Positions 1-64,000 of a stretch of 64,000 nucleotides of DNA are shown here, piece by piece (position 1 is the stretch's first letter; the number at the start of each line of letters is the position of its first letter). A program made the translations under genes and the position numbers. The stretch lies in contig CAMVRN010000001.1 of assembly GCA_947169915.1 (NCBI GenBank), forward strand, positions 89,584-153,583, given 5' to 3'. The DNA is from an uncultured Candidatus Saccharibacteria bacterium (GTDB taxonomy: Bacteria > Patescibacteriota > Saccharimonadia > Saccharimonadales > Saccharimonadaceae). The notes under the pieces are model-generated. The model did no database searches. It was not told the origin of the DNA and saw only the letters and a list, made by a program, of their open reading frames with translations.

Positions 1-187
1 TACGTTCAACGATGTCCTCTGAGGCAATTCCTTCGGCGAGCAAGTCGCTTGCTTTTTTGTACCAAACTGCACTGAGATGAAGGATACTTTCTTGGCCAAT
101 GTAGAGGAACTCATGTTCGCTCTTCGTCGGAATCGATGCTGAATAATACTCATCTGGAATTAGATAGCAAAGGTCCTTTTTTCTCAT
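1..187 (-). CDS. Partial hypothetical protein (N-terminus MRKKDLCYLIPDEYYSASIPTKSEHEFLYIGQESILHLSAVWYKK...), runs off the window edge
   Basis: Open frame on minus strand from ATG at 187 with GGGAGG Shine-Dalgarno upstream; no stop before window edge. Confidence 0.6.
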   Translation of the reverse strand, partial: MRKKDLCYLIPDEYYSASIPTKSEHEFLYIGQESILHLSAVWYKKASDLLAEGIASEDIVER

Positions 188-277
188 GTTACCCTCCCTG
201 TTTTTAATGATGCTCCGTTTATAACGGCTATGCTTTTATTATATCATATTTTTACTATTTTTTCAAGATAAGCATAA

Positions 278-300
278 AAAACGCCCCTTGGGAGGGGCGG
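278..300. terminator. Rho-independent-type hairpin (cgccccttgggaggggcg)
   Basis: GC-rich inverted repeat with flanking A/T run. Confidence 0.45.
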
Positions 301-339
301 AGAAGGGGGAGGCGCTACAGCTAGCGCGGGGTGCGGAAC

Positions 340-978
340 TCAAGCAGCGTCGATAGGACTGGGCTGGCCAGAGATGCAGAAAAGCATACGGTCGGCTTTG
401 TCTCGGTCCGGAATGGACTGGGTGTAATAGTTCAGGTAGAGCCTGAAGTAATCCAGATGGGTTTTAAAAAACTCATAGTCCTCGGTCCGGAACACGGTGA
501 ATCCTTCGGGAACAAAGTCGATAAGATGCTGGCCAGATTGGTCGTAGACGCGAATTGTGAGAGCCGCGCTCTTAATTCTGACTTCTTCATCTTCTTCCTC
601 TGTATCTGCTTTAACTTTCGCAAGTATTCCCGAAATAAAACGGTCGGGATTTTCCATAAAACAGGTTATGCGATTTCCGGTCTTGAACGTAGGTTTCTCA
701 AACAGACAAGGTTTTGATTCGGCACCTTCAGCGATTTTTCTGATTTCACGCGCCTTAAAGGTGGAATCTTCTACGTCCTGCAGGAATCTTTCACGACGGT
801 GGAAATCGGTTTCGGTTTTAACTTTTGCGGACATTTTCTCCGCATGTTTCTTCCAGAATCTGGCAAGAAATTGAAGGTTTTCCTTCCCCAGATTGACCAT
901 GTCGCGACGGTTCCTAAGATTGAGGTTTTCAGAGTTAACACTCCAAGGCATGAAATCATCGAAATAATCTCCGTGCAT
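340..978 (-). CDS. Hypothetical protein (~212 aa from likely start MHGDYFDDF)
   Basis: ORF 340..1017; internal ATG at 978 preceded by GGGGTGAT SD-like sequence. Confidence 0.6.
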   Translation of the reverse strand: MHGDYFDDFMPWSVNSENLNLRNRRDMVNLGKENLQFLARFWKKHAEKMSAKVKTETDFHRRERFLQDVEDSTFKAREIRKIAEGAESKPCLFEKPTFKTGNRITCFMENPDRFISGILAKVKADTEEEDEEVRIKSAALTIRVYDQSGQHLIDFVPEGFTVFRTEDYEFFKTHLDYFRLYLNYYTQSIPDRDKADRMLFCISGQPSPIDAA

Positions 979-1113
979 AATATCACCCCTTTCTATCTGT
1001 GAATGTACAGCCGTCAAGAGAGACAGCGAATTTTTGTGCTCCTATTATATCACATATTTTACATCTAGTAAATAATATTTATTCAAAAAACTGGCCCTAA
1101 GCCAGTCTTTCAT

Positions 1114-2928
1114 TTAATAAGCGCGATTTTCCCTTTTTCGCTTAATCGGGTCGAGCTGACGTTTGCGTAGACGTAGTGATTTTGGTGTGACCTCTAGAAG
1201 TTCGTCGTCTAGGAGAAAATCAAGACATTGTTCGAGCGAGAGTTGAGTATATGGGGTGAGCTGGATTGCTCCGTCAGATGCGTGCGTACGCATGTTTGTT
1301 AATTGTTTCTCTCGGCAGATATTGAGGTCGATATCTTCTTTTTTGTTGCTCAGACCAACAATCATACCTTGATAGACAGGTACTTGCGGCGGAATAAATA
1401 GCGTACCGCGGGCCTGAGCCATATCAAGGGCGTAAGCGGTCGAAACGCCAGATTCGAAAGCAATCAGCGCACCATTTCTTTCTGGTTTGTATTTAGATTC
1501 AACTGGTTTGTATCCTTTTGGAATACTAGACATAATGACCGTACCCTTGGTCGCAGTCAACAGATTATTCCTGAGACCAATGAGCGCAGAGGTAGTTATT
1601 TCATATGTGAAACGAGTGGAACCCGTCGAAGTAATTTCAGTAGACTTTAAGTCGGCCTTGCGAATGCCTAGCTCTTGAGATACGGCGCCGACATATTCAG
1701 AATCAACCTCAATAGTGAGAGATTCGACTGGTTCGGATTTGATGCCGTCGATGTCTTTATAGACGACTTCTGGGCGCCCTGCTTCAAGCTCATAGCCCTC
1801 ACGGCGCATTGTTTCTATAAGAACAGATAGGTGAAGTTCGCCACGTCCAGATACTTTGTAGCCAAGACCATCAGGAATAATTTTGAGAGCGATATTGGTT
1901 TCTAGCTCTCTCTCGAGACGTTCGGCAATTTGGCGAGAAGTAGTAAACTCTCCTTCTTTCCCTTTCAGCGGAGAAGTGTTTGGACCGATATAAATTGAGA
2001 GTGTAGGTGGCTCGAGTTCAATAGTCGGAAGCGCTTCTGGATTATCGCCAGTCGCGATTGTGTCACCGATATTGGCTTTTCCTATGCCAGTAATCGCGAC
2101 AATATCGCCTGCAATTGCTTCTAGCGTCTCTTCTTTACCAAGGCCACGATAGGTAAAAAGGTTTTCAATCTTCGCATTTACGGTTTGGCTTCTACCAATC
2201 AGTTTTACGGATTGACCCTTTTTGAGTTTGCCACGAAAAACTTTGCCGATGGCATATTTGCCAAGATAATTATCGGCAGCAAGAGCAGCAACAAGAAGCT
2301 GAGCACCTTTACCATCATTCTCATCAACTTGCGGAGCGGGAATATCGTTAATGATAGATTCAAAAATAACGCGAAGGTCATTATCTAGGTCGGTAGTTTT
2401 TCCAGCTCTACCTTCGCGTGCAATAGCGTAGTAGATTGGATAATTAAGTTGTGACTCGTCGGTTGCGAGTTCTAGGAACAAATCAGAAATTTCATCTTTT
2501 ACCTCTTCAATACGAGCTGCTGGCTTATCGATTTTATTGATAATAACTACTGGTTTCAGCTTCAAATCGAGCGCTTTTTGAAGAACGAATTTAGTTTGCG
2601 GCATCGGTCCTTCTTGCGCGTCAACGATAAGAAGAACGCCGTCCGCCATGTTGAGTGTGCGTTCAACTTCGCCAGAGAAATCTGCGTGGCCCGGCGTGTC
2701 AATGATGTTGATTTTGTAACCGTCATAAAAAACTGCGGTCTGCTTCGCCGTGATAGTGATTCCGCGTTCGTGCTCCTGGTCGCCAGAATCCATAATGAGC
2801 GTTTGGCTCATTTCGGCCTGATTGTCGCGAAAAGTGTGGGATTGCTTCAAAAGTCCGTCGACGAGCGTGGTTTTACCATGGTCGACGTGTGCAATGATTG
2901 CGACGTTTCTGATTTTGTTCTTGTCCAT
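1114..2928 (-). CDS. typA: Ribosome-associated translational GTPase TypA/BipA
   Basis: Full-length 604 aa; [30 protein letters not shown] GTPase motifs and BipA C-terminal region. Confidence 0.97.
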
Positions 2929-3011
2929 AGTGGACTATTATACCATTATTCCTAATGTTTTTCAATCAAGAAAAAACGGGGGCGTTTTATCGCTCCCGTA
3001 TAACCTGTCGT

Positions 3012-3728
3012 TTATTCGTTGCAGGTCGAAATACAGCCTTCGGCAGTCGCAATTTTGTCCATCAAAGCACCGACTTTTTCTTTCCACGCCTCGATACGTT
3101 CTTCTGTCCAATATTCCTCTGGCTCTTTGAGTTCGAGGGTATCTTTGCTGGTTTCCCAATCGTTACCTACAATCTCTCCGTCAACGACGAATGTTGTGTT
3201 TGGAACATAGATTCTTTTTTCACCAACATTATCATATTGGAGATAGTCAGATAAAATTTCTACGAATTTCTTATATGTATCGGTTTCATTCTCGCGGTCG
3301 TTATGGATATTGTAATAATAAATCTCTTTAACCCCTTTTTCTTTTGCGACATCATTCAATAGTTTCGCATAGGCCTGGCACCATGGACATTCTGGGAAAC
3401 CGAGAAAAACGACGCCGGTTCCATTTTCGAGAATCTTTTTCGTTTCTTCTGCGGTCTTAAAAACAAAAACATTGTCAGATTCGACGAGAGAGTATTGGTC
3501 GGAAAAGCGCGAGGCATCCGTTTCAGATAATCTATCAATAGATTTAATTACGAATGGGAGCAAAATTGCGAGCAATATTACGCAAACAACTAGCAAAATC
3601 AAGCCGAACGCTGGATGATATGGTTCGGTCGCATGTACGGTTTTGGGCACATTTTTTGCGGTTGTCTTTCTTTTTGCTGTTTTTGCAGTTTTTGTCTTGG
3701 GAGTTAATTTAGATTTCTTTGTAACCAT
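3012..3728 (-). CDS. Membrane-anchored thioredoxin-like protein (CPWC motif)
   Basis: N-terminal TM segment plus FLGFPECPWCQAYAKLLNDVAKE thioredoxin-fold active site. Confidence 0.75.
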   Translation of the reverse strand: MVTKKSKLTPKTKTAKTAKRKTTAKNVPKTVHATEPYHPAFGLILLVVCVILLAILLPFVIKSIDRLSETDASRFSDQYSLVESDNVFVFKTAEETKKILENGTGVVFLGFPECPWCQAYAKLLNDVAKEKGVKEIYYYNIHNDRENETDTYKKFVEILSDYLQYDNVGEKRIYVPNTTFVVDGEIVGNDWETSKDTLELKEPEEYWTEERIEAWKEKVGALMDKIATAEGCISTCNE

Positions 3729-3787
3729 GATTTAATTTTAACATAAGTTTTTTGTTTTTTAGAAGGTTTTTTGATATAATAAAGGTT

Positions 3788-5275
3788 ATGGTTCGTACTA
3801 TTAAATCAAAAGGGATTCTATCTGGAATGCTACTTGGTTTGGCATTTCTTCTTTTACCAGCTGGTCAGATTGTCGCAGCTTTGACATGCCCGACGGTCGG
3901 TTCAAATACGTCTGGGTCGACTTCTTCTACCGAAGGTTCTTCTGCGCAACAACCGTCTTCGGAATGTGGTTCAACTGCATCGAACCTAAAGATTTATCTC
4001 AAAGAGCAGGGTTATTCAGATAATGCAATTTGTGGCATCATGGGCAACATAAAGAACGAATCTGGATTCGTTCTAGGAAGAATCCAAGGCAAGTCTCCGT
4101 CCGAGGCAGTCGGGGAAGATTTCCGCGCATATACAAATGGCGTCCGCAACCCCGATTTAATAAGAAATGGTAGCAACTTAGGCTTTGGCTTAGCGCAATG
4201 GACTTCAAGCGGGCGACTTAAAAATCTTCAGAATTATGCTGATTCCATCGGAAAAGGAATAGCGACATTTGATGCGCAAGGGCCATTTTTAGTAAATGAA
4301 TTAACTAATTCTTACAACATGGGTACTTCAAGGATGAATTCTATGAGCCTCGAAGAAGCGACTTTCGTAGTTTATCGAAACTTCGAGATTCCAAAATCAT
4401 CTTTTTGCGTGGGTGAAAAGTGTTGTTCTCAGTCCCAGATTTCCAATGGCAAGTGTAACGGGACAAACACAAATCAAGAAAGGCCTCCAACGAACTATTC
4501 TTCGTTCATCGCGAACAAGAGTAAATACCAGATGGCTTATAAGGCCTTCCAAGGTAGGGTAAGGAGCGCGGAATACGTTCGTGATAGCGTGCCGACGACA
4601 AACTGTACGCAAACGGGTGGTAGCGAAGAAGGCGGCAGTGGAGAAGGTAGTGGCGGAGAAGGTGACGACGGAGAAGGTGGCGGCGGGCAAGTAACTGGCG
4701 GAGAAGGTGCGCTTGGAAAACAAAGTACTAATGGGATGGTCGGCCAATTTGATAGTGGAATAAAGAATGTGGTTTGGAGGACGGATGGCTCGACAATCGG
4801 TTCGTCAGGTTGTTCGCTTATATCTGTCGTGAACGCAAACAATGCTTTGGGAAGGTCAAGTCTCACTCCAAGCACGCTTGCAGGATGGTCAAAGAGTAAT
4901 ATTGGTTCGGCAAACTGGGACAATCTAAAGAAAATGGCACGATACATAGGTTTATCAACCAGTGATTGGTTATGGTCTAGCAAATCGACTGCCGAATCGG
5001 TTAAAATTCAAAAGATTCGTGATACGCTTGCGAGTGGTGGTGTTATTATCGCTGGTGGAGATAGGTCTGGCACAGATTCTTCCTTCTGTACTAGCTCAAG
5101 GATAAATAGTGGCGAGTGCGTCTTCTCTTCTGGCGGTCACTTTGTTACTATCATTGGTATTACGGCAGACAATAAACTCGTAATTGCAAACCCAGCAAAA
5201 GCGAATAATCGTACTTGGATTTTTCCAGCAAGCACGGTTTTGAAATACTCTAACAAAGCAATCAAGGTAAAATAA
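3788..5275 (+). CDS. Secreted cell-wall hydrolase: phage-tail-lysozyme-like domain, Gly/Glu-rich linker, C39-like peptidase domain
   Basis: Signal peptide; ICGIMGNIKNESGF...GFGLAQWTSSGR; GGSGEGSGGEGDDGEGGGG linker; GCSLISVVNANNALG ... GGHFVTIIGITADNKLVIANPAK. Start at 3788 preferred over 3752 because of the -10 box at 3775-3780. Confidence 0.75.
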   Translation: MVRTIKSKGILSGMLLGLAFLLLPAGQIVAALTCPTVGSNTSGSTSSTEGSSAQQPSSECGSTASNLKIYLKEQGYSDNAICGIMGNIKNESGFVLGRIQGKSPSEAVGEDFRAYTNGVRNPDLIRNGSNLGFGLAQWTSSGRLKNLQNYADSIGKGIATFDAQGPFLVNELTNSYNMGTSRMNSMSLEEATFVVYRNFEIPKSSFCVGEKCCSQSQISNGKCNGTNTNQERPPTNYSSFIANKSKYQMAYKAFQGRVRSAEYVRDSVPTTNCTQTGGSEEGGSGEGSGGEGDDGEGGGGQVTGGEGALGKQSTNGMVGQFDSGIKNVVWRTDGSTIGSSGCSLISVVNANNALGRSSLTPSTLAGWSKSNIGSANWDNLKKMARYIGLSTSDWLWSSKSTAESVKIQKIRDTLASGGVIIAGGDRSGTDSSFCTSSRINSGECVFSSGGHFVTIIGITADNKLVIANPAKANNRTWIFPASTVLKYSNKAIKVK

Positions 5276-5853
5276 TGGACTACGACCAACCAATACTTTC
5301 AAAAAAGAAAATCATCATAATAGTTGCAGTTTTCTTTGCCCTTTTCGGAGCTGGCTGTGTTGCGTATTTTCTGTCGCAAGGCCCTGGTCAGGATATTCCT
5401 GATACACAGGAGCCGCAATTCGATTTTGCAAAAGAGGGTTCAAAAATTGCAGGAATTCAGATTCTGATGGAAAATGGCGGAATGGTGCAGGGGCAGTTTG
5501 ATAAAGTCGTCACAAGTTTGGATGAGCAATTGTCCGAGTTAGAACCAAACGCAACCTATTTTAACTATGTAGAGGAAAGTCTATCAATTACATCAAGCGG
5601 TAAGACGAGTCTTCCTGAAGTCGAGATTGACGATTCAACCGTTACGGGCAATGCAGAATATGAAGACGACATACCGGACGAAGAGTATGTTCGCGTAGCG
5701 GATGAAGAACTTGAAGAGGATGGACTTGAAAATGAATCGGTGTTTGATACTGTTGGCTTTGTGATGGTTTCAAGTCTTGGTACCGAGTACTTGGTAAGTG
5801 TTTACACAGCTGGCAACCTAAGCACTGCGAACGTAACCGTCGAAAAGAAATAG
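5275..5853 (+). CDS. Hypothetical membrane-anchored protein
   Basis: ORF with N-terminal TM helix, start overlaps upstream stop. Confidence 0.6.
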   Translation: MDYDQPILSKKKIIIIVAVFFALFGAGCVAYFLSQGPGQDIPDTQEPQFDFAKEGSKIAGIQILMENGGMVQGQFDKVVTSLDEQLSELEPNATYFNYVEESLSITSSGKTSLPEVEIDDSTVTGNAEYEDDIPDEEYVRVADEELEEDGLENESVFDTVGFVMVSSLGTEYLVSVYTAGNLSTANVTVEKK

Positions 5854-5862
5854 CGAAATACT

Positions 5863-5886
5863 AAAAAGGCCCCTTCGGGGGCTTTT
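5863..5886 (+). terminator. Intrinsic terminator hairpin
   Basis: aaaaaggccccttcgggggctttt. Confidence 0.65.
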
Positions 5887-5895
5887 GAAACTTCC

Positions 5896-5972
5896 TGGTG
5901 GAGCCTAGAGGATTTGAACCTCTGACCTTTTCTACGTCAAAGAAACGCTCTAGCCAGCTGAGCTAAGGCTCC
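5896..5972 (-). tRNA. tRNA-Val(GAC)
   Basis: Cloverleaf on minus strand; anticodon stem TTTCT/AGAAA with loop TTGACGT; encoded CCA. Confidence 0.93.
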
Positions 5973-5994
5973 GTCTAGGTTGTTAATAGATTTC

Positions 5995-6071
5995 TGGTGA
6001 GCCGGGAGAGGCTCGAACTCTCGACACCGGGCTTAAAAGGCCCGTGCTCTAACCAACTGAGCTACCGGCCC
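5995..6071 (-). tRNA. tRNA-Lys(TTT)
   Basis: Cloverleaf; anticodon stem CGGGC/GCCCG with loop CTTTTAA; encoded CCA. Confidence 0.93.
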
Positions 6072-6178
6072 AAAAATCTTTTCTTATTATATCACACATA
6101 CAGAAAAATAAAAGAGTTTATTTTTATCTATAAAAATAGGCGCCCTCGCAGTTTTTGAGCGCCTATTTCGACGTGTCG

Positions 6179-7168
6179 CTATTTACGCGACCGGATGTTT
6201 TTGCGATAGTTTTTCTTTTTCGGACGGAGGACAGTGACCGATATGAATATTAAGATGCTTACGAAAATGATAATTGCAGTAGCGATTAAGTCAGTTCTAG
6301 CAATGCTTGTTCCGCCAGAGAACACACCCGTGTCAGGCACGCTCGGGGCAGATGGGCTAGTATATTCGACTTCAAATACGGAGACTGGCGAGAATAATAC
6401 TTCGTACTCAACATCATCGCCTTCTCCCGTTACAGAATAAGCCGTAACGAAGATGGTATATCCTCCGCTCTCTAACCCATAACTAGCGAACGGCAAGGTA
6501 ACAGATTTTGAGCCAGATTCGTATCCTTCTTCTCCTGGCTCGACAATAACCGAGACTGGCTTATCGAATAAATCGTTACCTTCGTCATCAACCGGCATAA
6601 TCTCGATTTTTCCAACTCCGGCGTCGTATTCGATATCGATGATTGGGTCATTGGTTTCTTTGTCGGTTCCCGATTGCTTGACGTTCGATGGGATATAAAA
6701 GAATTCTATTGAATCTTCGTCGTATCCTGCTGAACTAACAGATTTTAATGTAAGAATATAATCGTTGTAAGATAGCGAATGTTCGGCAAGATTAATTGTT
6801 ACGGAACCATCTCCGGTATATATCGTATTCGGGTCAATCGCTCCGCCATTTGGGCTAAATGAAGGAAGTTGAATAGACTGAGGATTTCCTTCGTCGTCGT
6901 CAAAGCCCAGCCAAACTTCGACATACGATGTGTTGTCAAAAGTAAAAGCAGTCGTGACTAGTGGCGATGTAGAAATTACGCCAGTTGCCGGCGATGAGAT
7001 TTCGACAGCTGGAGTTGTGGTACTACTATGGACAACCACTTGTACAGTATCGGTGCCTGCCCCTTTTGCAAATGCATTCTCCGTAGGCAAAAAATAGGCG
7101 AGCACTGTCATGAGCGCCACCAACAATAAGCCAATAATTCCAAGAAGCCTTTTTCTCGCTTTTACCAT
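6179..7168 (-). CDS. Surface protein with C-terminal sorting-like signal (VPDTG...TM...basic tail)
   Basis: Signal peptide, beta-rich extracellular repeats, C-terminal VPDTG + hydrophobic stretch + RPKKKNYRKNIRSRK; start at internal Met MVKARKRLL preferred. Confidence 0.6.
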   Translation of the reverse strand: MVKARKRLLGIIGLLLVALMTVLAYFLPTENAFAKGAGTDTVQVVVHSSTTTPAVEISSPATGVISTSPLVTTAFTFDNTSYVEVWLGFDDDEGNPQSIQLPSFSPNGGAIDPNTIYTGDGSVTINLAEHSLSYNDYILTLKSVSSAGYDEDSIEFFYIPSNVKQSGTDKETNDPIIDIEYDAGVGKIEIMPVDDEGNDLFDKPVSVIVEPGEEGYESGSKSVTLPFASYGLESGGYTIFVTAYSVTGEGDDVEYEVLFSPVSVFEVEYTSPSAPSVPDTGVFSGGTSIARTDLIATAIIIFVSILIFISVTVLRPKKKNYRKNIRSRK

Positions 7169-7306
7169 AACTCTACACTTTTTTGTTTTTAGTTTTTGTT
7201 TGGACCCGTGAGGATTCACGTTTCCTTAATTCTAGTGTATACGAAAAAATAGGTTTGTCAATAGTTTTTATGCTTATTTTTATAAAAGTCAATTATATGT
7301 TGTTTA

Positions 7307-9943
7307 CTATTCCGAGCGGAGCGCTTCAACTGGGTCATGTTTCGCCGCTGAGCGTGCTGGGATAAGTCCGCCAATCAATGTCAAAACAATCGACAGGCCA
7401 ACCAAGATAAGTGCGGCGATAGGGTCAAGCGCGGCACGGATATTAACTCCTGACGCGACATGTGCGAGGATTGTGTTTATTATTGGGATAATGAAATAGC
7501 TAATACCAATTCCGAATAGCCCGGCGAGAAGCCCAACAATAAAGGTTTCGGCATTGAAGATGCTTGAAACATTGTGTTTACTCGCGCCGATTGCGCGTAG
7601 AATCCCAATTTCTTTTTTGCGTTCATAGACGGAGATATAAGTGATAATTCCAATCATAAAGCTTGAAACGACTAGTGAAATTGAAACGAAGGCGATAAGC
7701 ACGTAGCTGACCGCATCGACGATAGTGCGGACTGAATCCATCAATATGCCTGTGAGGTCACTATAATTTATCTCTTGCTCTTTGTCATGTTCGTCGTTGT
7801 ATTTTTTAATGAAATTCTTAAAGTTTTCTTTACCCTCAAAACTGCTGAAGTAAAACCAAAGTGAAGAAGGTTCGTTTAGGTCCTGGTAGCCTAGCGACTT
7901 CAAATTGGACTTTTGGTCACGCTCGGTATTGCTCGAAATTGCAGAAATAACCCTGGTGAGTTCTTCTTCTGTAAAATTGAGCGAAAAGGCATCGTCCATA
8001 CTTCCCTGTCCGGCCATAGCTTGCATGAGTTTGCTCTGGTCAACCGAAATAAGGTCAGAAAAGCTATAGTTGAGTTTTCCCTCTTGCTGGTCGAACTTTG
8101 CGCCAGAGAAGACATCGAGTTCTTTATCTTCGAGCTGTTTTCTAACTACATCGGATTTGCTCGCGCGGTTAATAATCTCTTTAATGAGCTCTGGGTTGTA
8201 GTTGACGCCTTGATCTAGAGCTTCAGCTGTAATCCCTTCCTTTGCAGTGATGACTCCGACAACTTTGAGCTTGATGGCTTTCTCTTCGAAAACGGTTTTA
8301 AGATAGTCTTCATCCTCTGACATGTTCTCGTAAACTTCATACTTATCGTTGTACTTGTATAGGTCGCTTGGGACGATAACGCGGAGGTCAAGGTCAAGAA
8401 ACTCTTCATAATCCATCATTATTGGTTCATTCTTAATATCAGATGATTCGCCAGACATTAGTTTCGCAATCAACGTATCGAGTTCAGAAGTATCCCTAAG
8501 GCCCAGTTCGTAGGCAAGAAAATCGCTTATTGTTCCTTCAGCCCCAATGTTCAGAATCACCTCATTATATTCTTCTGGCCAGCGTCCTGCGAGAACTTCA
8601 TATTGGTTCTCAAGAGTTTCGCGGTCATTGGTCAGAGGAAGATAAACCGACATGGCGCTTCCGGTGAAGTTCGTAATAAAATCGCCTCCAAAGGTGCTTG
8701 AGAATGTATCCATCGGGTTTAGTTTAGCGATTCTGTCCGTTGCGTCGACTGCATAAACGAGTGGCTCAATCCCGTAACCTACGGTAATGGATTTAACGTC
8801 ATTTTCGAGTTCGCTTTGATGTTCGTCGTAATATTGTTTGAACGCTTTAAGATCATTGGTCGCGACCGACTTAATGGCACTTTCTAGAATTGGTATCTCT
8901 ACCGTGTCTTTGCCTTTTTCATCGCGGAGTTTTGAACGCTCGGAAAGCACACGTCCTGATTGAGTCGAATCGTCGGTGGTTTGCATGAGGCTAGCCATAG
9001 AAAATGATTCTTCGGTAATCATCAGCGGGTACGAAACCAATACATCTTGTTCAATACTATCAACGTAGTTTTGGAAGCCGGTAGAAACCGCGAGAATGAG
9101 AGCGATACCTATGATGCCAATACTTCCAGCAAAAGAAACTAGGATTGTGCGAGCTTTTTTTGTTAGAAGATTGTTAAAGGATAGACCAAGAGCGGTTTTG
9201 AACGACATGTGTGTTTTCTTAGACTTTTTCTTGATATCTTCGGCATTAAGTCTTGTCATTTTACCGTTATGGACGTGCGAATCGGAAGTTATCTTCCCGT
9301 CTTTGAGACGGATAATCCTAGTTGAATAGTTACGAGCGAGTTCTGGATTATGCGTCACCATAATCACGAGTTTGGTCTTAGAAATATTTTTCAGAATCTT
9401 CATGATTTGTTCGCTGGTTTCGGAATCAAGAGCGCCGGTAGGTTCGTCTGCAAGCAGAATATCTGGGTCGTTTACTAATGCGCGCGCAATCGCAACTCGT
9501 TGCATTTGCCCTCCAGAGAGTTCCGCTGGACGTTTCATCATGTGCTCGCCCAACCCAACTGCTTTCAAGGCAGCGCGAGCGCGAGTGATTCCCTCACGCT
9601 TAGAGATGCCTGAAAGTGTCAATGCGAGACGAACGTTGTTTAAAATCGTCTGATGAGATATGAGGTTGTAGCTTTGAAAAACAAAACCGATGCGGTGGTT
9701 TCTATATGCATCCCAGTTACTATCCTTGAAGTCCTTTGTCGAAACACCGTCAACGATTAGGTCGCCGGAAGTATATTTATCTAGTCCGCCGATAATATTC
9801 AATAGGGTGGTTTTACCGGACCCGGATGGGCCTAGTATACTTGCAAATTCTGAGTCACGAAAAATAAGTGAAACTGAATTTAGGGCACGTTGCTTAAAAG
9901 TGCCAGTCTTATAGACTTTAGTTATGTTTTTTAACTCTAACAC
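7307..9943 (-). CDS. ABC transporter, ATP-binding domain fused to MacB/FtsX-type permease
   Basis: [39 protein letters not shown], then FtsX-like permease with long extracytoplasmic domain. Confidence 0.9.
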
Positions 9944-10039
9944 ATTCTCCTTTTATGTATATTATATATAGTTGTTATGTTTTTGTCGAGCAAGGACGTA
10001 TGCCTTTATTCATGCTATAATGGTAAAAAAGGAGGAATA

Positions 10040-10546
10040 ATGGAAAACGAACAACCAAAAGCTAAAGGTTCAAAAACTATGACTTACGCCATAATCGGTG
10101 TGCTTGCAGTTGCATTGATTGGGGGCGGAATCTTTCTTTTGACCCGCAATAAAGGTGACAACAATGGTGGTAATAGTAGCGATGTTCCAGAAGTTGTTGA
10201 ACCAACCGTTGTTACTGCGGCGGAGCTTAATGGCGAGAGGGCGGTTACGATTGCTTATGGAGATTATGAAGCGATGCAAACGCTTGCAAGTGACATCCAA
10301 AATGGTCGCATGACTGGCAAAATCGTCGAAATTGATGGTATTGTTAGCCACCCAGGTACAAGCTATTCTATTACCGAAGCAAGCGCTGATGGAACTACTA
10401 AAATTGGTACGGTTTTCAATATTAAGGACGGTTCGGCATATCCAGAGGATGGAAAGCGCGCCAGAGTCATTGCAAAAGTTGTTGAAGAAAGTGCTATGAA
10501 TTTCCAGCTTGCAACGCTTAAAGACTTTGTTGAAGAAGTAAAATAA
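10040..10546 (+). CDS. Hypothetical membrane-anchored protein
   Basis: ATG at 10040 preceded by AAGGAGG; N-terminal TM helix. Confidence 0.65.
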   Translation: MENEQPKAKGSKTMTYAIIGVLAVALIGGGIFLLTRNKGDNNGGNSSDVPEVVEPTVVTAAELNGERAVTIAYGDYEAMQTLASDIQNGRMTGKIVEIDGIVSHPGTSYSITEASADGTTKIGTVFNIKDGSAYPEDGKRARVIAKVVEESAMNFQLATLKDFVEEVK

Positions 10547-10561
10547 AATAACAAGCAGACT

Positions 10562-10588
10562 AAAATCCAGCCCTTCGGGGCTGGTTTT
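10562..10588 (+). terminator. Intrinsic terminator hairpin
   Basis: ccagcccttcggggctggtttt. Confidence 0.65.
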
Positions 10589-10593
10589 CGATA

Positions 10594-10627
10594 AAAAAAG
10601 AAAGACCTAAAGGTCTTTATTTTTTTC
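10594..10627. terminator. Hairpin with A/T flanks (bidirectional terminator candidate)
   Basis: aaaaaaagaaagacctaaaggtctttattttttt. Confidence 0.6.
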
Positions 10628-10628
10628 T

Positions 10629-10718
10629 TGGTGCGCCTGACTAGACTCGAACTAGCACAGCACTAAAATGGCCACTACCACCTCAAGGTAGCGTGTCTAC
10701 CAATTCCACCACAGGCGC
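10629..10718 (-). tRNA. tRNA-Leu(GAG)
   Basis: Class II tRNA with long variable arm; anticodon loop TTGAGGT; acceptor GCGCCTG/CAGGCGC; CCA encoded. Confidence 0.92.
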
Positions 10719-10778
10719 ATAATCTGTTAAAGATACCTTTTGATATTATATCACACTTATTGAGATTTTTGCAAGGAA

Positions 10779-12506
10779 TTACGGGGTGCGGTTCTTCGTA
10801 ATTTTCTCGACACCCCAGAAGCGAACATCCACAAAGCGGTCAGTTGAGACAACGAGCGAGTTATCTTCAGAAAATGGTTTTACGTTTTTGTCAAAGTAGT
10901 AGCTTAGGTTAACTTGATATAAGCCGATTGCAGGCGCGTCTTCAATCCATCTAGAGACGAATGATTCGTATTTTTGAGTACGAGCATCTTCATCTACCGT
11001 TTCCCTTGCAGAAATAATCAAATCGTCCGCAACCGAGTTGCTGTAGTTGGAGAGGTTTAGCCCGGTTTGGCTTGCCTGTGAAGAATGATAATAGACGAGA
11101 AGGTCTGGATTGGCGCCGAGTTCAACCTCGTATATCAACATGTCGTAATTGCGGTTCGCAATGATGTTAACTAAGAAGTCTTGCCCTGGGTCCTCAACGA
11201 CACGAACTACTTCAAATCCAAGGTTCTCAAGTTGCTCTGCGACGTCTTCTAGGATGATTGGGAAATATCCTGTAGAAATTGTAGCAAGACGGACGGTCTT
11301 TTTGTCGATACCGGCGACCGTATCTTTTGCAAGGGCAATGTTCTTCGCTGGAAGTTCCGGCCATTCGTCGAGATTGATTTGGCTCTTAAGTATTGGGTAA
11401 TCGAGCGGGTGCTCATCACCTATAAGCGAACGAATTTCCGAGACATCTATCCCTGCTTGGACAGCTTTGCGGACGTCACGATTTTTGAATATTCCACTCT
11501 TTGAGTTCATAAATAGGTACACACCAGAGTTGATGGCGGTTTGTTTTTCGTAGAGATTCTTTGATGCAATTTCTTCTGAATCGGTCGGCAATAGTTCAGC
11601 CGTGGCAGAAACTGCACCTTTCTTGATTGCATTTTTGATGTCTTCAGTCGTTAGGTAGGCGTGGACGACAAAACTGTTGATTTTTGGAACCCCTTTGTAA
11701 TAGTTCTCGTTCGCAACAAGATAGACGATAGACTCGCCACTAGTGCCAATAGACTGTTGTGCGTTATAGCTAAATGGACCTGACGAAATCGGATTAGTGC
11801 TGAAACTCGACTCGAGCAAAGTCATAGAATCGGCACCGTCTAGGGCATGCTTTGGAAGAATTGGAAAATCCAAGGCTGTATTAAATTCGGCGTAAATGGC
11901 TGGTAAATCAAAGACGATTTCATTTTTTTCGTTAACACTAACTTTCACGTTGTAAAGATTTGAATAGTATGAAGAAACTTGACCGAGGCCACTGATTAGG
12001 TTGGCCGTAAAGACTACGTCTTCTGCTGTGATTGGCTCTCCGTCGGACCATTTTAATCCGTCGCGGAGTTTCACGGTCCATGTTCTCGCTGAAGAATCTG
12101 ATTTCACATATTCCGCCAAAACATTCCCGACGTGCCCAGAAGAATCGGCGGCGGTTAGGCCTAGGAACATTAATTTCGATAAGGTTTTTTCACTGTTCGT
12201 TGTGGCAAAGAGCGGATTCAATGAGCTGACTTTTCCGAGAGTGGCTTCGGTGTAGGTACCTCCGTTCGTAAAGCCGGTCGTAGAGTATGAATCGTTAAAC
12301 CAAAAGCTCTGGGTTAAAGCGAGCATGAATAGAGCGAAAACGAGAAGTCCCCATTCTAGAACGAATAGACGGACGTCGCTGATGTGCGAAAGACGTCGTA
12401 CAACATTCTTTTTAATGTGAGCTTCGCTAGAAATAACTGCGTCTTCAGAAAGACGAGAAAACTTCCTTAATGCTTTTTGCCCACTCTTTTTAGAAAATAG
12501 TTTCAT
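10779..12506 (-). CDS. Family 5 (oligopeptide-type) extracellular solute-binding protein
   Basis: N-terminal TM; SBP_bac_5-like: TWTVKLRDGLKWSDGEPITAEDVVFTANLI... Confidence 0.85.
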   Translation of the reverse strand: MKLFSKKSGQKALRKFSRLSEDAVISSEAHIKKNVVRRLSHISDVRLFVLEWGLLVFALFMLALTQSFWFNDSYSTTGFTNGGTYTEATLGKVSSLNPLFATTNSEKTLSKLMFLGLTAADSSGHVGNVLAEYVKSDSSARTWTVKLRDGLKWSDGEPITAEDVVFTANLISGLGQVSSYYSNLYNVKVSVNEKNEIVFDLPAIYAEFNTALDFPILPKHALDGADSMTLLESSFSTNPISSGPFSYNAQQSIGTSGESIVYLVANENYYKGVPKINSFVVHAYLTTEDIKNAIKKGAVSATAELLPTDSEEIASKNLYEKQTAINSGVYLFMNSKSGIFKNRDVRKAVQAGIDVSEIRSLIGDEHPLDYPILKSQINLDEWPELPAKNIALAKDTVAGIDKKTVRLATISTGYFPIILEDVAEQLENLGFEVVRVVEDPGQDFLVNIIANRNYDMLIYEVELGANPDLLVYYHSSQASQTGLNLSNYSNSVADDLIISARETVDEDARTQKYESFVSRWIEDAPAIGLYQVNLSYYFDKNVKPFSEDNSLVVSTDRFVDVRFWGVEKITKNRTP

Positions 12507-12507
12507 G

Positions 12508-12735
12508 TTATGCTGGAATTAATAATAGCCCCATAATCGACATGACAAAGATAACCGCAAAAATAATGGTGGCGTTAAAGAGAGATTTATCGATGCCGCG
12601 CCTAGTAGTGTATAATTCGCCGGTTCCACCCAAGCCAGCGCCAAGAGATGCTCCGCGTTGTTGAAGTAGGATAAGTAAGACAACTAGAACTGCCGAAACA
12701 ATAATTGAGATTTGAAAAATGGAAACTAGATTCAT
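12508..12735 (-). CDS. secG: Preprotein translocase subunit SecG
   Basis: 75 aa, two TM helices, LLQQRGASLGAGLGGTGELYTTRRGIDK motif. Confidence 0.9.
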   Translation of the reverse strand: MNLVSIFQISIIVSAVLVVLLILLQQRGASLGAGLGGTGELYTTRRGIDKSLFNATIIFAVIFVMSIMGLLLIPA

Positions 12736-12777
12736 GATGATTCTATTATAAGAGATTCGGACCGAGTTTTCAAGGAT

Positions 12778-14064
12778 TTAATTATTTCCAAGCTGTCGCT
12801 TGCGTTTCAGAAGGGTGTGGTATGTGATAGCAAAGCGATGCGCCTCTTCATCTATGCGCGCAATTAGGCGAGAAATGTGCGAGTCTTTAGATAGCTCAAT
12901 AGTTTGGAACCCTTGGCTAGTAGGAACGACGATTTTGACGATGGCCGATTTTGAATGGTCGCCGGATTTGTCACGGCCAATAACCGGAATAGTAGCGCTG
13001 TCTTTTACTGCTTGGAGTAAGGGGAGCACACTCGCAACTTGAAGCTCGCCACCGTCTAAGATTATTAAATCTGGGTACTTCCAAGAAGGGTGTTTTAGGC
13101 GCCTTGTTATAACTTCTTGAAGACTAGCAGTGTCGTTATTTTGTTGCTTTTTAAGCTTGAATTTACGATATTCCGAGCGGTCAGACACGCCATTCGTGAA
13201 TACAACCATCGAGGCAACAACATCTTGGCCCGATTGATGAGATATATCGTATCCTTCGATTCGGCGAGGTGGTTCTGGAAGATGCAACATTTTCTGAAGT
13301 TGGAGCAGAGCTTGGTCGGATGATATGTCTAAGAATTCCTTGTCCGAGAAAACAATTCTCTTTTTCAATCCTTTGAGCCCAAAGAGTTCGTTTCGGAGTT
13401 CTGCTGCTCGCTCGTAATTCCCCTTTTTCGCCTCCTCTTTCATCTCATGTTCTAGGTCCTTCAATAGTTTCTGACGGTCCCCTTCGAGGTAGCGAATTAG
13501 GTTGTTGAGGATTTTATGGTAATCCTTTGGTGTCATCTTGCCGATTTCAATTCCTGGCGTGAGTCCTAGATCGGTATCGAGTGTCTTTTTCCCGCTATAT
13601 GGTTTGTCATAGAATGGGAAAATTTTTCTTAGAATACGAAGTGCTGTCGCGATAGTGTTTTTCGCATAGAACGGACCAATATAACGAGCGTCATCGCCAA
13701 GGTTATTGCGAGTCATTGAGACATCAGGGACTTCCGCTTTCGTGTTAATGCGGACAAAACAAACATTCTTATCGTCCCGAAGAAGGATATTCCATTTTGG
13801 CATATAACGCTTTATCATTTCACTTTCAAGAAACAGCGCATCCATTTCGGTATCTACAACAATCCAGTCGGTCATATAGATTTCTTCAACAAGTGCAGCT
13901 GTTTTTGGGTCGCGGTCCTTTGGGTTTTGAAAATATTGACGGACGCGGTTTTTTAAAACGGCTGCTTTTCCGACGTAGATTATTTCGCCAGCCTTGTTTT
14001 TATGAAAGTAAACGCCAGGAGCTGACGGGAGAGTTTTTAGCTTTTGCTTTAACGCATCGTTCAT
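12778..14064 (-). CDS. uvrC: Excinuclease ABC subunit C, short form
   Basis: GIY-YIG domain (SAPGVYFHKNKAGEIIYVGKAAVLKNRVRQYF), UVR motif, RNase H-like domain (EGYDISHQSGQDVVASMVVF); no C-terminal HhH region. Confidence 0.9.
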   Translation of the reverse strand: MNDALKQKLKTLPSAPGVYFHKNKAGEIIYVGKAAVLKNRVRQYFQNPKDRDPKTAALVEEIYMTDWIVVDTEMDALFLESEMIKRYMPKWNILLRDDKNVCFVRINTKAEVPDVSMTRNNLGDDARYIGPFYAKNTIATALRILRKIFPFYDKPYSGKKTLDTDLGLTPGIEIGKMTPKDYHKILNNLIRYLEGDRQKLLKDLEHEMKEEAKKGNYERAAELRNELFGLKGLKKRIVFSDKEFLDISSDQALLQLQKMLHLPEPPRRIEGYDISHQSGQDVVASMVVFTNGVSDRSEYRKFKLKKQQNNDTASLQEVITRRLKHPSWKYPDLIILDGGELQVASVLPLLQAVKDSATIPVIGRDKSGDHSKSAIVKIVVPTSQGFQTIELSKDSHISRLIARIDEEAHRFAITYHTLLKRKRQLGNN

Positions 14065-14085
14065 TAACTATATTATATACTATTT

Positions 14086-14607
14086 CTAATCTTCATCGGC
14101 TTTTAGAGAGTTATGATACTCAGAAATAAGTTCGCTCAAAGACTTATATTCTTCAGGAGCCTCAATAAGTCTGCTGAAGCGTTCCAACGAGTAGTTTTGT
14201 GATAAACCAAAGATTCTTTTGAGCTCCGCAATGCTTTCGTCGTCTACCTCGACGTACGATTCGCTTAGTCTAGCGGCAAGAGTAACTTTACATTCGATTT
14301 CGTAGAGTTCATCTTTTGACAAGTATTCGGCAATGTTTTGATATTCCTCTTCTGGGACGCCAAGTTTCTTGAGTTTTGCTTCGGTTTGGCTTTCTATCAA
14401 GTCTAGAAAACCGCTGAATAGAAAATAATTAGCTTCTTCTAGTGGAACATCGACGCCAACGTTTGTCTCGACTGATGATGGGCGGTCATTTACGGAGGTT
14501 GGGAGACGGTCTAGAATGAGGATTATCAAAATAACAACAAGTACCGCTAGGGTGATTCGTAGCGGGCGGAGTCGTTTGGATTTTTCCGGATTCATTTTCT
14601 CTGTCAC
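14086..14607 (-). CDS. Hypothetical membrane-anchored protein
   Basis: ORF from GTG at 14607 with N-terminal TM; TATAAT 7 nt upstream of the GTG. Confidence 0.6.
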   Translation of the reverse strand: MTEKMNPEKSKRLRPLRITLAVLVVILIILILDRLPTSVNDRPSSVETNVGVDVPLEEANYFLFSGFLDLIESQTEAKLKKLGVPEEEYQNIAEYLSKDELYEIECKVTLAARLSESYVEVDDESIAELKRIFGLSQNYSLERFSRLIEAPEEYKSLSELISEYHNSLKADED

Positions 14608-14671
14608 TCAGGTCATTATATCATAGTTTTAGCCCTACAAACTTTGGCGATAGTTTGGTATAATAATGCTT

Positions 14672-15952
14672 ATGAATAATTTTACAATTTCTAATATAAA
14701 AGCGAGGCAGATTCTAGATTCACGCGGTAATCCAACAGTTGAGGCGGATGTGTTTTTGGAATCTGGACAGGCGGGTAGGGCGGCCGTGCCGTCTGGCGCG
14801 TCGACTGGGTCAGGAGAAGCACTTGAGCTTCGCGACAATGACTCGAAATTCTACGGCGGAAAGAGCGTCTTAAAAGCCGTCTGGAATGTTAATTCTAAAA
14901 TCAAAGATGTACTCGTCGGAAATAGTGCCGAACAGGCAGTCGTTGACCAAATCATGTTGGACCTTGATGGAACCGCAGATAAGTCTCATCTCGGTGCAAA
15001 TGCAATTTTAGCCGTTTCCCTCGCGACCGCAAAGGCGGTTGCGCGTGCAAAGAAGCTCCCGTTTTACGCCTACGTCGCGGAGCTTGCTGGAACGATGGAC
15101 GAAATGTCTTTACCTCTACCAATGATGAACGTCATGAACGGTGGTGAGCATGCGGATTGGGCGACCGATTTTCAGGAATACATGATTATTCCAAAAGGCG
15201 CAGAAAATATCGCCGATGCCGTTCGAATGGGCGCAGAAGTGTTCCATGCTTTGAAAGCCGTGCTCAAAGAGCGCGATTATCCTGTTACCGTTGGTGACGA
15301 AGGTGGATATGCGCCAAAGGTCCGCGATGGAAACAACGAGCCTCTCGAGTGTATTAAACTTGCTATCGAGCGTGCTGGATACAAACCTGAAAAGGATATC
15401 GCGATGGCGATGGATATCGCAAGTTCCGAATTTTTCGACAAAGACCATTATGTATTGAAGACGAATGGCGAGTGGAAGTCCGCCGATGATTTAACGAACT
15501 GGTATTCATGGATTATTGAGAACTATCCAGTAGTTTCAATCGAAGACGGTCTAGCCGAAAATGACTGGGAGGGATGGAAGATGATGACTTCTCGGCTTGG
15601 CGATAAAATCCAGCTTGTCGGTGATGACTTATTCGTGACAAATACAAAGCTTCTTAAAAAAGGCATAGATGAAAAAGCTGGTAACTCCATCTTGATTAAA
15701 CCAAACCAAATTGGTTCGTTGTCTGAAACAATTAATGCAGTAATGATGGCAAAGAAAGCTGGGTTCCGTACAATCATCTCTCACCGTTCTGGTGAGACTG
15801 AGGACGTTTCCATCTCTCATATCGCAGTTGGGCTTGGAGCTGGCCAGATTAAAACTGGTTCTCTTTCTCGAAGCGAGCGCATCGCAAAGTACAATGAGCT
15901 CATTCGTATTGCCGAGGCGAACTCTCGACTTGGGCTTGCAAAACCATTCTAG
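14672..15952 (+). CDS. eno: Enolase
   Basis: Full-length; [57 protein letters not shown]. Confidence 0.97.
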
Positions 15953-15983
15953 AAAAAAATACCCCCGAGGGGGTATTTTTTTT
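15953..15983. terminator. Bidirectional intrinsic terminator between eno and ligA
   Basis: aaaaaaatacccccgagggggtatttttttt. Confidence 0.8.
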
Positions 15984-17988
15984 ATTCGCCGATTAGCCTT
16001 AGGAATTCTTGCTCATTTATAGTCGGAATACCAAGTTTCTTGGCTTTTTCGACCTTGCTGTTTCCCGGTTTTTCTCCGAGAATAAGTGCCGTGGTTGTTT
16101 TTGTGACTGAGCTTGTTACGGTTGCTCCGAGCGAGCGGAGTTTATCTTCGGCCTCCTCGCGACCAAATTTTTCTAGAGTTCCGGAAATTATGTAGCTTTT
16201 GCCTGCAAGAGGAGCAGAAGAAAGGTCATTAAAGGTTGGTTTTAGACCTAGCTCTTTTAATTCTGAGAGCATAGCGAGATTATCCTCGTCGGCGAAATAT
16301 GCTAGGATGCTCTCCGCAACGACTTCGCCAATATCTGGAATCTCTAGGAGCTCATCCTTTTCAGCATTCTGTAGTTTTTCTAGTGATCCAAATTTGTTTG
16401 CAAGAAGAGTAGCGGTTTGTGTACCCACATGACGAATTCCGAGGGCGGTGATAACTTTGTTCAAATCGGCAGTCTTTGATTTCTCGAGGTTAAAAATTAG
16501 TTTTTCTGCGGAAAGGTCTGCGAATCGTTCGAGCGAAGTAAGTTGAGATTTTTTGAGGCGGTATAGGTCGGCGATAGATTTTACTAAGCCTGACTCAACA
16601 AGGAGTGCGACATTCTTTTCTCCTAGACCTTCGATGTTGAGTGCGGGTTTCGACGCATAATATTCGATGCTTCGCTTTAGAATAAAGTCGGACGTTTCCC
16701 CTTTGACGCGGTAGACAACTTCACCCGCTGGTCGCTCGAAACTAAGTTCTGGGTATTGTGTTTTTAAAGCCTTTTCATAATCGAATGGCTCGGTATCGCT
16801 TGGACGAAGGGTGGTCAAAACTTCTTTGACCTGAGGGATAATGTCGCCCGCCTTATAAACAATGACTGTATCTCCGATACGGATATCAAGGCGTTTGATT
16901 TCGTCTGCATTATGAAGCGTTGCGTGTCGAACAATACTTCCGGCTATTTCGACTGGGTCAAAAATAGCGACTGGCGTAGCAGCGCCAGTGCGCCCAATCG
17001 TGATTACGATATCTCGAACTCTAGTTGTCGATTCTTCGGCTGGGAACTTAAACGCGACAGCACCACGCGGAGTTTTACCGATGATGCCTAGCTTATCGTA
17101 GATTTCTCGGTCGTTGATTTTAATAACCATACCGTCTGTATTAAACAGCAATCGTTTTCTGTATTCATCGAGACTGCGAATATATTTCAGCATCTCTGGA
17201 AGTTGCTCGCGAGAGAACACTTTATCTTCGTTTGAAGTGCGAAAACCTAGGGAGCGGATTTTTTCGTACGCCTCATGATGAGTCGGAAGATTTGGCTTGA
17301 CCAAATCATAGGCAATAAACTTGAGGTTTCTGCTCGCCGCGACTTTCGGGTCGAGCTGGCGAATTGTTCCAGCCGCGAGGTTGCGCGGGTTGGCAAATTC
17401 TTTTTCGCCCATTTTTCTCTGATGCTCTTGTATTTCTTCAAAATCTTTTTTAAAAAGAATAATTTCTCCGCGAACTTCGACTTCGCCTGGTTCCGAGATT
17501 CTGAGTGGGATGTTTTGAATAGTACGCACGTTCATGGTAACATCTTCGCCGACAAGACCGTCTCCGCGAGTAACCGCCTGAACGAATAAGCCGTCTTTGT
17601 ATTTCAAAGCACACGCAAGACCGTCCATTTTTATGTCAGTGAAAAATTCCTTAATTCTCCCGCCTGGGATGAGTTTTTCGTTGCGTGTAATCCAATCCTT
17701 AATTTCCTCTTCCGAGAAGACATCGGCGAGCGAAATCATGCGCTTTTCGTGAGTTACTTTCACAAACTTATCGAGCGGCTTGCCTGCGACGCGTTGCGTC
17801 GGGCTATCGGGAGTGATTAATTCTGGATACATTTCCTCAAGTTGGGAAAGTTCGTGCTTAAGTGAATCCGCTGCGGACTCCGACATGATAGATTTGTCTA
17901 GTACGTGGTAGTTGTAGCGGTATTCGTTGATTAATTCTCGAAGTTTTTCGATTCGAGTAATTGCTTCCTCTTTACTTATCTTCTTCAT
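15982..17988 (-). CDS. ligA: NAD-dependent DNA ligase
   Basis: 668 aa; KMDGLA active site, OB, HhH, BRCT (LAGKSYIISGTLEKFGREEAEDKLRSLGA). Confidence 0.97.
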   Translation of the reverse strand: MKKISKEEAITRIEKLRELINEYRYNYHVLDKSIMSESAADSLKHELSQLEEMYPELITPDSPTQRVAGKPLDKFVKVTHEKRMISLADVFSEEEIKDWITRNEKLIPGGRIKEFFTDIKMDGLACALKYKDGLFVQAVTRGDGLVGEDVTMNVRTIQNIPLRISEPGEVEVRGEIILFKKDFEEIQEHQRKMGEKEFANPRNLAAGTIRQLDPKVAASRNLKFIAYDLVKPNLPTHHEAYEKIRSLGFRTSNEDKVFSREQLPEMLKYIRSLDEYRKRLLFNTDGMVIKINDREIYDKLGIIGKTPRGAVAFKFPAEESTTRVRDIVITIGRTGAATPVAIFDPVEIAGSIVRHATLHNADEIKRLDIRIGDTVIVYKAGDIIPQVKEVLTTLRPSDTEPFDYEKALKTQYPELSFERPAGEVVYRVKGETSDFILKRSIEYYASKPALNIEGLGEKNVALLVESGLVKSIADLYRLKKSQLTSLERFADLSAEKLIFNLEKSKTADLNKVITALGIRHVGTQTATLLANKFGSLEKLQNAEKDELLEIPDIGEVVAESILAYFADEDNLAMLSELKELGLKPTFNDLSSAPLAGKSYIISGTLEKFGREEAEDKLRSLGATVTSSVTKTTTALILGEKPGNSKVEKAKKLGIPTINEQEFLRLIGE

Positions 17989-19135
17989 AGTCTAGGAGCC
18001 TCCGGTAGTATAGATATAGATATGCGGTTATATAAACAAACGAGAAGCTTGTCATGAAGAGCAAGAAGAACGGAACTACTGGCCAACCTTGAAGCCAGTC
18101 AACCACGCCTTTGAGCCATAGGTCAATGGTGATTATTGGCAACATAACAATAACCCAGACGAGCGCAAGCACCAGTAAAAGAAAGACGAGGCGGATAATA
18201 AAGCGGATGCGACGTCCGGCCATGATGTCGCTGGCGGTTTTCATGGCAGTCATAGGATAAAGGCCCGGGGCACTTACAGCAATGAGTGCAATGAGCGTGG
18301 AAGAGATAAGATATCCAGAAAGAAGTGATAAGAGCGCTGCGAAGATAAAATAGACTAAGGCATAGAATGGCGTCGATAAGAAGTCAGTTTGAACCGCAGC
18401 AGAATAAGTAAAGATGACGATAAGGAGAGGGATAATTTGAATAAAACCAATTATGAAGACAACGAATGTTGAAATGAGCGGGGTTAACGCATTATAGAAT
18501 CCATCGCGGAGTTTGACCTTTTTGTTTGCTAGGCGATGGCGCAAAAGATAGATTGTAACAAGCCAAATTAACAGGAAGATAATAACTGCAAAAATAGTTT
18601 GCGCTTCGCCAAGCCCGCCAGAAAGTCCGCCCGTTGTGACGGTGGAGATGAGAAGAAGGCCTGCTTTTGCAAAGTTCCCTATTTCCCCGCCAGCAACCTG
18701 TGCTTCTTGGTCTTCAAGAATCTTTTGGAACTGAACATACGTATTTTCGTTCATGATACCAACGAGCACGATATCAAAGATAACAGCAAAAAGAATTAGT
18801 GGAAGGAATAATTTCCAGTTTTTAAAGAGAATCGAAAAAGTGTCGCCGGCATGATGCAGAAGACCTGGTACGGAAAGTTTACGCGCGTAGTCTTCGCGAT
18901 AACTGCGTTTGAAACTTTGGTGCAAACGAACACGCGCTCGTTTTCTGGTCCACATTTTTTCTCGGGCTTTTCGATAGCTTTCTAAAAATGCAGTCTTAAA
19001 TACACCTGCTTTTTTCTCTTTTTTTGTTGTAGATTTTTTTTCTACAATTTTTCTTGCGGGAGTCTTTTTCGATTCAGGCTTTTTTATTGTTTTGGGTTTT
19101 CTGACTGTTTTGGATTTAGAACTTGAACTTGGCAT
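17972..19135 (-). CDS. Hypothetical polytopic membrane protein
   Basis: Lys-rich N-terminus, multiple TM helices. Confidence 0.65.
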   Translation of the reverse strand: MPSSSSKSKTVRKPKTIKKPESKKTPARKIVEKKSTTKKEKKAGVFKTAFLESYRKAREKMWTRKRARVRLHQSFKRSYREDYARKLSVPGLLHHAGDTFSILFKNWKLFLPLILFAVIFDIVLVGIMNENTYVQFQKILEDQEAQVAGGEIGNFAKAGLLLISTVTTGGLSGGLGEAQTIFAVIIFLLIWLVTIYLLRHRLANKKVKLRDGFYNALTPLISTFVVFIIGFIQIIPLLIVIFTYSAAVQTDFLSTPFYALVYFIFAALLSLLSGYLISSTLIALIAVSAPGLYPMTAMKTASDIMAGRRIRFIIRLVFLLLVLALVWVIVMLPIITIDLWLKGVVDWLQGWPVVPFFLLFMTSFSFVYITAYLYLYYRRLLDYEEDK

Positions 19136-19997
19136 TTTCTAGTCTTTCTATACGTTTTTCAATAGGTGGGTGAGTGGAGAACAGGTTATTAAGTGAACGC
19201 TTTTTGAGCGGGGACGAAATAAACATAGCTTCCGCTGCTGGGTTTTGGTGCTTCATCGGTTGAGCATGACTTTCGAGCTTTTTTAATGCAGATATCATTC
19301 CTTCTGGATAGCGCGTTAGCATTACAGCACTTGAATCGGCTAGGTATTCCCTTTGCCTTGAGACCGCCATTTGAGCAATACTCGCTATTATAGGAGCTAA
19401 GATAGAAGCGGCGAGAATAATTAATAAACCAATTGGACTTGAACTTTCACTATTGCGGCGACGTCCGCTGTAATAAACCATACGCCAACCGATATCGGCA
19501 ATAAAACCTATCACACAAACAAGGCCAAAGACAATAGTAGAAACGCGGATGTCGTAGTTCTTCACATGCGACATCTCGTGCGCCATAACAGCAGTCAGTT
19601 CTTTGTCGTCCATAATATCGATAAGCCCGGTGGTCGCGCAAACTAGCGCATGTTCTGGGTCTCGACCAGACGCAAAGGCGTTTGGCGCTGGGTCTTCCAT
19701 GATATAAACATCTGGCATCGGAAGACCGGAGGTAATAGATAAATTTTCGACAGCGTTATAGAGGCGCGGGTTGTCTTTCTTCTCGATTTTTTTCGCACCT
19801 AACATTGAAACTGCTATTTTTGAAGCTGCGAAATATTGAATAATTGCATAGATAATTGAGAAGCCAAGCATCCAAGCCAGGACGTACCAATTATCAAAGT
19901 ACCAAGCGAAGAGAGCAGAAATCGCGGAAATCAAAACCACAAAACCTATCATAATAAATACGGTATTGCGTTTGTTTCCCGCGATGTTCTTGTACAT
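19116..19997 (-). CDS. htpX: M48 family zinc metalloprotease HtpX
   Basis: VMAHEMSHVKNYDIRVST and QREYLADSSAV motifs. Confidence 0.95.
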   Translation of the reverse strand: MYKNIAGNKRNTVFIMIGFVVLISAISALFAWYFDNWYVLAWMLGFSIIYAIIQYFAASKIAVSMLGAKKIEKKDNPRLYNAVENLSITSGLPMPDVYIMEDPAPNAFASGRDPEHALVCATTGLIDIMDDKELTAVMAHEMSHVKNYDIRVSTIVFGLVCVIGFIADIGWRMVYYSGRRRNSESSSPIGLLIILAASILAPIIASIAQMAVSRQREYLADSSAVMLTRYPEGMISALKKLESHAQPMKHQNPAAEAMFISSPLKKRSLNNLFSTHPPIEKRIERLENAKFKF

Positions 19998-20009
19998 TTT
20001 TGCTCTTAA

Positions 20010-20588
20010 TTAGAATTTAACTTCAGGAGCTTCTGCGATTTTTGCACGCTCAGTTTCAGCAACCTCAAAGTAATCACGAGTTTTAAAGTGACCGATGAGT
20101 TTGTTGATGATGTTGGTTGGGAAGGTCTTAATCTTAGTGTTAAGGTCTTTAGCACCTGCGTTATAGAAACGGCGGGAAGCTTGAATCTTATCTTCAACGT
20201 CTTGAAGTTGCTCTTGGAGCTTGACGAAGTTCTTATCAGATTTGAGTTCTGGATAAGCTTCAGCGATTGCGAAAACGCGAGAGAGGGCGCTTGTCATGTC
20301 AGCTTCTGCTTGAGCTGCAGACTTAACGGATTTTGCGCTCATGACAGCAGAGCGAGCTTCCGTGACACCTTCGAAGACCTCTTTTTCGTGCTTCGCATAT
20401 CCCTTAACTGTTTCGACGACGTTTGGGATAAGGTCGGCGCGGTATTTGAGTTGGACCGTAATGTCGGACCAAGCTTCATTAACACGCTCATCAAGCTTGA
20501 CCAGGCCATTATAGGTTGACCAGAAGGCAGCTATAACGATGAGTGCGATTAATAATATTACGATTAGTACGATTGTACCTGTACTCAT
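20010..20588 (-). CDS. lemA: LemA family protein
   Basis: NGLVKLDERVNEAWSDITVQLKYRADLIPNVVETVKGYAKHE...RRFYNAGAKDLNTKIKTFPTN. Confidence 0.95.
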   Translation of the reverse strand: MSTGTIVLIVILLIALIVIAAFWSTYNGLVKLDERVNEAWSDITVQLKYRADLIPNVVETVKGYAKHEKEVFEGVTEARSAVMSAKSVKSAAQAEADMTSALSRVFAIAEAYPELKSDKNFVKLQEQLQDVEDKIQASRRFYNAGAKDLNTKIKTFPTNIINKLIGHFKTRDYFEVAETERAKIAEAPEVKF

Positions 20589-20906
20589 TATTTTCTCCTT
20601 TTATACATATATATTATATAGATTTTCGACCTGCAAGTAAAGCGTTTTGAACTCACAGAAAAGCGCGCTTTTTCTCGCGCGTATGAGATAAAAAATGGTG
20701 CACCTAATATCTCCAAATTTAAATTTTTCTAGCTCAATTGAATCGTATGATTTTGATGAACTAAGTAAAGAGCTTAATCGTTGAAAGATGCGCTTCGTGA
20801 TGATTATGTTAGGTGGCAGATGATTCATAGACCATAAACTCAGGAAGAGCTTACCCGATAATAGTAAAGTTAAAAAAATTTATTTAAAATATCATAATAA
20901 TACGAA

Positions 20907-21638
20907 TTACTTATTATCACTGACCATTCTTTTTTTAAATACAATAATTGACGATAGAATAATCGCTATGAAATATATTAAGAATACTATTATATGAACA
21001 AGTGTTAAATTACTAAAATCGCTATGTAATGCACCTTGAATTATGTTTAAGCATGCTTCAAATGGCAATGCTTTACATATAATAGCAAATATTCCTCCAA
21101 TTGATTCTTTAGGAAAATACATACCACTTGTAAAACATACTAATTGAACAACTATACTTCCTAAACCACCTGTTCCTTTTTCACTAACTAAACTACCTAT
21201 TAATATACCTAATGATATAAAGAAAATAGAAATAATAATTGATACTAATATCGTTGGTATTATACTAATTGTAAATTCTAATTCCATAGCAATTGCAGTT
21301 ATAAAGAATAAAACATTTTGAATTAGTACTATAGGTAATAATGATAATATATATCCTAAAATATAATCACTTGATTTCATTGGGGAAGTCCCAAGTCTAA
21401 TTAAAAATGATGATGTTCTATCCTTTGCAATTAGTGTAGCAGTAAACAGTGTGATAAATGAGAATCCAAATAATATAATAGATGGTGTGAAGTTTTCTAA
21501 ACGATAGTTTTCTGCTGGAATATCAAATTGTTGAAAGATAAATAATAAGAATAAAGGTAGTACAATTTCAAATATTAAGCTTAAAGGATCTCTAATTAAT
21601 TCTTTAAAGTTTCTTTTTGCAAAATTAATCATTCTCAT
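20907..21638 (-). CDS. ABC-2 type transporter permease
   Basis: Six-TM ABC-2 permease-type ORF; low GC, adjacent to ATPase with overlapping stop/start. Confidence 0.8.
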   Translation of the reverse strand: MRMINFAKRNFKELIRDPLSLIFEIVLPLFLLFIFQQFDIPAENYRLENFTPSIILFGFSFITLFTATLIAKDRTSSFLIRLGTSPMKSSDYILGYILSLLPIVLIQNVLFFITAIAMELEFTISIIPTILVSIIISIFFISLGILIGSLVSEKGTGGLGSIVVQLVCFTSGMYFPKESIGGIFAIICKALPFEACLNIIQGALHSDFSNLTLVHIIVFLIYFIAIILSSIIVFKKRMVSDNK

Positions 21639-22360
21639 TGCAATTCACCTCCAGTTGCAATTGATACAAAAGCATCTTCAAAGTTTTTAGCCTTAGTCTT
21701 TTTTATTAACTCCTCTGAAGTTCCAATATCAACAAGGCTACCATTTGCCATTATGCCAATTCTATCTGATAAATTTTCAGCTTCTTCCATATAATGTGTC
21801 GTTAAAATAATTGTTATTTTGCTTTTTAATGAATTAATAATTTTCCATAATTCCTTTCTTGCAATAACATCTAATCCCAATGTAGGTTCATCTAAAAATA
21901 ATATTTTTGGATTGTTTATCAAACTTATTGCAACGGATACTTTTCTCTGCCATCCACCAGATAATGTTTTTGTTCTTCTATTTAATACTTCATCAAGTTT
22001 GAATTGCTTAATGAGCTCACTAATCTTTTTTTCTTTGTCTTTTATTTGATAAACTCCAGCCATAAATTCTAAATTTTCTTTTATGGTTAGGTTTGGAGCA
22101 ATAGCAGTTTCTTGTGGTGAAACATTTAGTATAGATTTTATCTTGTAGACATCTTTTTTCATATCCATGCCAAGGATTTTAATACTTCCAGAGGTTGGCA
22201 ATATTAATCCTGACAACATTTTTATTGTCGTAGTTTTTCCAGCACCATTAGTTCCTAAAAGTGCAAATATTTCACCTCGTTTAATAATTAAATCAATTTC
22301 ATTTACGACTATTTTATCTTTAAATTTTTTTGTTAACTTTTTTGTTTTAATCGCAATCAT
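21635..22360 (-). CDS. ABC transporter ATP-binding protein
   Basis: GTNGAGKTTTIKMLSGL, LSGGWQRKVSVAISLI, FLDEPTLGLD. Confidence 0.93.
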   Translation of the reverse strand: MIAIKTKKLTKKFKDKIVVNEIDLIIKRGEIFALLGTNGAGKTTTIKMLSGLILPTSGSIKILGMDMKKDVYKIKSILNVSPQETAIAPNLTIKENLEFMAGVYQIKDKEKKISELIKQFKLDEVLNRRTKTLSGGWQRKVSVAISLINNPKILFLDEPTLGLDVIARKELWKIINSLKSKITIILTTHYMEEAENLSDRIGIMANGSLVDIGTSEELIKKTKAKNFEDAFVSIATGGELQ

Positions 22361-22563
22361 TGTTTATTATCTCCTTTTGGGAATACTTTATCAGACAAAT
22401 CTTCAATTGCATCTGCTTTTAATAGCGCAATACCTTTTTCTTTATCACATAGTACGATAATAGAATCCCCAGAATTAATATCAAACATATCCCTTGCTTC
22501 TTTTGGGATTACAATTTGTCCTTTTTCTCCGACTTTAGCAATACCTACAAATTTATCTTTCAT
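22357..22563 (-). CDS. AbrB/MazE/SpoVT-type DNA-binding regulator
   Basis: 68 aa; VGIAKVGEKGQIVIPKEARDMFDINSGDSIIVL swapped-hairpin signature. Confidence 0.9.
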   Translation of the reverse strand: MKDKFVGIAKVGEKGQIVIPKEARDMFDINSGDSIIVLCDKEKGIALLKADAIEDLSDKVFPKGDNKQ

Positions 22564-22576
22564 ATAAGCCTCTTCT

Positions 22577-22596
22577 AAGTATAACTAGTTATACTT
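22577..22596. promoter_or_regulatory. Perfect 20-bp palindrome (putative operator) upstream of the AbrB-like gene
   Basis: aagtataactagttatactt; -10 attata (complement TATAAT) at 22607-22612 and TTTACT -35 at 22630-22635 on minus strand, 17-bp spacer. Confidence 0.65.
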
Positions 22597-22770
22597 TTCA
22601 TACTTTATTATACGCTTATTATTCTTAATAGTAAACATATTGAGAACCCGAAGTGTTACGGGCTTTGCAATCTAAAAATTAACCCCAAAATCTGAGATGA
22701 CACAGCACAAGCGCTTATAAGATAATATTCAGGATTACAACAAAATAAGGTCTCCTAGAGCCTTAGATTT

Positions 22771-22800
22771 TGGTGCGAGCGAAGAAACTTTTGACTCTCG
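22771..22800 (-). repeat. Diverged copy of the 3' end of the tRNA-Gly gene
   Basis: tggtgcgagcgaagaaacttttgactctcg versus tRNA 3' end tggtgcgaatgaagagactctaactctcg. Confidence 0.5.
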
Positions 22801-22856
22801 CAACGAAGTCCGAGAGTTAGTCGATAAAAAAACGGCTTGTTGGAGCCGAATTGATG

Positions 22857-22933
22857 TGGTGCGAATGAAGAGACTCTAACTCTCGACCTCTTCCTTGGCA
22901 AGGAAGCGCTCTAAACAACTGAGCTACATTCGC
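22857..22933 (-). tRNA. tRNA-Gly(GCC)
   Basis: Cloverleaf; anticodon stem CTTCC/GGAAG with loop TTGCCAA; acceptor GCGAATG/CATTCGC; CCA encoded. Confidence 0.9.
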
Positions 22934-23000
22934 ACGCGGTGCTTGCGCTCAGTTGTTTAGTCTGTCTTTGATTTGGCTCGGGCTTATGCCCTCGGACAGG

Positions 23001-23020
23001 AACTGAGCTACATTCGCACG
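23001..23020 (-). repeat. Duplicate of the 5' end of tRNA-Gly (acceptor + D-arm start)
   Basis: aactgagctacattcgcacg identical to 22917-22936. Confidence 0.85.
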
Positions 23021-23083
23021 TAGTTGTGTTTGTTATTATAACAAAGGGTGGTAAAAATAGCAAGTTTTTAATAAAATTGTACT

Positions 23084-23521
23084 ATGCGTAAGCTAATTCT
23101 TTTGATTTTGGTTTTTGGTTTAGGCTTTTTGCTCTGTTATACCATTTTTGTTAATCCTGATTGGTTTAAGAATGGCTTTCACAAAGCAAAAATTGCTGCG
23201 AATGACTGCGATGCGATTGTTGAAGAGATAGAAAAGTATGATTGGGATGCGAAGCTTGCGACCGCAATTATGAAAGCCGAAAGCAAGTGCGATGTGAATT
23301 CCAAAGGTGATACGGATTTAGTTTTTCAGGAGAATGGGCGTGAATATGGTTATTCTGTCGGGGCTTTTCAGGTGCGAATTATACCAGGGCGGGAGGACTG
23401 CGATACTTACGAGTTAAAGAAAAATGTACAATGCGCATACAATATCTATATCAAAGCAGAGCGCGAGTTTACAGATTGGTCAATGTTCAATAACGGAAAA
23501 TACAAAGAATATCTGGAATAA
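23084..23521 (+). CDS. Small lytic transglycosylase-like exported protein
   Basis: TM/signal; WDAKLATAIMKAESKCDVNSKGD...YGYSVGAFQVRI (SLT-like). Confidence 0.6.
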   Translation: MRKLILLILVFGLGFLLCYTIFVNPDWFKNGFHKAKIAANDCDAIVEEIEKYDWDAKLATAIMKAESKCDVNSKGDTDLVFQENGREYGYSVGAFQVRIIPGREDCDTYELKKNVQCAYNIYIKAEREFTDWSMFNNGKYKEYLE

Positions 23522-23568
23522 AAAGTACCCCCGCCGTAAGGCGAGGGTTTTTGGGGGGAGGGAGGGGT

Positions 23569-25725
23569 TTAAATGCCCAGGAACTGGAAGAAATAGTAAT
23601 GGGCAAAAATGGGGGCAAGCATAATGCCCAGCGTGCCGACGATTTTCATGAAAATGTCGATGCATACGGCAACGACGTCTTTCATCCAGTCGCCCATGGT
23701 GTCGCCAACTACGGCGGCATCGTGAGCCATGTTGTAGAGTTCCGTTCCAGGTTCATAGCCTTTGACTAGGGCTGCTTCAAACCGTTTCTTACCGTTGTCG
23801 GCAAGACCGCCGGCGTTACTGAAGTAAATTGCACCTACAAGGCCAACCGGAATCAATCCACTAAGGAAACCGCCCAAGGTCTTCATGCCGAAAGTAAGGC
23901 CAAGGAAGATGGTGGCACCAACAGCGAGAGCGACCGGCGTAATCATCTTTCTGATTGCATTTTCGGTAGCAATCTTGATACAGGCTTTGTAGTCGGGTTC
24001 CTTTTTTCCGTCGACGACGTCCTGGTCTTTGAACTGTTTCCTGCACTCAGCAGCCATATCATCGGCAGCGTCGAGCGTGTATTTCGCAAGCAGACCGCAG
24101 AAGGTGCCCATAAGCCCGGCGCCGAGAAGCAGACCGAGCATTACGTTACCGTTGAGTAAGTCGAGAACCAATTCTCCACCAGCCTTCATTAATGTCGAAG
24201 TCTGCGAGAGAACGACGGCTGCAGCGGAACCAATAGCAAACCCTTTACCAACAGCTGCGGTGGAGTTACCAGTGCCGTCATTTTTGTCTGTAATAACACG
24301 TACTTTCGGCGGCAAGTGACATCCTTCGGCAATGCCGCCGGCATTGTCAGAAATAGGTCCAAATGCATCAGCACTGATTGGTTGCGCAACAAAGCAGAGC
24401 ATACCAAGTGCCATGACAGCTTGTCCATAAGGTCCGCCAATCAGCCAAGCAAGCCAAGAAAGGATTGCGACGACGGCAATTTCCGGGAAACATGAAATCC
24501 AACCGGCAGCTTGCGCGAATGATGCGTAAAGCGCCGAGCCTTGTTTAGCTTTTTCGGTTGCTAAGATACACCACTTGCTTTCGAGGTCGGTAAAGTGTTG
24601 AGCGATAAAACCAATCAACACGCCCGCAACAATACCGCAAACTGTGCTAACAAACGGCGATGCCCAGCCAAGTTTAAACTCAGTGGGCAAAGTAGGCTGA
24701 TTGCTGAACAGGAGCAGCGAAGCGATAAAGCTAGCAACGATAGCGCCACCGGCCGCAATAAACATGGACATGTTCAGCTGGCTCTTCGGGCTCTTGCTAA
24801 TTTTAACGTTCGAAGCGTAAATTAGGCCGATAAGACTACTAATGAGTCCCGCTACAGACATGATAATCGGGAAGGCAACTGTGATGGTTAACATTTCCGG
24901 ATTACCGATGAGCCCATATGCGTTGATAGCAGTGACGATAGCGGTGACTGGCGTAGCTGTGAAGCTTTCGCCGAGGTCAGCCTGGTTACCATCGATGTCA
25001 TTAACGTTATCGCCAACCTGGTCTGCGATACTGGCGGGGTTGCGGGGGTCGTCTTCATCAAAATGCATGAAAACTTTACCAATCAAATCCGCACCGATAT
25101 CGGCAGCTTTGGTATAGATACCGCCAGGCACACGACAGAACATCGCGACCACGGACCAACCTAAGGAATAGGCAGTCAGACGCGTAGCTATGGGGATAAC
25201 TGCTGCTGTTGAAAGGATGCCGTGCCCGGAGGCTGTCGCATCGATGCCAGAAAGCATTGCGACGATAATCAGTCCAAGCACTGATGTGGAGTGAACAATC
25301 AATCCGCAAATCTTGCTTCCCTTCAGTGTAGTATTAACTGTTCTGGTCGTTGCGACGTTCTCATCTTCGTCAATATTGGCAAGGGCAGTGGCAGTCGCAC
25401 GTACATTTGTGTATGTGCCGACGCTCATACCGACAATGACGGAGATAGATGTGCATATAAGGCCTGCTAGGAATGCTAGACCGCCGGCTGTTTCTACGAA
25501 GAGGCTAAGCAAGATAGCAATACCAATCGCAACAGGCACGATGACCTTGAATATAGATTTGGTAAAGACCTTGGAGCCTTCGCGGATGCGTTCGGCCATG
25601 ATAGACATACCGGTTTCTTTTGGGCCTTCGCTTAACCGTTTGACACCTTGATATTCGCGGAACATGTATGCTCCGACGAACGCAATGACGACCAATGAGA
25701 CGTAGTAGATGGGGCCAAGTTGCAT
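23569..25725 (-). CDS. hppA: Membrane-bound ion-translocating pyrophosphatase
   Basis: ~718 aa polytopic; DPRNPASIADQVGDNV, GNSTAAVGKGFAIGSAA, DAFGPISDNAGGIAE; SD-preceded ATG at 25725. Confidence 0.93.
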   Translation of the reverse strand: MQLGPIYYVSLVVIAFVGAYMFREYQGVKRLSEGPKETGMSIMAERIREGSKVFTKSIFKVIVPVAIGIAILLSLFVETAGGLAFLAGLICTSISVIVGMSVGTYTNVRATATALANIDEDENVATTRTVNTTLKGSKICGLIVHSTSVLGLIIVAMLSGIDATASGHGILSTAAVIPIATRLTAYSLGWSVVAMFCRVPGGIYTKAADIGADLIGKVFMHFDEDDPRNPASIADQVGDNVNDIDGNQADLGESFTATPVTAIVTAINAYGLIGNPEMLTITVAFPIIMSVAGLISSLIGLIYASNVKISKSPKSQLNMSMFIAAGGAIVASFIASLLLFSNQPTLPTEFKLGWASPFVSTVCGIVAGVLIGFIAQHFTDLESKWCILATEKAKQGSALYASFAQAAGWISCFPEIAVVAILSWLAWLIGGPYGQAVMALGMLCFVAQPISADAFGPISDNAGGIAEGCHLPPKVRVITDKNDGTGNSTAAVGKGFAIGSAAAVVLSQTSTLMKAGGELVLDLLNGNVMLGLLLGAGLMGTFCGLLAKYTLDAADDMAAECRKQFKDQDVVDGKKEPDYKACIKIATENAIRKMITPVALAVGATIFLGLTFGMKTLGGFLSGLIPVGLVGAIYFSNAGGLADNGKKRFEAALVKGYEPGTELYNMAHDAAVVGDTMGDWMKDVVAVCIDIFMKIVGTLGIMLAPIFAHYYFFQFLGI

Positions 25726-26051
25726 AGGAATCTCTCCCTTCAAAAAATGTTAAGGTCCTTCTAGAGTTATCTAGATGAGTGAGTTTTTCTCACGTAAGGC
25801 ACACACCCTCCCTAATGTGCATCTTGGAGATTATAACACTTACCTCTAAAAAGTGCCAGCATAAGCTGGTTCGGAGATTAAAAAAGAACACCCTTTCGGG
25901 TATTCTATCGAATGCGTCAAATGTGTGTTTCTGCGTTATTACTGATACGTAGGGGGTATTTTACACGATTCCAATTTTTCTGGCTACGTGTCATTTTTCG
26001 CCATGGAACGATTAGAATGACATGTTATGCTTGCTTAATAAGCAAATTAGA

Positions 26052-26588
26052 TTACTGATTATCGATGCTTCGCTCGATTGTCCGTTTTACGCGAGAGAAG
26101 ATTTGCTCGTCCGTTAGTTCAAGAAATTGCCTTGACCTGACCAGCGGAAAGTTTGCTTCTTTAAATATGCGTTCGACCTCTTGGTCTCGCTTATAACGGG
26201 AAGTCGAGTTGTGCGTATAGTCATCAATTTCTATAGCACAGACCGGTCGCAGTGTCTCCTTGTTCATCAAAACAAAATCAACTGATTTTCCGTTGATATG
26301 CATAAATGCCCATTGTTTGTTTTCTCCAGATGATTCATGGTCGAACAATGCCGAGAGATGAACTTGCGGAATGACATAATATTTTTTTCCGAAAATTCGT
26401 TCCAATACCCTGAAGCATGCCTCTTCGCGGGAAGTCATCAGGTGCTCCTTAGCGGCGTATTTATAAAGGCTATATCTGTCCTCTAAAGATGACTTTTTAG
26501 TCCGCTCGTGGTTTTCTATAAGTAATACGATGACTGCCGCTAGAATAATTGCAGCTATACAAATCACAAAAATCTGGAGCATGTTCAT
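26052..26588 (-). CDS. DUF2726-type (PD-(D/E)XK-like) membrane-anchored protein
   Basis: FRVLERIFGKKYYVIPQVHLSALFDH...KSVDFVLMNKETLRPVCAIEIDDYTHN. Confidence 0.75.
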   Translation of the reverse strand: MNMLQIFVICIAAIILAAVIVLLIENHERTKKSSLEDRYSLYKYAAKEHLMTSREEACFRVLERIFGKKYYVIPQVHLSALFDHESSGENKQWAFMHINGKSVDFVLMNKETLRPVCAIEIDDYTHNSTSRYKRDQEVERIFKEANFPLVRSRQFLELTDEQIFSRVKRTIERSIDNQ

Positions 26589-26653
26589 ATTTATCAGATT
26601 ATAACATACATCATTCTACTTGTTGCTAGACAGAAGCACTGCTAAATAGGCAA

Positions 26654-26867
26654 TTAATTCGGTTTCTTCTTATAACGATCGAGTTGAAGAAGCAAAACGC
26701 TTGCGCAACAGAGAAAGCCAACAGCTGTTGAAGCGATTCCTAAATAATAAAACGGCCAATGTATTGTTTCTGTCTCAATCACTAGAGTCCAAGAACCAAT
26801 AATCTGACCGGCTTGGCACAATCCTATCCCGCCAAGAACCATTAAAAGGTGTTTTTGAAATCTTTCC
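26654..26867 (-). CDS. Small hypothetical membrane protein
   Basis: Short ORF with two hydrophobic segments; likely start MERFQKH preceded by AAGGAGC. Confidence 0.5.
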
Positions 26868-26950
26868 ATTTTTGCTCCTTGTTGATTCACATCATATATT
26901 ATAGCATAAGCATTGTGCCTTACTCTTGCACAAGCACATCGGCAGAAACA

Positions 26951-27081
26951 CATCTACAGAGTTTGATATCAAGACTTGGCATGCTACAGTCGAATACGCA
27001 ACGATAATGCCAAACAAAACAATCGTCTTTCACTTCAGAAATGAAAACGAAGAAACCGTGAAGTTGGAAGAAGCACAATAA
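26951..27081 (+). pseudogene. C-terminal remnant of a large serine recombinase
   Basis: Start-less frame ...STEFDIKTWHATVEYATIMPNKTIVFHFRNENEETVKLEEAQ* resembling the tail of transposon-type serine recombinases. Confidence 0.5.
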
Positions 27082-27385
27082 AGCGGAGTGACGGCTTACG
27101 GTCACATGCACAATAAGGGCTCGCTACGGCGGGCTCTTTCTATGGCGTAATAACAAAAGAAGAGTTCGAGCAAAATGCTCTTACTTATACCTTATCGTGT
27201 AAAACAGGTGGGCAGTTTACACGATTTGCCAGAAAACATAAATGTGTCATTTATTGCATTTTGTATCGTTTACAGTAAAAAACATTCGCATTCAGGACGA
27301 GAAACATTTCCCCAAAAAACTTCAAAGCCCCTGATTAACAGGGGTTTTGAAGCGCGTAATAACGTATCATTATTACACATGTTTC

Positions 27386-27461
27386 TGGTGGCTCCGGTCG
27401 GACTTGAACCAACGACACAAGGCTCTTCAGGCCTCTGCTCTACCAACTGAGCTACAGAGCC
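27386..27461 (-). tRNA. tRNA-Phe(GAA)
   Basis: Cloverleaf; anticodon loop CTGAAGA; acceptor GGCTCTG; CCA encoded. Confidence 0.93.
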
Positions 27462-27504
27462 ACACGTAGGTTTATTTTATCACAAGATATGGTAAAATAA
27501 AAGT

Positions 27505-28800
27505 ATGAAAAAGCTAAATACTTCCCCAATTTCTGGCATGCAGGAGCTTTTGCCCAAAGAGCAGGCCATTTTTAATAACTATAAAGAAACTATCCGGGAA
27601 GTATACCGTCATCATGGTTTTTTGGAGATTGAGACTCCAACTATCGACCGCGCGGAAATATTGTTCGCAAAAGCTGGTGGAGATACAGAAAAGCAAATCT
27701 ATAAAGTTATCAAGACCGAGGAAGCTGCAGACGATGCCGACCAAGCGCTCCGTTTTGACCATACTGTTCCTCTAGCGAGATATGTAGCAGAGCACGAAAG
27801 CAACCTCAGCTTCCCGTTCAAGGTGACGCAAGTGGGACGCAATTTCCGTGGTGAGCGGGCGCAAAAAGGGCGTTTCCGCGAGTTTTATCAATGCGATGTT
27901 GACATTATTGGACGCAATACTCTAGCGGCTGAAAACGATGCAGAAGTAATTTTGACGCTTAATGAGGCGCTTGAGGGGTTGAATTTGCCTGAACGACTAG
28001 TGCGAGTCTCTAACCGAAAGATTCTAGCTGGGTTCTTAGATGAGTTAAATCTGCAGGAGGTAGCGAAAGAAATTCTTTCCATCATTGACCACGCCGAGAA
28101 AGTTGAACCAGAAAAAGTGAAGGCTTGGTTGACCGAACTCAACATTGGCGAGGAGAGAGTAGCACAAGTGTTGGAGTTTATTGAGATTTCTGGAGATGCG
28201 GATACAGTTACGCGAAAGTTAAAGGCGTTTGGTTTTGCGAGCGAGAAGTTTAATGAAGGTGTGGAAGAATTGGCCTTAGTACTTCGTACGCTTTACGGAC
28301 AAGGGTTACACGATTCTGCGATTGGTGACATGAAAATCGTACGCGGGCTAGATTATTATACCGGTACAGTGTTTGAGACGATTATTCCCTCTCGAAAAGA
28401 GATTGGCTCGATTTGCTCGGGTGGGAGATATGAGAATTTGGCCGAACTGTACAGCGACCAAAAGTTCCCAGGAGTTGGTGGCTCAATTGGTTTGACACGA
28501 CTCTTCTTCTTGATGAGTGAGTTCGGGATGATAAAGGGTGATTCCGAAAAACCAGTGGACTATGCGATTATCCCATTTGACTCAACCGAGCGAGAGTATT
28601 GTTTCAAATTTGCTGAGCGCGTACGCGAAAAAGGGTTCAAAGTCGACTTGGTTTGGAGTGATAAAAAACTGGGCGATAAGCTAAAGTATGCAGCAAGCGT
28701 AGCAAAATACGGTATTGTGTTAGGCGAAAACGAAATTCGTTCCGGTGAGTTCATAGCGAAAGACTTCGAGACGGGTGAACAGACTCCGTTCGTATTATAA
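27505..28800 (+). CDS. hisS: Histidyl-tRNA synthetase
   Basis: Full length 431 aa; class II motifs; IVRGLDYYTGTVFE, GSICSGGRYENL. Confidence 0.96.
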   Translation: MKKLNTSPISGMQELLPKEQAIFNNYKETIREVYRHHGFLEIETPTIDRAEILFAKAGGDTEKQIYKVIKTEEAADDADQALRFDHTVPLARYVAEHESNLSFPFKVTQVGRNFRGERAQKGRFREFYQCDVDIIGRNTLAAENDAEVILTLNEALEGLNLPERLVRVSNRKILAGFLDELNLQEVAKEILSIIDHAEKVEPEKVKAWLTELNIGEERVAQVLEFIEISGDADTVTRKLKAFGFASEKFNEGVEELALVLRTLYGQGLHDSAIGDMKIVRGLDYYTGTVFETIIPSRKEIGSICSGGRYENLAELYSDQKFPGVGGSIGLTRLFFLMSEFGMIKGDSEKPVDYAIIPFDSTEREYCFKFAERVREKGFKVDLVWSDKKLGDKLKYAASVAKYGIVLGENEIRSGEFIAKDFETGEQTPFVL

Positions 28801-28803
28801 ATC

Positions 28804-29373
28804 ATGCGCAATCATCTTCTCTCTCAACATTTTCTTCGTAGCCCAAAGCTAGCGTTGATGTTGATTGGACATTCGAATATCAAGAAACGCGACATGGTTC
28901 TTGAAATTGGTGCGGGGAGCGGAGTGATTACGAGTGCGCTTTCGAAGCGCTGCTCTAAAGTTATTGCAATCGAACCGGATGCGAAAACTGCTTCTCTTTT
29001 GAGAAAAAATCTCTCCCGACAAGGGATAGAAAATGTCGAGGTGATTGAGGAGGATTTTTTGGATTATGATTTATCAAGATTGCCGGAAGGATACAAAGTA
29101 TTCTCTAACCCGCCATTCCATCTGAGTTCAAAAATTGTTCATAAGCTAATCGAAAGCGAGAATAGACCGGCTAGTTTTTATCTCATTTTACAGAAACAGT
29201 TCGCCCTAAAACTCATTGCGACAGATAGACATTATACTTCACAGTTAGGTTATGAGCTTTTGGAGCAATACTCAACAAAAATCCGCCTGCCACTTCGACC
29301 GACGGATTTTACACCACCGCCAGCCGTGCCAACGGTGTTATTTGAAGCTAAATTACTTGAGACCCTCGTTTAA
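28804..29373 (+). CDS. rRNA adenine N6-methyltransferase family protein (Erm/KsgA-like), short form
   Basis: LSQHFLRSPKLALMLIGHSNIKKRDMVLEIGAGSGVITSAL, VFSNPPFHLSSKIVHKLI. Confidence 0.85.
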   Translation: MRNHLLSQHFLRSPKLALMLIGHSNIKKRDMVLEIGAGSGVITSALSKRCSKVIAIEPDAKTASLLRKNLSRQGIENVEVIEEDFLDYDLSRLPEGYKVFSNPPFHLSSKIVHKLIESENRPASFYLILQKQFALKLIATDRHYTSQLGYELLEQYSTKIRLPLRPTDFTPPPAVPTVLFEAKLLETLV

Positions 29374-30042
29374 CATTTGCTTGACTTCGGCCCACTCCCA
29401 GCTTGGGTCGAATCCACCTGTGGAAAACTTTCCAAAGGTGAAGTATGGGAGTCCGTTAGCGAAGTTGCTTGCTCTCATAGTATTGTCGTAAACAAGTGTG
29501 AGTGACGCCTCGTTTTCGTAACAATTAACGAAGCTGTCGCCGAGACCGATTTCTGTACCGATGTTTTTCCAGTAATCGGCTGTCATATCGGTAATCATCG
29601 GTGCAGTCTTTGAATAGCCGATGCCTTTTTCATAGTAATCGGTAAAGAGGTGGTTTACTGCTGCGTGATAGTAATCCCAGAATCGGTTCTCATTTGCGGC
29701 GCAATAAACAGCTTCAGCTGCTGGGCGAGAGTATTCGACTCCTGAACCTTCGTAAAGCATGTCTGTTACTCGGACCTCGTAGGCAATTTTGTTGTCAGCA
29801 AGATATTGCAAGAATTCCTCTTCGTTTTCCTGAATAGTACGAGCGTAGTAGTTACAGTATGGGCACATGATATCGGTGTAGACGATATAATGACGAGTGG
29901 CATGTTCGACGTCGCCAAGCGTCATGCTTTCGTTCCAAATCTTTCCACCAATATCGGCTGGGCGAGTGCTGCTGAAGATAAATAATCCTAAGAATAACGC
30001 GACGATGACGACGAGTATGACGGTCCTAACAACTTTGCTCAT
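29353..30042 (-). CDS. DsbA-like thioredoxin-domain protein, membrane anchored
   Basis: YIVYTDIMCPYCNYYARTIQE (CPYC) plus alpha-helical insertion; start MSKVVRTV with upstream AGGAGAAA. Confidence 0.85.
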   Translation of the reverse strand: MSKVVRTVILVVIVALFLGLFIFSSTRPADIGGKIWNESMTLGDVEHATRHYIVYTDIMCPYCNYYARTIQENEEEFLQYLADNKIAYEVRVTDMLYEGSGVEYSRPAAEAVYCAANENRFWDYYHAAVNHLFTDYYEKGIGYSKTAPMITDMTADYWKNIGTEIGLGDSFVNCYENEASLTLVYDNTMRASNFANGLPYFTFGKFSTGGFDPSWEWAEVKQMLNEGLK

Positions 30043-30703
30043 TATGTTTCTCCTTAAAATGTTCACTTTTGATTATAACATACGTTTCTAACCCAAGCTT
30101 TCTAAATACGAGGATGCCAATAATAATGGCAAGAATGTTTAGAACAAGAGAAATGGTTCCAGCAATGGCCGCCGCACCGCTTACTCCAGAAAGAAGTGTG
30201 CCTATTAGTGGGCTAAGGAGAGCAGTTTGGCAAGTTGGGCATCCAGACCCTAGAACAGCGAGACCCGCAACGATAGCGGAGGATTGTATTCCGCTCGAAT
30301 CGTCGGATTTCTTTTCTTTTGAATCTTTTTTAGCTTTCTTTTCTGTGCGCTTGTGTTTTGCAACAATAACAACAAGTGCGACAAGGATAGATTGCAAAAG
30401 GGTAAGGATGAAGGTTAGGATAAAATCACGGAAGTCACGCCCGACGCCAAAGATTTGAAGGAAAGCGTCGCCGATGATTTTAAAAGCACCGCCGAAGTTC
30501 CCGCTTCCGATAAAACTACCTATGAGCTTAAACGAAGTAAAGCCGGTAGCTGATAAAAGATTGATAATTATTCCAAAAATAACGAAGGTCAAGATGAATG
30601 CAATCCAGAAAGATTTTTTCTTGGTCGCAAGCAGTAATCCCCTTCCTGCTAAACCATATTCATCTAAAAACCTCGCAAAATTAAACCTTTTTTCTTTTGC
30701 CAT
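30026..30703 (-). CDS. Polytopic membrane protein with CPTC motif
   Basis: GSGCPTCQTALLSPLIGTLLSGVSG between TM helices; overlaps the dsbA-like gene start. Confidence 0.7.
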   Translation of the reverse strand: MAKEKRFNFARFLDEYGLAGRGLLLATKKKSFWIAFILTFVIFGIIINLLSATGFTSFKLIGSFIGSGNFGGAFKIIGDAFLQIFGVGRDFRDFILTFILTLLQSILVALVVIVAKHKRTEKKAKKDSKEKKSDDSSGIQSSAIVAGLAVLGSGCPTCQTALLSPLIGTLLSGVSGAAAIAGTISLVLNILAIIIGILVFRKLGLETYVIIKSEHFKEKHNEQSC

Positions 30704-30759
30704 GTAACTCCTGATTTACTTAACCATTATAGCATAAAAATTTGCGGTATAATGGGTGT

Positions 30760-31686
30760 ATGATTTTTCAAGAACCAGTTATTTGTCGTACTCCGAAATA
30801 TGTTGTTGACACTGGAAAACTGGAAAAGCCCGTAAAAGTTGCGTTAACGAACGACTGGCATGTCAGTAAGATTGTTTCTGAAAAACAACTTCGATTCCTA
30901 GAAAAGAAGCTCAAGAAGATTAAACCAGATGTTATTTTGATTCAAGGAGATTTGTTTGATACTCCTTGGTCGCTCGATAACGAGAAATTAGTTAGTGCAC
31001 TCAAGAAGGAAATGAAACTTTGTGCGGAAATCGCAGAGACTATTATGATAATCGGCAATCACGACCAAATCGAGCCGGCTCACCCAGCACCAAAGAATCA
31101 TAAAGAATTTGAATCTTGGCAAAGGCCCGACACAATAAGAGATTGGCAAAAAATTTGCAAAGAAGTTGGCGTGAAACTTCTTCTCGATGATTGGGTAGAG
31201 ATTCGCGGAGTTAGAATATTCGGATTCTTCGAAGACCCGGAATGTTTCTATACTAAACCAGGAGCGCGTCGCGGTGAGAATTATGATGCGATGAAAGAAA
31301 AAATCCGAAACCTTTCTAAGGATGGAAAACTGAAAGCGAGAGATGGAAAAGTTCAGTGGTTTGTTTCTCACGCGCCGATGAGCGATAGTCTTGAAATGGA
31401 AGAATTGAAGGATTTTGACGTGTTCAGCTTTGGGCATACGCATGGAGGATGCGTACCTGTTGGGATAGATTACGTTGTTGATCTTCTTGGTGTGCATGGT
31501 GGTATCGTGGCGCCGTTTCTCAAGTGGTTCCCTAGAAAATATATGCGCGGAAGAGAGCTATTGCCAAATAAAGCTCATCTTATTATTAATTCAGGAATGG
31601 TGATGACGCAAGATAGCGCCCCGAAATGGCTCCATTACATCAATTTCCTAAAGGCGGCCGAGATTACGGAAGTAATTGTTAAGTAA
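30760..31686 (+). CDS. Calcineurin-like metallophosphoesterase
   Basis: TNDWHV, IQGDLFDTPW, IIGNHDQ, VSHAPMSD, FGHTHGG motifs. Confidence 0.9.
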   Translation: MIFQEPVICRTPKYVVDTGKLEKPVKVALTNDWHVSKIVSEKQLRFLEKKLKKIKPDVILIQGDLFDTPWSLDNEKLVSALKKEMKLCAEIAETIMIIGNHDQIEPAHPAPKNHKEFESWQRPDTIRDWQKICKEVGVKLLLDDWVEIRGVRIFGFFEDPECFYTKPGARRGENYDAMKEKIRNLSKDGKLKARDGKVQWFVSHAPMSDSLEMEELKDFDVFSFGHTHGGCVPVGIDYVVDLLGVHGGIVAPFLKWFPRKYMRGRELLPNKAHLIINSGMVMTQDSAPKWLHYINFLKAAEITEVIVK

Positions 31687-31725
31687 AAGCGTATTGTTTT
31701 TCGCGCGGAGTGGTATAATAGTTTT

Positions 31726-31995
31726 ATGGATTACGAACCTATGCTTCCTTCTCAAATGCAACCAGAAGGACTTCGCTCAACAGCAAAAAATATAATTTAC
31801 GTCATTGGAGGCGTGGGACTTGTTGCGCTCATTGTTGTCGCCTTGGTATTTTGGATTATTCCAATGTTCAACAATGCAAGTGGCGTCGAAGAAGACCCAG
31901 AGAATCCTACAAACTCAACCTCTCAACAGACGCAATACGAACAATGTCTTAGGTCTGGAGGTACTGCCTCGGATTGCCTAAAGAAGCTTAAATAA
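31726..31995 (+). CDS. Small membrane-anchored hypothetical protein
   Basis: ATG 6 nt after TATAAT; TM helix. Confidence 0.6.
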   Translation: MDYEPMLPSQMQPEGLRSTAKNIIYVIGGVGLVALIVVALVFWIIPMFNNASGVEEDPENPTNSTSQQTQYEQCLRSGGTASDCLKKLK

Positions 31996-31998
31996 AAG

Positions 31999-32026
31999 AA
32001 TAACCTCTGCTTGGGGTTATTTTTTT
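31999..32026 (+). terminator. Intrinsic terminator
   Basis: aataacctctgcttggggttattttttt. Confidence 0.7.
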
Positions 32027-32661
32027 CCGAAGCGTTTTTTATTGAATTCGGTTTGAATCTTGTAAAAGCCCTCTGGGGTCGAAGTTATTTCATCGACTTT
32101 TTTGAGAAATGCGTCATATTCTGGAGTGCGAAAATACATTTTCTTATCTCCATAGGCGCCTGGAATGTATTTTCCACGAAGAACGAGACGGATTGTTTCG
32201 ATAGTTTCCTTCTCGGAAAATTCGGGATGGAGAGTGCGGTTATAATCATAGGCACGGATAAGAATCTCGTCGATATCGCAAGAGCGGTCAGCCGATGAAA
32301 CGATTTTTCCATAAAGACTACGCGGGTCACCTTTGAGGCTAGCACGGTGGTCTTCTACTGCTTCCGCCATCGTTTCTATCTCTTCGTCCGTGAAAAAGGC
32401 TTTCAGTGCAGAATCTGCGCGGAGCATTTTTGCGGATTCGAGGTGGTGAGTTTCGTTATCAATAAGGCGTCCAAGGTCATGATAGGCCGCAATAACATAA
32501 ACCATGTCCAAATTAATATCTTCTAGGTCTTGTGCGATTTTCAGGCTGCGCTCGATGACATCAGAAATGTGAGTATCAGTATGGCCTTTAAGCTGATGAT
32601 ATTTTGGGAGGATTTCATTACCGATATATCGGCAAACTTCTGGATTTATCTCTCGTTTCAT
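32017..32661 (-). CDS. HD domain phosphohydrolase
   Basis: HTDTHISDVIERSLKIAQ...VIAAYHDLGRLID (H...HD). Confidence 0.85.
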   Translation of the reverse strand: MKREINPEVCRYIGNEILPKYHQLKGHTDTHISDVIERSLKIAQDLEDINLDMVYVIAAYHDLGRLIDNETHHLESAKMLRADSALKAFFTDEEIETMAEAVEDHRASLKGDPRSLYGKIVSSADRSCDIDEILIRAYDYNRTLHPEFSEKETIETIRLVLRGKYIPGAYGDKKMYFRTPEYDAFLKKVDEITSTPEGFYKIQTEFNKKRFGKK

Positions 32662-32676
32662 AGAAACATCATAGCA

Positions 32677-32705
32677 CAAAAAGCACCCTCCGTGAGAGGG
32701 TGCTT
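32677..32705. terminator. Terminator hairpin
   Basis: aaaaagcaccctccgtgagagggtgctt. Confidence 0.6.
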
Positions 32706-32715
32706 ATTATTTTTT

Positions 32716-33516
32716 TTATTCTACTTCTGCTTCTGGTTCTGGTTCGGGTTCGGTTTCTAGGTTGAGGCCGAAGATATCTTTGATGAGAAGTTTCGCTTGT
32801 TCGTACCTAGCAGAATCAAGCTCGCAGCCACCGGCTTGGTCTTCTAGACCAAGCACGAGATAGTTTTTGTAGACTTGGTCAGTATTATGCTCGATAACGT
32901 CTTGGATAGTAGTGCCATTGATTTCTGGAGCAGGTGCGGAGATTGGTTGGCGAATGAATTTCGCGAGGATGATTGGTGCCGCTGTTTCTCCGTAACCACA
33001 GATGGTCGTACCGTTATAAACCTCAGATGTCGTAGTGACACCATTGATGTTAACGGTGAAGGTGTCTGCAGGAGTGTCAGTAAGGTCAACCAAGGTCGAA
33101 GCGATGTCTGTGACTCCTTCTGGAAGGAAGAGGCCCATAGTTTCGTTATAGACGGTAAGGTCGCCAACGGTATAGCCTGGGAAGGTTATGTTCCACATTC
33201 CATCCTCGATGACAGTTCCAACTGGAGTAACATCGTCTTGGTCTATTTGAGACTGTTGTTGGTTATCTGGAGGAGTGGTTTGTCCTTTATCTTCTGCCGG
33301 TTTAGGACGGAGGAATAAGAAGTAGCAAATAATGACAATAACTATGACGCCAATAGCGACCAATGCAAGTATCATTCCTTTGTTGCTGTTTGCTTTTGGT
33401 GATTCAGCGATAGATGGTTGGGGCGCGATTAGGTCAGGGGATGGAGCCTGAGATGCGGTCGGCTCAGGAGTTGGCGCTACTGGAGGTGGCGTCGTTGGTT
33501 GTGGTTGATTGTCCAT
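32716..33516 (-). CDS. Hypothetical membrane-anchored protein, Pro-rich N-terminus
   Basis: PQPTTPPPVAPTPEPT then TM helix and extracellular domain. Confidence 0.6.
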   Translation of the reverse strand: MDNQPQPTTPPPVAPTPEPTASQAPSPDLIAPQPSIAESPKANSNKGMILALVAIGVIVIVIICYFLFLRPKPAEDKGQTTPPDNQQQSQIDQDDVTPVGTVIEDGMWNITFPGYTVGDLTVYNETMGLFLPEGVTDIASTLVDLTDTPADTFTVNINGVTTTSEVYNGTTICGYGETAAPIILAKFIRQPISAPAPEINGTTIQDVIEHNTDQVYKNYLVLGLEDQAGGCELDSARYEQAKLLIKDIFGLNLETEPEPEPEAEVE

Positions 33517-33606
33517 ATATTACTCTCCTTGATTATCTTGATTCCATTATAGCATAAGAGTCATTATTATTGAAAAAAGACGTCCTTTGAAGACGTCTAA
33601 CCGAAA

Positions 33607-33691
33607 TGGTGCCCGAGATGGGACTTGAACCCATATGGTAGAGACCATTCGATTTTAAGTCGAACGCGTATACCAATTCCGCCACTCGGGC
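33607..33691 (-). tRNA. tRNA-Leu(TAA)
   Basis: Class II; anticodon loop CTTAAAA; acceptor GCCCGAG/CTCGGGC; CCA encoded. Confidence 0.92.
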
Positions 33692-33765
33692 TGGAGGTGC
33701 CGACCGGAATTGAACCGGTGTACGCGGTTTTGCAGACCGCTGCGTAACCACTCCGCCACAGCACC
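33692..33765 (-). tRNA. tRNA-Cys(GCA)
   Basis: Anticodon stem GCGGT/ACCGC with loop CTGCAAA; U discriminator; CCA encoded. Confidence 0.93.
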
Positions 33766-34114
33766 ATATCTTGTATTATATCACACGAGGTTTTTTTCGC
33801 AAAAAATGCGCCACAAAACGAGGCGCATTTTGTTTGTTTGAGTTTTGGAATTTCTAGGTGGACAAAAACGTTTTAGCCAAGAATAACCTCACACGCTCCC
33901 CACCTCCCGAAACTCGAACGCCTCTCAACGTAAGACCCGTTCGAATTTCTTACCTTAATTTTATCACAAGCACTAGCGGAGTCAATATTGATTTTGGTTA
34001 TTTTTTGTGTTCTTACTTTTATTTTTCCCTGTTCGGTTTGTTCGGTTTTTATGGCATTTTTTATTTTTTATTGCAAATAATACTCTTTAATAAACCTTAG
34101 CCCTTGATTTTCTT

Positions 34115-34822
34115 TTATTTTGATAAGATTTTAAGTGGGTTGTCGTTTAATATGACGTCAAGTTTGGCTTCGCCATAAATCTTAGTGAGATTATAAATCG
34201 CATCATCAATTTCATAGAAATCGCGCATATGATGAGTGTCTGTACCAAATGCAAATATCATATCCTTCTTCGCAAGCTTCTTTATTGTTTTTGCAGCGCG
34301 ATGGCCATATTGGCCAATAACGCTTCCAAGATTACACTGGAATAGGACACCTTGCCTTGCAAGCCTCTCCGTAATCGAAAAATCTTTTTGAATGCTCAGA
34401 TAACGTTCCGGGTGTGCTAAAACTACGATATATCCTTCGGCTTGTAAATCAAAGAAGATTTCTTCGTATCCTTCAAAGGAGCCAGTCATGGGTAGCTCGA
34501 CGAGAAGATACTTGCTGTCGGCGAGGGTGGAGATTTTTTTATTCTTTAGTAGGGTGCCAATTTCTCTGTCGATATAGATTTCATTCCCAATATATAGTTC
34601 GATATCGATATCGCTTTCTTTCATGAGCTTCTTGAGTTCATGAAGGAGTTTTAAATTGTCGCTTTTAGGGCTGTTGTAGATTGTCTCTTGAATGTAATGA
34701 GGTGTGACAATTAGTTTATCTACACCATGATTAGAGAGTTCTTGAAGAATCTCTAAACTTTCGTCAAAGGTTTCTACCCCGTCATCTACGTCGGGGAGAA
34801 GATGAGAGTGGATATCAATCAT
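34115..34822 (-). CDS. cpsB: CpsB/CapC-type PHP tyrosine-protein phosphatase
   Basis: MIDIHSHLLPDVDDGVETFDESLEIL, TPHY, AHPERY, FGTDTHH. Confidence 0.92.
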   Translation of the reverse strand: MIDIHSHLLPDVDDGVETFDESLEILQELSNHGVDKLIVTPHYIQETIYNSPKSDNLKLLHELKKLMKESDIDIELYIGNEIYIDREIGTLLKNKKISTLADSKYLLVELPMTGSFEGYEEIFFDLQAEGYIVVLAHPERYLSIQKDFSITERLARQGVLFQCNLGSVIGQYGHRAAKTIKKLAKKDMIFAFGTDTHHMRDFYEIDDAIYNLTKIYGEAKLDVILNDNPLKILSK

Positions 34823-34825
34823 GAT

Positions 34826-36193
34826 TTATTTCTTGTGGTTCTCGTCGTAGTAACCGCCGTAATAGCTGTAGTAGTGATTGACTTTGCGGTCGATGTCGTT
34901 AACTACAACACCAGCAATCTTGGCGCCGACTTTTTCTAGCGCGTCCTTAGTAGACATGAGAGCTTGGTGAGGAGTCTTGCCATTTCTTGCAACGATAATA
35001 GTTTCGTCGGTTAGGGTAGACATAATGATTGGGTCAGCAACGGCACCACATGGGGCGGAGTCGAAAATGATTAAATCATAGTCTTTCTTTAACGCTTCGA
35101 TTAGGTCTTTGTGCTTATCGGAAGAAAGGAGTTCTGCTGGGTTAGGAACTAGAGTACCCCGAGTAAGCAGTGAGAGATTCTTAATGCCAGTAGCTTGAAT
35201 ATAGAGATTGCGGTTCTTGAGGTAGTCAGCAAGAAGGTTGGTAAGACCGATAGTGTTTGGTCTCTTAAAAATGCGGTGTTGACGACCTTTGCGAAGGTCG
35301 CAGTCAACGAGAAGAACTTTTTCTCCAGCTTGCGCAAAGGCAGCGGCGAGGTTCGCAGCAACGAAGCTTTTACCTTCGCTTGCGACGGAACTTGTTACTT
35401 GGATAGTTTTAACTTTTTTATCGATGGAAGTAAATTGGAGGTTGGTACGGAGAGAGCGAATAGATTCGCTAACGATAGACTTCGGGAATTTCTTAACTAA
35501 GACTTCGGAGGTGTCTTCTTTGAGTTTGACGTCACTCTTGATGATTTTACCTACGATAGGAAGTTTAATGCTTTCTTCGAGAGTATCGGAGTATTTAATA
35601 GAATCGTCAAAGTAGAAGATAACGAACGCTACACCGGCAACTGCCGCGATAGATAAGACGGCGGCGATGGCGATATCTCGCAAGGTTGTATTGTTGGAAG
35701 GTTTCTGAGCAACTTCGGCGGTTTCTAGAATAGCAACGTTATCGAGGGTCTTAATTATGTCTGTCTTATTAGTGAAGACGTCAGCGATAGAGTTAGCAAT
35801 TCGAGATGCGAGTTCTGGGTCTTTGTCTGAGACTGTGATTTTAAGGATGGTCGTGTCGGAAATAGTAGAAACCTTGACACTTTTAGCAAGAACATCTGGA
35901 GTAGTATCGAGTCCGAGGTCAAAGATTACTTGTTCAAGAACGGTTTTACTTTTTGCGATAACACTGTAGGTACTGGTAAGTTTTTGGTTAGCGTTAATCT
36001 CGCTCAAAGTTGCTGCAGCGCTTGAGGAGTCAGATTGCAATAAAGCGACTTGAGAAGAAGACTCGTAAAGCGGAGTTTTGATATTCGTGTCATAATATGC
36101 GACCGCAGAGACGGCAATAATAGGCAATGTGATTAATGCCCAGAGAAATTTTTTGAGGTAGGATAGGAATTCCTTGATGTCTAACTCTTCCAT
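34826..36193 (-). CDS. Wzz/CpsC-CpsD fusion: polysaccharide co-polymerase + bacterial tyrosine kinase
   Basis: Wzz-like N-term with two TMs; VTSSVASEGKSFVAANLAAAFAQAGEKVLLVDCDLRKGRQH; Tyr-rich tail NHYYSYYGGYYDENHKK. Confidence 0.92.
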   Translation of the reverse strand: MEELDIKEFLSYLKKFLWALITLPIIAVSAVAYYDTNIKTPLYESSSQVALLQSDSSSAAATLSEINANQKLTSTYSVIAKSKTVLEQVIFDLGLDTTPDVLAKSVKVSTISDTTILKITVSDKDPELASRIANSIADVFTNKTDIIKTLDNVAILETAEVAQKPSNNTTLRDIAIAAVLSIAAVAGVAFVIFYFDDSIKYSDTLEESIKLPIVGKIIKSDVKLKEDTSEVLVKKFPKSIVSESIRSLRTNLQFTSIDKKVKTIQVTSSVASEGKSFVAANLAAAFAQAGEKVLLVDCDLRKGRQHRIFKRPNTIGLTNLLADYLKNRNLYIQATGIKNLSLLTRGTLVPNPAELLSSDKHKDLIEALKKDYDLIIFDSAPCGAVADPIIMSTLTDETIIVARNGKTPHQALMSTKDALEKVGAKIAGVVVNDIDRKVNHYYSYYGGYYDENHKK

Positions 36194-36220
36194 AATATCT
36201 TTTATATTATCATTTTTTAG

Positions 36221-37429
36221 TTATTCTGTCAATTCTATGTTATTATTCTCTGCCGCTTCAGCCTCTGCTTTAGCCTTGGCTTCTGCTTCGGCTCTAGCTT
36301 TCTCTTCTTCCTCAATTTGTTTGGCTGTTTTAAGATACTCAACAATTTTGTCGTGAGCATCGTCAATCGTTTCTTGGTTTGGAATCATGACATAGAGGTC
36401 TTGACCTGGCATAGAGTAGGTTGGTTGCGAGGAACCGGTTCCGTCTAGGCTGATAGACTCAATTTTCCAGTTTGTGCCGGAGAAGAGTTGGAACTTGATG
36501 ATGTCTAGCATTTCTGCGTAAGTGAGGCTTGTTTCGAACATACCGTCGGCGGCACGAAGAATATCTGGAAGCTTAAGAATGTAGGCTGGGGTTGTGACCT
36601 TGGCGATAATCTTAGAGATTACTTGTTGTTGGTTTTGTCCGCGGTGACGGTCGCCAGTTTCATAGGCATATCTTTCGCGAGAGAAGGCAAGAGCACATTT
36701 TCCATCCACGTGTTGAGTACCGGTCGTAAAGTGACAGCTCTTGTCAGTGTGCGGAGTTAAATCTTGGTCGGAATAAATATCGATACCATCAATAGCGTCG
36801 ACGATATCTTTGAGGGCATCAAAGCCAACTTTTATCGTGTCGTCGATTTTTACATCAAGGATATCTTCGACGGTTTGCTTGCTCATATTAATACCGTAGA
36901 TACCAGCGTGAGTAAGCTTGTCACGGAGCCCAGTAGTGCCGTGAAGTTGGACATAATAATCGCGCGGAATAGAGATTAAAAGAATTTTAGAGGTTGTCGG
37001 GTTAACGACGGTGACTATGTTGACGTCACTACGAGCGCTCTCGTCAGAAACGCTAGTACGAGAATCGCTACCAGAGATATAAAAGACGATTGGTTTGTCG
37101 CCAAAATTAGTCAAATTCTCCTTCTTCTCTTCTTTTTTGTCGTCTTCTTCTTGATGGGAATCGCTAGAAGCGTTCTTTAAGAAATTAGTGAAAGAGTCGA
37201 TATATCTATATATAAAGAATCCAGCAATTGCGGAAATGATAAATGTGACGATAGCTGCGATGAGGACCGGGTGTTTCGTTGGCGTGTGTTCTCTTGCTTT
37301 TTTCTCTATTTTATTTTGTTTTACTTCTTTCTTTTTTGAATCGCTTACCTCTAGTTCTTGAGACAAAATTTTTTCGATTTCTTCAATCGAGTCTTTTTTA
37401 GGACGCCTAGAGGTTGTCTTTTTTACCAT
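36221..37429 (-). CDS. LytR-CpsA-Psr (LCP) family protein
   Basis: FYISGSDSRTSVSDESARSDVNIVTVVNPTTSKILLISIPRDYYVQL; ALAFSRERYAYETGDRHRGQNQQQVI. Confidence 0.95.
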   Translation of the reverse strand: MVKKTTSRRPKKDSIEEIEKILSQELEVSDSKKKEVKQNKIEKKAREHTPTKHPVLIAAIVTFIISAIAGFFIYRYIDSFTNFLKNASSDSHQEEDDKKEEKKENLTNFGDKPIVFYISGSDSRTSVSDESARSDVNIVTVVNPTTSKILLISIPRDYYVQLHGTTGLRDKLTHAGIYGINMSKQTVEDILDVKIDDTIKVGFDALKDIVDAIDGIDIYSDQDLTPHTDKSCHFTTGTQHVDGKCALAFSRERYAYETGDRHRGQNQQQVISKIIAKVTTPAYILKLPDILRAADGMFETSLTYAEMLDIIKFQLFSGTNWKIESISLDGTGSSQPTYSMPGQDLYVMIPNQETIDDAHDKIVEYLKTAKQIEEEEKARAEAEAKAKAEAEAAENNNIELTE

Positions 37430-37473
37430 ATTGTCAAATATGGTATCATAAAAGTCTCTTTACGTCAAATAGC

Positions 37474-38787
37474 TTAGGCTTCTGACGCGTCCGATTTTCC
37501 AGACTTATCGTCACGATAAGAGAACATGATTGGCGTGCCAATAAATGGGCAAGCCTCGCGGAGTTTATTTTCGAGGAAGCGTTTCCAGGACCAGTGAAGA
37601 GTAGAGAGTCCATGGCCATGAACGACGAACCAAGGTGGGCAGGTGTCGGTTTGGACGATGTACTTCGGTTTTGGACGTGTGTTTTTGAGGCCGGCAGGTG
37701 GATGTTCAAGGATAGCTTGATTTAAAACCTTGTTGAGGTCACTGGTTTTTAGCTCAGTATGGCGTGCTTTGTCGATTTCTAGAGCAAGCTCAAAGAGTTT
37801 TGTGACATTCGCGCCGGTTTCTGACGAAGTAAGGAGAACTGGCGCGAATGGAAGGAAGTTAAAATCATACTCAAGCTCATCAAGAATCTTATCAGTATTT
37901 TCAACAAGGTCGGTTTTAGTAAGAACTACAATGATGCCTTTTCCCGCCTCGACGATTTGTCCAGCAAGAGATTGGTCTAGTTTCGAATGGGGTTCAGTGC
38001 CATCTACGAGAAGTGCACAGATATCTGATTCTTCGATTGCAGAAAGAGTACGGATTGCGGAAAATTTTTCGATACCGACTTCGCGCTTACCTGGTTTGCG
38101 AAGGCCGGCAGTATCAAGAATCTCTAGGTCACGCCCCTTGAAGCGGAGTTCTACGCGGTTAATGTCGCGGGTTGTGCCCTGCTTTGAGCTGACAATGGCT
38201 TGTTGCTTCTTGGCGAGGGAGTTGAACAAACTGGATTTTCCGACGTTTGGACGACCAATGAGTGCGATTTTTAAAGTGTCTGTTTTTTGCTCGCGGACAA
38301 CTGGGATGTTTTCTGTAATTGCCGATTTAAGGTCATTGATTCCCTGACCGGTGGTTGCGGAGACGCAGAATGTCTCTTCGGGTTTGATACCAAGAGAGCG
38401 GAATTCGTTAGTATCTAGGGAGGCGCCGAGGTCGGATTTGTTAAGGATTAAGAAGACTGGCTTTCTAGATTTTAGAGTCATCTTGGCAATGCGTTTGTCT
38501 TTTTCGCTAGGATAAAGTGTAGAATCGAGAGTGAGAAGAATTAGTTCGGCGGAATCAATCGCATCGGCGATTTGGGTTTGGATTGAGGCTTCGAAGTCGT
38601 CGCTTGCGTCTTTTAGACCGGCGGTATCAACCATGAGAAATCTATCGTCAATTCTTGCAGTGACGCTATCGCGGGTGGTTCCTTCTTCGCGTGCAACAAT
38701 CGCGATGTTTTTATGTGCAAAGCGATTGAGCAAGCTAGACTTACCCGCATTAGTTTGGCCAATGAGTGCAACGATAGGGAGTTTCAT
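37474..38787 (-). CDS. der: Ribosome biogenesis GTPase Der (EngA)
   Basis: Two GTPase domains GQTNAGKSSLLNRF and GRPNVGKSSLFNSL plus KH-like C-terminus. Confidence 0.97.
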   Translation of the reverse strand: MKLPIVALIGQTNAGKSSLLNRFAHKNIAIVAREEGTTRDSVTARIDDRFLMVDTAGLKDASDDFEASIQTQIADAIDSAELILLTLDSTLYPSEKDKRIAKMTLKSRKPVFLILNKSDLGASLDTNEFRSLGIKPEETFCVSATTGQGINDLKSAITENIPVVREQKTDTLKIALIGRPNVGKSSLFNSLAKKQQAIVSSKQGTTRDINRVELRFKGRDLEILDTAGLRKPGKREVGIEKFSAIRTLSAIEESDICALLVDGTEPHSKLDQSLAGQIVEAGKGIIVVLTKTDLVENTDKILDELEYDFNFLPFAPVLLTSSETGANVTKLFELALEIDKARHTELKTSDLNKVLNQAILEHPPAGLKNTRPKPKYIVQTDTCPPWFVVHGHGLSTLHWSWKRFLENKLREACPFIGTPIMFSYRDDKSGKSDASEA

Positions 38788-38820
38788 GTGTATTATTATA
38801 ACATGAATCAGACTAAAACG

Positions 38821-39810
38821 CTAGACGTTAAAGCGGAATTCAACAACGTCGCCGTCGCGCATTTCGTAGGTTTTGCCCTCTGTGCGCATGAGACCCGCCT
38901 CGCGCACGGCTTTTTCTGAGCCGAGGCGTTTTAGGTCGTCATAATTGCAGATTTGAGCGGAAATAAATCCGCGTTCAAAGTCGGAGTGGATTGTTCCAGC
39001 AGCCTCAGGAGCAAGCGAACCTTTTTTGATGGTCCAGGCTCTACATTCTTTTTTTCCAGCAGTGAGAAAGCTTTGAAGACCAAGCGTGTCGTAGGCGGCC
39101 TTAATGAGCTCACCAAGTGCATCCTCTTTTACTCCATAACTTTCAAGGAACTCTTTTCTTTCATCCCGATTCATGTCGGCCATTTCCTCTTCAAGCTTCG
39201 CGTTAACAAAAACCGCACGGGCGGGTTTTACGAGGCCAGAAAGCTTGGATTTCAAGTCGGAATCCGTGAGTCCTTTTTCGTCAACATTGAACATGTAGAT
39301 TACTGGCTTGTCTGTCAGGTATTGAACGAGGTCATCGCTCGGGTCTTTCTTCCTTTTGGCGGCGATTTTCTCTTTGGTTTCATCGTCGGCAAGCTGGAGT
39401 TCTAGATTGATGATATCAATATCGTCTTTTGCTTGTTTTAAGATATCGTCTTCAGGTTTACTATCGGCACGGACAATATCGTTGTTGATAAAAGCACGGA
39501 CTACGTGGCAAATGGCATGGCATTCGCGAATATGCGCAAGGAACTTGTTCCCAAGCCCCTCACCTTTTGAGGCTCCGGCAACGAGACCGGCGATATCGAC
39601 GAATTCGACAGTAGCAGGAACGACTTTGTCTGTTTCGTACATTTTTGCAAGAACGTCGAGTCTTTCATCGGGAACCGGAACGATACCGACGTTTGGCTCA
39701 ATCGTAGCAAAGGGGTAGTTTGCGGCGAGTGCGCCAGCGTTTGTAAGTGCGTTAAATAACGTCGACTTTCCGACGTTAGGTAGTCCAATAATACCTATCT
39801 TTAAATTCAT
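38821..39810 (-). CDS. ychF: Redox-regulated ATPase YchF
   Basis: MNLKIGIIGLPNVGKSTLFNALTNAGALAANYPFATIEPNVGIV, TGS domain C-term. Confidence 0.97.
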   Translation of the reverse strand: MNLKIGIIGLPNVGKSTLFNALTNAGALAANYPFATIEPNVGIVPVPDERLDVLAKMYETDKVVPATVEFVDIAGLVAGASKGEGLGNKFLAHIRECHAICHVVRAFINNDIVRADSKPEDDILKQAKDDIDIINLELQLADDETKEKIAAKRKKDPSDDLVQYLTDKPVIYMFNVDEKGLTDSDLKSKLSGLVKPARAVFVNAKLEEEMADMNRDERKEFLESYGVKEDALGELIKAAYDTLGLQSFLTAGKKECRAWTIKKGSLAPEAAGTIHSDFERGFISAQICNYDDLKRLGSEKAVREAGLMRTEGKTYEMRDGDVVEFRFNV

Positions 39811-39927
39811 ATCTGTTATTATAACATAATTACCGTTGCTATGATAGCTCATAATAATCTTCGAATCGCTTAATTTTCGTTTGTCCGTGTCTCTATGATA
39901 AAATGGAGAAAAACAATGGAGGGTTTT

Positions 39928-40434
39928 ATGGAAAATAAATCGAACAATAAACTAGTAATCACACTTCTCGCTGTGTTAATTGTTGCCGTGTTGGGAGTCG
40001 GTGGATATTTTATAGTGAAGGATTTAAACAATAAGAACAATTCGAATAACTCTAGCGAATCAAATTCAAGCCAAAACGCTAGTCAGCAAGAAAGCTCAAG
40101 CAAGAGCACGACTCCAGAAGTTAACGGAGGTCAAACCACTGACAGTGAAGAAATAGAAGCAGGAATTACTTACGCAGAAATCCGTGGCCAAGATTTTTAT
40201 ATCGAGGCGCAGATTAATGGTCAAGTTACTGGGACGTGTGATATCTATCTAACGCCAGTTGATGGCGTCCAAGGCCAATATGATGATGACGAAATCGAGA
40301 TTAGAAACAAGGTTAGTATCTGTGAGGAGGATTTTTCGCTTAAAGGTACCAATCCTGGCGAGCACATCGTAAGAGTAGTGATTAAAGCTACTGATGGACG
40401 CACGAAAACTTTGGAGAAGACGGTCAATCTTTAA
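39928..40434 (+). CDS. Hypothetical membrane-anchored protein, Ser/Asn-rich linker
   Basis: TM helix then NNKNNSNNSSESNSSQNASQQESSS. Confidence 0.6.
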   Translation: MENKSNNKLVITLLAVLIVAVLGVGGYFIVKDLNNKNNSNNSSESNSSQNASQQESSSKSTTPEVNGGQTTDSEEIEAGITYAEIRGQDFYIEAQINGQVTGTCDIYLTPVDGVQGQYDDDEIEIRNKVSICEEDFSLKGTNPGEHIVRVVIKATDGRTKTLEKTVNL

Positions 40435-40443
40435 CTCTACTTT

Positions 40444-40475
40444 AAAAACTCCCGTGGACTTACGGGAGTTTTTTT
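40444..40475. terminator. Intrinsic terminator
   Basis: aaaaactcccgtggacttacgggagttttttt. Confidence 0.75.
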
Positions 40476-40487
40476 ATTGGTAGTTTT

Positions 40488-42806
40488 CTAGGCGCGGCGT
40501 TTATGGAAGAGGAGATATCCGATAAGTGCAACGATGAAGATTGCGCCGGCGCAACTTGCAATGGTTGCTGGTTTGGGCGTTGCGGTGTTAAACCCTGTGT
40601 TTGGGACAAGAGGAACATCTTCCTCCTCGCTTCCCTCTTCGCCTTCATCGGGTATAGGTTGTTCTTCGTCTTCGGCCCAAATAGCATAGATAGTGTCTAG
40701 GTCTTCTAGTAAGGTTTCGCCGTCAATGATATCTGGTTCTGTCGCGTTTGGCGTGGTTGCGAAGCCGACGAAATGCATGTTGTCTTCGTGGGATACTGGG
40801 TTACCAAGAATTTCTATTGCTTCGTCATAGGAGAATGTTGTTCTCCATCCATTATACGATAATCGAACGTTGATTCTTTCGGAACCGCCTATGCCTCCGT
40901 TCGGGAAGAAACCTCCGTTGCCGATTGCAAGAAGTTTGTATTTTAAAACTGATGTAAAGACAGAATCTTCGCTAACGATATAGGTCGAATCAATGCCCGA
41001 GGTAGCGGTAGTAAAGACTCCGTTCTGGTCTATCCAACCTGCATGTTCAACGTATGGGCAAGCATGCATGACGGCCATACCGTAGAAAATATGACCTCGG
41101 CCAAGAGAGCTTTCGTAGGTCGTGATACTTTGGTCATCTAGCATAAATGCATCTCCAGTGACTACGAAGGTTACGGAAACTGGTTCGTCATATACAGCGT
41201 AAAGGGTTCGTCCGTCAAGCCATTCTGCTAAGGTGGCTGAGCTATCTTTCCCTTCTTTAACTTCTGGGTCCGGTTCGGTGGCGTTTGGATTAACAGACCA
41301 GCCAACGAATTTTTTAGTTGCGTCATCGGTTTTTGGGTCGATTGGAGTTTCGAATTGGTCAAATGGATTAAACTTGGCTAGATATGATGTTTCCTCATCA
41401 TTAAATGGACTATGGCCACCATTGTAGTCTAGTAGGATGGCTACCATGCCTCGATATTGCGCATAAACCGTCATCGGTTCCTCTCCTACTAACAGTGAAC
41501 TGTGTATCTCGCCGTCTGGCTCTGTCGCCCAAGCCGAGAAGAGAATTGAATCGTCGCCAATTTGAAAGTCTTCAAAACTTCGATAAGCGATATCGTCACC
41601 AATCGGAATTACAACATCCTTTGTCGAGCTCTGGGTCTCGTCAATATTAAACCAGACATCCTCATGATTAACGTCGAAAGTGACGGTCGTAGTCGAGGCT
41701 CGGCGCACGCCAGCGTTAAAGCTGATAAATGCTCCAGACATTTCGCCGAAACGAATATAGTATGTCTCACCGGCCTCCATTTCATAATAGACATGGACGT
41801 CACCACCGGTCATTGGGTCGATATATTGTTCGTGTTTTAGAGTATGGTCACCTTCGTCTAAAAGTCTAAGCATTGCTTCGCGGCTATCACTAGGTTCCGC
41901 CTCGACACCGTCGGTATAAATTTCATACCAGCCATCTTCTTCGGGAGTGAATTTGTATACTGGTATAGAAACACCGGCCGTGACGGCGTATTCTTCATCT
42001 ACAAACATCTCGTCTTCGACTTTTGTTGGATTGTATTTCCATTCTGCGTAGACTTCAGTGTAGTATTGTCCGATTGGAGTCTCGGAAGTATAGCGTTCTC
42101 CTCTACCAAAGTTTTGAGTCGTCCAGCCAACAAAGTCATAACGATTTTCGATTCGGTATGGGTCTGGGGCTAATGGCCTAAATGTATCGTTGACATCATA
42201 TTCCATCATGACATAGGAATACTGTTCACCGTCGGGTGCTTCCCAAGCTCCTCCGTTGATATAGTAGGCCACGTATGCTTTGTCACTCCAGACTGCCCAT
42301 AGGTCCGTGCCGATGGCGGCTGCAGTTGTTTCGCCAACTTCAACATTAGCTACAGTTGCTTCCTCTGAAGTCGACCAGCCAACAAAGACATAATCTTCTC
42401 TATCGCTAACTGGCATAGTATGGTCATCGAAAGCATCTCCTCGATAATAAGTGTTAGTGCGCGTTTGAGATTCGCCTTCCTCAAAATGTCCTTCTCCTGC
42501 TTTAACATGCATTGTGATGTTGACATAGCGGTCACTTGAACTGCTCAAAAGCTGCGGTTTTTCGCTAGTGCAAAAGCCAAAAAGGAAACTATCGACGCCT
42601 TCTGGGCAATATGCATGATTTTTGTCAGCAAGCTCTCCGCTGAGTTGCTGCCATAATTCGCTACTCTGCTCGTCGCTAAGTTTTTCTTCCGCTTCGTTAG
42701 TAGTAGCACTAACGTTTTGGGCGGGCAATAGTTGAATCGTGGACACTAGACTAAAAACTAGTGATAGAAAAACAAGCCCGACCTTTTTAAAAAATTTTGT
42801 TTCCAT
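40488..42806 (-). CDS. Large surface protein with InlB B-repeat/Flg_new-like modules and NTG sorting-like C-terminus
   Basis: Repeated DYVFVGWSTSEEATV / RYDFVGWTTQNF / KFVGWSVNPNATEP / HFVGFATTPNATEP; C-term LVPNTGFNTATPKPATIAS-TM-LLFHKRRA. Confidence 0.8.
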   Translation of the reverse strand: METKFFKKVGLVFLSLVFSLVSTIQLLPAQNVSATTNEAEEKLSDEQSSELWQQLSGELADKNHAYCPEGVDSFLFGFCTSEKPQLLSSSSDRYVNITMHVKAGEGHFEEGESQTRTNTYYRGDAFDDHTMPVSDREDYVFVGWSTSEEATVANVEVGETTAAAIGTDLWAVWSDKAYVAYYINGGAWEAPDGEQYSYVMMEYDVNDTFRPLAPDPYRIENRYDFVGWTTQNFGRGERYTSETPIGQYYTEVYAEWKYNPTKVEDEMFVDEEYAVTAGVSIPVYKFTPEEDGWYEIYTDGVEAEPSDSREAMLRLLDEGDHTLKHEQYIDPMTGGDVHVYYEMEAGETYYIRFGEMSGAFISFNAGVRRASTTTVTFDVNHEDVWFNIDETQSSTKDVVIPIGDDIAYRSFEDFQIGDDSILFSAWATEPDGEIHSSLLVGEEPMTVYAQYRGMVAILLDYNGGHSPFNDEETSYLAKFNPFDQFETPIDPKTDDATKKFVGWSVNPNATEPDPEVKEGKDSSATLAEWLDGRTLYAVYDEPVSVTFVVTGDAFMLDDQSITTYESSLGRGHIFYGMAVMHACPYVEHAGWIDQNGVFTTATSGIDSTYIVSEDSVFTSVLKYKLLAIGNGGFFPNGGIGGSERINVRLSYNGWRTTFSYDEAIEILGNPVSHEDNMHFVGFATTPNATEPDIIDGETLLEDLDTIYAIWAEDEEQPIPDEGEEGSEEEDVPLVPNTGFNTATPKPATIASCAGAIFIVALIGYLLFHKRRA

Positions 42807-42892
42807 TTTATGACCTTTGTTTATTTTTGTGTGGAGCTACAAAGCTTTGTATATATTATATATGCTTTTTATTAAAACACAAATGGTTATTG

Positions 42893-43102
42893 TTAATTAA
42901 AATATTCCAGTTGGTCACCATAGCTTTGTGCAACTCGGTCACCCAAGCGGTTCAGAACACTAATGTCGATTATTTCGTCGTGCGGATGATTTTTAGAGTA
43001 TTGTCTTTTGAAACGAGCAAGCTCAGTGTTCGCTTCTCGCCAATCGCGGACACCGACACTATGTCTTGAACCGTTTCTGGTAGAAATAACCAATTCGTAC
43101 AT
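42893..43102 (-). CDS. Small hypothetical protein
   Basis: 69 aa ORF in intergenic gap. Confidence 0.4.
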   Translation of the reverse strand: MYELVISTRNGSRHSVGVRDWREANTELARFKRQYSKNHPHDEIIDISVLNRLGDRVAQSYGDQLEYFN

Positions 43103-43121
43103 ACATATATCATATAGTATT

Positions 43122-43784
43122 CTAGCTTAATTTGCCACGACGGAGCGTAAGAACCTTGTCGGCTTTCTTTGCGACTTGGCGGGAATGCGTGACAATAATC
43201 ACGATTTTATTGTCTTTATGTGCGAGGTCTCGAAATATTTCAATGATTTTTTCTTCGGTATCCTCGTCTAGGTTGCCTGTCGGCTCGTCCGCCATAATGA
43301 TTGGCGAATTCGAAGCAAGGGCGCGAGCGATTGCGACGCGTTGTTGTTGACCGCCGGAAAGTTTACCAATTAAGCGTTTCCCTTCTTCGGCGGTTATGCC
43401 GACCTTTTCGAGATACTTATTTGGGTCCTCTTTACGATTATCGAAAGCCATAGCGACTTCTACGTTTTCTGCGGCGGTCATATATTTTATGAGGTTGTAG
43501 CTTTGAAAGACTATGTTAACGTATTTGAGGCGGAATTCTTGGCCCGTAATCTGACGGAGGCTTTTTTTGTTGAATTTTACATCTCCTTCTTGAAGTTTAT
43601 CGAGAGCGGAGATAAGACTTAAGAAGGTCGTTTTTCCAGAACCAGATTCGCCAACGATGGCATAAATTTTTCCGGATTCAAACTTGGCGCTGACATCATT
43701 CAGAACCTTCTGTAGGCGGTCGCCGTTTTGGTAACTATAGGAAAGATTTTCTACCGATAGAATATTCTTCTTTGTTTCCTTCAT
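43122..43784 (-). CDS. ABC transporter ATP-binding protein (MacB/LolD type)
   Basis: [42 protein letters not shown]. Confidence 0.95.
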   Translation of the reverse strand: MKETKKNILSVENLSYSYQNGDRLQKVLNDVSAKFESGKIYAIVGESGSGKTTFLSLISALDKLQEGDVKFNKKSLRQITGQEFRLKYVNIVFQSYNLIKYMTAAENVEVAMAFDNRKEDPNKYLEKVGITAEEGKRLIGKLSGGQQQRVAIARALASNSPIIMADEPTGNLDEDTEEKIIEIFRDLAHKDNKIVIIVTHSRQVAKKADKVLTLRRGKLS

Positions 43785-43785
43785 A

Positions 43786-45339
43786 TTATTCCTTTCCTGC
43801 TAAGATTTCTTTAGGTTGGTAGTGCATGATACTAACGGATGGAAGAATGAGTGCGAGAATAATAACAAGATAGCCTGTAGCGAATAGCAGTATATAATCG
43901 ATTGGTTGTGCATTAATGTCGAGTTCGATTTTCTTTCCCTCGCGGCTGGCGTTCACAATATCTTTCATGTTTCCGCCGTCAGGCATGAATGGGAAACTGT
44001 CTGTTCTTGAGCCACGAGAATTGTTGCCACCAGGTCCGTCAGGCATACTACCGCCCATCATCGCACCAGGACGACCAAAATTTTGTTCCGATTGCTGGCT
44101 TGATGACGCGGTCTGGCTTTCCACGATACTTTTTCCGAGTGTGGTGGCGAAAATGGTGCCAGTAACGCTGGCTAAGGCAAAGCCGAGTGTTCCTACTATG
44201 AGGAGTTCGGTAGCGATTTGCCCGATAACATTTTTCTTGCTTGCGCCAAGGGAAGTTAAAACGCCAATTTCGTAACGACGGTCTTTGACATTAATCGAAA
44301 CGATGAGGGTAATGATTACGATTGCAGCAATAATAACGATAATAAGGATTGTGTCAGCAAAGCTTCCGACAGATTCTATAGAACCAGCAAGACTGTCATA
44401 TTCAGATGTATCGACCGCAAACTTCAAATTGTTTTCAAAGAGCTCCGAGAATTCGATATTTGCTTTTTCAACGAACTCATCAGCGTAGTCGGAATTGACC
44501 ATGTAGAACTTCACGTTGCCGACGCTGTAGTTGCCGTTGTTATATTCTTCAGTGTTGAAGAATTTAGCAGCAGTTTCGGTGTTCATATACATCGTATTGG
44601 CATTTGCACGTTCAGAAGAGGTATCATAAATACCGATGACCGTTAAGTAGATGCTTTTTTCTGTATAGATGTTTTTGATTTTGAAGGTATCGCCAACTTT
44701 GAGAGAATTTAGTTCAGCAAATTCATAAGAAATCATTACAGAGTCAATAGAATCTTCGTCGAAGTAGGTACCTTCTTTTATTGTGAGAGTTCCGTCTTCA
44801 ACGCCGTCAACATACGCATAGGCGTTAGTGCCCGTGATGATAATGTCGGAGTCGAGCGTAGAGTCGTCCGAAGAGGAATCCATATTTCCGAACATACCAG
44901 GCGTTCCCGGCATGTTGCCGTTCATCATATTACCGCTCGGTCCTTTGGTTTCCACAGTTTCCATGTTGTAAGAATTGGCCGACACAGTGATTTCGTAAGA
45001 ATAGTCCTTGATATAGTCAGCATATGTCGAGACGATTTCGTTCGCGGTTTCGACGTTGACGCTAGGGCGGCTCATCTCTTTGAACATTTTGCTTGGGTCG
45101 CCACCTTTTTCCATCTCCGATTTTTGATTCTCGCGAATGGTTTCCATATCAGCCTGGAGAGAAACAGTTCCTCCAAGAGTTGATTTCGCATAGTCCATCT
45201 GCGCTGACACAGCGGATTTAACGATGAAGGCCGCAAGGACAAGATTTGCCATCACGAAAAATATCAGCGTTAATAATATGGTTCTTCCGAGCTTGCGCTT
45301 GATGGAAAGCCGGCTCCTTTTTAGCATATTTTTGAACAT
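43786..45339 (-). CDS. ABC transporter permease, FtsX/MacB family
   Basis: MFKNMLKRSRLSIKRKLGRTILLTLIFF; MacB periplasmic core; internal Gly/Met/Pro-rich loop; SD upstream of ATG at 45339. Confidence 0.88.
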   Translation of the reverse strand: MFKNMLKRSRLSIKRKLGRTILLTLIFFVMANLVLAAFIVKSAVSAQMDYAKSTLGGTVSLQADMETIRENQKSEMEKGGDPSKMFKEMSRPSVNVETANEIVSTYADYIKDYSYEITVSANSYNMETVETKGPSGNMMNGNMPGTPGMFGNMDSSSDDSTLDSDIIITGTNAYAYVDGVEDGTLTIKEGTYFDEDSIDSVMISYEFAELNSLKVGDTFKIKNIYTEKSIYLTVIGIYDTSSERANANTMYMNTETAAKFFNTEEYNNGNYSVGNVKFYMVNSDYADEFVEKANIEFSELFENNLKFAVDTSEYDSLAGSIESVGSFADTILIIVIIAAIVIITLIVSINVKDRRYEIGVLTSLGASKKNVIGQIATELLIVGTLGFALASVTGTIFATTLGKSIVESQTASSSQQSEQNFGRPGAMMGGSMPDGPGGNNSRGSRTDSFPFMPDGGNMKDIVNASREGKKIELDINAQPIDYILLFATGYLVIILALILPSVSIMHYQPKEILAGKE

Positions 45340-45413
45340 AAAATACCTTTCTTGGTACAAAATTATAATCAAAAATACTTAAATAGAAGTTAAAAAATTT
45401 TATGCTTTTAGGT

Positions 45414-46619
45414 CTAGATGTTGACGAATGTTTTTACGAGTTTGTCGCTTTCGCGTTTGACGTGAGCGGTGTATTTCTTGGCGTGTTTGAACCCGTTTTT
45501 AACCTCGTTAAGGACTTTTCTGCGGTCGGAGGTTGCGCCTGGGAGGGTTTCAATAAATTCAACGACGGCGTCTTTGATGCCTTCTAGAACTTCGAGTTGG
45601 TCAGGTTTTTCTGCAAGGTTGCACATATCGTAGTAGGCGTTCAAAATTCCTTTGACGTTTTCACCTTTTTTAATTTCTGCTTTAATTGCACCGGAAACTT
45701 CTGTAATTTCTTTTAAATCCGCGGCGCTTGAGCGGAAGCTGCAGACAAAATGTTTCTTGTCGATTTCTGGAATGCGTTCTGGAAGGTCGGAAAGACATTT
45801 AAGCCAGTTGATTGAATCTTCAAGAATCTTTGAGTCGTCATTTGCTTCGAAGTTAATCTTGTCACTGTTCAATAGTGCCCAAGCAGTTCCGACGCGTGGC
45901 CAGAAGATTGAGAAGACTTCATCCCTAAACCATTTTTGTGCTTTTTCGGTTTCTGGAACAGCGTGCCAGATGATATTCAAAACGTCACCCGCAGTCCAGA
46001 AGGTGTGATAGTTGTGAGTAGTTGAGAGGATGTATTTGACGACTGGAAGAAGTTCATCATAGTTGCTTAGTTCGTCGTTCGCACCAAGGAAGAAGTCGAT
46101 TTGTCTGTCGGTTAATTCATCTTTCATGATTTTGTCGTAGACTACGCGATTGGCTTTTTCGTCGAAGACGAGCCAAGCTGGGTATTCAAAGAGACTGTCA
46201 AAAATCTTTAAATCGTCTTTTGTAACGATACGTTTTTCTTGAGTCATGATGAGTGAATCGATTGGTGCGTGGAATTCTTTTTTGAGAAGTTCTGGAAGAG
46301 TTTGACGACCTTCGCCCTCGTTCGCTTCGCTAAATAAAGTGTTTAACAGTGCAACAATTTCGGATTTTTTGAGATGCTCGATAATGTATTTAATGCGGTA
46401 AAGCATGATTGCAAAGTCGGCATTCTTTTGTTGTTGTTCGGAAATCGCCCAAACATCACGTTGTTTGAAACGAATGAAAATTTCTGCATCTTGCCAAATA
46501 GCTGGCGTGATGTCCGGCCTAATATCAAAGATTACATAAGCAATCAAAGATTGTGCGAGATATTCTTGGTCGTAGTTCTCGAAGAAACGTTTGAAGTATT
46601 CTGGAATGGTCGGTATCAC
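45414..46619 (-). CDS. Hypothetical helical protein
   Basis: 401 aa ORF, no motif recognised. Confidence 0.6.
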   Translation of the reverse strand: MIPTIPEYFKRFFENYDQEYLAQSLIAYVIFDIRPDITPAIWQDAEIFIRFKQRDVWAISEQQQKNADFAIMLYRIKYIIEHLKKSEIVALLNTLFSEANEGEGRQTLPELLKKEFHAPIDSLIMTQEKRIVTKDDLKIFDSLFEYPAWLVFDEKANRVVYDKIMKDELTDRQIDFFLGANDELSNYDELLPVVKYILSTTHNYHTFWTAGDVLNIIWHAVPETEKAQKWFRDEVFSIFWPRVGTAWALLNSDKINFEANDDSKILEDSINWLKCLSDLPERIPEIDKKHFVCSFRSSAADLKEITEVSGAIKAEIKKGENVKGILNAYYDMCNLAEKPDQLEVLEGIKDAVVEFIETLPGATSDRRKVLNEVKNGFKHAKKYTAHVKRESDKLVKTFVNI

Positions 46620-47332
46620 TTTTCCTCCTTTTCTTTAATTGGTTTTTTCGTTGATAAGGCATAACCTAGAGCAGCGAGAAGTGTAGCGCCGATAAATATC
46701 CCGCCCATGATATCTGTAAACCAGTGGACGCCGGAAAGCAAGCGGCCACCAACAGTAACAATCATGAGAAGAGCAAGGAAAATATTTACGAGTCTAGCAT
46801 GTTTTAGCTCGAGGAAGTTTTTAGTAAGCATCATCGCGCTACCGCAGAGGGTTATAGCAAATAGTGTATGCGATGACGGGAAGGAAGGTTCGAGAACTCC
46901 ATCCATCAAGACTGGACGGTAATTAACAATAAAGACTTTTTCGAAAACTGCATAGACAGCGGCAACTGCGAGATAAAAGACAATGAGAAGTTTTAACTCG
47001 CGGTCAATTTTTCCGAGACTCTTTCGCTTGAAGAGTTGGACAAAACCAGTGATGAAGAAGAATGCGACTGGAAGGAAGAGCATGTAGCCAGAAATCTTGG
47101 TGATTTTGTACCACATGTCATTGATGCCAAGTTCGTTATACGAGAAGTAGTTACGTACGGTTTCGTTGAGGAAGCCAAGACCGACGCTTGAGTTTTCTGG
47201 GCCGATTGGGCGAACGCCAATGTTTTTGACGATGAGCGTGAAGATGGTCGCGAGAAGCGCAAAAAGTCCGAGCGCGATTAATAGTTTTTTAGAGGCGTTT
47301 TTGTTTGCGGTAGTAGTTTCCAATTCTTTCAT
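46616..47332 (-). CDS. PAP2 superfamily membrane phosphatase
   Basis: PSFPSSHTLFAITLCGSAM ... GGRLLSGVHWFTDIMGG. Confidence 0.9.
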   Translation of the reverse strand: MKELETTTANKNASKKLLIALGLFALLATIFTLIVKNIGVRPIGPENSSVGLGFLNETVRNYFSYNELGINDMWYKITKISGYMLFLPVAFFFITGFVQLFKRKSLGKIDRELKLLIVFYLAVAAVYAVFEKVFIVNYRPVLMDGVLEPSFPSSHTLFAITLCGSAMMLTKNFLELKHARLVNIFLALLMIVTVGGRLLSGVHWFTDIMGGIFIGATLLAALGYALSTKKPIKEKEEK

Positions 47333-47394
47333 ATATCTATTGTATCATTTTTTACCACTGGCCGTGATATAATGGTAGTAATCAAGGAGGTTTA

Positions 47395-47982
47395 ATGGAA
47401 AGATTTAAGTTGGAATTCCCAACAAAAGCTCGCGAAGCAGATGCTATGGATTTTTTGCGCGAGTTTATTGAAGTTAATACTGTGATTCATGGTTCTGGTG
47501 GTTTTGATTTATATATGGATGATTACGATGGATGGCTAGAGCGACTCGAAGAAGACCGTACTCGCACTCCAACCGAAAACCGTGTTCCGGCAGAAACTTA
47601 TTTTCTAATTCGCGAATCTGACGACAAGATTGTCGGTATTATTAACATCCGCCTGGTACTCAATCACGCACTCTGGAACTTTGGCGGAAACATTGGTTAC
47701 AGTATTCGTCCGAGCGAAAGAAAGAAAGGCTATAACAAAATCAATCTCTTCCTCGGTCTTTGCGTTTGCAAGAATCGCGGAATGGAAGCGGTTTTGATTG
47801 ATTGCGAAAAGCGAAATCTTCCGGCCGCACGCAGCGTTCAGGCTCTCGGCGGAAAACTCCTCTATGAATATTTGGATGAAGAACTTGGGTTTGAGATTCA
47901 AAACTACGTAATTGATGTTCGCCATGCTCTAGATACTTATGGCGAAAAGTATTCAGAAATGATGTTTGAATACCCAGAGTAA
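47395..47982 (+). CDS. GNAT family N-acetyltransferase
   Basis: GGNIGYSIRPSERKKGYNKINLFLGL...AARSVQALGGKLLYEY; SD AAGGAGG. Confidence 0.85.
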   Translation: MERFKLEFPTKAREADAMDFLREFIEVNTVIHGSGGFDLYMDDYDGWLERLEEDRTRTPTENRVPAETYFLIRESDDKIVGIINIRLVLNHALWNFGGNIGYSIRPSERKKGYNKINLFLGLCVCKNRGMEAVLIDCEKRNLPAARSVQALGGKLLYEYLDEELGFEIQNYVIDVRHALDTYGEKYSEMMFEYPE

Positions 47983-47988
47983 GATGAG

Positions 47989-48017
47989 AAAACCGCCCGG
48001 AGGGGCGGTTTTTTTAT
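47989..48017. terminator. Intrinsic terminator
   Basis: aaaaccgcccggaggggcggttttttta. Confidence 0.75.
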
Positions 48018-48631
48018 TTAATCTGAATCCAAAGATATTTGCGCAAATCGACAGGGCCGCAAAAGTATTTCTTGTCGCGATAAGTTGAAACAATCACGCT
48101 CGTTGAACAGGCACCGTCAGAATCGTTCGGTTTTTCGAACCAGACCACTTCGCCGAATTCGCTCAGGCTGTGTTGCTCGATGCCGACATAACGATGACCT
48201 TTCCAGGGAATAGCGACGATAGTGTCATAACCTGCTTCGGCCAGAAAATCTTGCCAGTGTTTAGCATCGAATCGTCTATGAGACTTGCGCTGAGGCCAAT
48301 GACCGGTTGATTCGTAAATCTTCCAGGCACAGTAGCTAGTCGGGTGCTTGATAACAAAATTGCTCTGGTCAGTGATAAGCGTGTAGCTTCCAATCGTGTC
48401 GTCTTCTTCCCAGTCGGCAAATTTGTCGTCACAATAGGGCCACGGATAGGTATCGAAGTAGTAATAGGTGTCTTGATACTGTTTCGTCCTTTGTTGTGCG
48501 ATAGACGATTTCCAGTATCTGCGGGCCGCGTGGCGGTAAAGTTTGCGATATATCCGCCTGAGTGGCGCACATTTGTTCCATTTATCACAGGACATTTTTG
48601 CCCAGTGATTAACTGCGTAGAGTCTATCCAT
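48014..48631 (-). CDS. Hypothetical protein, Trp/Tyr-rich
   Basis: ORF with IVAIPWKGHRYVGIEQHSLSEFGEVVWFEK; no family recognised. Confidence 0.55.
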   Translation of the reverse strand: MDRLYAVNHWAKMSCDKWNKCAPLRRIYRKLYRHAARRYWKSSIAQQRTKQYQDTYYYFDTYPWPYCDDKFADWEEDDTIGSYTLITDQSNFVIKHPTSYCAWKIYESTGHWPQRKSHRRFDAKHWQDFLAEAGYDTIVAIPWKGHRYVGIEQHSLSEFGEVVWFEKPNDSDGACSTSVIVSTYRDKKYFCGPVDLRKYLWIQIK

Positions 48632-48750
48632 AATTCATCCCTCCCTCTATTCGTTCGGACTCAGATTATTAAAGAACTATGTATATATTATACCATTTTT
48701 ATTCAATAATGTAAAATAGATTATGTTTAACAGAGGTAATAAAAATAAGA

Positions 48751-48797
48751 CGCTATATTTAGTGTATTTTGGGTATTGACAGACACTATATATAGCG
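48751..48797. promoter_or_regulatory. 15-bp inverted repeat (1 mismatch) overlapping promoter; putative operator
   Basis: CGCTATATTTAGTGT (48751-48765) and ACACTATATATAGCG (48783-48797). Confidence 0.55.
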
Positions 48798-48805
48798 CGT
48801 ATAAT
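48776..48805 (+). promoter_or_regulatory. Consensus sigma70-type promoter
   Basis: TTGACA 48776-48781, 18-bp spacer, TATAAT 48800-48805. Confidence 0.8.
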
Positions 48806-48858
48806 CATAAGCAGAATCGATTTGAAATAAATAACTAACCCAAAATAGGAGAGATTTT

Positions 48859-49302
48859 ATGAAAAATATTGTTTATTTTGAGCCTTCAGATACTGTCAAA
48901 TTTGACATCGAACGCTACGAAAACTCACTAAATAAATATGCAAAAGTACCACGCGGAGCAATCGAAGAGGCGGTGAAACAGCTCGACGAATACGAAACAC
49001 TACATGTTAGTCGTTTGGTTTCTACGGGCGTTGGACTTATCGAGCAATTCAGCGATGAAGACTCTGCTCGCAAATATTACGACGACCATAGCAAATACTT
49101 TGGCGAAAAGTTTGAAAGACTTCGCCGAATCACAGGGTATCTTGTTGGTACTTTGGACCGCTGGAACGACGGAAAGAGAGCTGAGGAAAGTCAACGCGTA
49201 AAACATTCTGTGAATTCCTGCGTCGACGACCTCGTCCGCAATGCGAAACTTCAAGACCAAATGCTTGCCTATAATGCGGCTTACGCTGGAAAAACTGAAT
49301 AA
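48859..49302 (+). CDS. Hypothetical protein (147 aa)
   Basis: ORF with SD (ataggagag) downstream of consensus promoter. Confidence 0.65.
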   Translation: MKNIVYFEPSDTVKFDIERYENSLNKYAKVPRGAIEEAVKQLDEYETLHVSRLVSTGVGLIEQFSDEDSARKYYDDHSKYFGEKFERLRRITGYLVGTLDRWNDGKRAEESQRVKHSVNSCVDDLVRNAKLQDQMLAYNAAYAGKTE

Positions 49303-49327
49303 CGCCCCAAGATTTTGGCTAAAATGT

Positions 49328-49350
49328 AATCCCCCGGAAGGGGGATTTTT
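49328..49350. terminator. Intrinsic terminator
   Basis: aatcccccggaagggggattttt. Confidence 0.7.
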
Positions 49351-50470
49351 ATAGGGCGTCTAGGAGATATCCGGCAAGAATAATTGTTCCGAGGCTGAAG
49401 ATAATCGCTACGACGTTTTTTAGATGTAGCCATTTCTCTGAGTTTAAGTTAGCGATAAATTCGCGGATGAGGGCACTATTGTGATAATACCATGGGGATT
49501 TACTACCAATACCCTCGACATCCGTAAAACCTGCTTGGGCAGCAATCACTCCAGCTCTGAATACATGGTAGGCTGAGGTTGCGAATGCAACGTGGTCGGT
49601 GGTTTTAATTTTCTTCTTCGAAAAGCGAAAGTTTTCTAAGGTAGTTTTCGACTCGTCCTCGGCGATAATCAGACTTTCCGGAACGTGTTTTTCTAGAAGA
49701 TAATTCTTCATCGAAGTCGCCTCGGCAATTGGTTCGTCTAGCCCTTTTCCGCCCGAAGGAACAAAAACTAGTTCCCTCTTCGTCTCCTTCTTTTGAAGTT
49801 TGGCAAATTCGCGAGCGCGGTCGATGCGCCCGCGAAGAAGTCCTGCTGGTTTACCATCTTCTCGGACATGGCAACCAAGAATAATCATATAATCCTTATC
49901 GAAAGTCGGAATATGACGGCGAGCTTTGATTGAGACGTAAAAAGTAGCAAAGAGGAGACACTCGAAATAGCTGACAAGAATCGCAAAAAGACTTTCTATC
50001 CAGAGCGAGAAACAGTAACCTTCATAAGAATGGACGTTCATAAAATGGTCGAGAACATCGTACGAAAAGAATACTGCGGAACTACCAATAAGAAGCACGA
50101 TGCAAAGGAGAAATCCAAGAAGATTCGGGAGACTTTTCCCCTCTTTTTTCAAAAGAACCGTGTTTGAAATAATGGCATATATGAAGAAGAATGGAAGAAC
50201 TAGAAGCGTGTTAACGTTCGCAAAACTCGTGAATGAACTAATGATGAAGCCGAGGACATGGTACAACTCAAAAGGAATGTCTGGTTGCCAAGTTAAAACG
50301 GAAATAAGGTTGGAAAGAAAACACACTGAAAAGAAAATTATACTAGCAACAAGAGAGATGTTTTTATAAGAATACATCGTTCGACGAGCACTTCTTCTGA
50401 GCGCGCGAACGCTGATTGCAATCAAAACTAATTGTAAGACGATAAATGCAATTTCGATTGCTAGATACAT
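49349..50470 (-). CDS. YdcF/SanA-like DUF218 family membrane protein
   Basis: YMIILGCHVREDGKPAGLLRGRIDRAREFAK ... VPSGGKGLDEPIAEATSMKNYLLE. Confidence 0.88.
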   Translation of the reverse strand: MYLAIEIAFIVLQLVLIAISVRALRRSARRTMYSYKNISLVASIIFFSVCFLSNLISVLTWQPDIPFELYHVLGFIISSFTSFANVNTLLVLPFFFIYAIISNTVLLKKEGKSLPNLLGFLLCIVLLIGSSAVFFSYDVLDHFMNVHSYEGYCFSLWIESLFAILVSYFECLLFATFYVSIKARRHIPTFDKDYMIILGCHVREDGKPAGLLRGRIDRAREFAKLQKKETKRELVFVPSGGKGLDEPIAEATSMKNYLLEKHVPESLIIAEDESKTTLENFRFSKKKIKTTDHVAFATSAYHVFRAGVIAAQAGFTDVEGIGSKSPWYYHNSALIREFIANLNSEKWLHLKNVVAIIFSLGTIILAGYLLDAL

Positions 50471-50482
50471 ATATATATTATA

Positions 50483-51286
50483 CTATTTTTGGTTTTGAGA
50501 TGCGAAAATAACATTCTCGAAGAGAACAGAGACGGTAAGTGGCCCGACGCCTCCGAGTTTTGGGGTGATGGCGAGAATGTCGTCGCGAGAGCGAACCTCT
50601 TCATCGACATCGCCCATGAGTACACCTTTTTCTGAAGCAGTGCCAGCGTCAACTACCACGGCGCCAGATTTAACTTGCTCGGATTTTATAAGGTGAGGAA
50701 CACCGGTTGCAGAAATGATGATGTCGAAGTTTTTTAGCTCATCGAGGTTCGAGCCACGATGGAAGAGCTCAACATTGAGGCTTGAATTAGTGAACATGCG
50801 AAAAAGTGGGGCGCCTACTAGGCGTCCGCGCCCAACAAGAGCGATTTTTTTGTCATCGAGCGTAATGTCGTAGCCAGCAAGGAGCCAGTTGATGGCGGTA
50901 GCGGTAGCGGAGTCAAACTTCCCTTTTCCGGAAAGACCATCAACATCTTTTTCTGGAGTGATAAGCGAAACGACTTCGTCGGTCGCATCTTTATCGATTA
51001 ACGGCAACTGAACAATCATGCCAGAAATCGAAGCGTCGACATTCGCTTCCTTGATTTTGTTTTTTAGCTCATCAAGGTTTTTTGCAAAGAAATCAACAAC
51101 TTCGACGCCAATATCCTCGCCGTATTGTTGTTTTAGAGTAACGTATTTTGTGATGACTGGGTTATCGCTGTCGCGTAAAATGAGGAGTTTTGGAAAAATC
51201 TTGCGCCCACGAAGAGAGCGCACAAGATGCGCTTGTCGTTCTTTGACAAAACCCGCGAGTTCACGGCCAGATAATTCCTTTACCAT
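50483..51286 (-). CDS. folD: Methylenetetrahydrofolate dehydrogenase/cyclohydrolase
   Basis: ISGMIVQLPLIDKDATDEVVSLITPEKDVDGLS; GRGRLVGAPL; LGGVGPLTVSVLFENV. Confidence 0.93.
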   Translation of the reverse strand: MVKELSGRELAGFVKERQAHLVRSLRGRKIFPKLLILRDSDNPVITKYVTLKQQYGEDIGVEVVDFFAKNLDELKNKIKEANVDASISGMIVQLPLIDKDATDEVVSLITPEKDVDGLSGKGKFDSATATAINWLLAGYDITLDDKKIALVGRGRLVGAPLFRMFTNSSLNVELFHRGSNLDELKNFDIIISATGVPHLIKSEQVKSGAVVVDAGTASEKGVLMGDVDEEVRSRDDILAITPKLGGVGPLTVSVLFENVIFASQNQK

Positions 51287-51342
51287 GTTAAAATATTTTA
51301 TAAGATTTTTAAGATAAAATCAAGGAGTGGTATAATTGAAGC

Positions 51343-52047
51343 ATGATTACTATTTCTCATGTCACGAAAAAATACGGAAACAAAAAAGCGCTTGATGATG
51401 TCTCGTTTGAGGTTGAAGATGGAGAGATTTTCGCCTTTATTGGACATAACGGCGCCGGTAAAACTACATTAATTAAAGCCATCGTTGGAATTCACGATTT
51501 TGACGAGGGCGAGATTCTAATTAATGGCAAATCGATAAAAAAGGACCCGATTGTCTGTAAAAAAATCATGGCATACGTGCCAGACAACCCAGAACTTTAT
51601 GAGAATATGAAGGCGATTGACTTTATCAACTTCATTTGCGATATGTACGATGTCGATGCGAAGACTCGCGAGAAGAACATTAAACGATATGCTGAAATGT
51701 TCGAGATGACTGAGAATTTAGGAAACGAGATAAAGTCTTTCTCGCACGGCATGAAGCAGAAAGTCGCACTCATCGCAGCGCTTGCGCATGACCCGAAAGT
51801 TTTGATTATGGATGAACCGTTCGTCGGGCTCGACCCGAAAGCAATTTTCGACATGAAAGAGTTGATGCACGAAATGATAAAAGACGGAAAAACGATTTTC
51901 TTTTCCACACACATCCTTGACGTTGCGGAAAAGCTTTGTTCGAGAGTGGCAATCGTAAAGAAGGGTCAAATCGTCAAAGTCGGCAAGATGAAAGATGTAA
52001 AGGGCGATAGGTCGCTCGAAAAAGTATTCTTGGAGCTTGAGAAATAA
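51343..52047 (+). CDS. ABC transporter ATP-binding protein
   Basis: GHNGAGKTTLIKAIVGI, FSHGMKQKVALIAALAHDPKVLIMDEPFVGLD. Confidence 0.94.
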   Translation: MITISHVTKKYGNKKALDDVSFEVEDGEIFAFIGHNGAGKTTLIKAIVGIHDFDEGEILINGKSIKKDPIVCKKIMAYVPDNPELYENMKAIDFINFICDMYDVDAKTREKNIKRYAEMFEMTENLGNEIKSFSHGMKQKVALIAALAHDPKVLIMDEPFVGLDPKAIFDMKELMHEMIKDGKTIFFSTHILDVAEKLCSRVAIVKKGQIVKVGKMKDVKGDRSLEKVFLELEK

Positions 52048-53657
52048 TGAAGATTCTTAGTTTAGTTCGAGCTTCCATGACGGAGGGGATGGATATTTTC
52101 AAAATGAAGAAGAGCGGGAAGGGTGCAAAAATTTTCGCCGCATCGGTTGTGTTTTTGGCAATTTTTGGATGGGCTATGTCTGTGCTTGCTTCGCTTAGAG
52201 CAATAAACGGCGAAGTGATGATTTTATCGATGGCCGTAGCAATTGCTTCGCTTCTAACTTTTATCGAGGGAGTTTATAAGTCGGGTAGTCTACTTTTTAA
52301 CTGTCGCGACGACGACATGCTTTTGTCGCTACCGATTTCTCGAACAAAAATCGTAGCACTGAGAGTGTTCAAGTTTTATGTTTTTGAGCTGGCTTTTAAT
52401 TCACTGATTCTACTTCCAGTCATTCTCGCATTTATACTCACAGCTCCACATGGAATATCTTTTTGGCTAGTGTCGGCAGTGATGGTTTTATTTGTCCCAA
52501 TTCTACCGATGGCACTTTCGTGCGTGATTGGTGCACTTATTGCTGAATTCTCTTCAAGATTCAAGAAGCACAATCTAATATCTGTCATTCTCGCTTTTAT
52601 ATTCATGCTCGGCGCAATGTATGTTTCTTTTTCAGCGGGTTCGTTTACGGATAATATTGGAGAATATGCGGGCGGGATTAGCGGGACAATTAATCAAGTC
52701 TATTATCCTGCGCGAGCGTATGTCGAAATGACTGAACAGTTTAATTGGATAAAATTCGCGGCGTTCTTTATCATACATTTCGTAGTTGCATTTGTTGCGA
52801 TTCTATTCATTTCTAAGGTCTACTTTAGAATTAATTCAAAAGTTAAGACCGTACGCGTCAATACTAAATTAGAAAAGATTCAGACTGGGGCAAAAATCAG
52901 AAAGCCGTTCTTTGCGCTAATGAAGAAAGAACTTAATCGATTCTTTAGTTCACCAGTGTTTGTAACGAATGCTGGATTTGGGCTCGTCCTGTTTCTAGTT
53001 GGCGTAGTTCTAATCTGTATTAAATTTGATGACCTAGGTTCCTTGCTTAATACCATGTCTGATACGGAAGAAGAAATCGCAATATCTCTTGAGGAAATAC
53101 GTCAATATTTGCCGACTGCTACGTTTGTATTAGTGGCGTTTAGTAGCTTGATGTCGTTTCTGACGGCTACGATGATATCTCTAGAAGGAAAGGCACTTAA
53201 TCTCACAAAAACTCTGCCAATTAGCGCGAGAAAAGTCTTGCTCGCAAAAATCGCCACTGCGCTTACGATTGTCTATCCGCCAATCTTAGTCGGGATTATC
53301 GCGATGGCTATTCGCTTTCAATATGGAATTATAGAGAGTATGCTGCTCATTGTTGCGGGACTAGCTCTTCCCGCAATTACCGAACTTTTCGGAATTCTTG
53401 TTGATTTAAAACACGCGCAACTCGATGCAGAAAACGATGCCGAGGTTGTCAAACAAAGCACATCAACAACGATTGCGACATTCTTTGGACTTGGCGGCTC
53501 GCTCGTGGCTATTGGCGCTATGATTGCGCTTTCGTTTACAATTGGGCAACAATTAGGACTGGTCGCGATTGACGCAGCCCTAGTCGTAGTGCTTGGATTA
53601 ATGTATCTTCGCTTCAGAAAAATTTGCGAAGAAAGATTTAGTCGGCTTCAATCTTAA
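52047..53657 (+). CDS. ABC exporter permease
   Basis: 536 aa polytopic ORF overlapping the ATPase stop by 1 nt. Confidence 0.85.
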   Translation: MKILSLVRASMTEGMDIFKMKKSGKGAKIFAASVVFLAIFGWAMSVLASLRAINGEVMILSMAVAIASLLTFIEGVYKSGSLLFNCRDDDMLLSLPISRTKIVALRVFKFYVFELAFNSLILLPVILAFILTAPHGISFWLVSAVMVLFVPILPMALSCVIGALIAEFSSRFKKHNLISVILAFIFMLGAMYVSFSAGSFTDNIGEYAGGISGTINQVYYPARAYVEMTEQFNWIKFAAFFIIHFVVAFVAILFISKVYFRINSKVKTVRVNTKLEKIQTGAKIRKPFFALMKKELNRFFSSPVFVTNAGFGLVLFLVGVVLICIKFDDLGSLLNTMSDTEEEIAISLEEIRQYLPTATFVLVAFSSLMSFLTATMISLEGKALNLTKTLPISARKVLLAKIATALTIVYPPILVGIIAMAIRFQYGIIESMLLIVAGLALPAITELFGILVDLKHAQLDAENDAEVVKQSTSTTIATFFGLGGSLVAIGAMIALSFTIGQQLGLVAIDAALVVVLGLMYLRFRKICEERFSRLQS

Positions 53658-54663
53658 CTGGTTCGGGTTCAATATCTAAATCAAATTTATCTTTGACAGC
53701 TTTTTTGATTTCTGCGACGGCTTTTTCCAGGTCGGCGTAGGACTTGGCGGAGTCGTTAATGAGAATCAGAGCGGCTTTGTCAGAAACGGTGAAGCCGTGG
53801 AAATTTTTGCCTTTGAGGCCAGCGTCTTCTAGAAGCCAACCAGTGTTGACTTTATATTTTCCGTCAGGAGTTTTTCGCATCGGAACGCCTTTTTTCTCGG
53901 CTTTTTTTGCTTCAGGTTCGTCTAGCAAAATGTTTTTAAAGAAGCTGCCGGCAGAGGCGGTGGTTTCTGGGTCTGGAAGCTTATCGGCGCGAATTGCGGA
54001 AACGGCCTTACGGATGGACATCGGAGAATAGTCCTTAATATTATGCGCGTCGAGGTAACTCTGGAGAGAATTGTAGAAAGGTTGTTTCAGTTCCCTTTCG
54101 GCGAAACGGAAAGTCGCGGAGAGAATAAAATAACGACCTCTGTCTTTTCCGGAATTAAAAATTGAGTGACGATAAGAGAAGTCGCAATCTTTGGCGTCGA
54201 TTTCTTTATACTCGTCGATGAGCGAATCATAAACTTCAACGCTAACGAGCGTGTCTTTTGCTTCTTGACCGTAGGCGCCAATGTTTTGAACTGGGGCGGC
54301 CGAAACGGTGCCTGGGATTTTTGACATGGCTTCGATGCCGGAAAAACCTTTGTTTGTGACAAATTCTACAAAATCATCCCAGACTTCTCCACCATAAGCT
54401 TTGACCAGTAATTCATTCTTAGATTCTTCGAGAACTTCGATACCTTTGATATGGTTTCTGATGATGGCGCCGTTAAATCCGTTATCTTTTCCGAGTGAGT
54501 TAGCGCCGAGACCTAAGTAGTAAAATGGGAGGCCTTTTTCTTTGACGAAGCCAAAAGCGTCGCGAGCATCGTCAATTGACTCGATATCAATAACGAACTC
54601 CGCGGGACCGCCGAGGCGCATGGTAGTTATTTCTGATATAGGGATGTTTTCTCGAATAATCAT
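53638..54663 (-). CDS. murB: UDP-N-acetylenolpyruvoylglucosamine reductase
   Basis: TMRLGGPAEFVI, GLGANSL, IPGTVSAAPVQNIGAYGQE, ASAGSFFKN. Confidence 0.95.
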   Translation of the reverse strand: MIIRENIPISEITTMRLGGPAEFVIDIESIDDARDAFGFVKEKGLPFYYLGLGANSLGKDNGFNGAIIRNHIKGIEVLEESKNELLVKAYGGEVWDDFVEFVTNKGFSGIEAMSKIPGTVSAAPVQNIGAYGQEAKDTLVSVEVYDSLIDEYKEIDAKDCDFSYRHSIFNSGKDRGRYFILSATFRFAERELKQPFYNSLQSYLDAHNIKDYSPMSIRKAVSAIRADKLPDPETTASAGSFFKNILLDEPEAKKAEKKGVPMRKTPDGKYKVNTGWLLEDAGLKGKNFHGFTVSDKAALILINDSAKSYADLEKAVAEIKKAVKDKFDLDIEPEPVKIEAD

Positions 54664-54712
54664 GGCTATATTATAGCATAGGGGAAGTTTTAATATGATA
54701 CAATGGAGTGTA

Positions 54713-55363
54713 ATGGCGGAGAAAAAGCATAATCTTCTTGTTAAGATCTTCCAAAAATATACGGATGAAGAAAGTGAACTAGAAACATATCAGGCGATAG
54801 GGATTTTGTTGTTGGTTTTTGTCGCCGCGGGCTGTATCGGCTGGGTTTGGGAATTTATCGTCAAGTTTGTTGCAGGAGGGTTCAACGGCTTTTATGTTAC
54901 GGGTGGGAATTTGTTGCCTTGGATAAATATGTACGCTTACGGAGCAATCATAATCCTTTGCATGGCACACAAGTTAAAACGAAGCAAGGCTGTCATTTTT
55001 GGAGTGTCGACAATTGCGATGGGGGTGTTTGAGCTGGTTGGAGGATGGTTAATTTATGTAATCGGAAATGGGACAAGATATTGGGATTATACCAACGAGT
55101 GGTATGGGATTGGACATATAAATGGTTTTGTTTGCCCGGTAAGTGCGATGGCGTTCGGCCTTGGAGCGCTAGCGCTAGTATATGGATTAATGCCGTTTCT
55201 GGTAAAACTTGCGAGTAAATTCTCTAGAAAAACTTTTCTCACGCTCGCAGTTTCTCTCTTTGTCATGATTGTTACAGACGAAGTCGTAAACCTCGGGTTG
55301 AGATGGAGCGGACTACCGTCAGCGATGGATTTCTATTCGTCGATTGGGTTTAAATACTCTTAA
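54713..55363 (+). CDS. Putative ABC_trans_CmpB-like (PF06541-type) membrane protein
   Basis: GCIGWVWEFIVKFVAGGFNGFYVTGGNLLPWINMYAYGA; GHINGFVCPVSAMAFGLGAL. Confidence 0.7.
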   Translation: MAEKKHNLLVKIFQKYTDEESELETYQAIGILLLVFVAAGCIGWVWEFIVKFVAGGFNGFYVTGGNLLPWINMYAYGAIIILCMAHKLKRSKAVIFGVSTIAMGVFELVGGWLIYVIGNGTRYWDYTNEWYGIGHINGFVCPVSAMAFGLGALALVYGLMPFLVKLASKFSRKTFLTLAVSLFVMIVTDEVVNLGLRWSGLPSAMDFYSSIGFKYS

Positions 55364-55421
55364 TTTTACGTTTTACTAGCGCAAAATAGAGAAGTGTGGT
55401 ATAATGTTCTTTGTGATTTTT

Positions 55422-55498
55422 GGTCCGGTAGCTCAGCTGGTTAGAGCACGAGCCTCTTAAGCTTGGTGTCGAGGGTTCGAGTCCCTCCCGGATCACCA
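55422..55498 (+). tRNA. tRNA-Lys(CTT)
   Basis: Cloverleaf; anticodon stem CGAGC/GCTTG with loop CTCTTAA; TGGTATAAT promoter upstream; CCA encoded. Confidence 0.93.
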
Positions 55499-55813
55499 AC
55501 AGGTAATTTGGCCTGTTTTTACGCCTGAAATTAGAGTCTGAAACGGTTCTTTATGTCTGTAAAGGACCGTTTTTTGTTGGTCAATTTCGAGGTTCAAGAA
55601 ATTTTCGGCAGTTAGCTTTGATTTGCTTGGATCCACGATTTTCTCGTTAATTTCCGTTAGCTCATCATCCAGCTTTGCCATTTCTAATTGCCTTGCATCA
55701 ATTTGCTGTTTGATGCGGTCTTTGGCCGGTTTAGGCGCATCCTTGCCGAGTTCAGTATATTGCTCGGCAAGTGCGTCTATCTGGCGTTGTTTGTTATTCT
55801 TTTTGGCCTGCAT
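55493..55813 (-). pseudogene. Probable truncated C-terminus of a large serine recombinase
   Basis: Charged coiled-coil (RQIDALAEQYTELGKDAPKPAKDRIKQQIDARQLEMAKLDDELTEIN..KLTAENFLNL) typical of recombinase C-terminal region; stop codon lies inside the tRNA-Lys acceptor end. Confidence 0.45.
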
Positions 55814-55941
55814 ACTACACTTCTTTGGTAAAAACTACCAAGTTTTACATCGGCGTAGGCAGACCTTCTTAGGCTGTTGTAAATATATAATTGACTTATG
55901 CTTATTGTAGGGTACAAATGGCATAAAATTAGATAAAGCCC

Positions 55942-55970
55942 TTGCATTCTTTTGTAAACTGCATTATGAT
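55942..55970 (+). promoter_or_regulatory. Promoter for three-gene cassette
   Basis: TTGCAT 55942-55947, 17-bp spacer, TATGAT 55965-55970; SD aaaaggag before ATG 55997. Confidence 0.55.
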
Positions 55971-55996
55971 GGTTGAAATAAAAGGAGAAAGCCAAT

Positions 55997-56515
55997 ATGG
56001 CAAGCATAAAAATACAATTAAACCAATCGTTTATAGAAGTATCTGGCAGCGAGGACTTCGTGAAAGAGCAGTATGAGGAGCTTATAAAAAAATGCCACTT
56101 CTATGAGAGAGCAGAACATGAAGGAATCTACTCATCTAGCCATGAACAAGAAAATGGGAAAAGTGCTGGGCTTGTTTACGTTGAAAAAGATCTAGAAAAC
56201 TTCTTTTCTATAAATGAAAACGGCATCGTTAATATTAACATGCCTGTTCCAGGAAACAATAAAGCTGAAAGGATTAAAAGCTTAGTACTATTGATTGGAT
56301 ATGCAAAGAGGGATGAATGGATACCTTTTGCGGCTATTGCCGAGGAATGCAAAAGACAAGGCTGCTGGGATTCGAAAAATTTCGCATCTTATATCAAGCA
56401 ACTTGGCTCGAATGTCATGATAAACGGAAAAAACAAAAATAAATCCGTTAGGTTGACAGCAGTTGGTATAGAAGCGGCTAAGAATAAGATTAAAAGAATG
56501 TTTGGAGAGGACTAA
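55997..56515 (+). CDS. Uncharacterised cassette protein A: SIKI-type N-terminal domain + winged-helix-like C-terminus
   Basis: MASIKIQLNQSFIEVSGSEDFVKEQYEELI...; C-term NFASYIKQLGSNVMINGKNKNKSVRLTAVGIEAAKNKI. Confidence 0.7.
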   Translation: MASIKIQLNQSFIEVSGSEDFVKEQYEELIKKCHFYERAEHEGIYSSSHEQENGKSAGLVYVEKDLENFFSINENGIVNINMPVPGNNKAERIKSLVLLIGYAKRDEWIPFAAIAEECKRQGCWDSKNFASYIKQLGSNVMINGKNKNKSVRLTAVGIEAAKNKIKRMFGED

Positions 56516-56518
56516 ATT

Positions 56519-57298
56519 ATGAAAGATGATATTGAGAATCTATTAGATGGCTTACCTGTTGAATTAGTACAAAGGTTAATAGATAGGTATGAAAAAGCAT
56601 CTTTAGCTTATTGCTATAATAATTGGTCTAATCTTTTTTCTGAAAGTGGTTGTTTTTCGGAAATTGTGTTTCGCTTAACGCAGTGGCATTGTTTTGGCAA
56701 ATATACGGAAATCGGTGAGCGTCTAGAAGATTTCAATATAGATGCTCTTAGAAAATTCGAAAGCACGTCAAAACAAAAGGCGCCAGATGAGTGGAGAATA
56801 ATTATTCCTCGCGTGTTATTCGCGATGCGTCAATTCAGAAATGCTCGTGGCGACATGCACGAAACTTTAATTAGCCCTAATTTTATCGATTCGGAATATA
56901 TCTATTCTAGTATGGAGTGGTTACTTTGCGAAATATTGAGGCTAAAATCAGGCAAAAGTCGGGAAGAGATTAACTTGGTTATCAAAAAGATTGAAGCGCA
57001 TTACGCACCAATGGTGTGGGATAGTGGAACTACAATGAGGGTACTTTCCACCAAGTTGAGTTGTCGCGACCAAGTGTTAGTTTTACTCTATAGCTGCCAA
57101 GAGGCACAAACAGTAGAAGAGCTGTTACGTGAAACAGAGTATGTTTCAAAAAGCAGGTTTAGGAGTACTATTTTGGGAGAGTTACACAAACAGCGGCTTA
57201 TCGAATATGATGGCGAAAAATGTAAAATCTCACCATTAGGCATTATCGAGGCAGAAAAAATAATTAAAAACTGGATGGAAAAAAATGGAAAAGAATAA
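56519..57298 (+). CDS. Uncharacterised cassette protein B: HEPN-like motif + winged-helix-like C-terminus
   Basis: FAMRQFRNARGDMHETLISPNF (R-N-x5-H); C-term SKSRFRSTILGELHKQRLIEYDGEKCKISPLGIIEAEKII; 3 nt after gene A stop. Confidence 0.7.
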   Translation: MKDDIENLLDGLPVELVQRLIDRYEKASLAYCYNNWSNLFSESGCFSEIVFRLTQWHCFGKYTEIGERLEDFNIDALRKFESTSKQKAPDEWRIIIPRVLFAMRQFRNARGDMHETLISPNFIDSEYIYSSMEWLLCEILRLKSGKSREEINLVIKKIEAHYAPMVWDSGTTMRVLSTKLSCRDQVLVLLYSCQEAQTVEELLRETEYVSKSRFRSTILGELHKQRLIEYDGEKCKISPLGIIEAEKIIKNWMEKNGKE

Positions 57299-57818
57299 TT
57301 TTTTATCAATTAAGATCAAGCTTGGTGCTGCGGAATTTGAAGCTAAGGGGCCTATTGAGGATGTGAAAGCTTCAAGGGATTCTTTTCTGGGCTTCATTAA
57401 GGAATGCTCAGAACAGTTACCTTTGTTGCATACTGACTCTAGAATGATAGCAGAGACCTCTCAAGACGGCGCTATCATTGAAAATAAAGAAATTGATTCA
57501 AATCATGACATATCCTATAGTTCTTTTAATGAAATGAAACGCAAGTTAAACTTATCCAGTAATACAGACCTTGTTATGGGGGCAGCTTATTATTTAAGTA
57601 CTCATGAGGGAATGGGGACGTTTACTTCGCAAGATATAAAGGAGCTTTTCCAAAGAACAAAGAATAGAACAAAAATTAATATTTCCCAATTCATAGCACA
57701 AAATATAAGCAAAGGGTTAATCGAGGAAGTGGGGATGTCTGATAAAAAACAAAAAGAATATCAAATATTAGACTCTGCAAATGAATGGCTGCAACAACTA
57801 GGAAAAGCAAAAGACTAA
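57285..57818 (+). CDS. Uncharacterised cassette protein C: paralogous N-terminal domain to protein A + winged-helix-like C-terminus
   Basis: LSIKIKLGAAEFEAKGPIEDVKASRDSFLGFIKE aligns with protein A N-term; starts inside the end of gene B. Confidence 0.7.
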   Translation: MEKNNFLSIKIKLGAAEFEAKGPIEDVKASRDSFLGFIKECSEQLPLLHTDSRMIAETSQDGAIIENKEIDSNHDISYSSFNEMKRKLNLSSNTDLVMGAAYYLSTHEGMGTFTSQDIKELFQRTKNRTKINISQFIAQNISKGLIEEVGMSDKKQKEYQILDSANEWLQQLGKAKD

Positions 57819-57854
57819 TGTGGTGTTTATATACTCTGACCAAAGTATCGTTTT

Positions 57855-57995
57855 TTATTCGCTCGCGATTAAATCTCCCACCACATTAATGTTTTGCATA
57901 AGAGCATTTAGGCGTTCAACGATACGTTTTTGTCCAGCTAGCGGCGGCAGCGGCATAATCGTAGCAATGATTTTTTCTTTTGAAATGTTTGGTTG
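57855..57995 (-). pseudogene. C-terminal remnant of a type I restriction S subunit (HsdS)
   Basis: QPNISKEKIIATIMPLPPLAGQKRIVERLNALMQNINVVGDLIASE* fused in frame to a signal-peptide-like MRMKKKIIIIASIVAVLCAAGAA. Confidence 0.75.
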
Positions 57996-58063
57996 AGCAG
58001 CGCCGGCCGCACAAAGTACGGCGACGATGCTAGCTATAATGATTATTTTCTTTTTCATACGCA

Positions 58064-58290
58064 TTAGTACGGGTGCTTGCGTTCGGGAGTTTTACTGGCA
58101 AGTTTGGTGCCGACGATTGTGATGATACTAGACAGGGCATCGCTGAGGTTATTGATGGTATCGGAGATAAATAATTGCGATGGAAGTTTGAAAGGAAACC
58201 GACGATTGCCTTAAAACCGACTAGTAGCAGGTTTGCGCAATTGCTGATGAGGCTGGTTTTAACGACGACTTTTTCACGGTGGGGTTTCAT
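58064..58290 (-). pseudogene. Frameshifted N-terminal fragment of a cation diffusion facilitator (CDF) transporter
   Basis: Frame 1 KTSLISNCANLLLVGFKAIVGFLSN; continues in another frame as ISDTINNLSDALSSIITIVGTKLASKTPERKHPY*. Confidence 0.8.
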
Positions 58291-58291
58291 A

Positions 58292-60202
58292 TTATTTATT
58301 GGCAATTTCTTGAAGTGCTAAGTTTAATAGTTTTATGTTGAATTCTCTGTTATTTGATGATAACTCCCAAGTATTCTGATTGACGTCAGCGAGCTTTCGT
58401 TCTGGAAGGTTGAGTGTTTGGATTTTTTCGTTTTTATAGTATTCTGAACCGTCTGCCAATGACTGAATTAAATATTCCCAGTTTGAGCCTAGGACTTTTC
58501 TGGCGTTTTTGTATTTTTCCAGTTTATCTTTAATTTCATCTGAGTTGGCAGAGGAATTCATTTGTTTATCTAATAGACTAAGGTTTTCAAATCTAAATCT
58601 TTCAGTATCAAAATCTTCGGGTCTAAAGAATTTGTTTTTCTTACTTTGCCAATTAGATAATCTATCAGAATTTTCATATTCTAATACACTATATAAATGC
58701 TCAATAGAAAAGTTCTCGCCAGCTAGAATGTATTGCAAATATTCGCTGAAGTCATGAGAATTATCGGCAGTTTTGTCCAGAAAACTTTCTTGACACCCCA
58801 TGACTACTTTTATTAGTCTTGAATAATCTTTAATATTGATATTTGAGACGTTTTTGTGGTCATTGTAGTTTAAATTGAAGATGTCTTCAATGGCGATGTT
58901 TGTTAAAATATCTAAAATTGAATTATTGTATTCACCTTTTTCGTTGACAGATATATTATCAATTAACCCTATTGTTCTTTTAGTGCTACTGCGAATGTAA
59001 TTCCAGATGAGAGTAAGATTTATTCGTTTAGATATAGTATTGAGCTCGTCTAACGAAATTGCGTTGGTGCCAGGATTGTATATATCATTATTGCCTGAAT
59101 AGTCGTGTCTTGTTTTGAACAGTTCGGTCAAGATTTTTAGTATATCTGAATATTTCTCGTATTGAAGTAATACCCAGGATAGATATAATGAAGAGCTTGG
59201 GTCTAGGCCAATATCCATGTTGGCGAAGTATTTGTAAATCGTTTCAAAATCAGATAAGTATTGGACGAATTTTTCAGTAAACTCTTTGGCTTTTATAGCG
59301 TCGTTAAATACCTCGTTTTTATAGAAAGACATCCATTTGCCTACGCCGGTTTCTGGAAGTGTTAAGATATTGTTATCGTTTTTATAATAGGCGTTGAGGA
59401 AAATATAGATAACATTATTGATGCCGTGCTTGTCACGGTCTTCACCGTAAGCTTTATAATCTTCTAAATCTGTACTTAAGCCAGGATAATTGGCGATTTT
59501 GGCAATTTGTTGCTTGATTTCAAAGATGTTATCTCCGGTTTCTGCTAGCCTGATAGATTGAGAGAGAATGGAATAAAAAATGTCAGCTTGGGTTAATTGA
59601 ATAGATAAGGAATTGATGTTTAGAAAGTATTTCAGAGATTCGCTGATGTTACTATACTCTAACGAAATAAGTTTTACATTGTTTAGAATGTAGTTATAAA
59701 GGCCATCATACCAGCTTTCCTGATATCCACTCCAGGCATTATCTATTTGACTATTAATTCTGTCTATGGTTTTGGATATATCAACACTATAGCCTTGTGA
59801 ATTGAAATGATTTTCTAGACCGAGGTTGTATTTTAATTCTTCTGTTAAGTAAAATTCTTCCTGAAGGACGAATTCGTCATCGGAAAATAGTAATTTTGCG
59901 TTAATATCTTTAACCTCGTCGGAGCATTTTTGAGAGAGGATGGACAAGATGAGGATTAAACTCGTCAAACGTTGCTGACCGTCAATAACGTCATTGACTT
60001 TGGCTGAGCAGAAAGCCAAAGTGCCAATAAAGTAGTCGGATGAAGGGTTGTTTTTATACTGGCTAAATATATCATCTATAAATTTGTAGAGGTTTCTACC
60101 ATCGTTTTCCTGACCCCAGACATAATCTCTTTGATAATATGGAACGTTTATAATCTTATATTTGTTAAAGATTTCTTTTACGCTAATAAAATCATGCTTC
60201 AT
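58292..60202 (-). CDS. DUF262/GmrSD-like protein
   Basis: NVPYYQRDYVWGQE...DVIDGQQRLTSLILILSIL (DUF262); C-terminal FSIEHLYSV...FENLSLLDKQMNSS...KLEKYKNA resembling a divergent DUF1524. Confidence 0.88.
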   Translation of the reverse strand: MKHDFISVKEIFNKYKIINVPYYQRDYVWGQENDGRNLYKFIDDIFSQYKNNPSSDYFIGTLAFCSAKVNDVIDGQQRLTSLILILSILSQKCSDEVKDINAKLLFSDDEFVLQEEFYLTEELKYNLGLENHFNSQGYSVDISKTIDRINSQIDNAWSGYQESWYDGLYNYILNNVKLISLEYSNISESLKYFLNINSLSIQLTQADIFYSILSQSIRLAETGDNIFEIKQQIAKIANYPGLSTDLEDYKAYGEDRDKHGINNVIYIFLNAYYKNDNNILTLPETGVGKWMSFYKNEVFNDAIKAKEFTEKFVQYLSDFETIYKYFANMDIGLDPSSSLYLSWVLLQYEKYSDILKILTELFKTRHDYSGNNDIYNPGTNAISLDELNTISKRINLTLIWNYIRSSTKRTIGLIDNISVNEKGEYNNSILDILTNIAIEDIFNLNYNDHKNVSNINIKDYSRLIKVVMGCQESFLDKTADNSHDFSEYLQYILAGENFSIEHLYSVLEYENSDRLSNWQSKKNKFFRPEDFDTERFRFENLSLLDKQMNSSANSDEIKDKLEKYKNARKVLGSNWEYLIQSLADGSEYYKNEKIQTLNLPERKLADVNQNTWELSSNNREFNIKLLNLALQEIANK

Positions 60203-60210
60203 ATATCCTC

Positions 60211-61482
60211 CTAGTATTGATATGTATAATTATCTATTAATTTTTGATTGTAATTGACTTTGCCTGATAAATAGAGATAGGAAATATAATTGATGGCTAG
60301 AGTATAATGTCTGCCGTTTTCTTCCCAAATATAATCTTCGCCTGCGGCAACTTCTAGACAGGGGAGGAGGATGATTTCGCGTCCGACTCTCGTAGAATTG
60401 GGCAACCAACTGTAATTGTATATACCGTTGCGACATACTTTCGTAATGGTTTTTGCTAGAAATAGATTGAGTTCCTTGCTGCTATTCATCTCCTTTTTTA
60501 ATTTTTCCTGTTTTGCGATTAGCCTAAAAACGCTTCCGTGTGTGTCCATCAAAACAAAATCGTAGTCGTGATAGAAGCATAGGCCAAAATGCATTGAATA
60601 TGTAAGATAATTATTCATTTTTTTTAATTCAGTTTCGCTATTTTTCTCTAGAAATCCCGATATGCCGTTGTTTTTCTCACTTTGCGTAATCAGCGCTATA
60701 GGGTGTTCATTGTCTTTTTCATTGGATATGTTCAGTGCTTTTTTGTTGGTAGATAGCTGATTTCTACTATCAAAAACAAAAAGTGAATCAAGTGAGAAAC
60801 TTTTCCAAGAAACTAGTGGTTTTTCTTTTAGGTATTCTGCTTCATATTTTGCTTTTTCTGCTTCATATTTTGCTTTTTCTGCTTCATACAGGCGAATGGT
60901 TTTTTGTTCGCGTAATTCTTTGGCTTCGTCCATTAACTTTTTGATATAGTCCACGGCTAAAGTATAATGTCTGCCGTTTTCTTCCCAAATATAATCTTCG
61001 CCTGCGGCAACTTCTAGACAGGGGAGGAGGATGATTTCGCGTGGGAATGTATCTTTAGTCACTGCATATGTTTGGTTGAAAATGCCATTTGCAAAGATGG
61101 TCGTGATAATGGTGGCAGCAAATTGCGCACACTGTTTATTATTGACAAATAATTCTTTTAGTTTTTCATTTTTATAGTGTAGTAATGCATTATGTCCTGT
61201 GGAGACGATATCGTAGTCGTGGTAGAAGCAAGTTCCTGCTCCACCATTTCCATTTGATGCTATTGTCAAATAATTACTTACTTTCTTTTGAAGTATTTCA
61301 TTGTCAATTGGTAGATAATTGACTATTCCATTATTGAATTTTCCAGCTGTAACATTTGCTATATATCCTTCTGTTGGCTTGCTAACTGGGTTATACTGTT
61401 TTGCTGTTTTGGATAGTTTATGAGCTCCGCTCAATTCAAATAGGTTATCCAGTCTAAATGCTTTCCAAATAACTTCGCTCAT
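60211..61482 (-). CDS. Restriction-modification specificity (S) subunit with duplicated half-domains
   Basis: Two halves each W+F+LDNLF/LDSLF...; both contain EIILLPCLEVAAGEDYIWEENGRHYTLA; EAEKAKY heptad repeats between. Confidence 0.88.
   Translation of the reverse strand: MSEVIWKAFRLDNLFELSGAHKLSKTAKQYNPVSKPTEGYIANVTAGKFNNGIVNYLPIDNEILQKKVSNYLTIASNGNGGAGTCFYHDYDIVSTGHNALLHYKNEKLKELFVNNKQCAQFAATIITTIFANGIFNQTYAVTKDTFPREIILLPCLEVAAGEDYIWEENGRHYTLAVDYIKKLMDEAKELREQKTIRLYEAEKAKYEAEKAKYEAEYLKEKPLVSWKSFSLDSLFVFDSRNQLSTNKKALNISNEKDNEHPIALITQSEKNNGISGFLEKNSETELKKMNNYLTYSMHFGLCFYHDYDFVLMDTHGSVFRLIAKQEKLKKEMNSSKELNLFLAKTITKVCRNGIYNYSWLPNSTRVGREIILLPCLEVAAGEDYIWEENGRHYTLAINYISYLYLSGKVNYNQKLIDNYTYQY
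60301..60382. repeat. 82-bp exact direct repeat, copy 1 (within S subunit gene)
   Basis: agtataatgtctgccgttttcttcccaaat...gatttcgcgt identical to 60961-61042. Confidence 0.97.
60836..60888. repeat. 21-bp tandem repeat, ~2.5 copies (encodes EAEKAKY heptads)
   Basis: tctgcttcatattttgctttt x2 plus partial. Confidence 0.95.
60961..61042. repeat. 82-bp exact direct repeat, copy 2 (within S subunit gene)
   Basis: Identical to 60301-60382. Confidence 0.97.
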
Positions 61483-61484
61483 TG

Positions 61485-62969
61485 TTAGTCCTCGCTCAGA
61501 ATATTGACAATGTATTTTTCAAACGAGCCATCTTCGTCTTTGAAGTTATTATTTGCTTCATCTATAAGTTTCTGCTTTTCGGATAACATCTTTTTAATGG
61601 TAATATTTTCCAGCGTAATGTCAGCTTCTTCTTTGTCGGTCTTGATTCGGCTTGGATTAATTTGGGCGACAATCTCAAGTTCTTTATTTACTTCGTAGAA
61701 ATTGTTCCAGTTTCTGACGAATTGAGAGCTTGTAGTTTCAACTGATTTATTTTTCATTTTCTCAAAAAGTTCTTTTTTCTTTTTTTCATAGGTATGGTTC
61801 TTATCTACGAGACCGCTATCTTTCAAATAAATATAGCCAGTGTCTGTAAAATTGTAATACCTAATCTTATCGTCGGCAGAGTGTGGTTTATCTACGTTAA
61901 AGACAAAAATTGAAGCTGGCTGAGATTTGCCGCTGTCGGTAAACAAATCGTCTTGCATTTTAATGACGGATTCTAAAGTAGCGATATTTAAAATTCTTGA
62001 GAAGATGTCTTTTTTCTGACCAAATTTTTGTGGAGGAATAATTACGATAACCTTGGTGCCAGTCTCTGAATTTCCACTAATTAGTGAGATGTTTTTTTCA
62101 ACGATTTCTAGTGGTTTGTATTTGTCTTCGTAAGGGGGATTAAGGATTGCTTTGGTTGGCTGAATTCTTTCTTCTTGTTCTCCATTTTTAATTTTGAAGG
62201 AGGACTTTTCTAGTTTTAAAACATCTTCATTAAACAATAAGTGGTAGTTTAGTGATTTTAGTAGGAAATTAGCGAGACACAAGGTGACCATTTTTGAATC
62301 TACGTCACTCGCAATGATAGAGTTGTAGAGCTTTTTCTGATATTTGTTGTATTCTTCTTGGGTGATTAACTTGTTTGAAAGATCTTTATTCATGTCATTT
62401 AGCATTTTAGAATAGGAGAGCAAAGAGAATAGTCCAGTACCGCTACACAAATCAGCTATGATATCTTTTTTGTAATCTATATCTGCCAGGTCAATCATTA
62501 GTTGGGCTGCGAATACGGGAGTTAAGACGATACCGTCATCGCCAGTTTTGGCTTTTTTGTCTATTTCCATATAAAGGGTCTCAAAGAACAAATCTGATGG
62601 TTTGATGATGATGAAATCTTTTGAGATGAAATCCTCTACGAATTTTTTGAATTCTTTACGATTGCTGTCTAATTTCGTGTTGACACCTGCGATAGTTTGT
62701 AGTGAATCAAAGATGGCTGCTTTTGTTTTTGGGAGTAGGTTGAGGCTCTCAATGCCTTGTTTGGCCAGACTGATTAATTGATCGATTGGTCTAGTCTTTT
62801 CATCTGTGAAATTAATAATTGATGTCAGCTTATTGACGTTTTGAAAATCTGTATTGGTTTTTAGACAGAAAATAAGCATTGCGATAAAAATAGTTTTACT
62901 GTTTCTATTTATTTCTGGATCTAATTCATAAATACGTTGATTAAGGCTTTTGATTTGACGTAGTTCCAT
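61485..62969 (-). CDS. N6-adenine DNA methyltransferase (HsdM-like)
   Basis: IIADLCSGTGLFSLLSYSKM; AILNPPYEDKY (NPPY). Confidence 0.9.
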   Translation of the reverse strand: MELRQIKSLNQRIYELDPEINRNSKTIFIAMLIFCLKTNTDFQNVNKLTSIINFTDEKTRPIDQLISLAKQGIESLNLLPKTKAAIFDSLQTIAGVNTKLDSNRKEFKKFVEDFISKDFIIIKPSDLFFETLYMEIDKKAKTGDDGIVLTPVFAAQLMIDLADIDYKKDIIADLCSGTGLFSLLSYSKMLNDMNKDLSNKLITQEEYNKYQKKLYNSIIASDVDSKMVTLCLANFLLKSLNYHLLFNEDVLKLEKSSFKIKNGEQEERIQPTKAILNPPYEDKYKPLEIVEKNISLISGNSETGTKVIVIIPPQKFGQKKDIFSRILNIATLESVIKMQDDLFTDSGKSQPASIFVFNVDKPHSADDKIRYYNFTDTGYIYLKDSGLVDKNHTYEKKKKELFEKMKNKSVETTSSQFVRNWNNFYEVNKELEIVAQINPSRIKTDKEEADITLENITIKKMLSEKQKLIDEANNNFKDEDGSFEKYIVNILSED

Positions 62970-62989
62970 TTAAGCTCCTTGATTTAGTA

Positions 62990-64000
62990 TTATTCTTCAG
63001 ATTCTTTTTGGACTGGGATGTAAACCTTTTTTAGAGGGAACATATCGCGATATTTTTCATCTAACTTATCGTAATATTCCAGAAATAGTTTTACAAACTG
63101 GACACCATTAATACCTCTAATGATTGGGTTTTGTTCTAGATAATCTTTTGCATCTTTTGAATAATCTGAAAGGGCGACAAAGAATCCGTAATCTCCTTCA
63201 CGTAATGAACCTTTTAAGTTCCGGATGAGAGGCGATGAAATCTTTGAGTCTTGGCTTTTGGCTTGAACAACAATTCTTGGTGGCAGTTGTAATTCTCCTT
63301 GATAAGCAACGATGTCTTTACCTTCATCGCCCCCATGTTGTGAAATTTTTGTTCTATACCCCATTGCCTCTAATACATTTGCAACAAGTTCTTCGAAATC
63401 ATAGCCTTTAAGCTGTCTACTAATTTCTTTGATTATAAAATCTGTTGTGCTTTCTTGAATTTCTTCAGCTGTTACAGCTACGCTTTCGTCTTCTTCTGAA
63501 ATATCATTCACGACGTTGTTTTCTATGGCGGCCATGAATTCGTTCGCGTAGTTTTTTACCGTAAAAAGAGTTATAAAAGACCCAATTTCGTATAGTGCGC
63601 CTTGAGAAAAAGCGGTTCTTGGAAGTTGCTTGAGCCATTTTACTTTTCTTTGATGTACATAGTGGTTTGCTTTGCTATTAAAAGTGTAATCGCTTTCTAC
63701 TGTACCTATATTAATCATACGGTCACTTTTAGAAGGAAAAACTACATAATCACCAATTTGCATTTCGCAGGTAAATCTAAATAGAGTTCCGGAATTAGTA
63801 GCAATATTGCCTTTCTTAGCGTCTGGGTAGGTTGAGGTATATTTTTCTCGGAATGCGTCTCGGTTTTTTTCTACATTAGATAAATCACCGATTTTTTCCC
63901 AACCTATGGCAAGTGTATTTCTTTGCAGAAACAGATCATCGTTTATTTCTGGAGTGTGAATGCCCCAAATGTGTTTTTCTTCCATTATTTCGTTATTCAT
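62990..64000 (-). CDS. Mrr_cat-type restriction endonuclease with N-terminal PUA/EVE-like domain
   Basis: LEAMGYRTKISQHGGDEGKDIVAYQGELQLPPRIVVQAKSQ; N-term HIWGIHTPEINDDLFLQRNTLAIGWEKIGDL...GDYVVFPSKSDRMINIGTVESDY; ATG coincides with window edge. Confidence 0.85.
   Translation of the reverse strand: MNNEIMEEKHIWGIHTPEINDDLFLQRNTLAIGWEKIGDLSNVEKNRDAFREKYTSTYPDAKKGNIATNSGTLFRFTCEMQIGDYVVFPSKSDRMINIGTVESDYTFNSKANHYVHQRKVKWLKQLPRTAFSQGALYEIGSFITLFTVKNYANEFMAAIENNVVNDISEEDESVAVTAEEIQESTTDFIIKEISRQLKGYDFEELVANVLEAMGYRTKISQHGGDEGKDIVAYQGELQLPPRIVVQAKSQDSKISSPLIRNLKGSLREGDYGFFVALSDYSKDAKDYLEQNPIIRGINGVQFVKLFLEYYDKLDEKYRDMFPLKKVYIPVQKESEE

Follow-up and report, generated by a model that had tools for sequence, protein, structure and literature searches.

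Three small genes on the plus strand (A, B and C), located at the edge of a tRNA-borne island in an uncultured Saccharibacteria bacterium, form a real gene set which is widely scattered in bacteria and was previously undescribed. According to the best reading of the data, to which we assign a probability of roughly 55%, the central protein B is a HEPN RNase effector that is restrained by wHTH partner proteins and released by a signal, leading to growth arrest as a defence. From the gene set itself, the conserved pairing of B with its partners, the HEPN motif and fold resemblance of B and the defence-type neighbourhoods of its relatives, we infer an RNase activity, its inhibition, a trigger and a role in immunity. 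Judged by sequence, the trio qualifies as a good candidate for an immune system or toxin-antitoxin module not described before.

Gene organization and the island edge

The window, i.e. the whole stretch of 64,000 nucleotides that was analysed, is the terminal part of contig C1 in a genome of 0.77 Mb made up of 12 contigs, and this contig stops inside the island. The same genes are carried by another genome (G562) of the same taxonomic family. The features of the island edge and of the trio are listed in Table 1.

Table 1. Features at the island edge and within the three-gene set (positions are those of the window; residue numbers are those of the respective protein).
Feature	Position	Strand	Description	Evidence
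tRNA-Lys (CTT)	55422-55498	+	Island boundary	ARAGORN and Rfam
C-terminal remnant of large serine recombinase	55493-55813	-	106 aa	tblastn against the L051 recombinase
Gene A	55997-56515	+	172 aa; putative divergent partner protein; beta-hairpin/helix-like module (3-30), linker, wHTH-like C-terminal domain (about 91-170; nt 56267-56506)	ORF
Gene B	56519-57298	+	259 aa; predicted RNase effector; all-helical HEPN-type N-terminal domain (1-160), C-terminal wHTH (182-256)	ORF
B motif Ex3[KR]	56660-56674	+	Codons E48-R52	Alignment of 22 sequences; definition from PMC3710099
B motif Rx6H	56837-56860	+	Codons R107-H114 (RNARGDMH)	Alignment of 22 sequences
C-terminal wHTH of B	57062-57286	+		AF2 secondary structure; weak MarR-type wHTH matches (Foldseek, hmmsearch)
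Gene C	57285-57818	+	177 aa; partner protein, gene-2 type; N-terminal beta-hairpin/helix module (7-41), linker, C-terminal wHTH (about 77-171)	ORF

As the original prediction had described, the three genes are tightly packed open reading frames, with a gap of 3 nt between A and B and an overlap of 14 nt between B and C. A good ribosome-binding site (AAAGGAGAAAGCCAATATG) precedes gene A. The single promoter that had been placed ahead of the trio was not borne out, as 8 promoter-like sites were found against 7.9 expected and none of them is upstream of A. No model in Pfam, NCBIfam, PADLOC or PHROG was matched above cut-off by A, B or C; the weak library matches to DUF6034, Inhibitor_I24, ATP synthase delta and a MazF-like PHROG were judged to be chance and rejected.

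The location at an island edge, also part of the original prediction, is confirmed by the tRNA-Lys, the serine recombinase remnant and a drop in G+C content from about 0.44 to 0.31-0.39. The trio starts ~500 bp downstream of the tRNA, and the remnant shares 35% identity (tblastn, E 1.4e-18) with the L051 recombinase, which adjoins the same tRNA. At L051 and at two other loci from congeners (L049 and L053), the orthologous tRNA is directly followed by a large minus-strand serine recombinase, and the tRNA-Lys site serves as a hotspot for insertions in general. At L050, the FolD/MurB synteny upstream is retained and no recombinase was seen. An attachment repeat was not identified, the tRNA region having elsewhere in the genome only a paralogous tRNA-Lys and pieces of 19-22 bases.

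Downstream of the trio, the minus strand of positions 58292-64000 encodes GmrSD-type, HsdS-like, IIG-type/HsdM-like methylase and Mrr-type proteins, the last of which matches PADLOC PDC-S02 at E 3.5e-126, and this restriction cluster runs off the contig. Because the tRNA-Lys edge, the recombinase remnant, the G+C drop and the restriction genes occur together, the trio is regarded as cargo of a restriction island, carried at its edge. A short ORF on the minus strand (57855-58064, PLPPLAGQKRIVERLNALMQ) resembles the C-terminal end of HsdS and is possibly a pseudogene fragment.

Gene B encodes a probable HEPN-type protein

Both its motifs and its modelled fold indicate that B probably belongs to the HEPN superfamily. 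HEPN proteins have been defined by an Rx4-6H motif, in which a polar residue follows R and a spacer of six residues is allowed, together with Ex3[KR] (Anantharaman et al. 2013, PMC3710099). B carries both motifs as well as a predicted four-helix bundle, the fold being assigned by ranking. The RNARGDMH segment, which had been proposed to fit this pattern, reads R107-N/S108-x5-H114, i.e. Rx6H, in 20 of 22 sequences.

The AlphaFold2 (AF2) model of the window protein (15-row alignment, mean pLDDT 80.9, pTM 0.60) has N-domain helices at residues 2-8, 14-32, 36-59, 69-82, 90-109, 122-144 and 148-158, followed by a wHTH composed of helices 182-193, 199-206 and 211-224, strands 228-231 and 234-237, and helix 239-256. 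As predicted from the sequence alone, the RNARGDMH segment is found between helices, at the loop joining helix 90-109 to helix 122-144. Since whole-chain Foldseek was dominated by the wHTH, the N-domain was folded separately, and that of the central relative L013 shows the same helices at a pTM of 0.80, with the motif again between the last two long helices. When this domain was compared with the PDB by Foldseek, the archaeal HEPN protein 2hsb was the only listed match with a probability above 0.5 (probability 0.84, TM 0.52 by query and 0.67 by target), and a second HEPN protein (1wol) was also in the list. No HEPN match was significant by E value (best HEPN E 1.8), so the fold is supported by ranking only.

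Profile searches with the HEPN family models of Pfam, NCBIfam and PADLOC gave zero matches to the window B, and PF05168 (HEPN) reached 0.034 in one of 16 homologues. Only weak MarR wHTH matches were obtained for B among PDB sequences (phmmer and profile), and nothing convincing came from a viral fold library. New HEPN families often come to light with no HEPN family model matching them significantly. The HEPN assignment of the original prediction is supported by motif conservation in 22 sequences, by helical topology and by the HEPN fold match (AF2, Foldseek).

Distribution and conservation of the B family

Single-sequence and profile searches led to the identification of 22 B loci, i.e. the window and 21 others, distributed in Patescibacteria, Proteobacteria, Bacteroidota/Ignavibacteria, Acidobacteria, Planctomycetes and one haloarchaeal plasmid. 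The single-sequence search found one relative among 100 related genomes and a match on a Natronomonas plasmid (E 3e-4); a three-sequence profile found relatives in two further Patescibacteria and at 14 GTDB loci, which belong to Bradyrhizobium, Mesorhizobium, Rhodopseudomonas, Tardiphaga, Trinickia, Oxalicibacterium, Terrimonas, Ignavibacteria, Acidobacteria, Phycisphaerae and Saccharibacteria; and a 16-sequence profile detected B in 7 of 294 Saccharimonadales genomes and in 3 of 382 genomes of a phylum sample. The closest relative of the window protein comes from a Bradyrhizobium MAG (L006). By tblastn, B and one relative had no match in phages, and A, B, C and their relatives matched among plasmids only the Natronomonas plasmid and, partially, Halorubrum.

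Seven residues (E48, R110, H114, D124, W134, E138 and R141) are invariant in all 22 B sequences. Position 108 is N or S throughout, R107 is present in 20 sequences, and position 52 is R or K in 16. In the remaining two sequences (L004 and L005) R107 is replaced by Ala, which counts against the effector reading and means that either R110 substitutes for it or these members are inactive. The alignment suggests that the arginine which this family cannot lose may be R110, not R107, a departure from the usual spacing. The loss of R107 in two relatives, the wHTH-like ends on all three proteins and the housekeeping surroundings at several loci (see below) would also suit a catalytically dead HEPN protein, which binds RNA or nucleotides and serves as the scaffold of a wHTH transcription-regulator complex. 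We consider this improbable, as a dead site would not be expected to keep H114, R110 and E48 unchanged in all 22 sequences, which come from several phyla. The chances appear somewhat better than even that B represents a previously undescribed family of HEPN endoribonuclease effectors, the RNase activity being predicted from the motif.

Between L013 and L014, the B genes differ by 46 synonymous and 9 non-synonymous substitutions and the partner genes by 27 and 8, respectively, and both genes are under purifying selection.

The wHTH partner genes

Of the 20 loci with a visible upstream side, 19 have a small gene on the same strand immediately ahead of B, its wHTH nature being judged mostly by eye in three of them (L005, L018 and L019), and the stop and start codons of partner and B overlap at many loci. 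The usual partner has an N-terminal beta-hairpin/helix (consensus similar to MSKFRIKxKLxGxELEIEGSREDV), which a loose linker connects to a C-terminal wHTH. Two partner genes are present ahead of B in four Saccharimonadales (L023, L024, L025 and L026), a single fused partner with two wHTHs is found in the Saccharibacteria loci L016/L017, and a coiled-coil-like segment takes the place of the beta module in L004 gene 2, in L005 and in L024 gene 1. This variation in partner number and subfamily, as well as the Natronomonas B, for which no partner was recognised, counts against the effector reading.

At L035 (10021-12082; also at L005), a B that is devoid of R107 is preceded by three to four small ORFs, of which several begin with a coiled-coil-like segment; these ORFs are possibly expanded sensor modules.

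The wHTHs of gene-1 and gene-2 partners align with each other at E 1.8e-5 (hhalign), and a 'C-like' partner HMM reaches other partner subfamilies at E 6e-9 to 7e-4. A partner wHTH HMM made without the window proteins recovered C at 62 bits (E 9.2e-19 among 443 ORFs), its next-ranked matches being the wHTHs of the B proteins themselves. Similarly, a gene-2 profile from which C was absent retrieved C genome-wide at E 6.9e-6, and the N-terminus of C was matched by an HMM from other loci at E 7.7e-5. C is a clear member of the wHTH partner family by these comparisons. The same gene-2 profile was matched in 5 of 294 Saccharimonadales genomes, all of them B-positive, in a small set of which four of five were seeds; among these 294 genomes the C-type partner co-occurs with B only, in accordance with its proposed association with B.

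Protein A appears to be a distant and the most divergent member of the partner family. It was matched by the partner wHTH HMM at E 0.059-0.7 and, at its N-terminus, weakly by the partner N-terminal HMMs (E 0.06-0.15; shuffle p 0.002 for A and C), and its match to DUF6429 (2.6e-6), a family that no paper names according to our literature search, is below cut-off. BLASTP aligned A with the gene that immediately precedes B in L006 (E 2e-5) and gave no significant alignment of A with C (E 0.61); a profile of A plus the L006 gene found no additional A among 284 genomes. The original prediction, in which A and C are paralogues with a shared beta-alpha N-terminus and all three proteins end in wHTH domains, therefore stands in part. 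The paralogy holds for the partner family as a whole, and direct comparison of A with C does not demonstrate it; the shared N-terminus is found in C and only weakly in A; the wHTH ends hold for B and C, with remote evidence (DUF6429 and the L006 gene) for A.

The proposed partnership of A and C with a HEPN effector is supported by the co-localisation of B and a wHTH partner across distant phyla. As for conservation of the trio elsewhere, B with wHTH partners is conserved, and the A-B-C order with a central B was seen at the window locus only, the partners preceding B at the others.

The two-gene wHTH-HEPN layout, with an antitoxin-like gene first and overlapping stop and start codons, would also be expected of a plain type II toxin-antitoxin system, in which the upstream wHTH protein is antitoxin and autorepressor, B is a HEPN toxin, the second wHTH protein is a co-repressor, and the whole serves island maintenance, not phage sensing. 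The position of the trio on a tRNA-borne island and the plasmid-borne relative point in the same direction. However, two different wHTH partners with fold-swapping N-termini, a gene C downstream of a toxin that has its own wHTH, and embedding within a type I R-M operon (see below) are unusual for a minimal toxin-antitoxin pair, and the distribution of the family is not plasmid-rich, so that this alternative seems rather unlikely to us.

Genomic neighbourhoods of B relatives

In L034 (G417), hsdR, hsdM, two partner genes, B, a gene for a 193-aa protein and hsdS follow one another on one strand; this stretch (7716-15170) belongs to another Patescibacterium, and the 193-aa protein, which has no Pfam match, is thus encoded together with a trio between hsdM and hsdS. 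Other relatives adjoin a C5 methylase, EcoRII and Vsr (L033), an Eco57I-type methylase (L035), a methylase-Mrr fusion (L007), a SIR2-STAND protein (L010), an AbiEii-like AAA ATPase (L011), an FRG protein (L019) or an NTase-HEPN pair (L018). Housekeeping surroundings in which no defence neighbour was seen were found at L008, L013, L014, L016/G562, L023/G520 and L024/G610, and these count against a defence role. Taken by gene content, the neighbourhoods fit a defence or toxin-antitoxin role for the trio.

The two-gene relatives of Rhizobiales in L008 and L014 adjoin lepA, which suggests long-term retention at one site.

Both these lepA-linked copies and the use of the tRNA-Lys site as a general insertion hotspot would be compatible with an ordinary housekeeping or mobile-element regulator, which plays no part in conflict and whose restriction neighbours merely reflect shared insertion hotspots. 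Such a regulator is very improbable in light of the very patchy spread of the family, both in the order (7/294 genomes) and in the phylum sample (3/382), and of its occurrence inside hsd and beside SIR2/EcoRII systems at unrelated loci.

Proposed mode of action

If B is an effector held in check by its partners, A and C would be its regulatory partners, and the three genes would constitute one cargo module of the tRNA-Lys island. The partners may oligomerise via exchangeable N-terminal modules, i.e. a beta-hairpin/helix here and a coiled coil or helical hairpin elsewhere, and contact B either wHTH to wHTH or via the N-terminal module; this contact would hold a HEPN dimer of B inactive. Then, B would be freed either when the partners are lost or when a nucleic-acid or protein signal from an invader acts on the wHTH array, and it would cut RNA via R107/R110 and H114 and thereby stop growth. 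The outcome would be immunity of the abortive-infection or toxin-antitoxin type.

A wider and more tentative reading, which we hold to be somewhat short of an even chance, is a modular immune system present across phyla, in which a constant HEPN-wHTH effector is combined with exchangeable wHTH sensors that read the nucleic-acid state of the invader. These sensor proteins would number one to several and may be separate, duplicated or fused.

The B family is a HEPN-type family that standard libraries have missed, and it comes with a defined and testable set of partners. Saccharibacteria have very small genomes, and the trio, if the proposed role is true, would be a new defence-type module for this group.

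Comparison with known systems

The libraries and literature that we searched describe no such gene set, in agreement with the original prediction that the layout corresponds to no named system. Among the closest known systems are the HEPN superfamily RNases (PMC3710099), which have in common with B the helical bundle, the Rx4-6H motif with a polar residue after R, and Ex3[KR]; like the B set, they are frequently found in R-M neighbourhoods, and toxin-antitoxin or abortive-infection roles are assigned to them. Unlike B, no HEPN family in Table 1 of that study is given two wHTH genes as dedicated partners, and the only wHTH fusions reported there, EC042_2821 and MTES_1575, are in proteins with REase or helicase domains.

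In MNT-HEPN modules, a small HEPN protein is likewise paired with a small partner gene; the partner is a nucleotidyltransferase in those modules, whereas it is a wHTH protein for B, and the true NTase-HEPN pair in L018 is a separate module beside the B relative. CARF-wHTH (Csa3-type) regulators resemble the trio in linking wHTH regulation to HEPN RNases of conflict systems, but no CARF domain was found in the trio, for which only a local match of 0.012 over the wHTH was obtained. The layout of the two-gene B relatives is compatible with type II toxin-antitoxin systems as far as gene order goes.

The type IX retron Kva2 consists of a WH protein, a HEPN protein, a reverse transcriptase (RT) and msDNA (PMC13405049, preprint). 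In this retron, nucleic acid is bound by the WH protein, and the dimeric HEPN protein stays sequestered up to the point at which a phage protein binds the sensor DNA and triggers it (PMC13405049). As in the trio, a winged-helix protein is encoded in the same operon as a HEPN RNase. However, the Kva2 HEPN lacks the canonical motif and uses the distant H64/R122 (PMC13405049), whereas B has Rx6H and, unlike the Kva2 HEPN, carries its own wHTH. No reverse transcriptase was present in the ORF listing around the trio or noted by eye near its relatives, Rfam found only the tRNA near the trio and no msr/msd RNA, and the PADLOC retron models had zero matches to B. Membership in type IX retrons was therefore rejected, as no RT or retron RNA was found in the ORF listing and the Rfam search, the active site differs and no retron model matches B. 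By analogy, it is plausible that B works like a type IX retron; if the wHTH partners are sensors, the trio would parallel the winged-helix/HEPN logic of these retrons in a form that dispenses with the reverse transcriptase.
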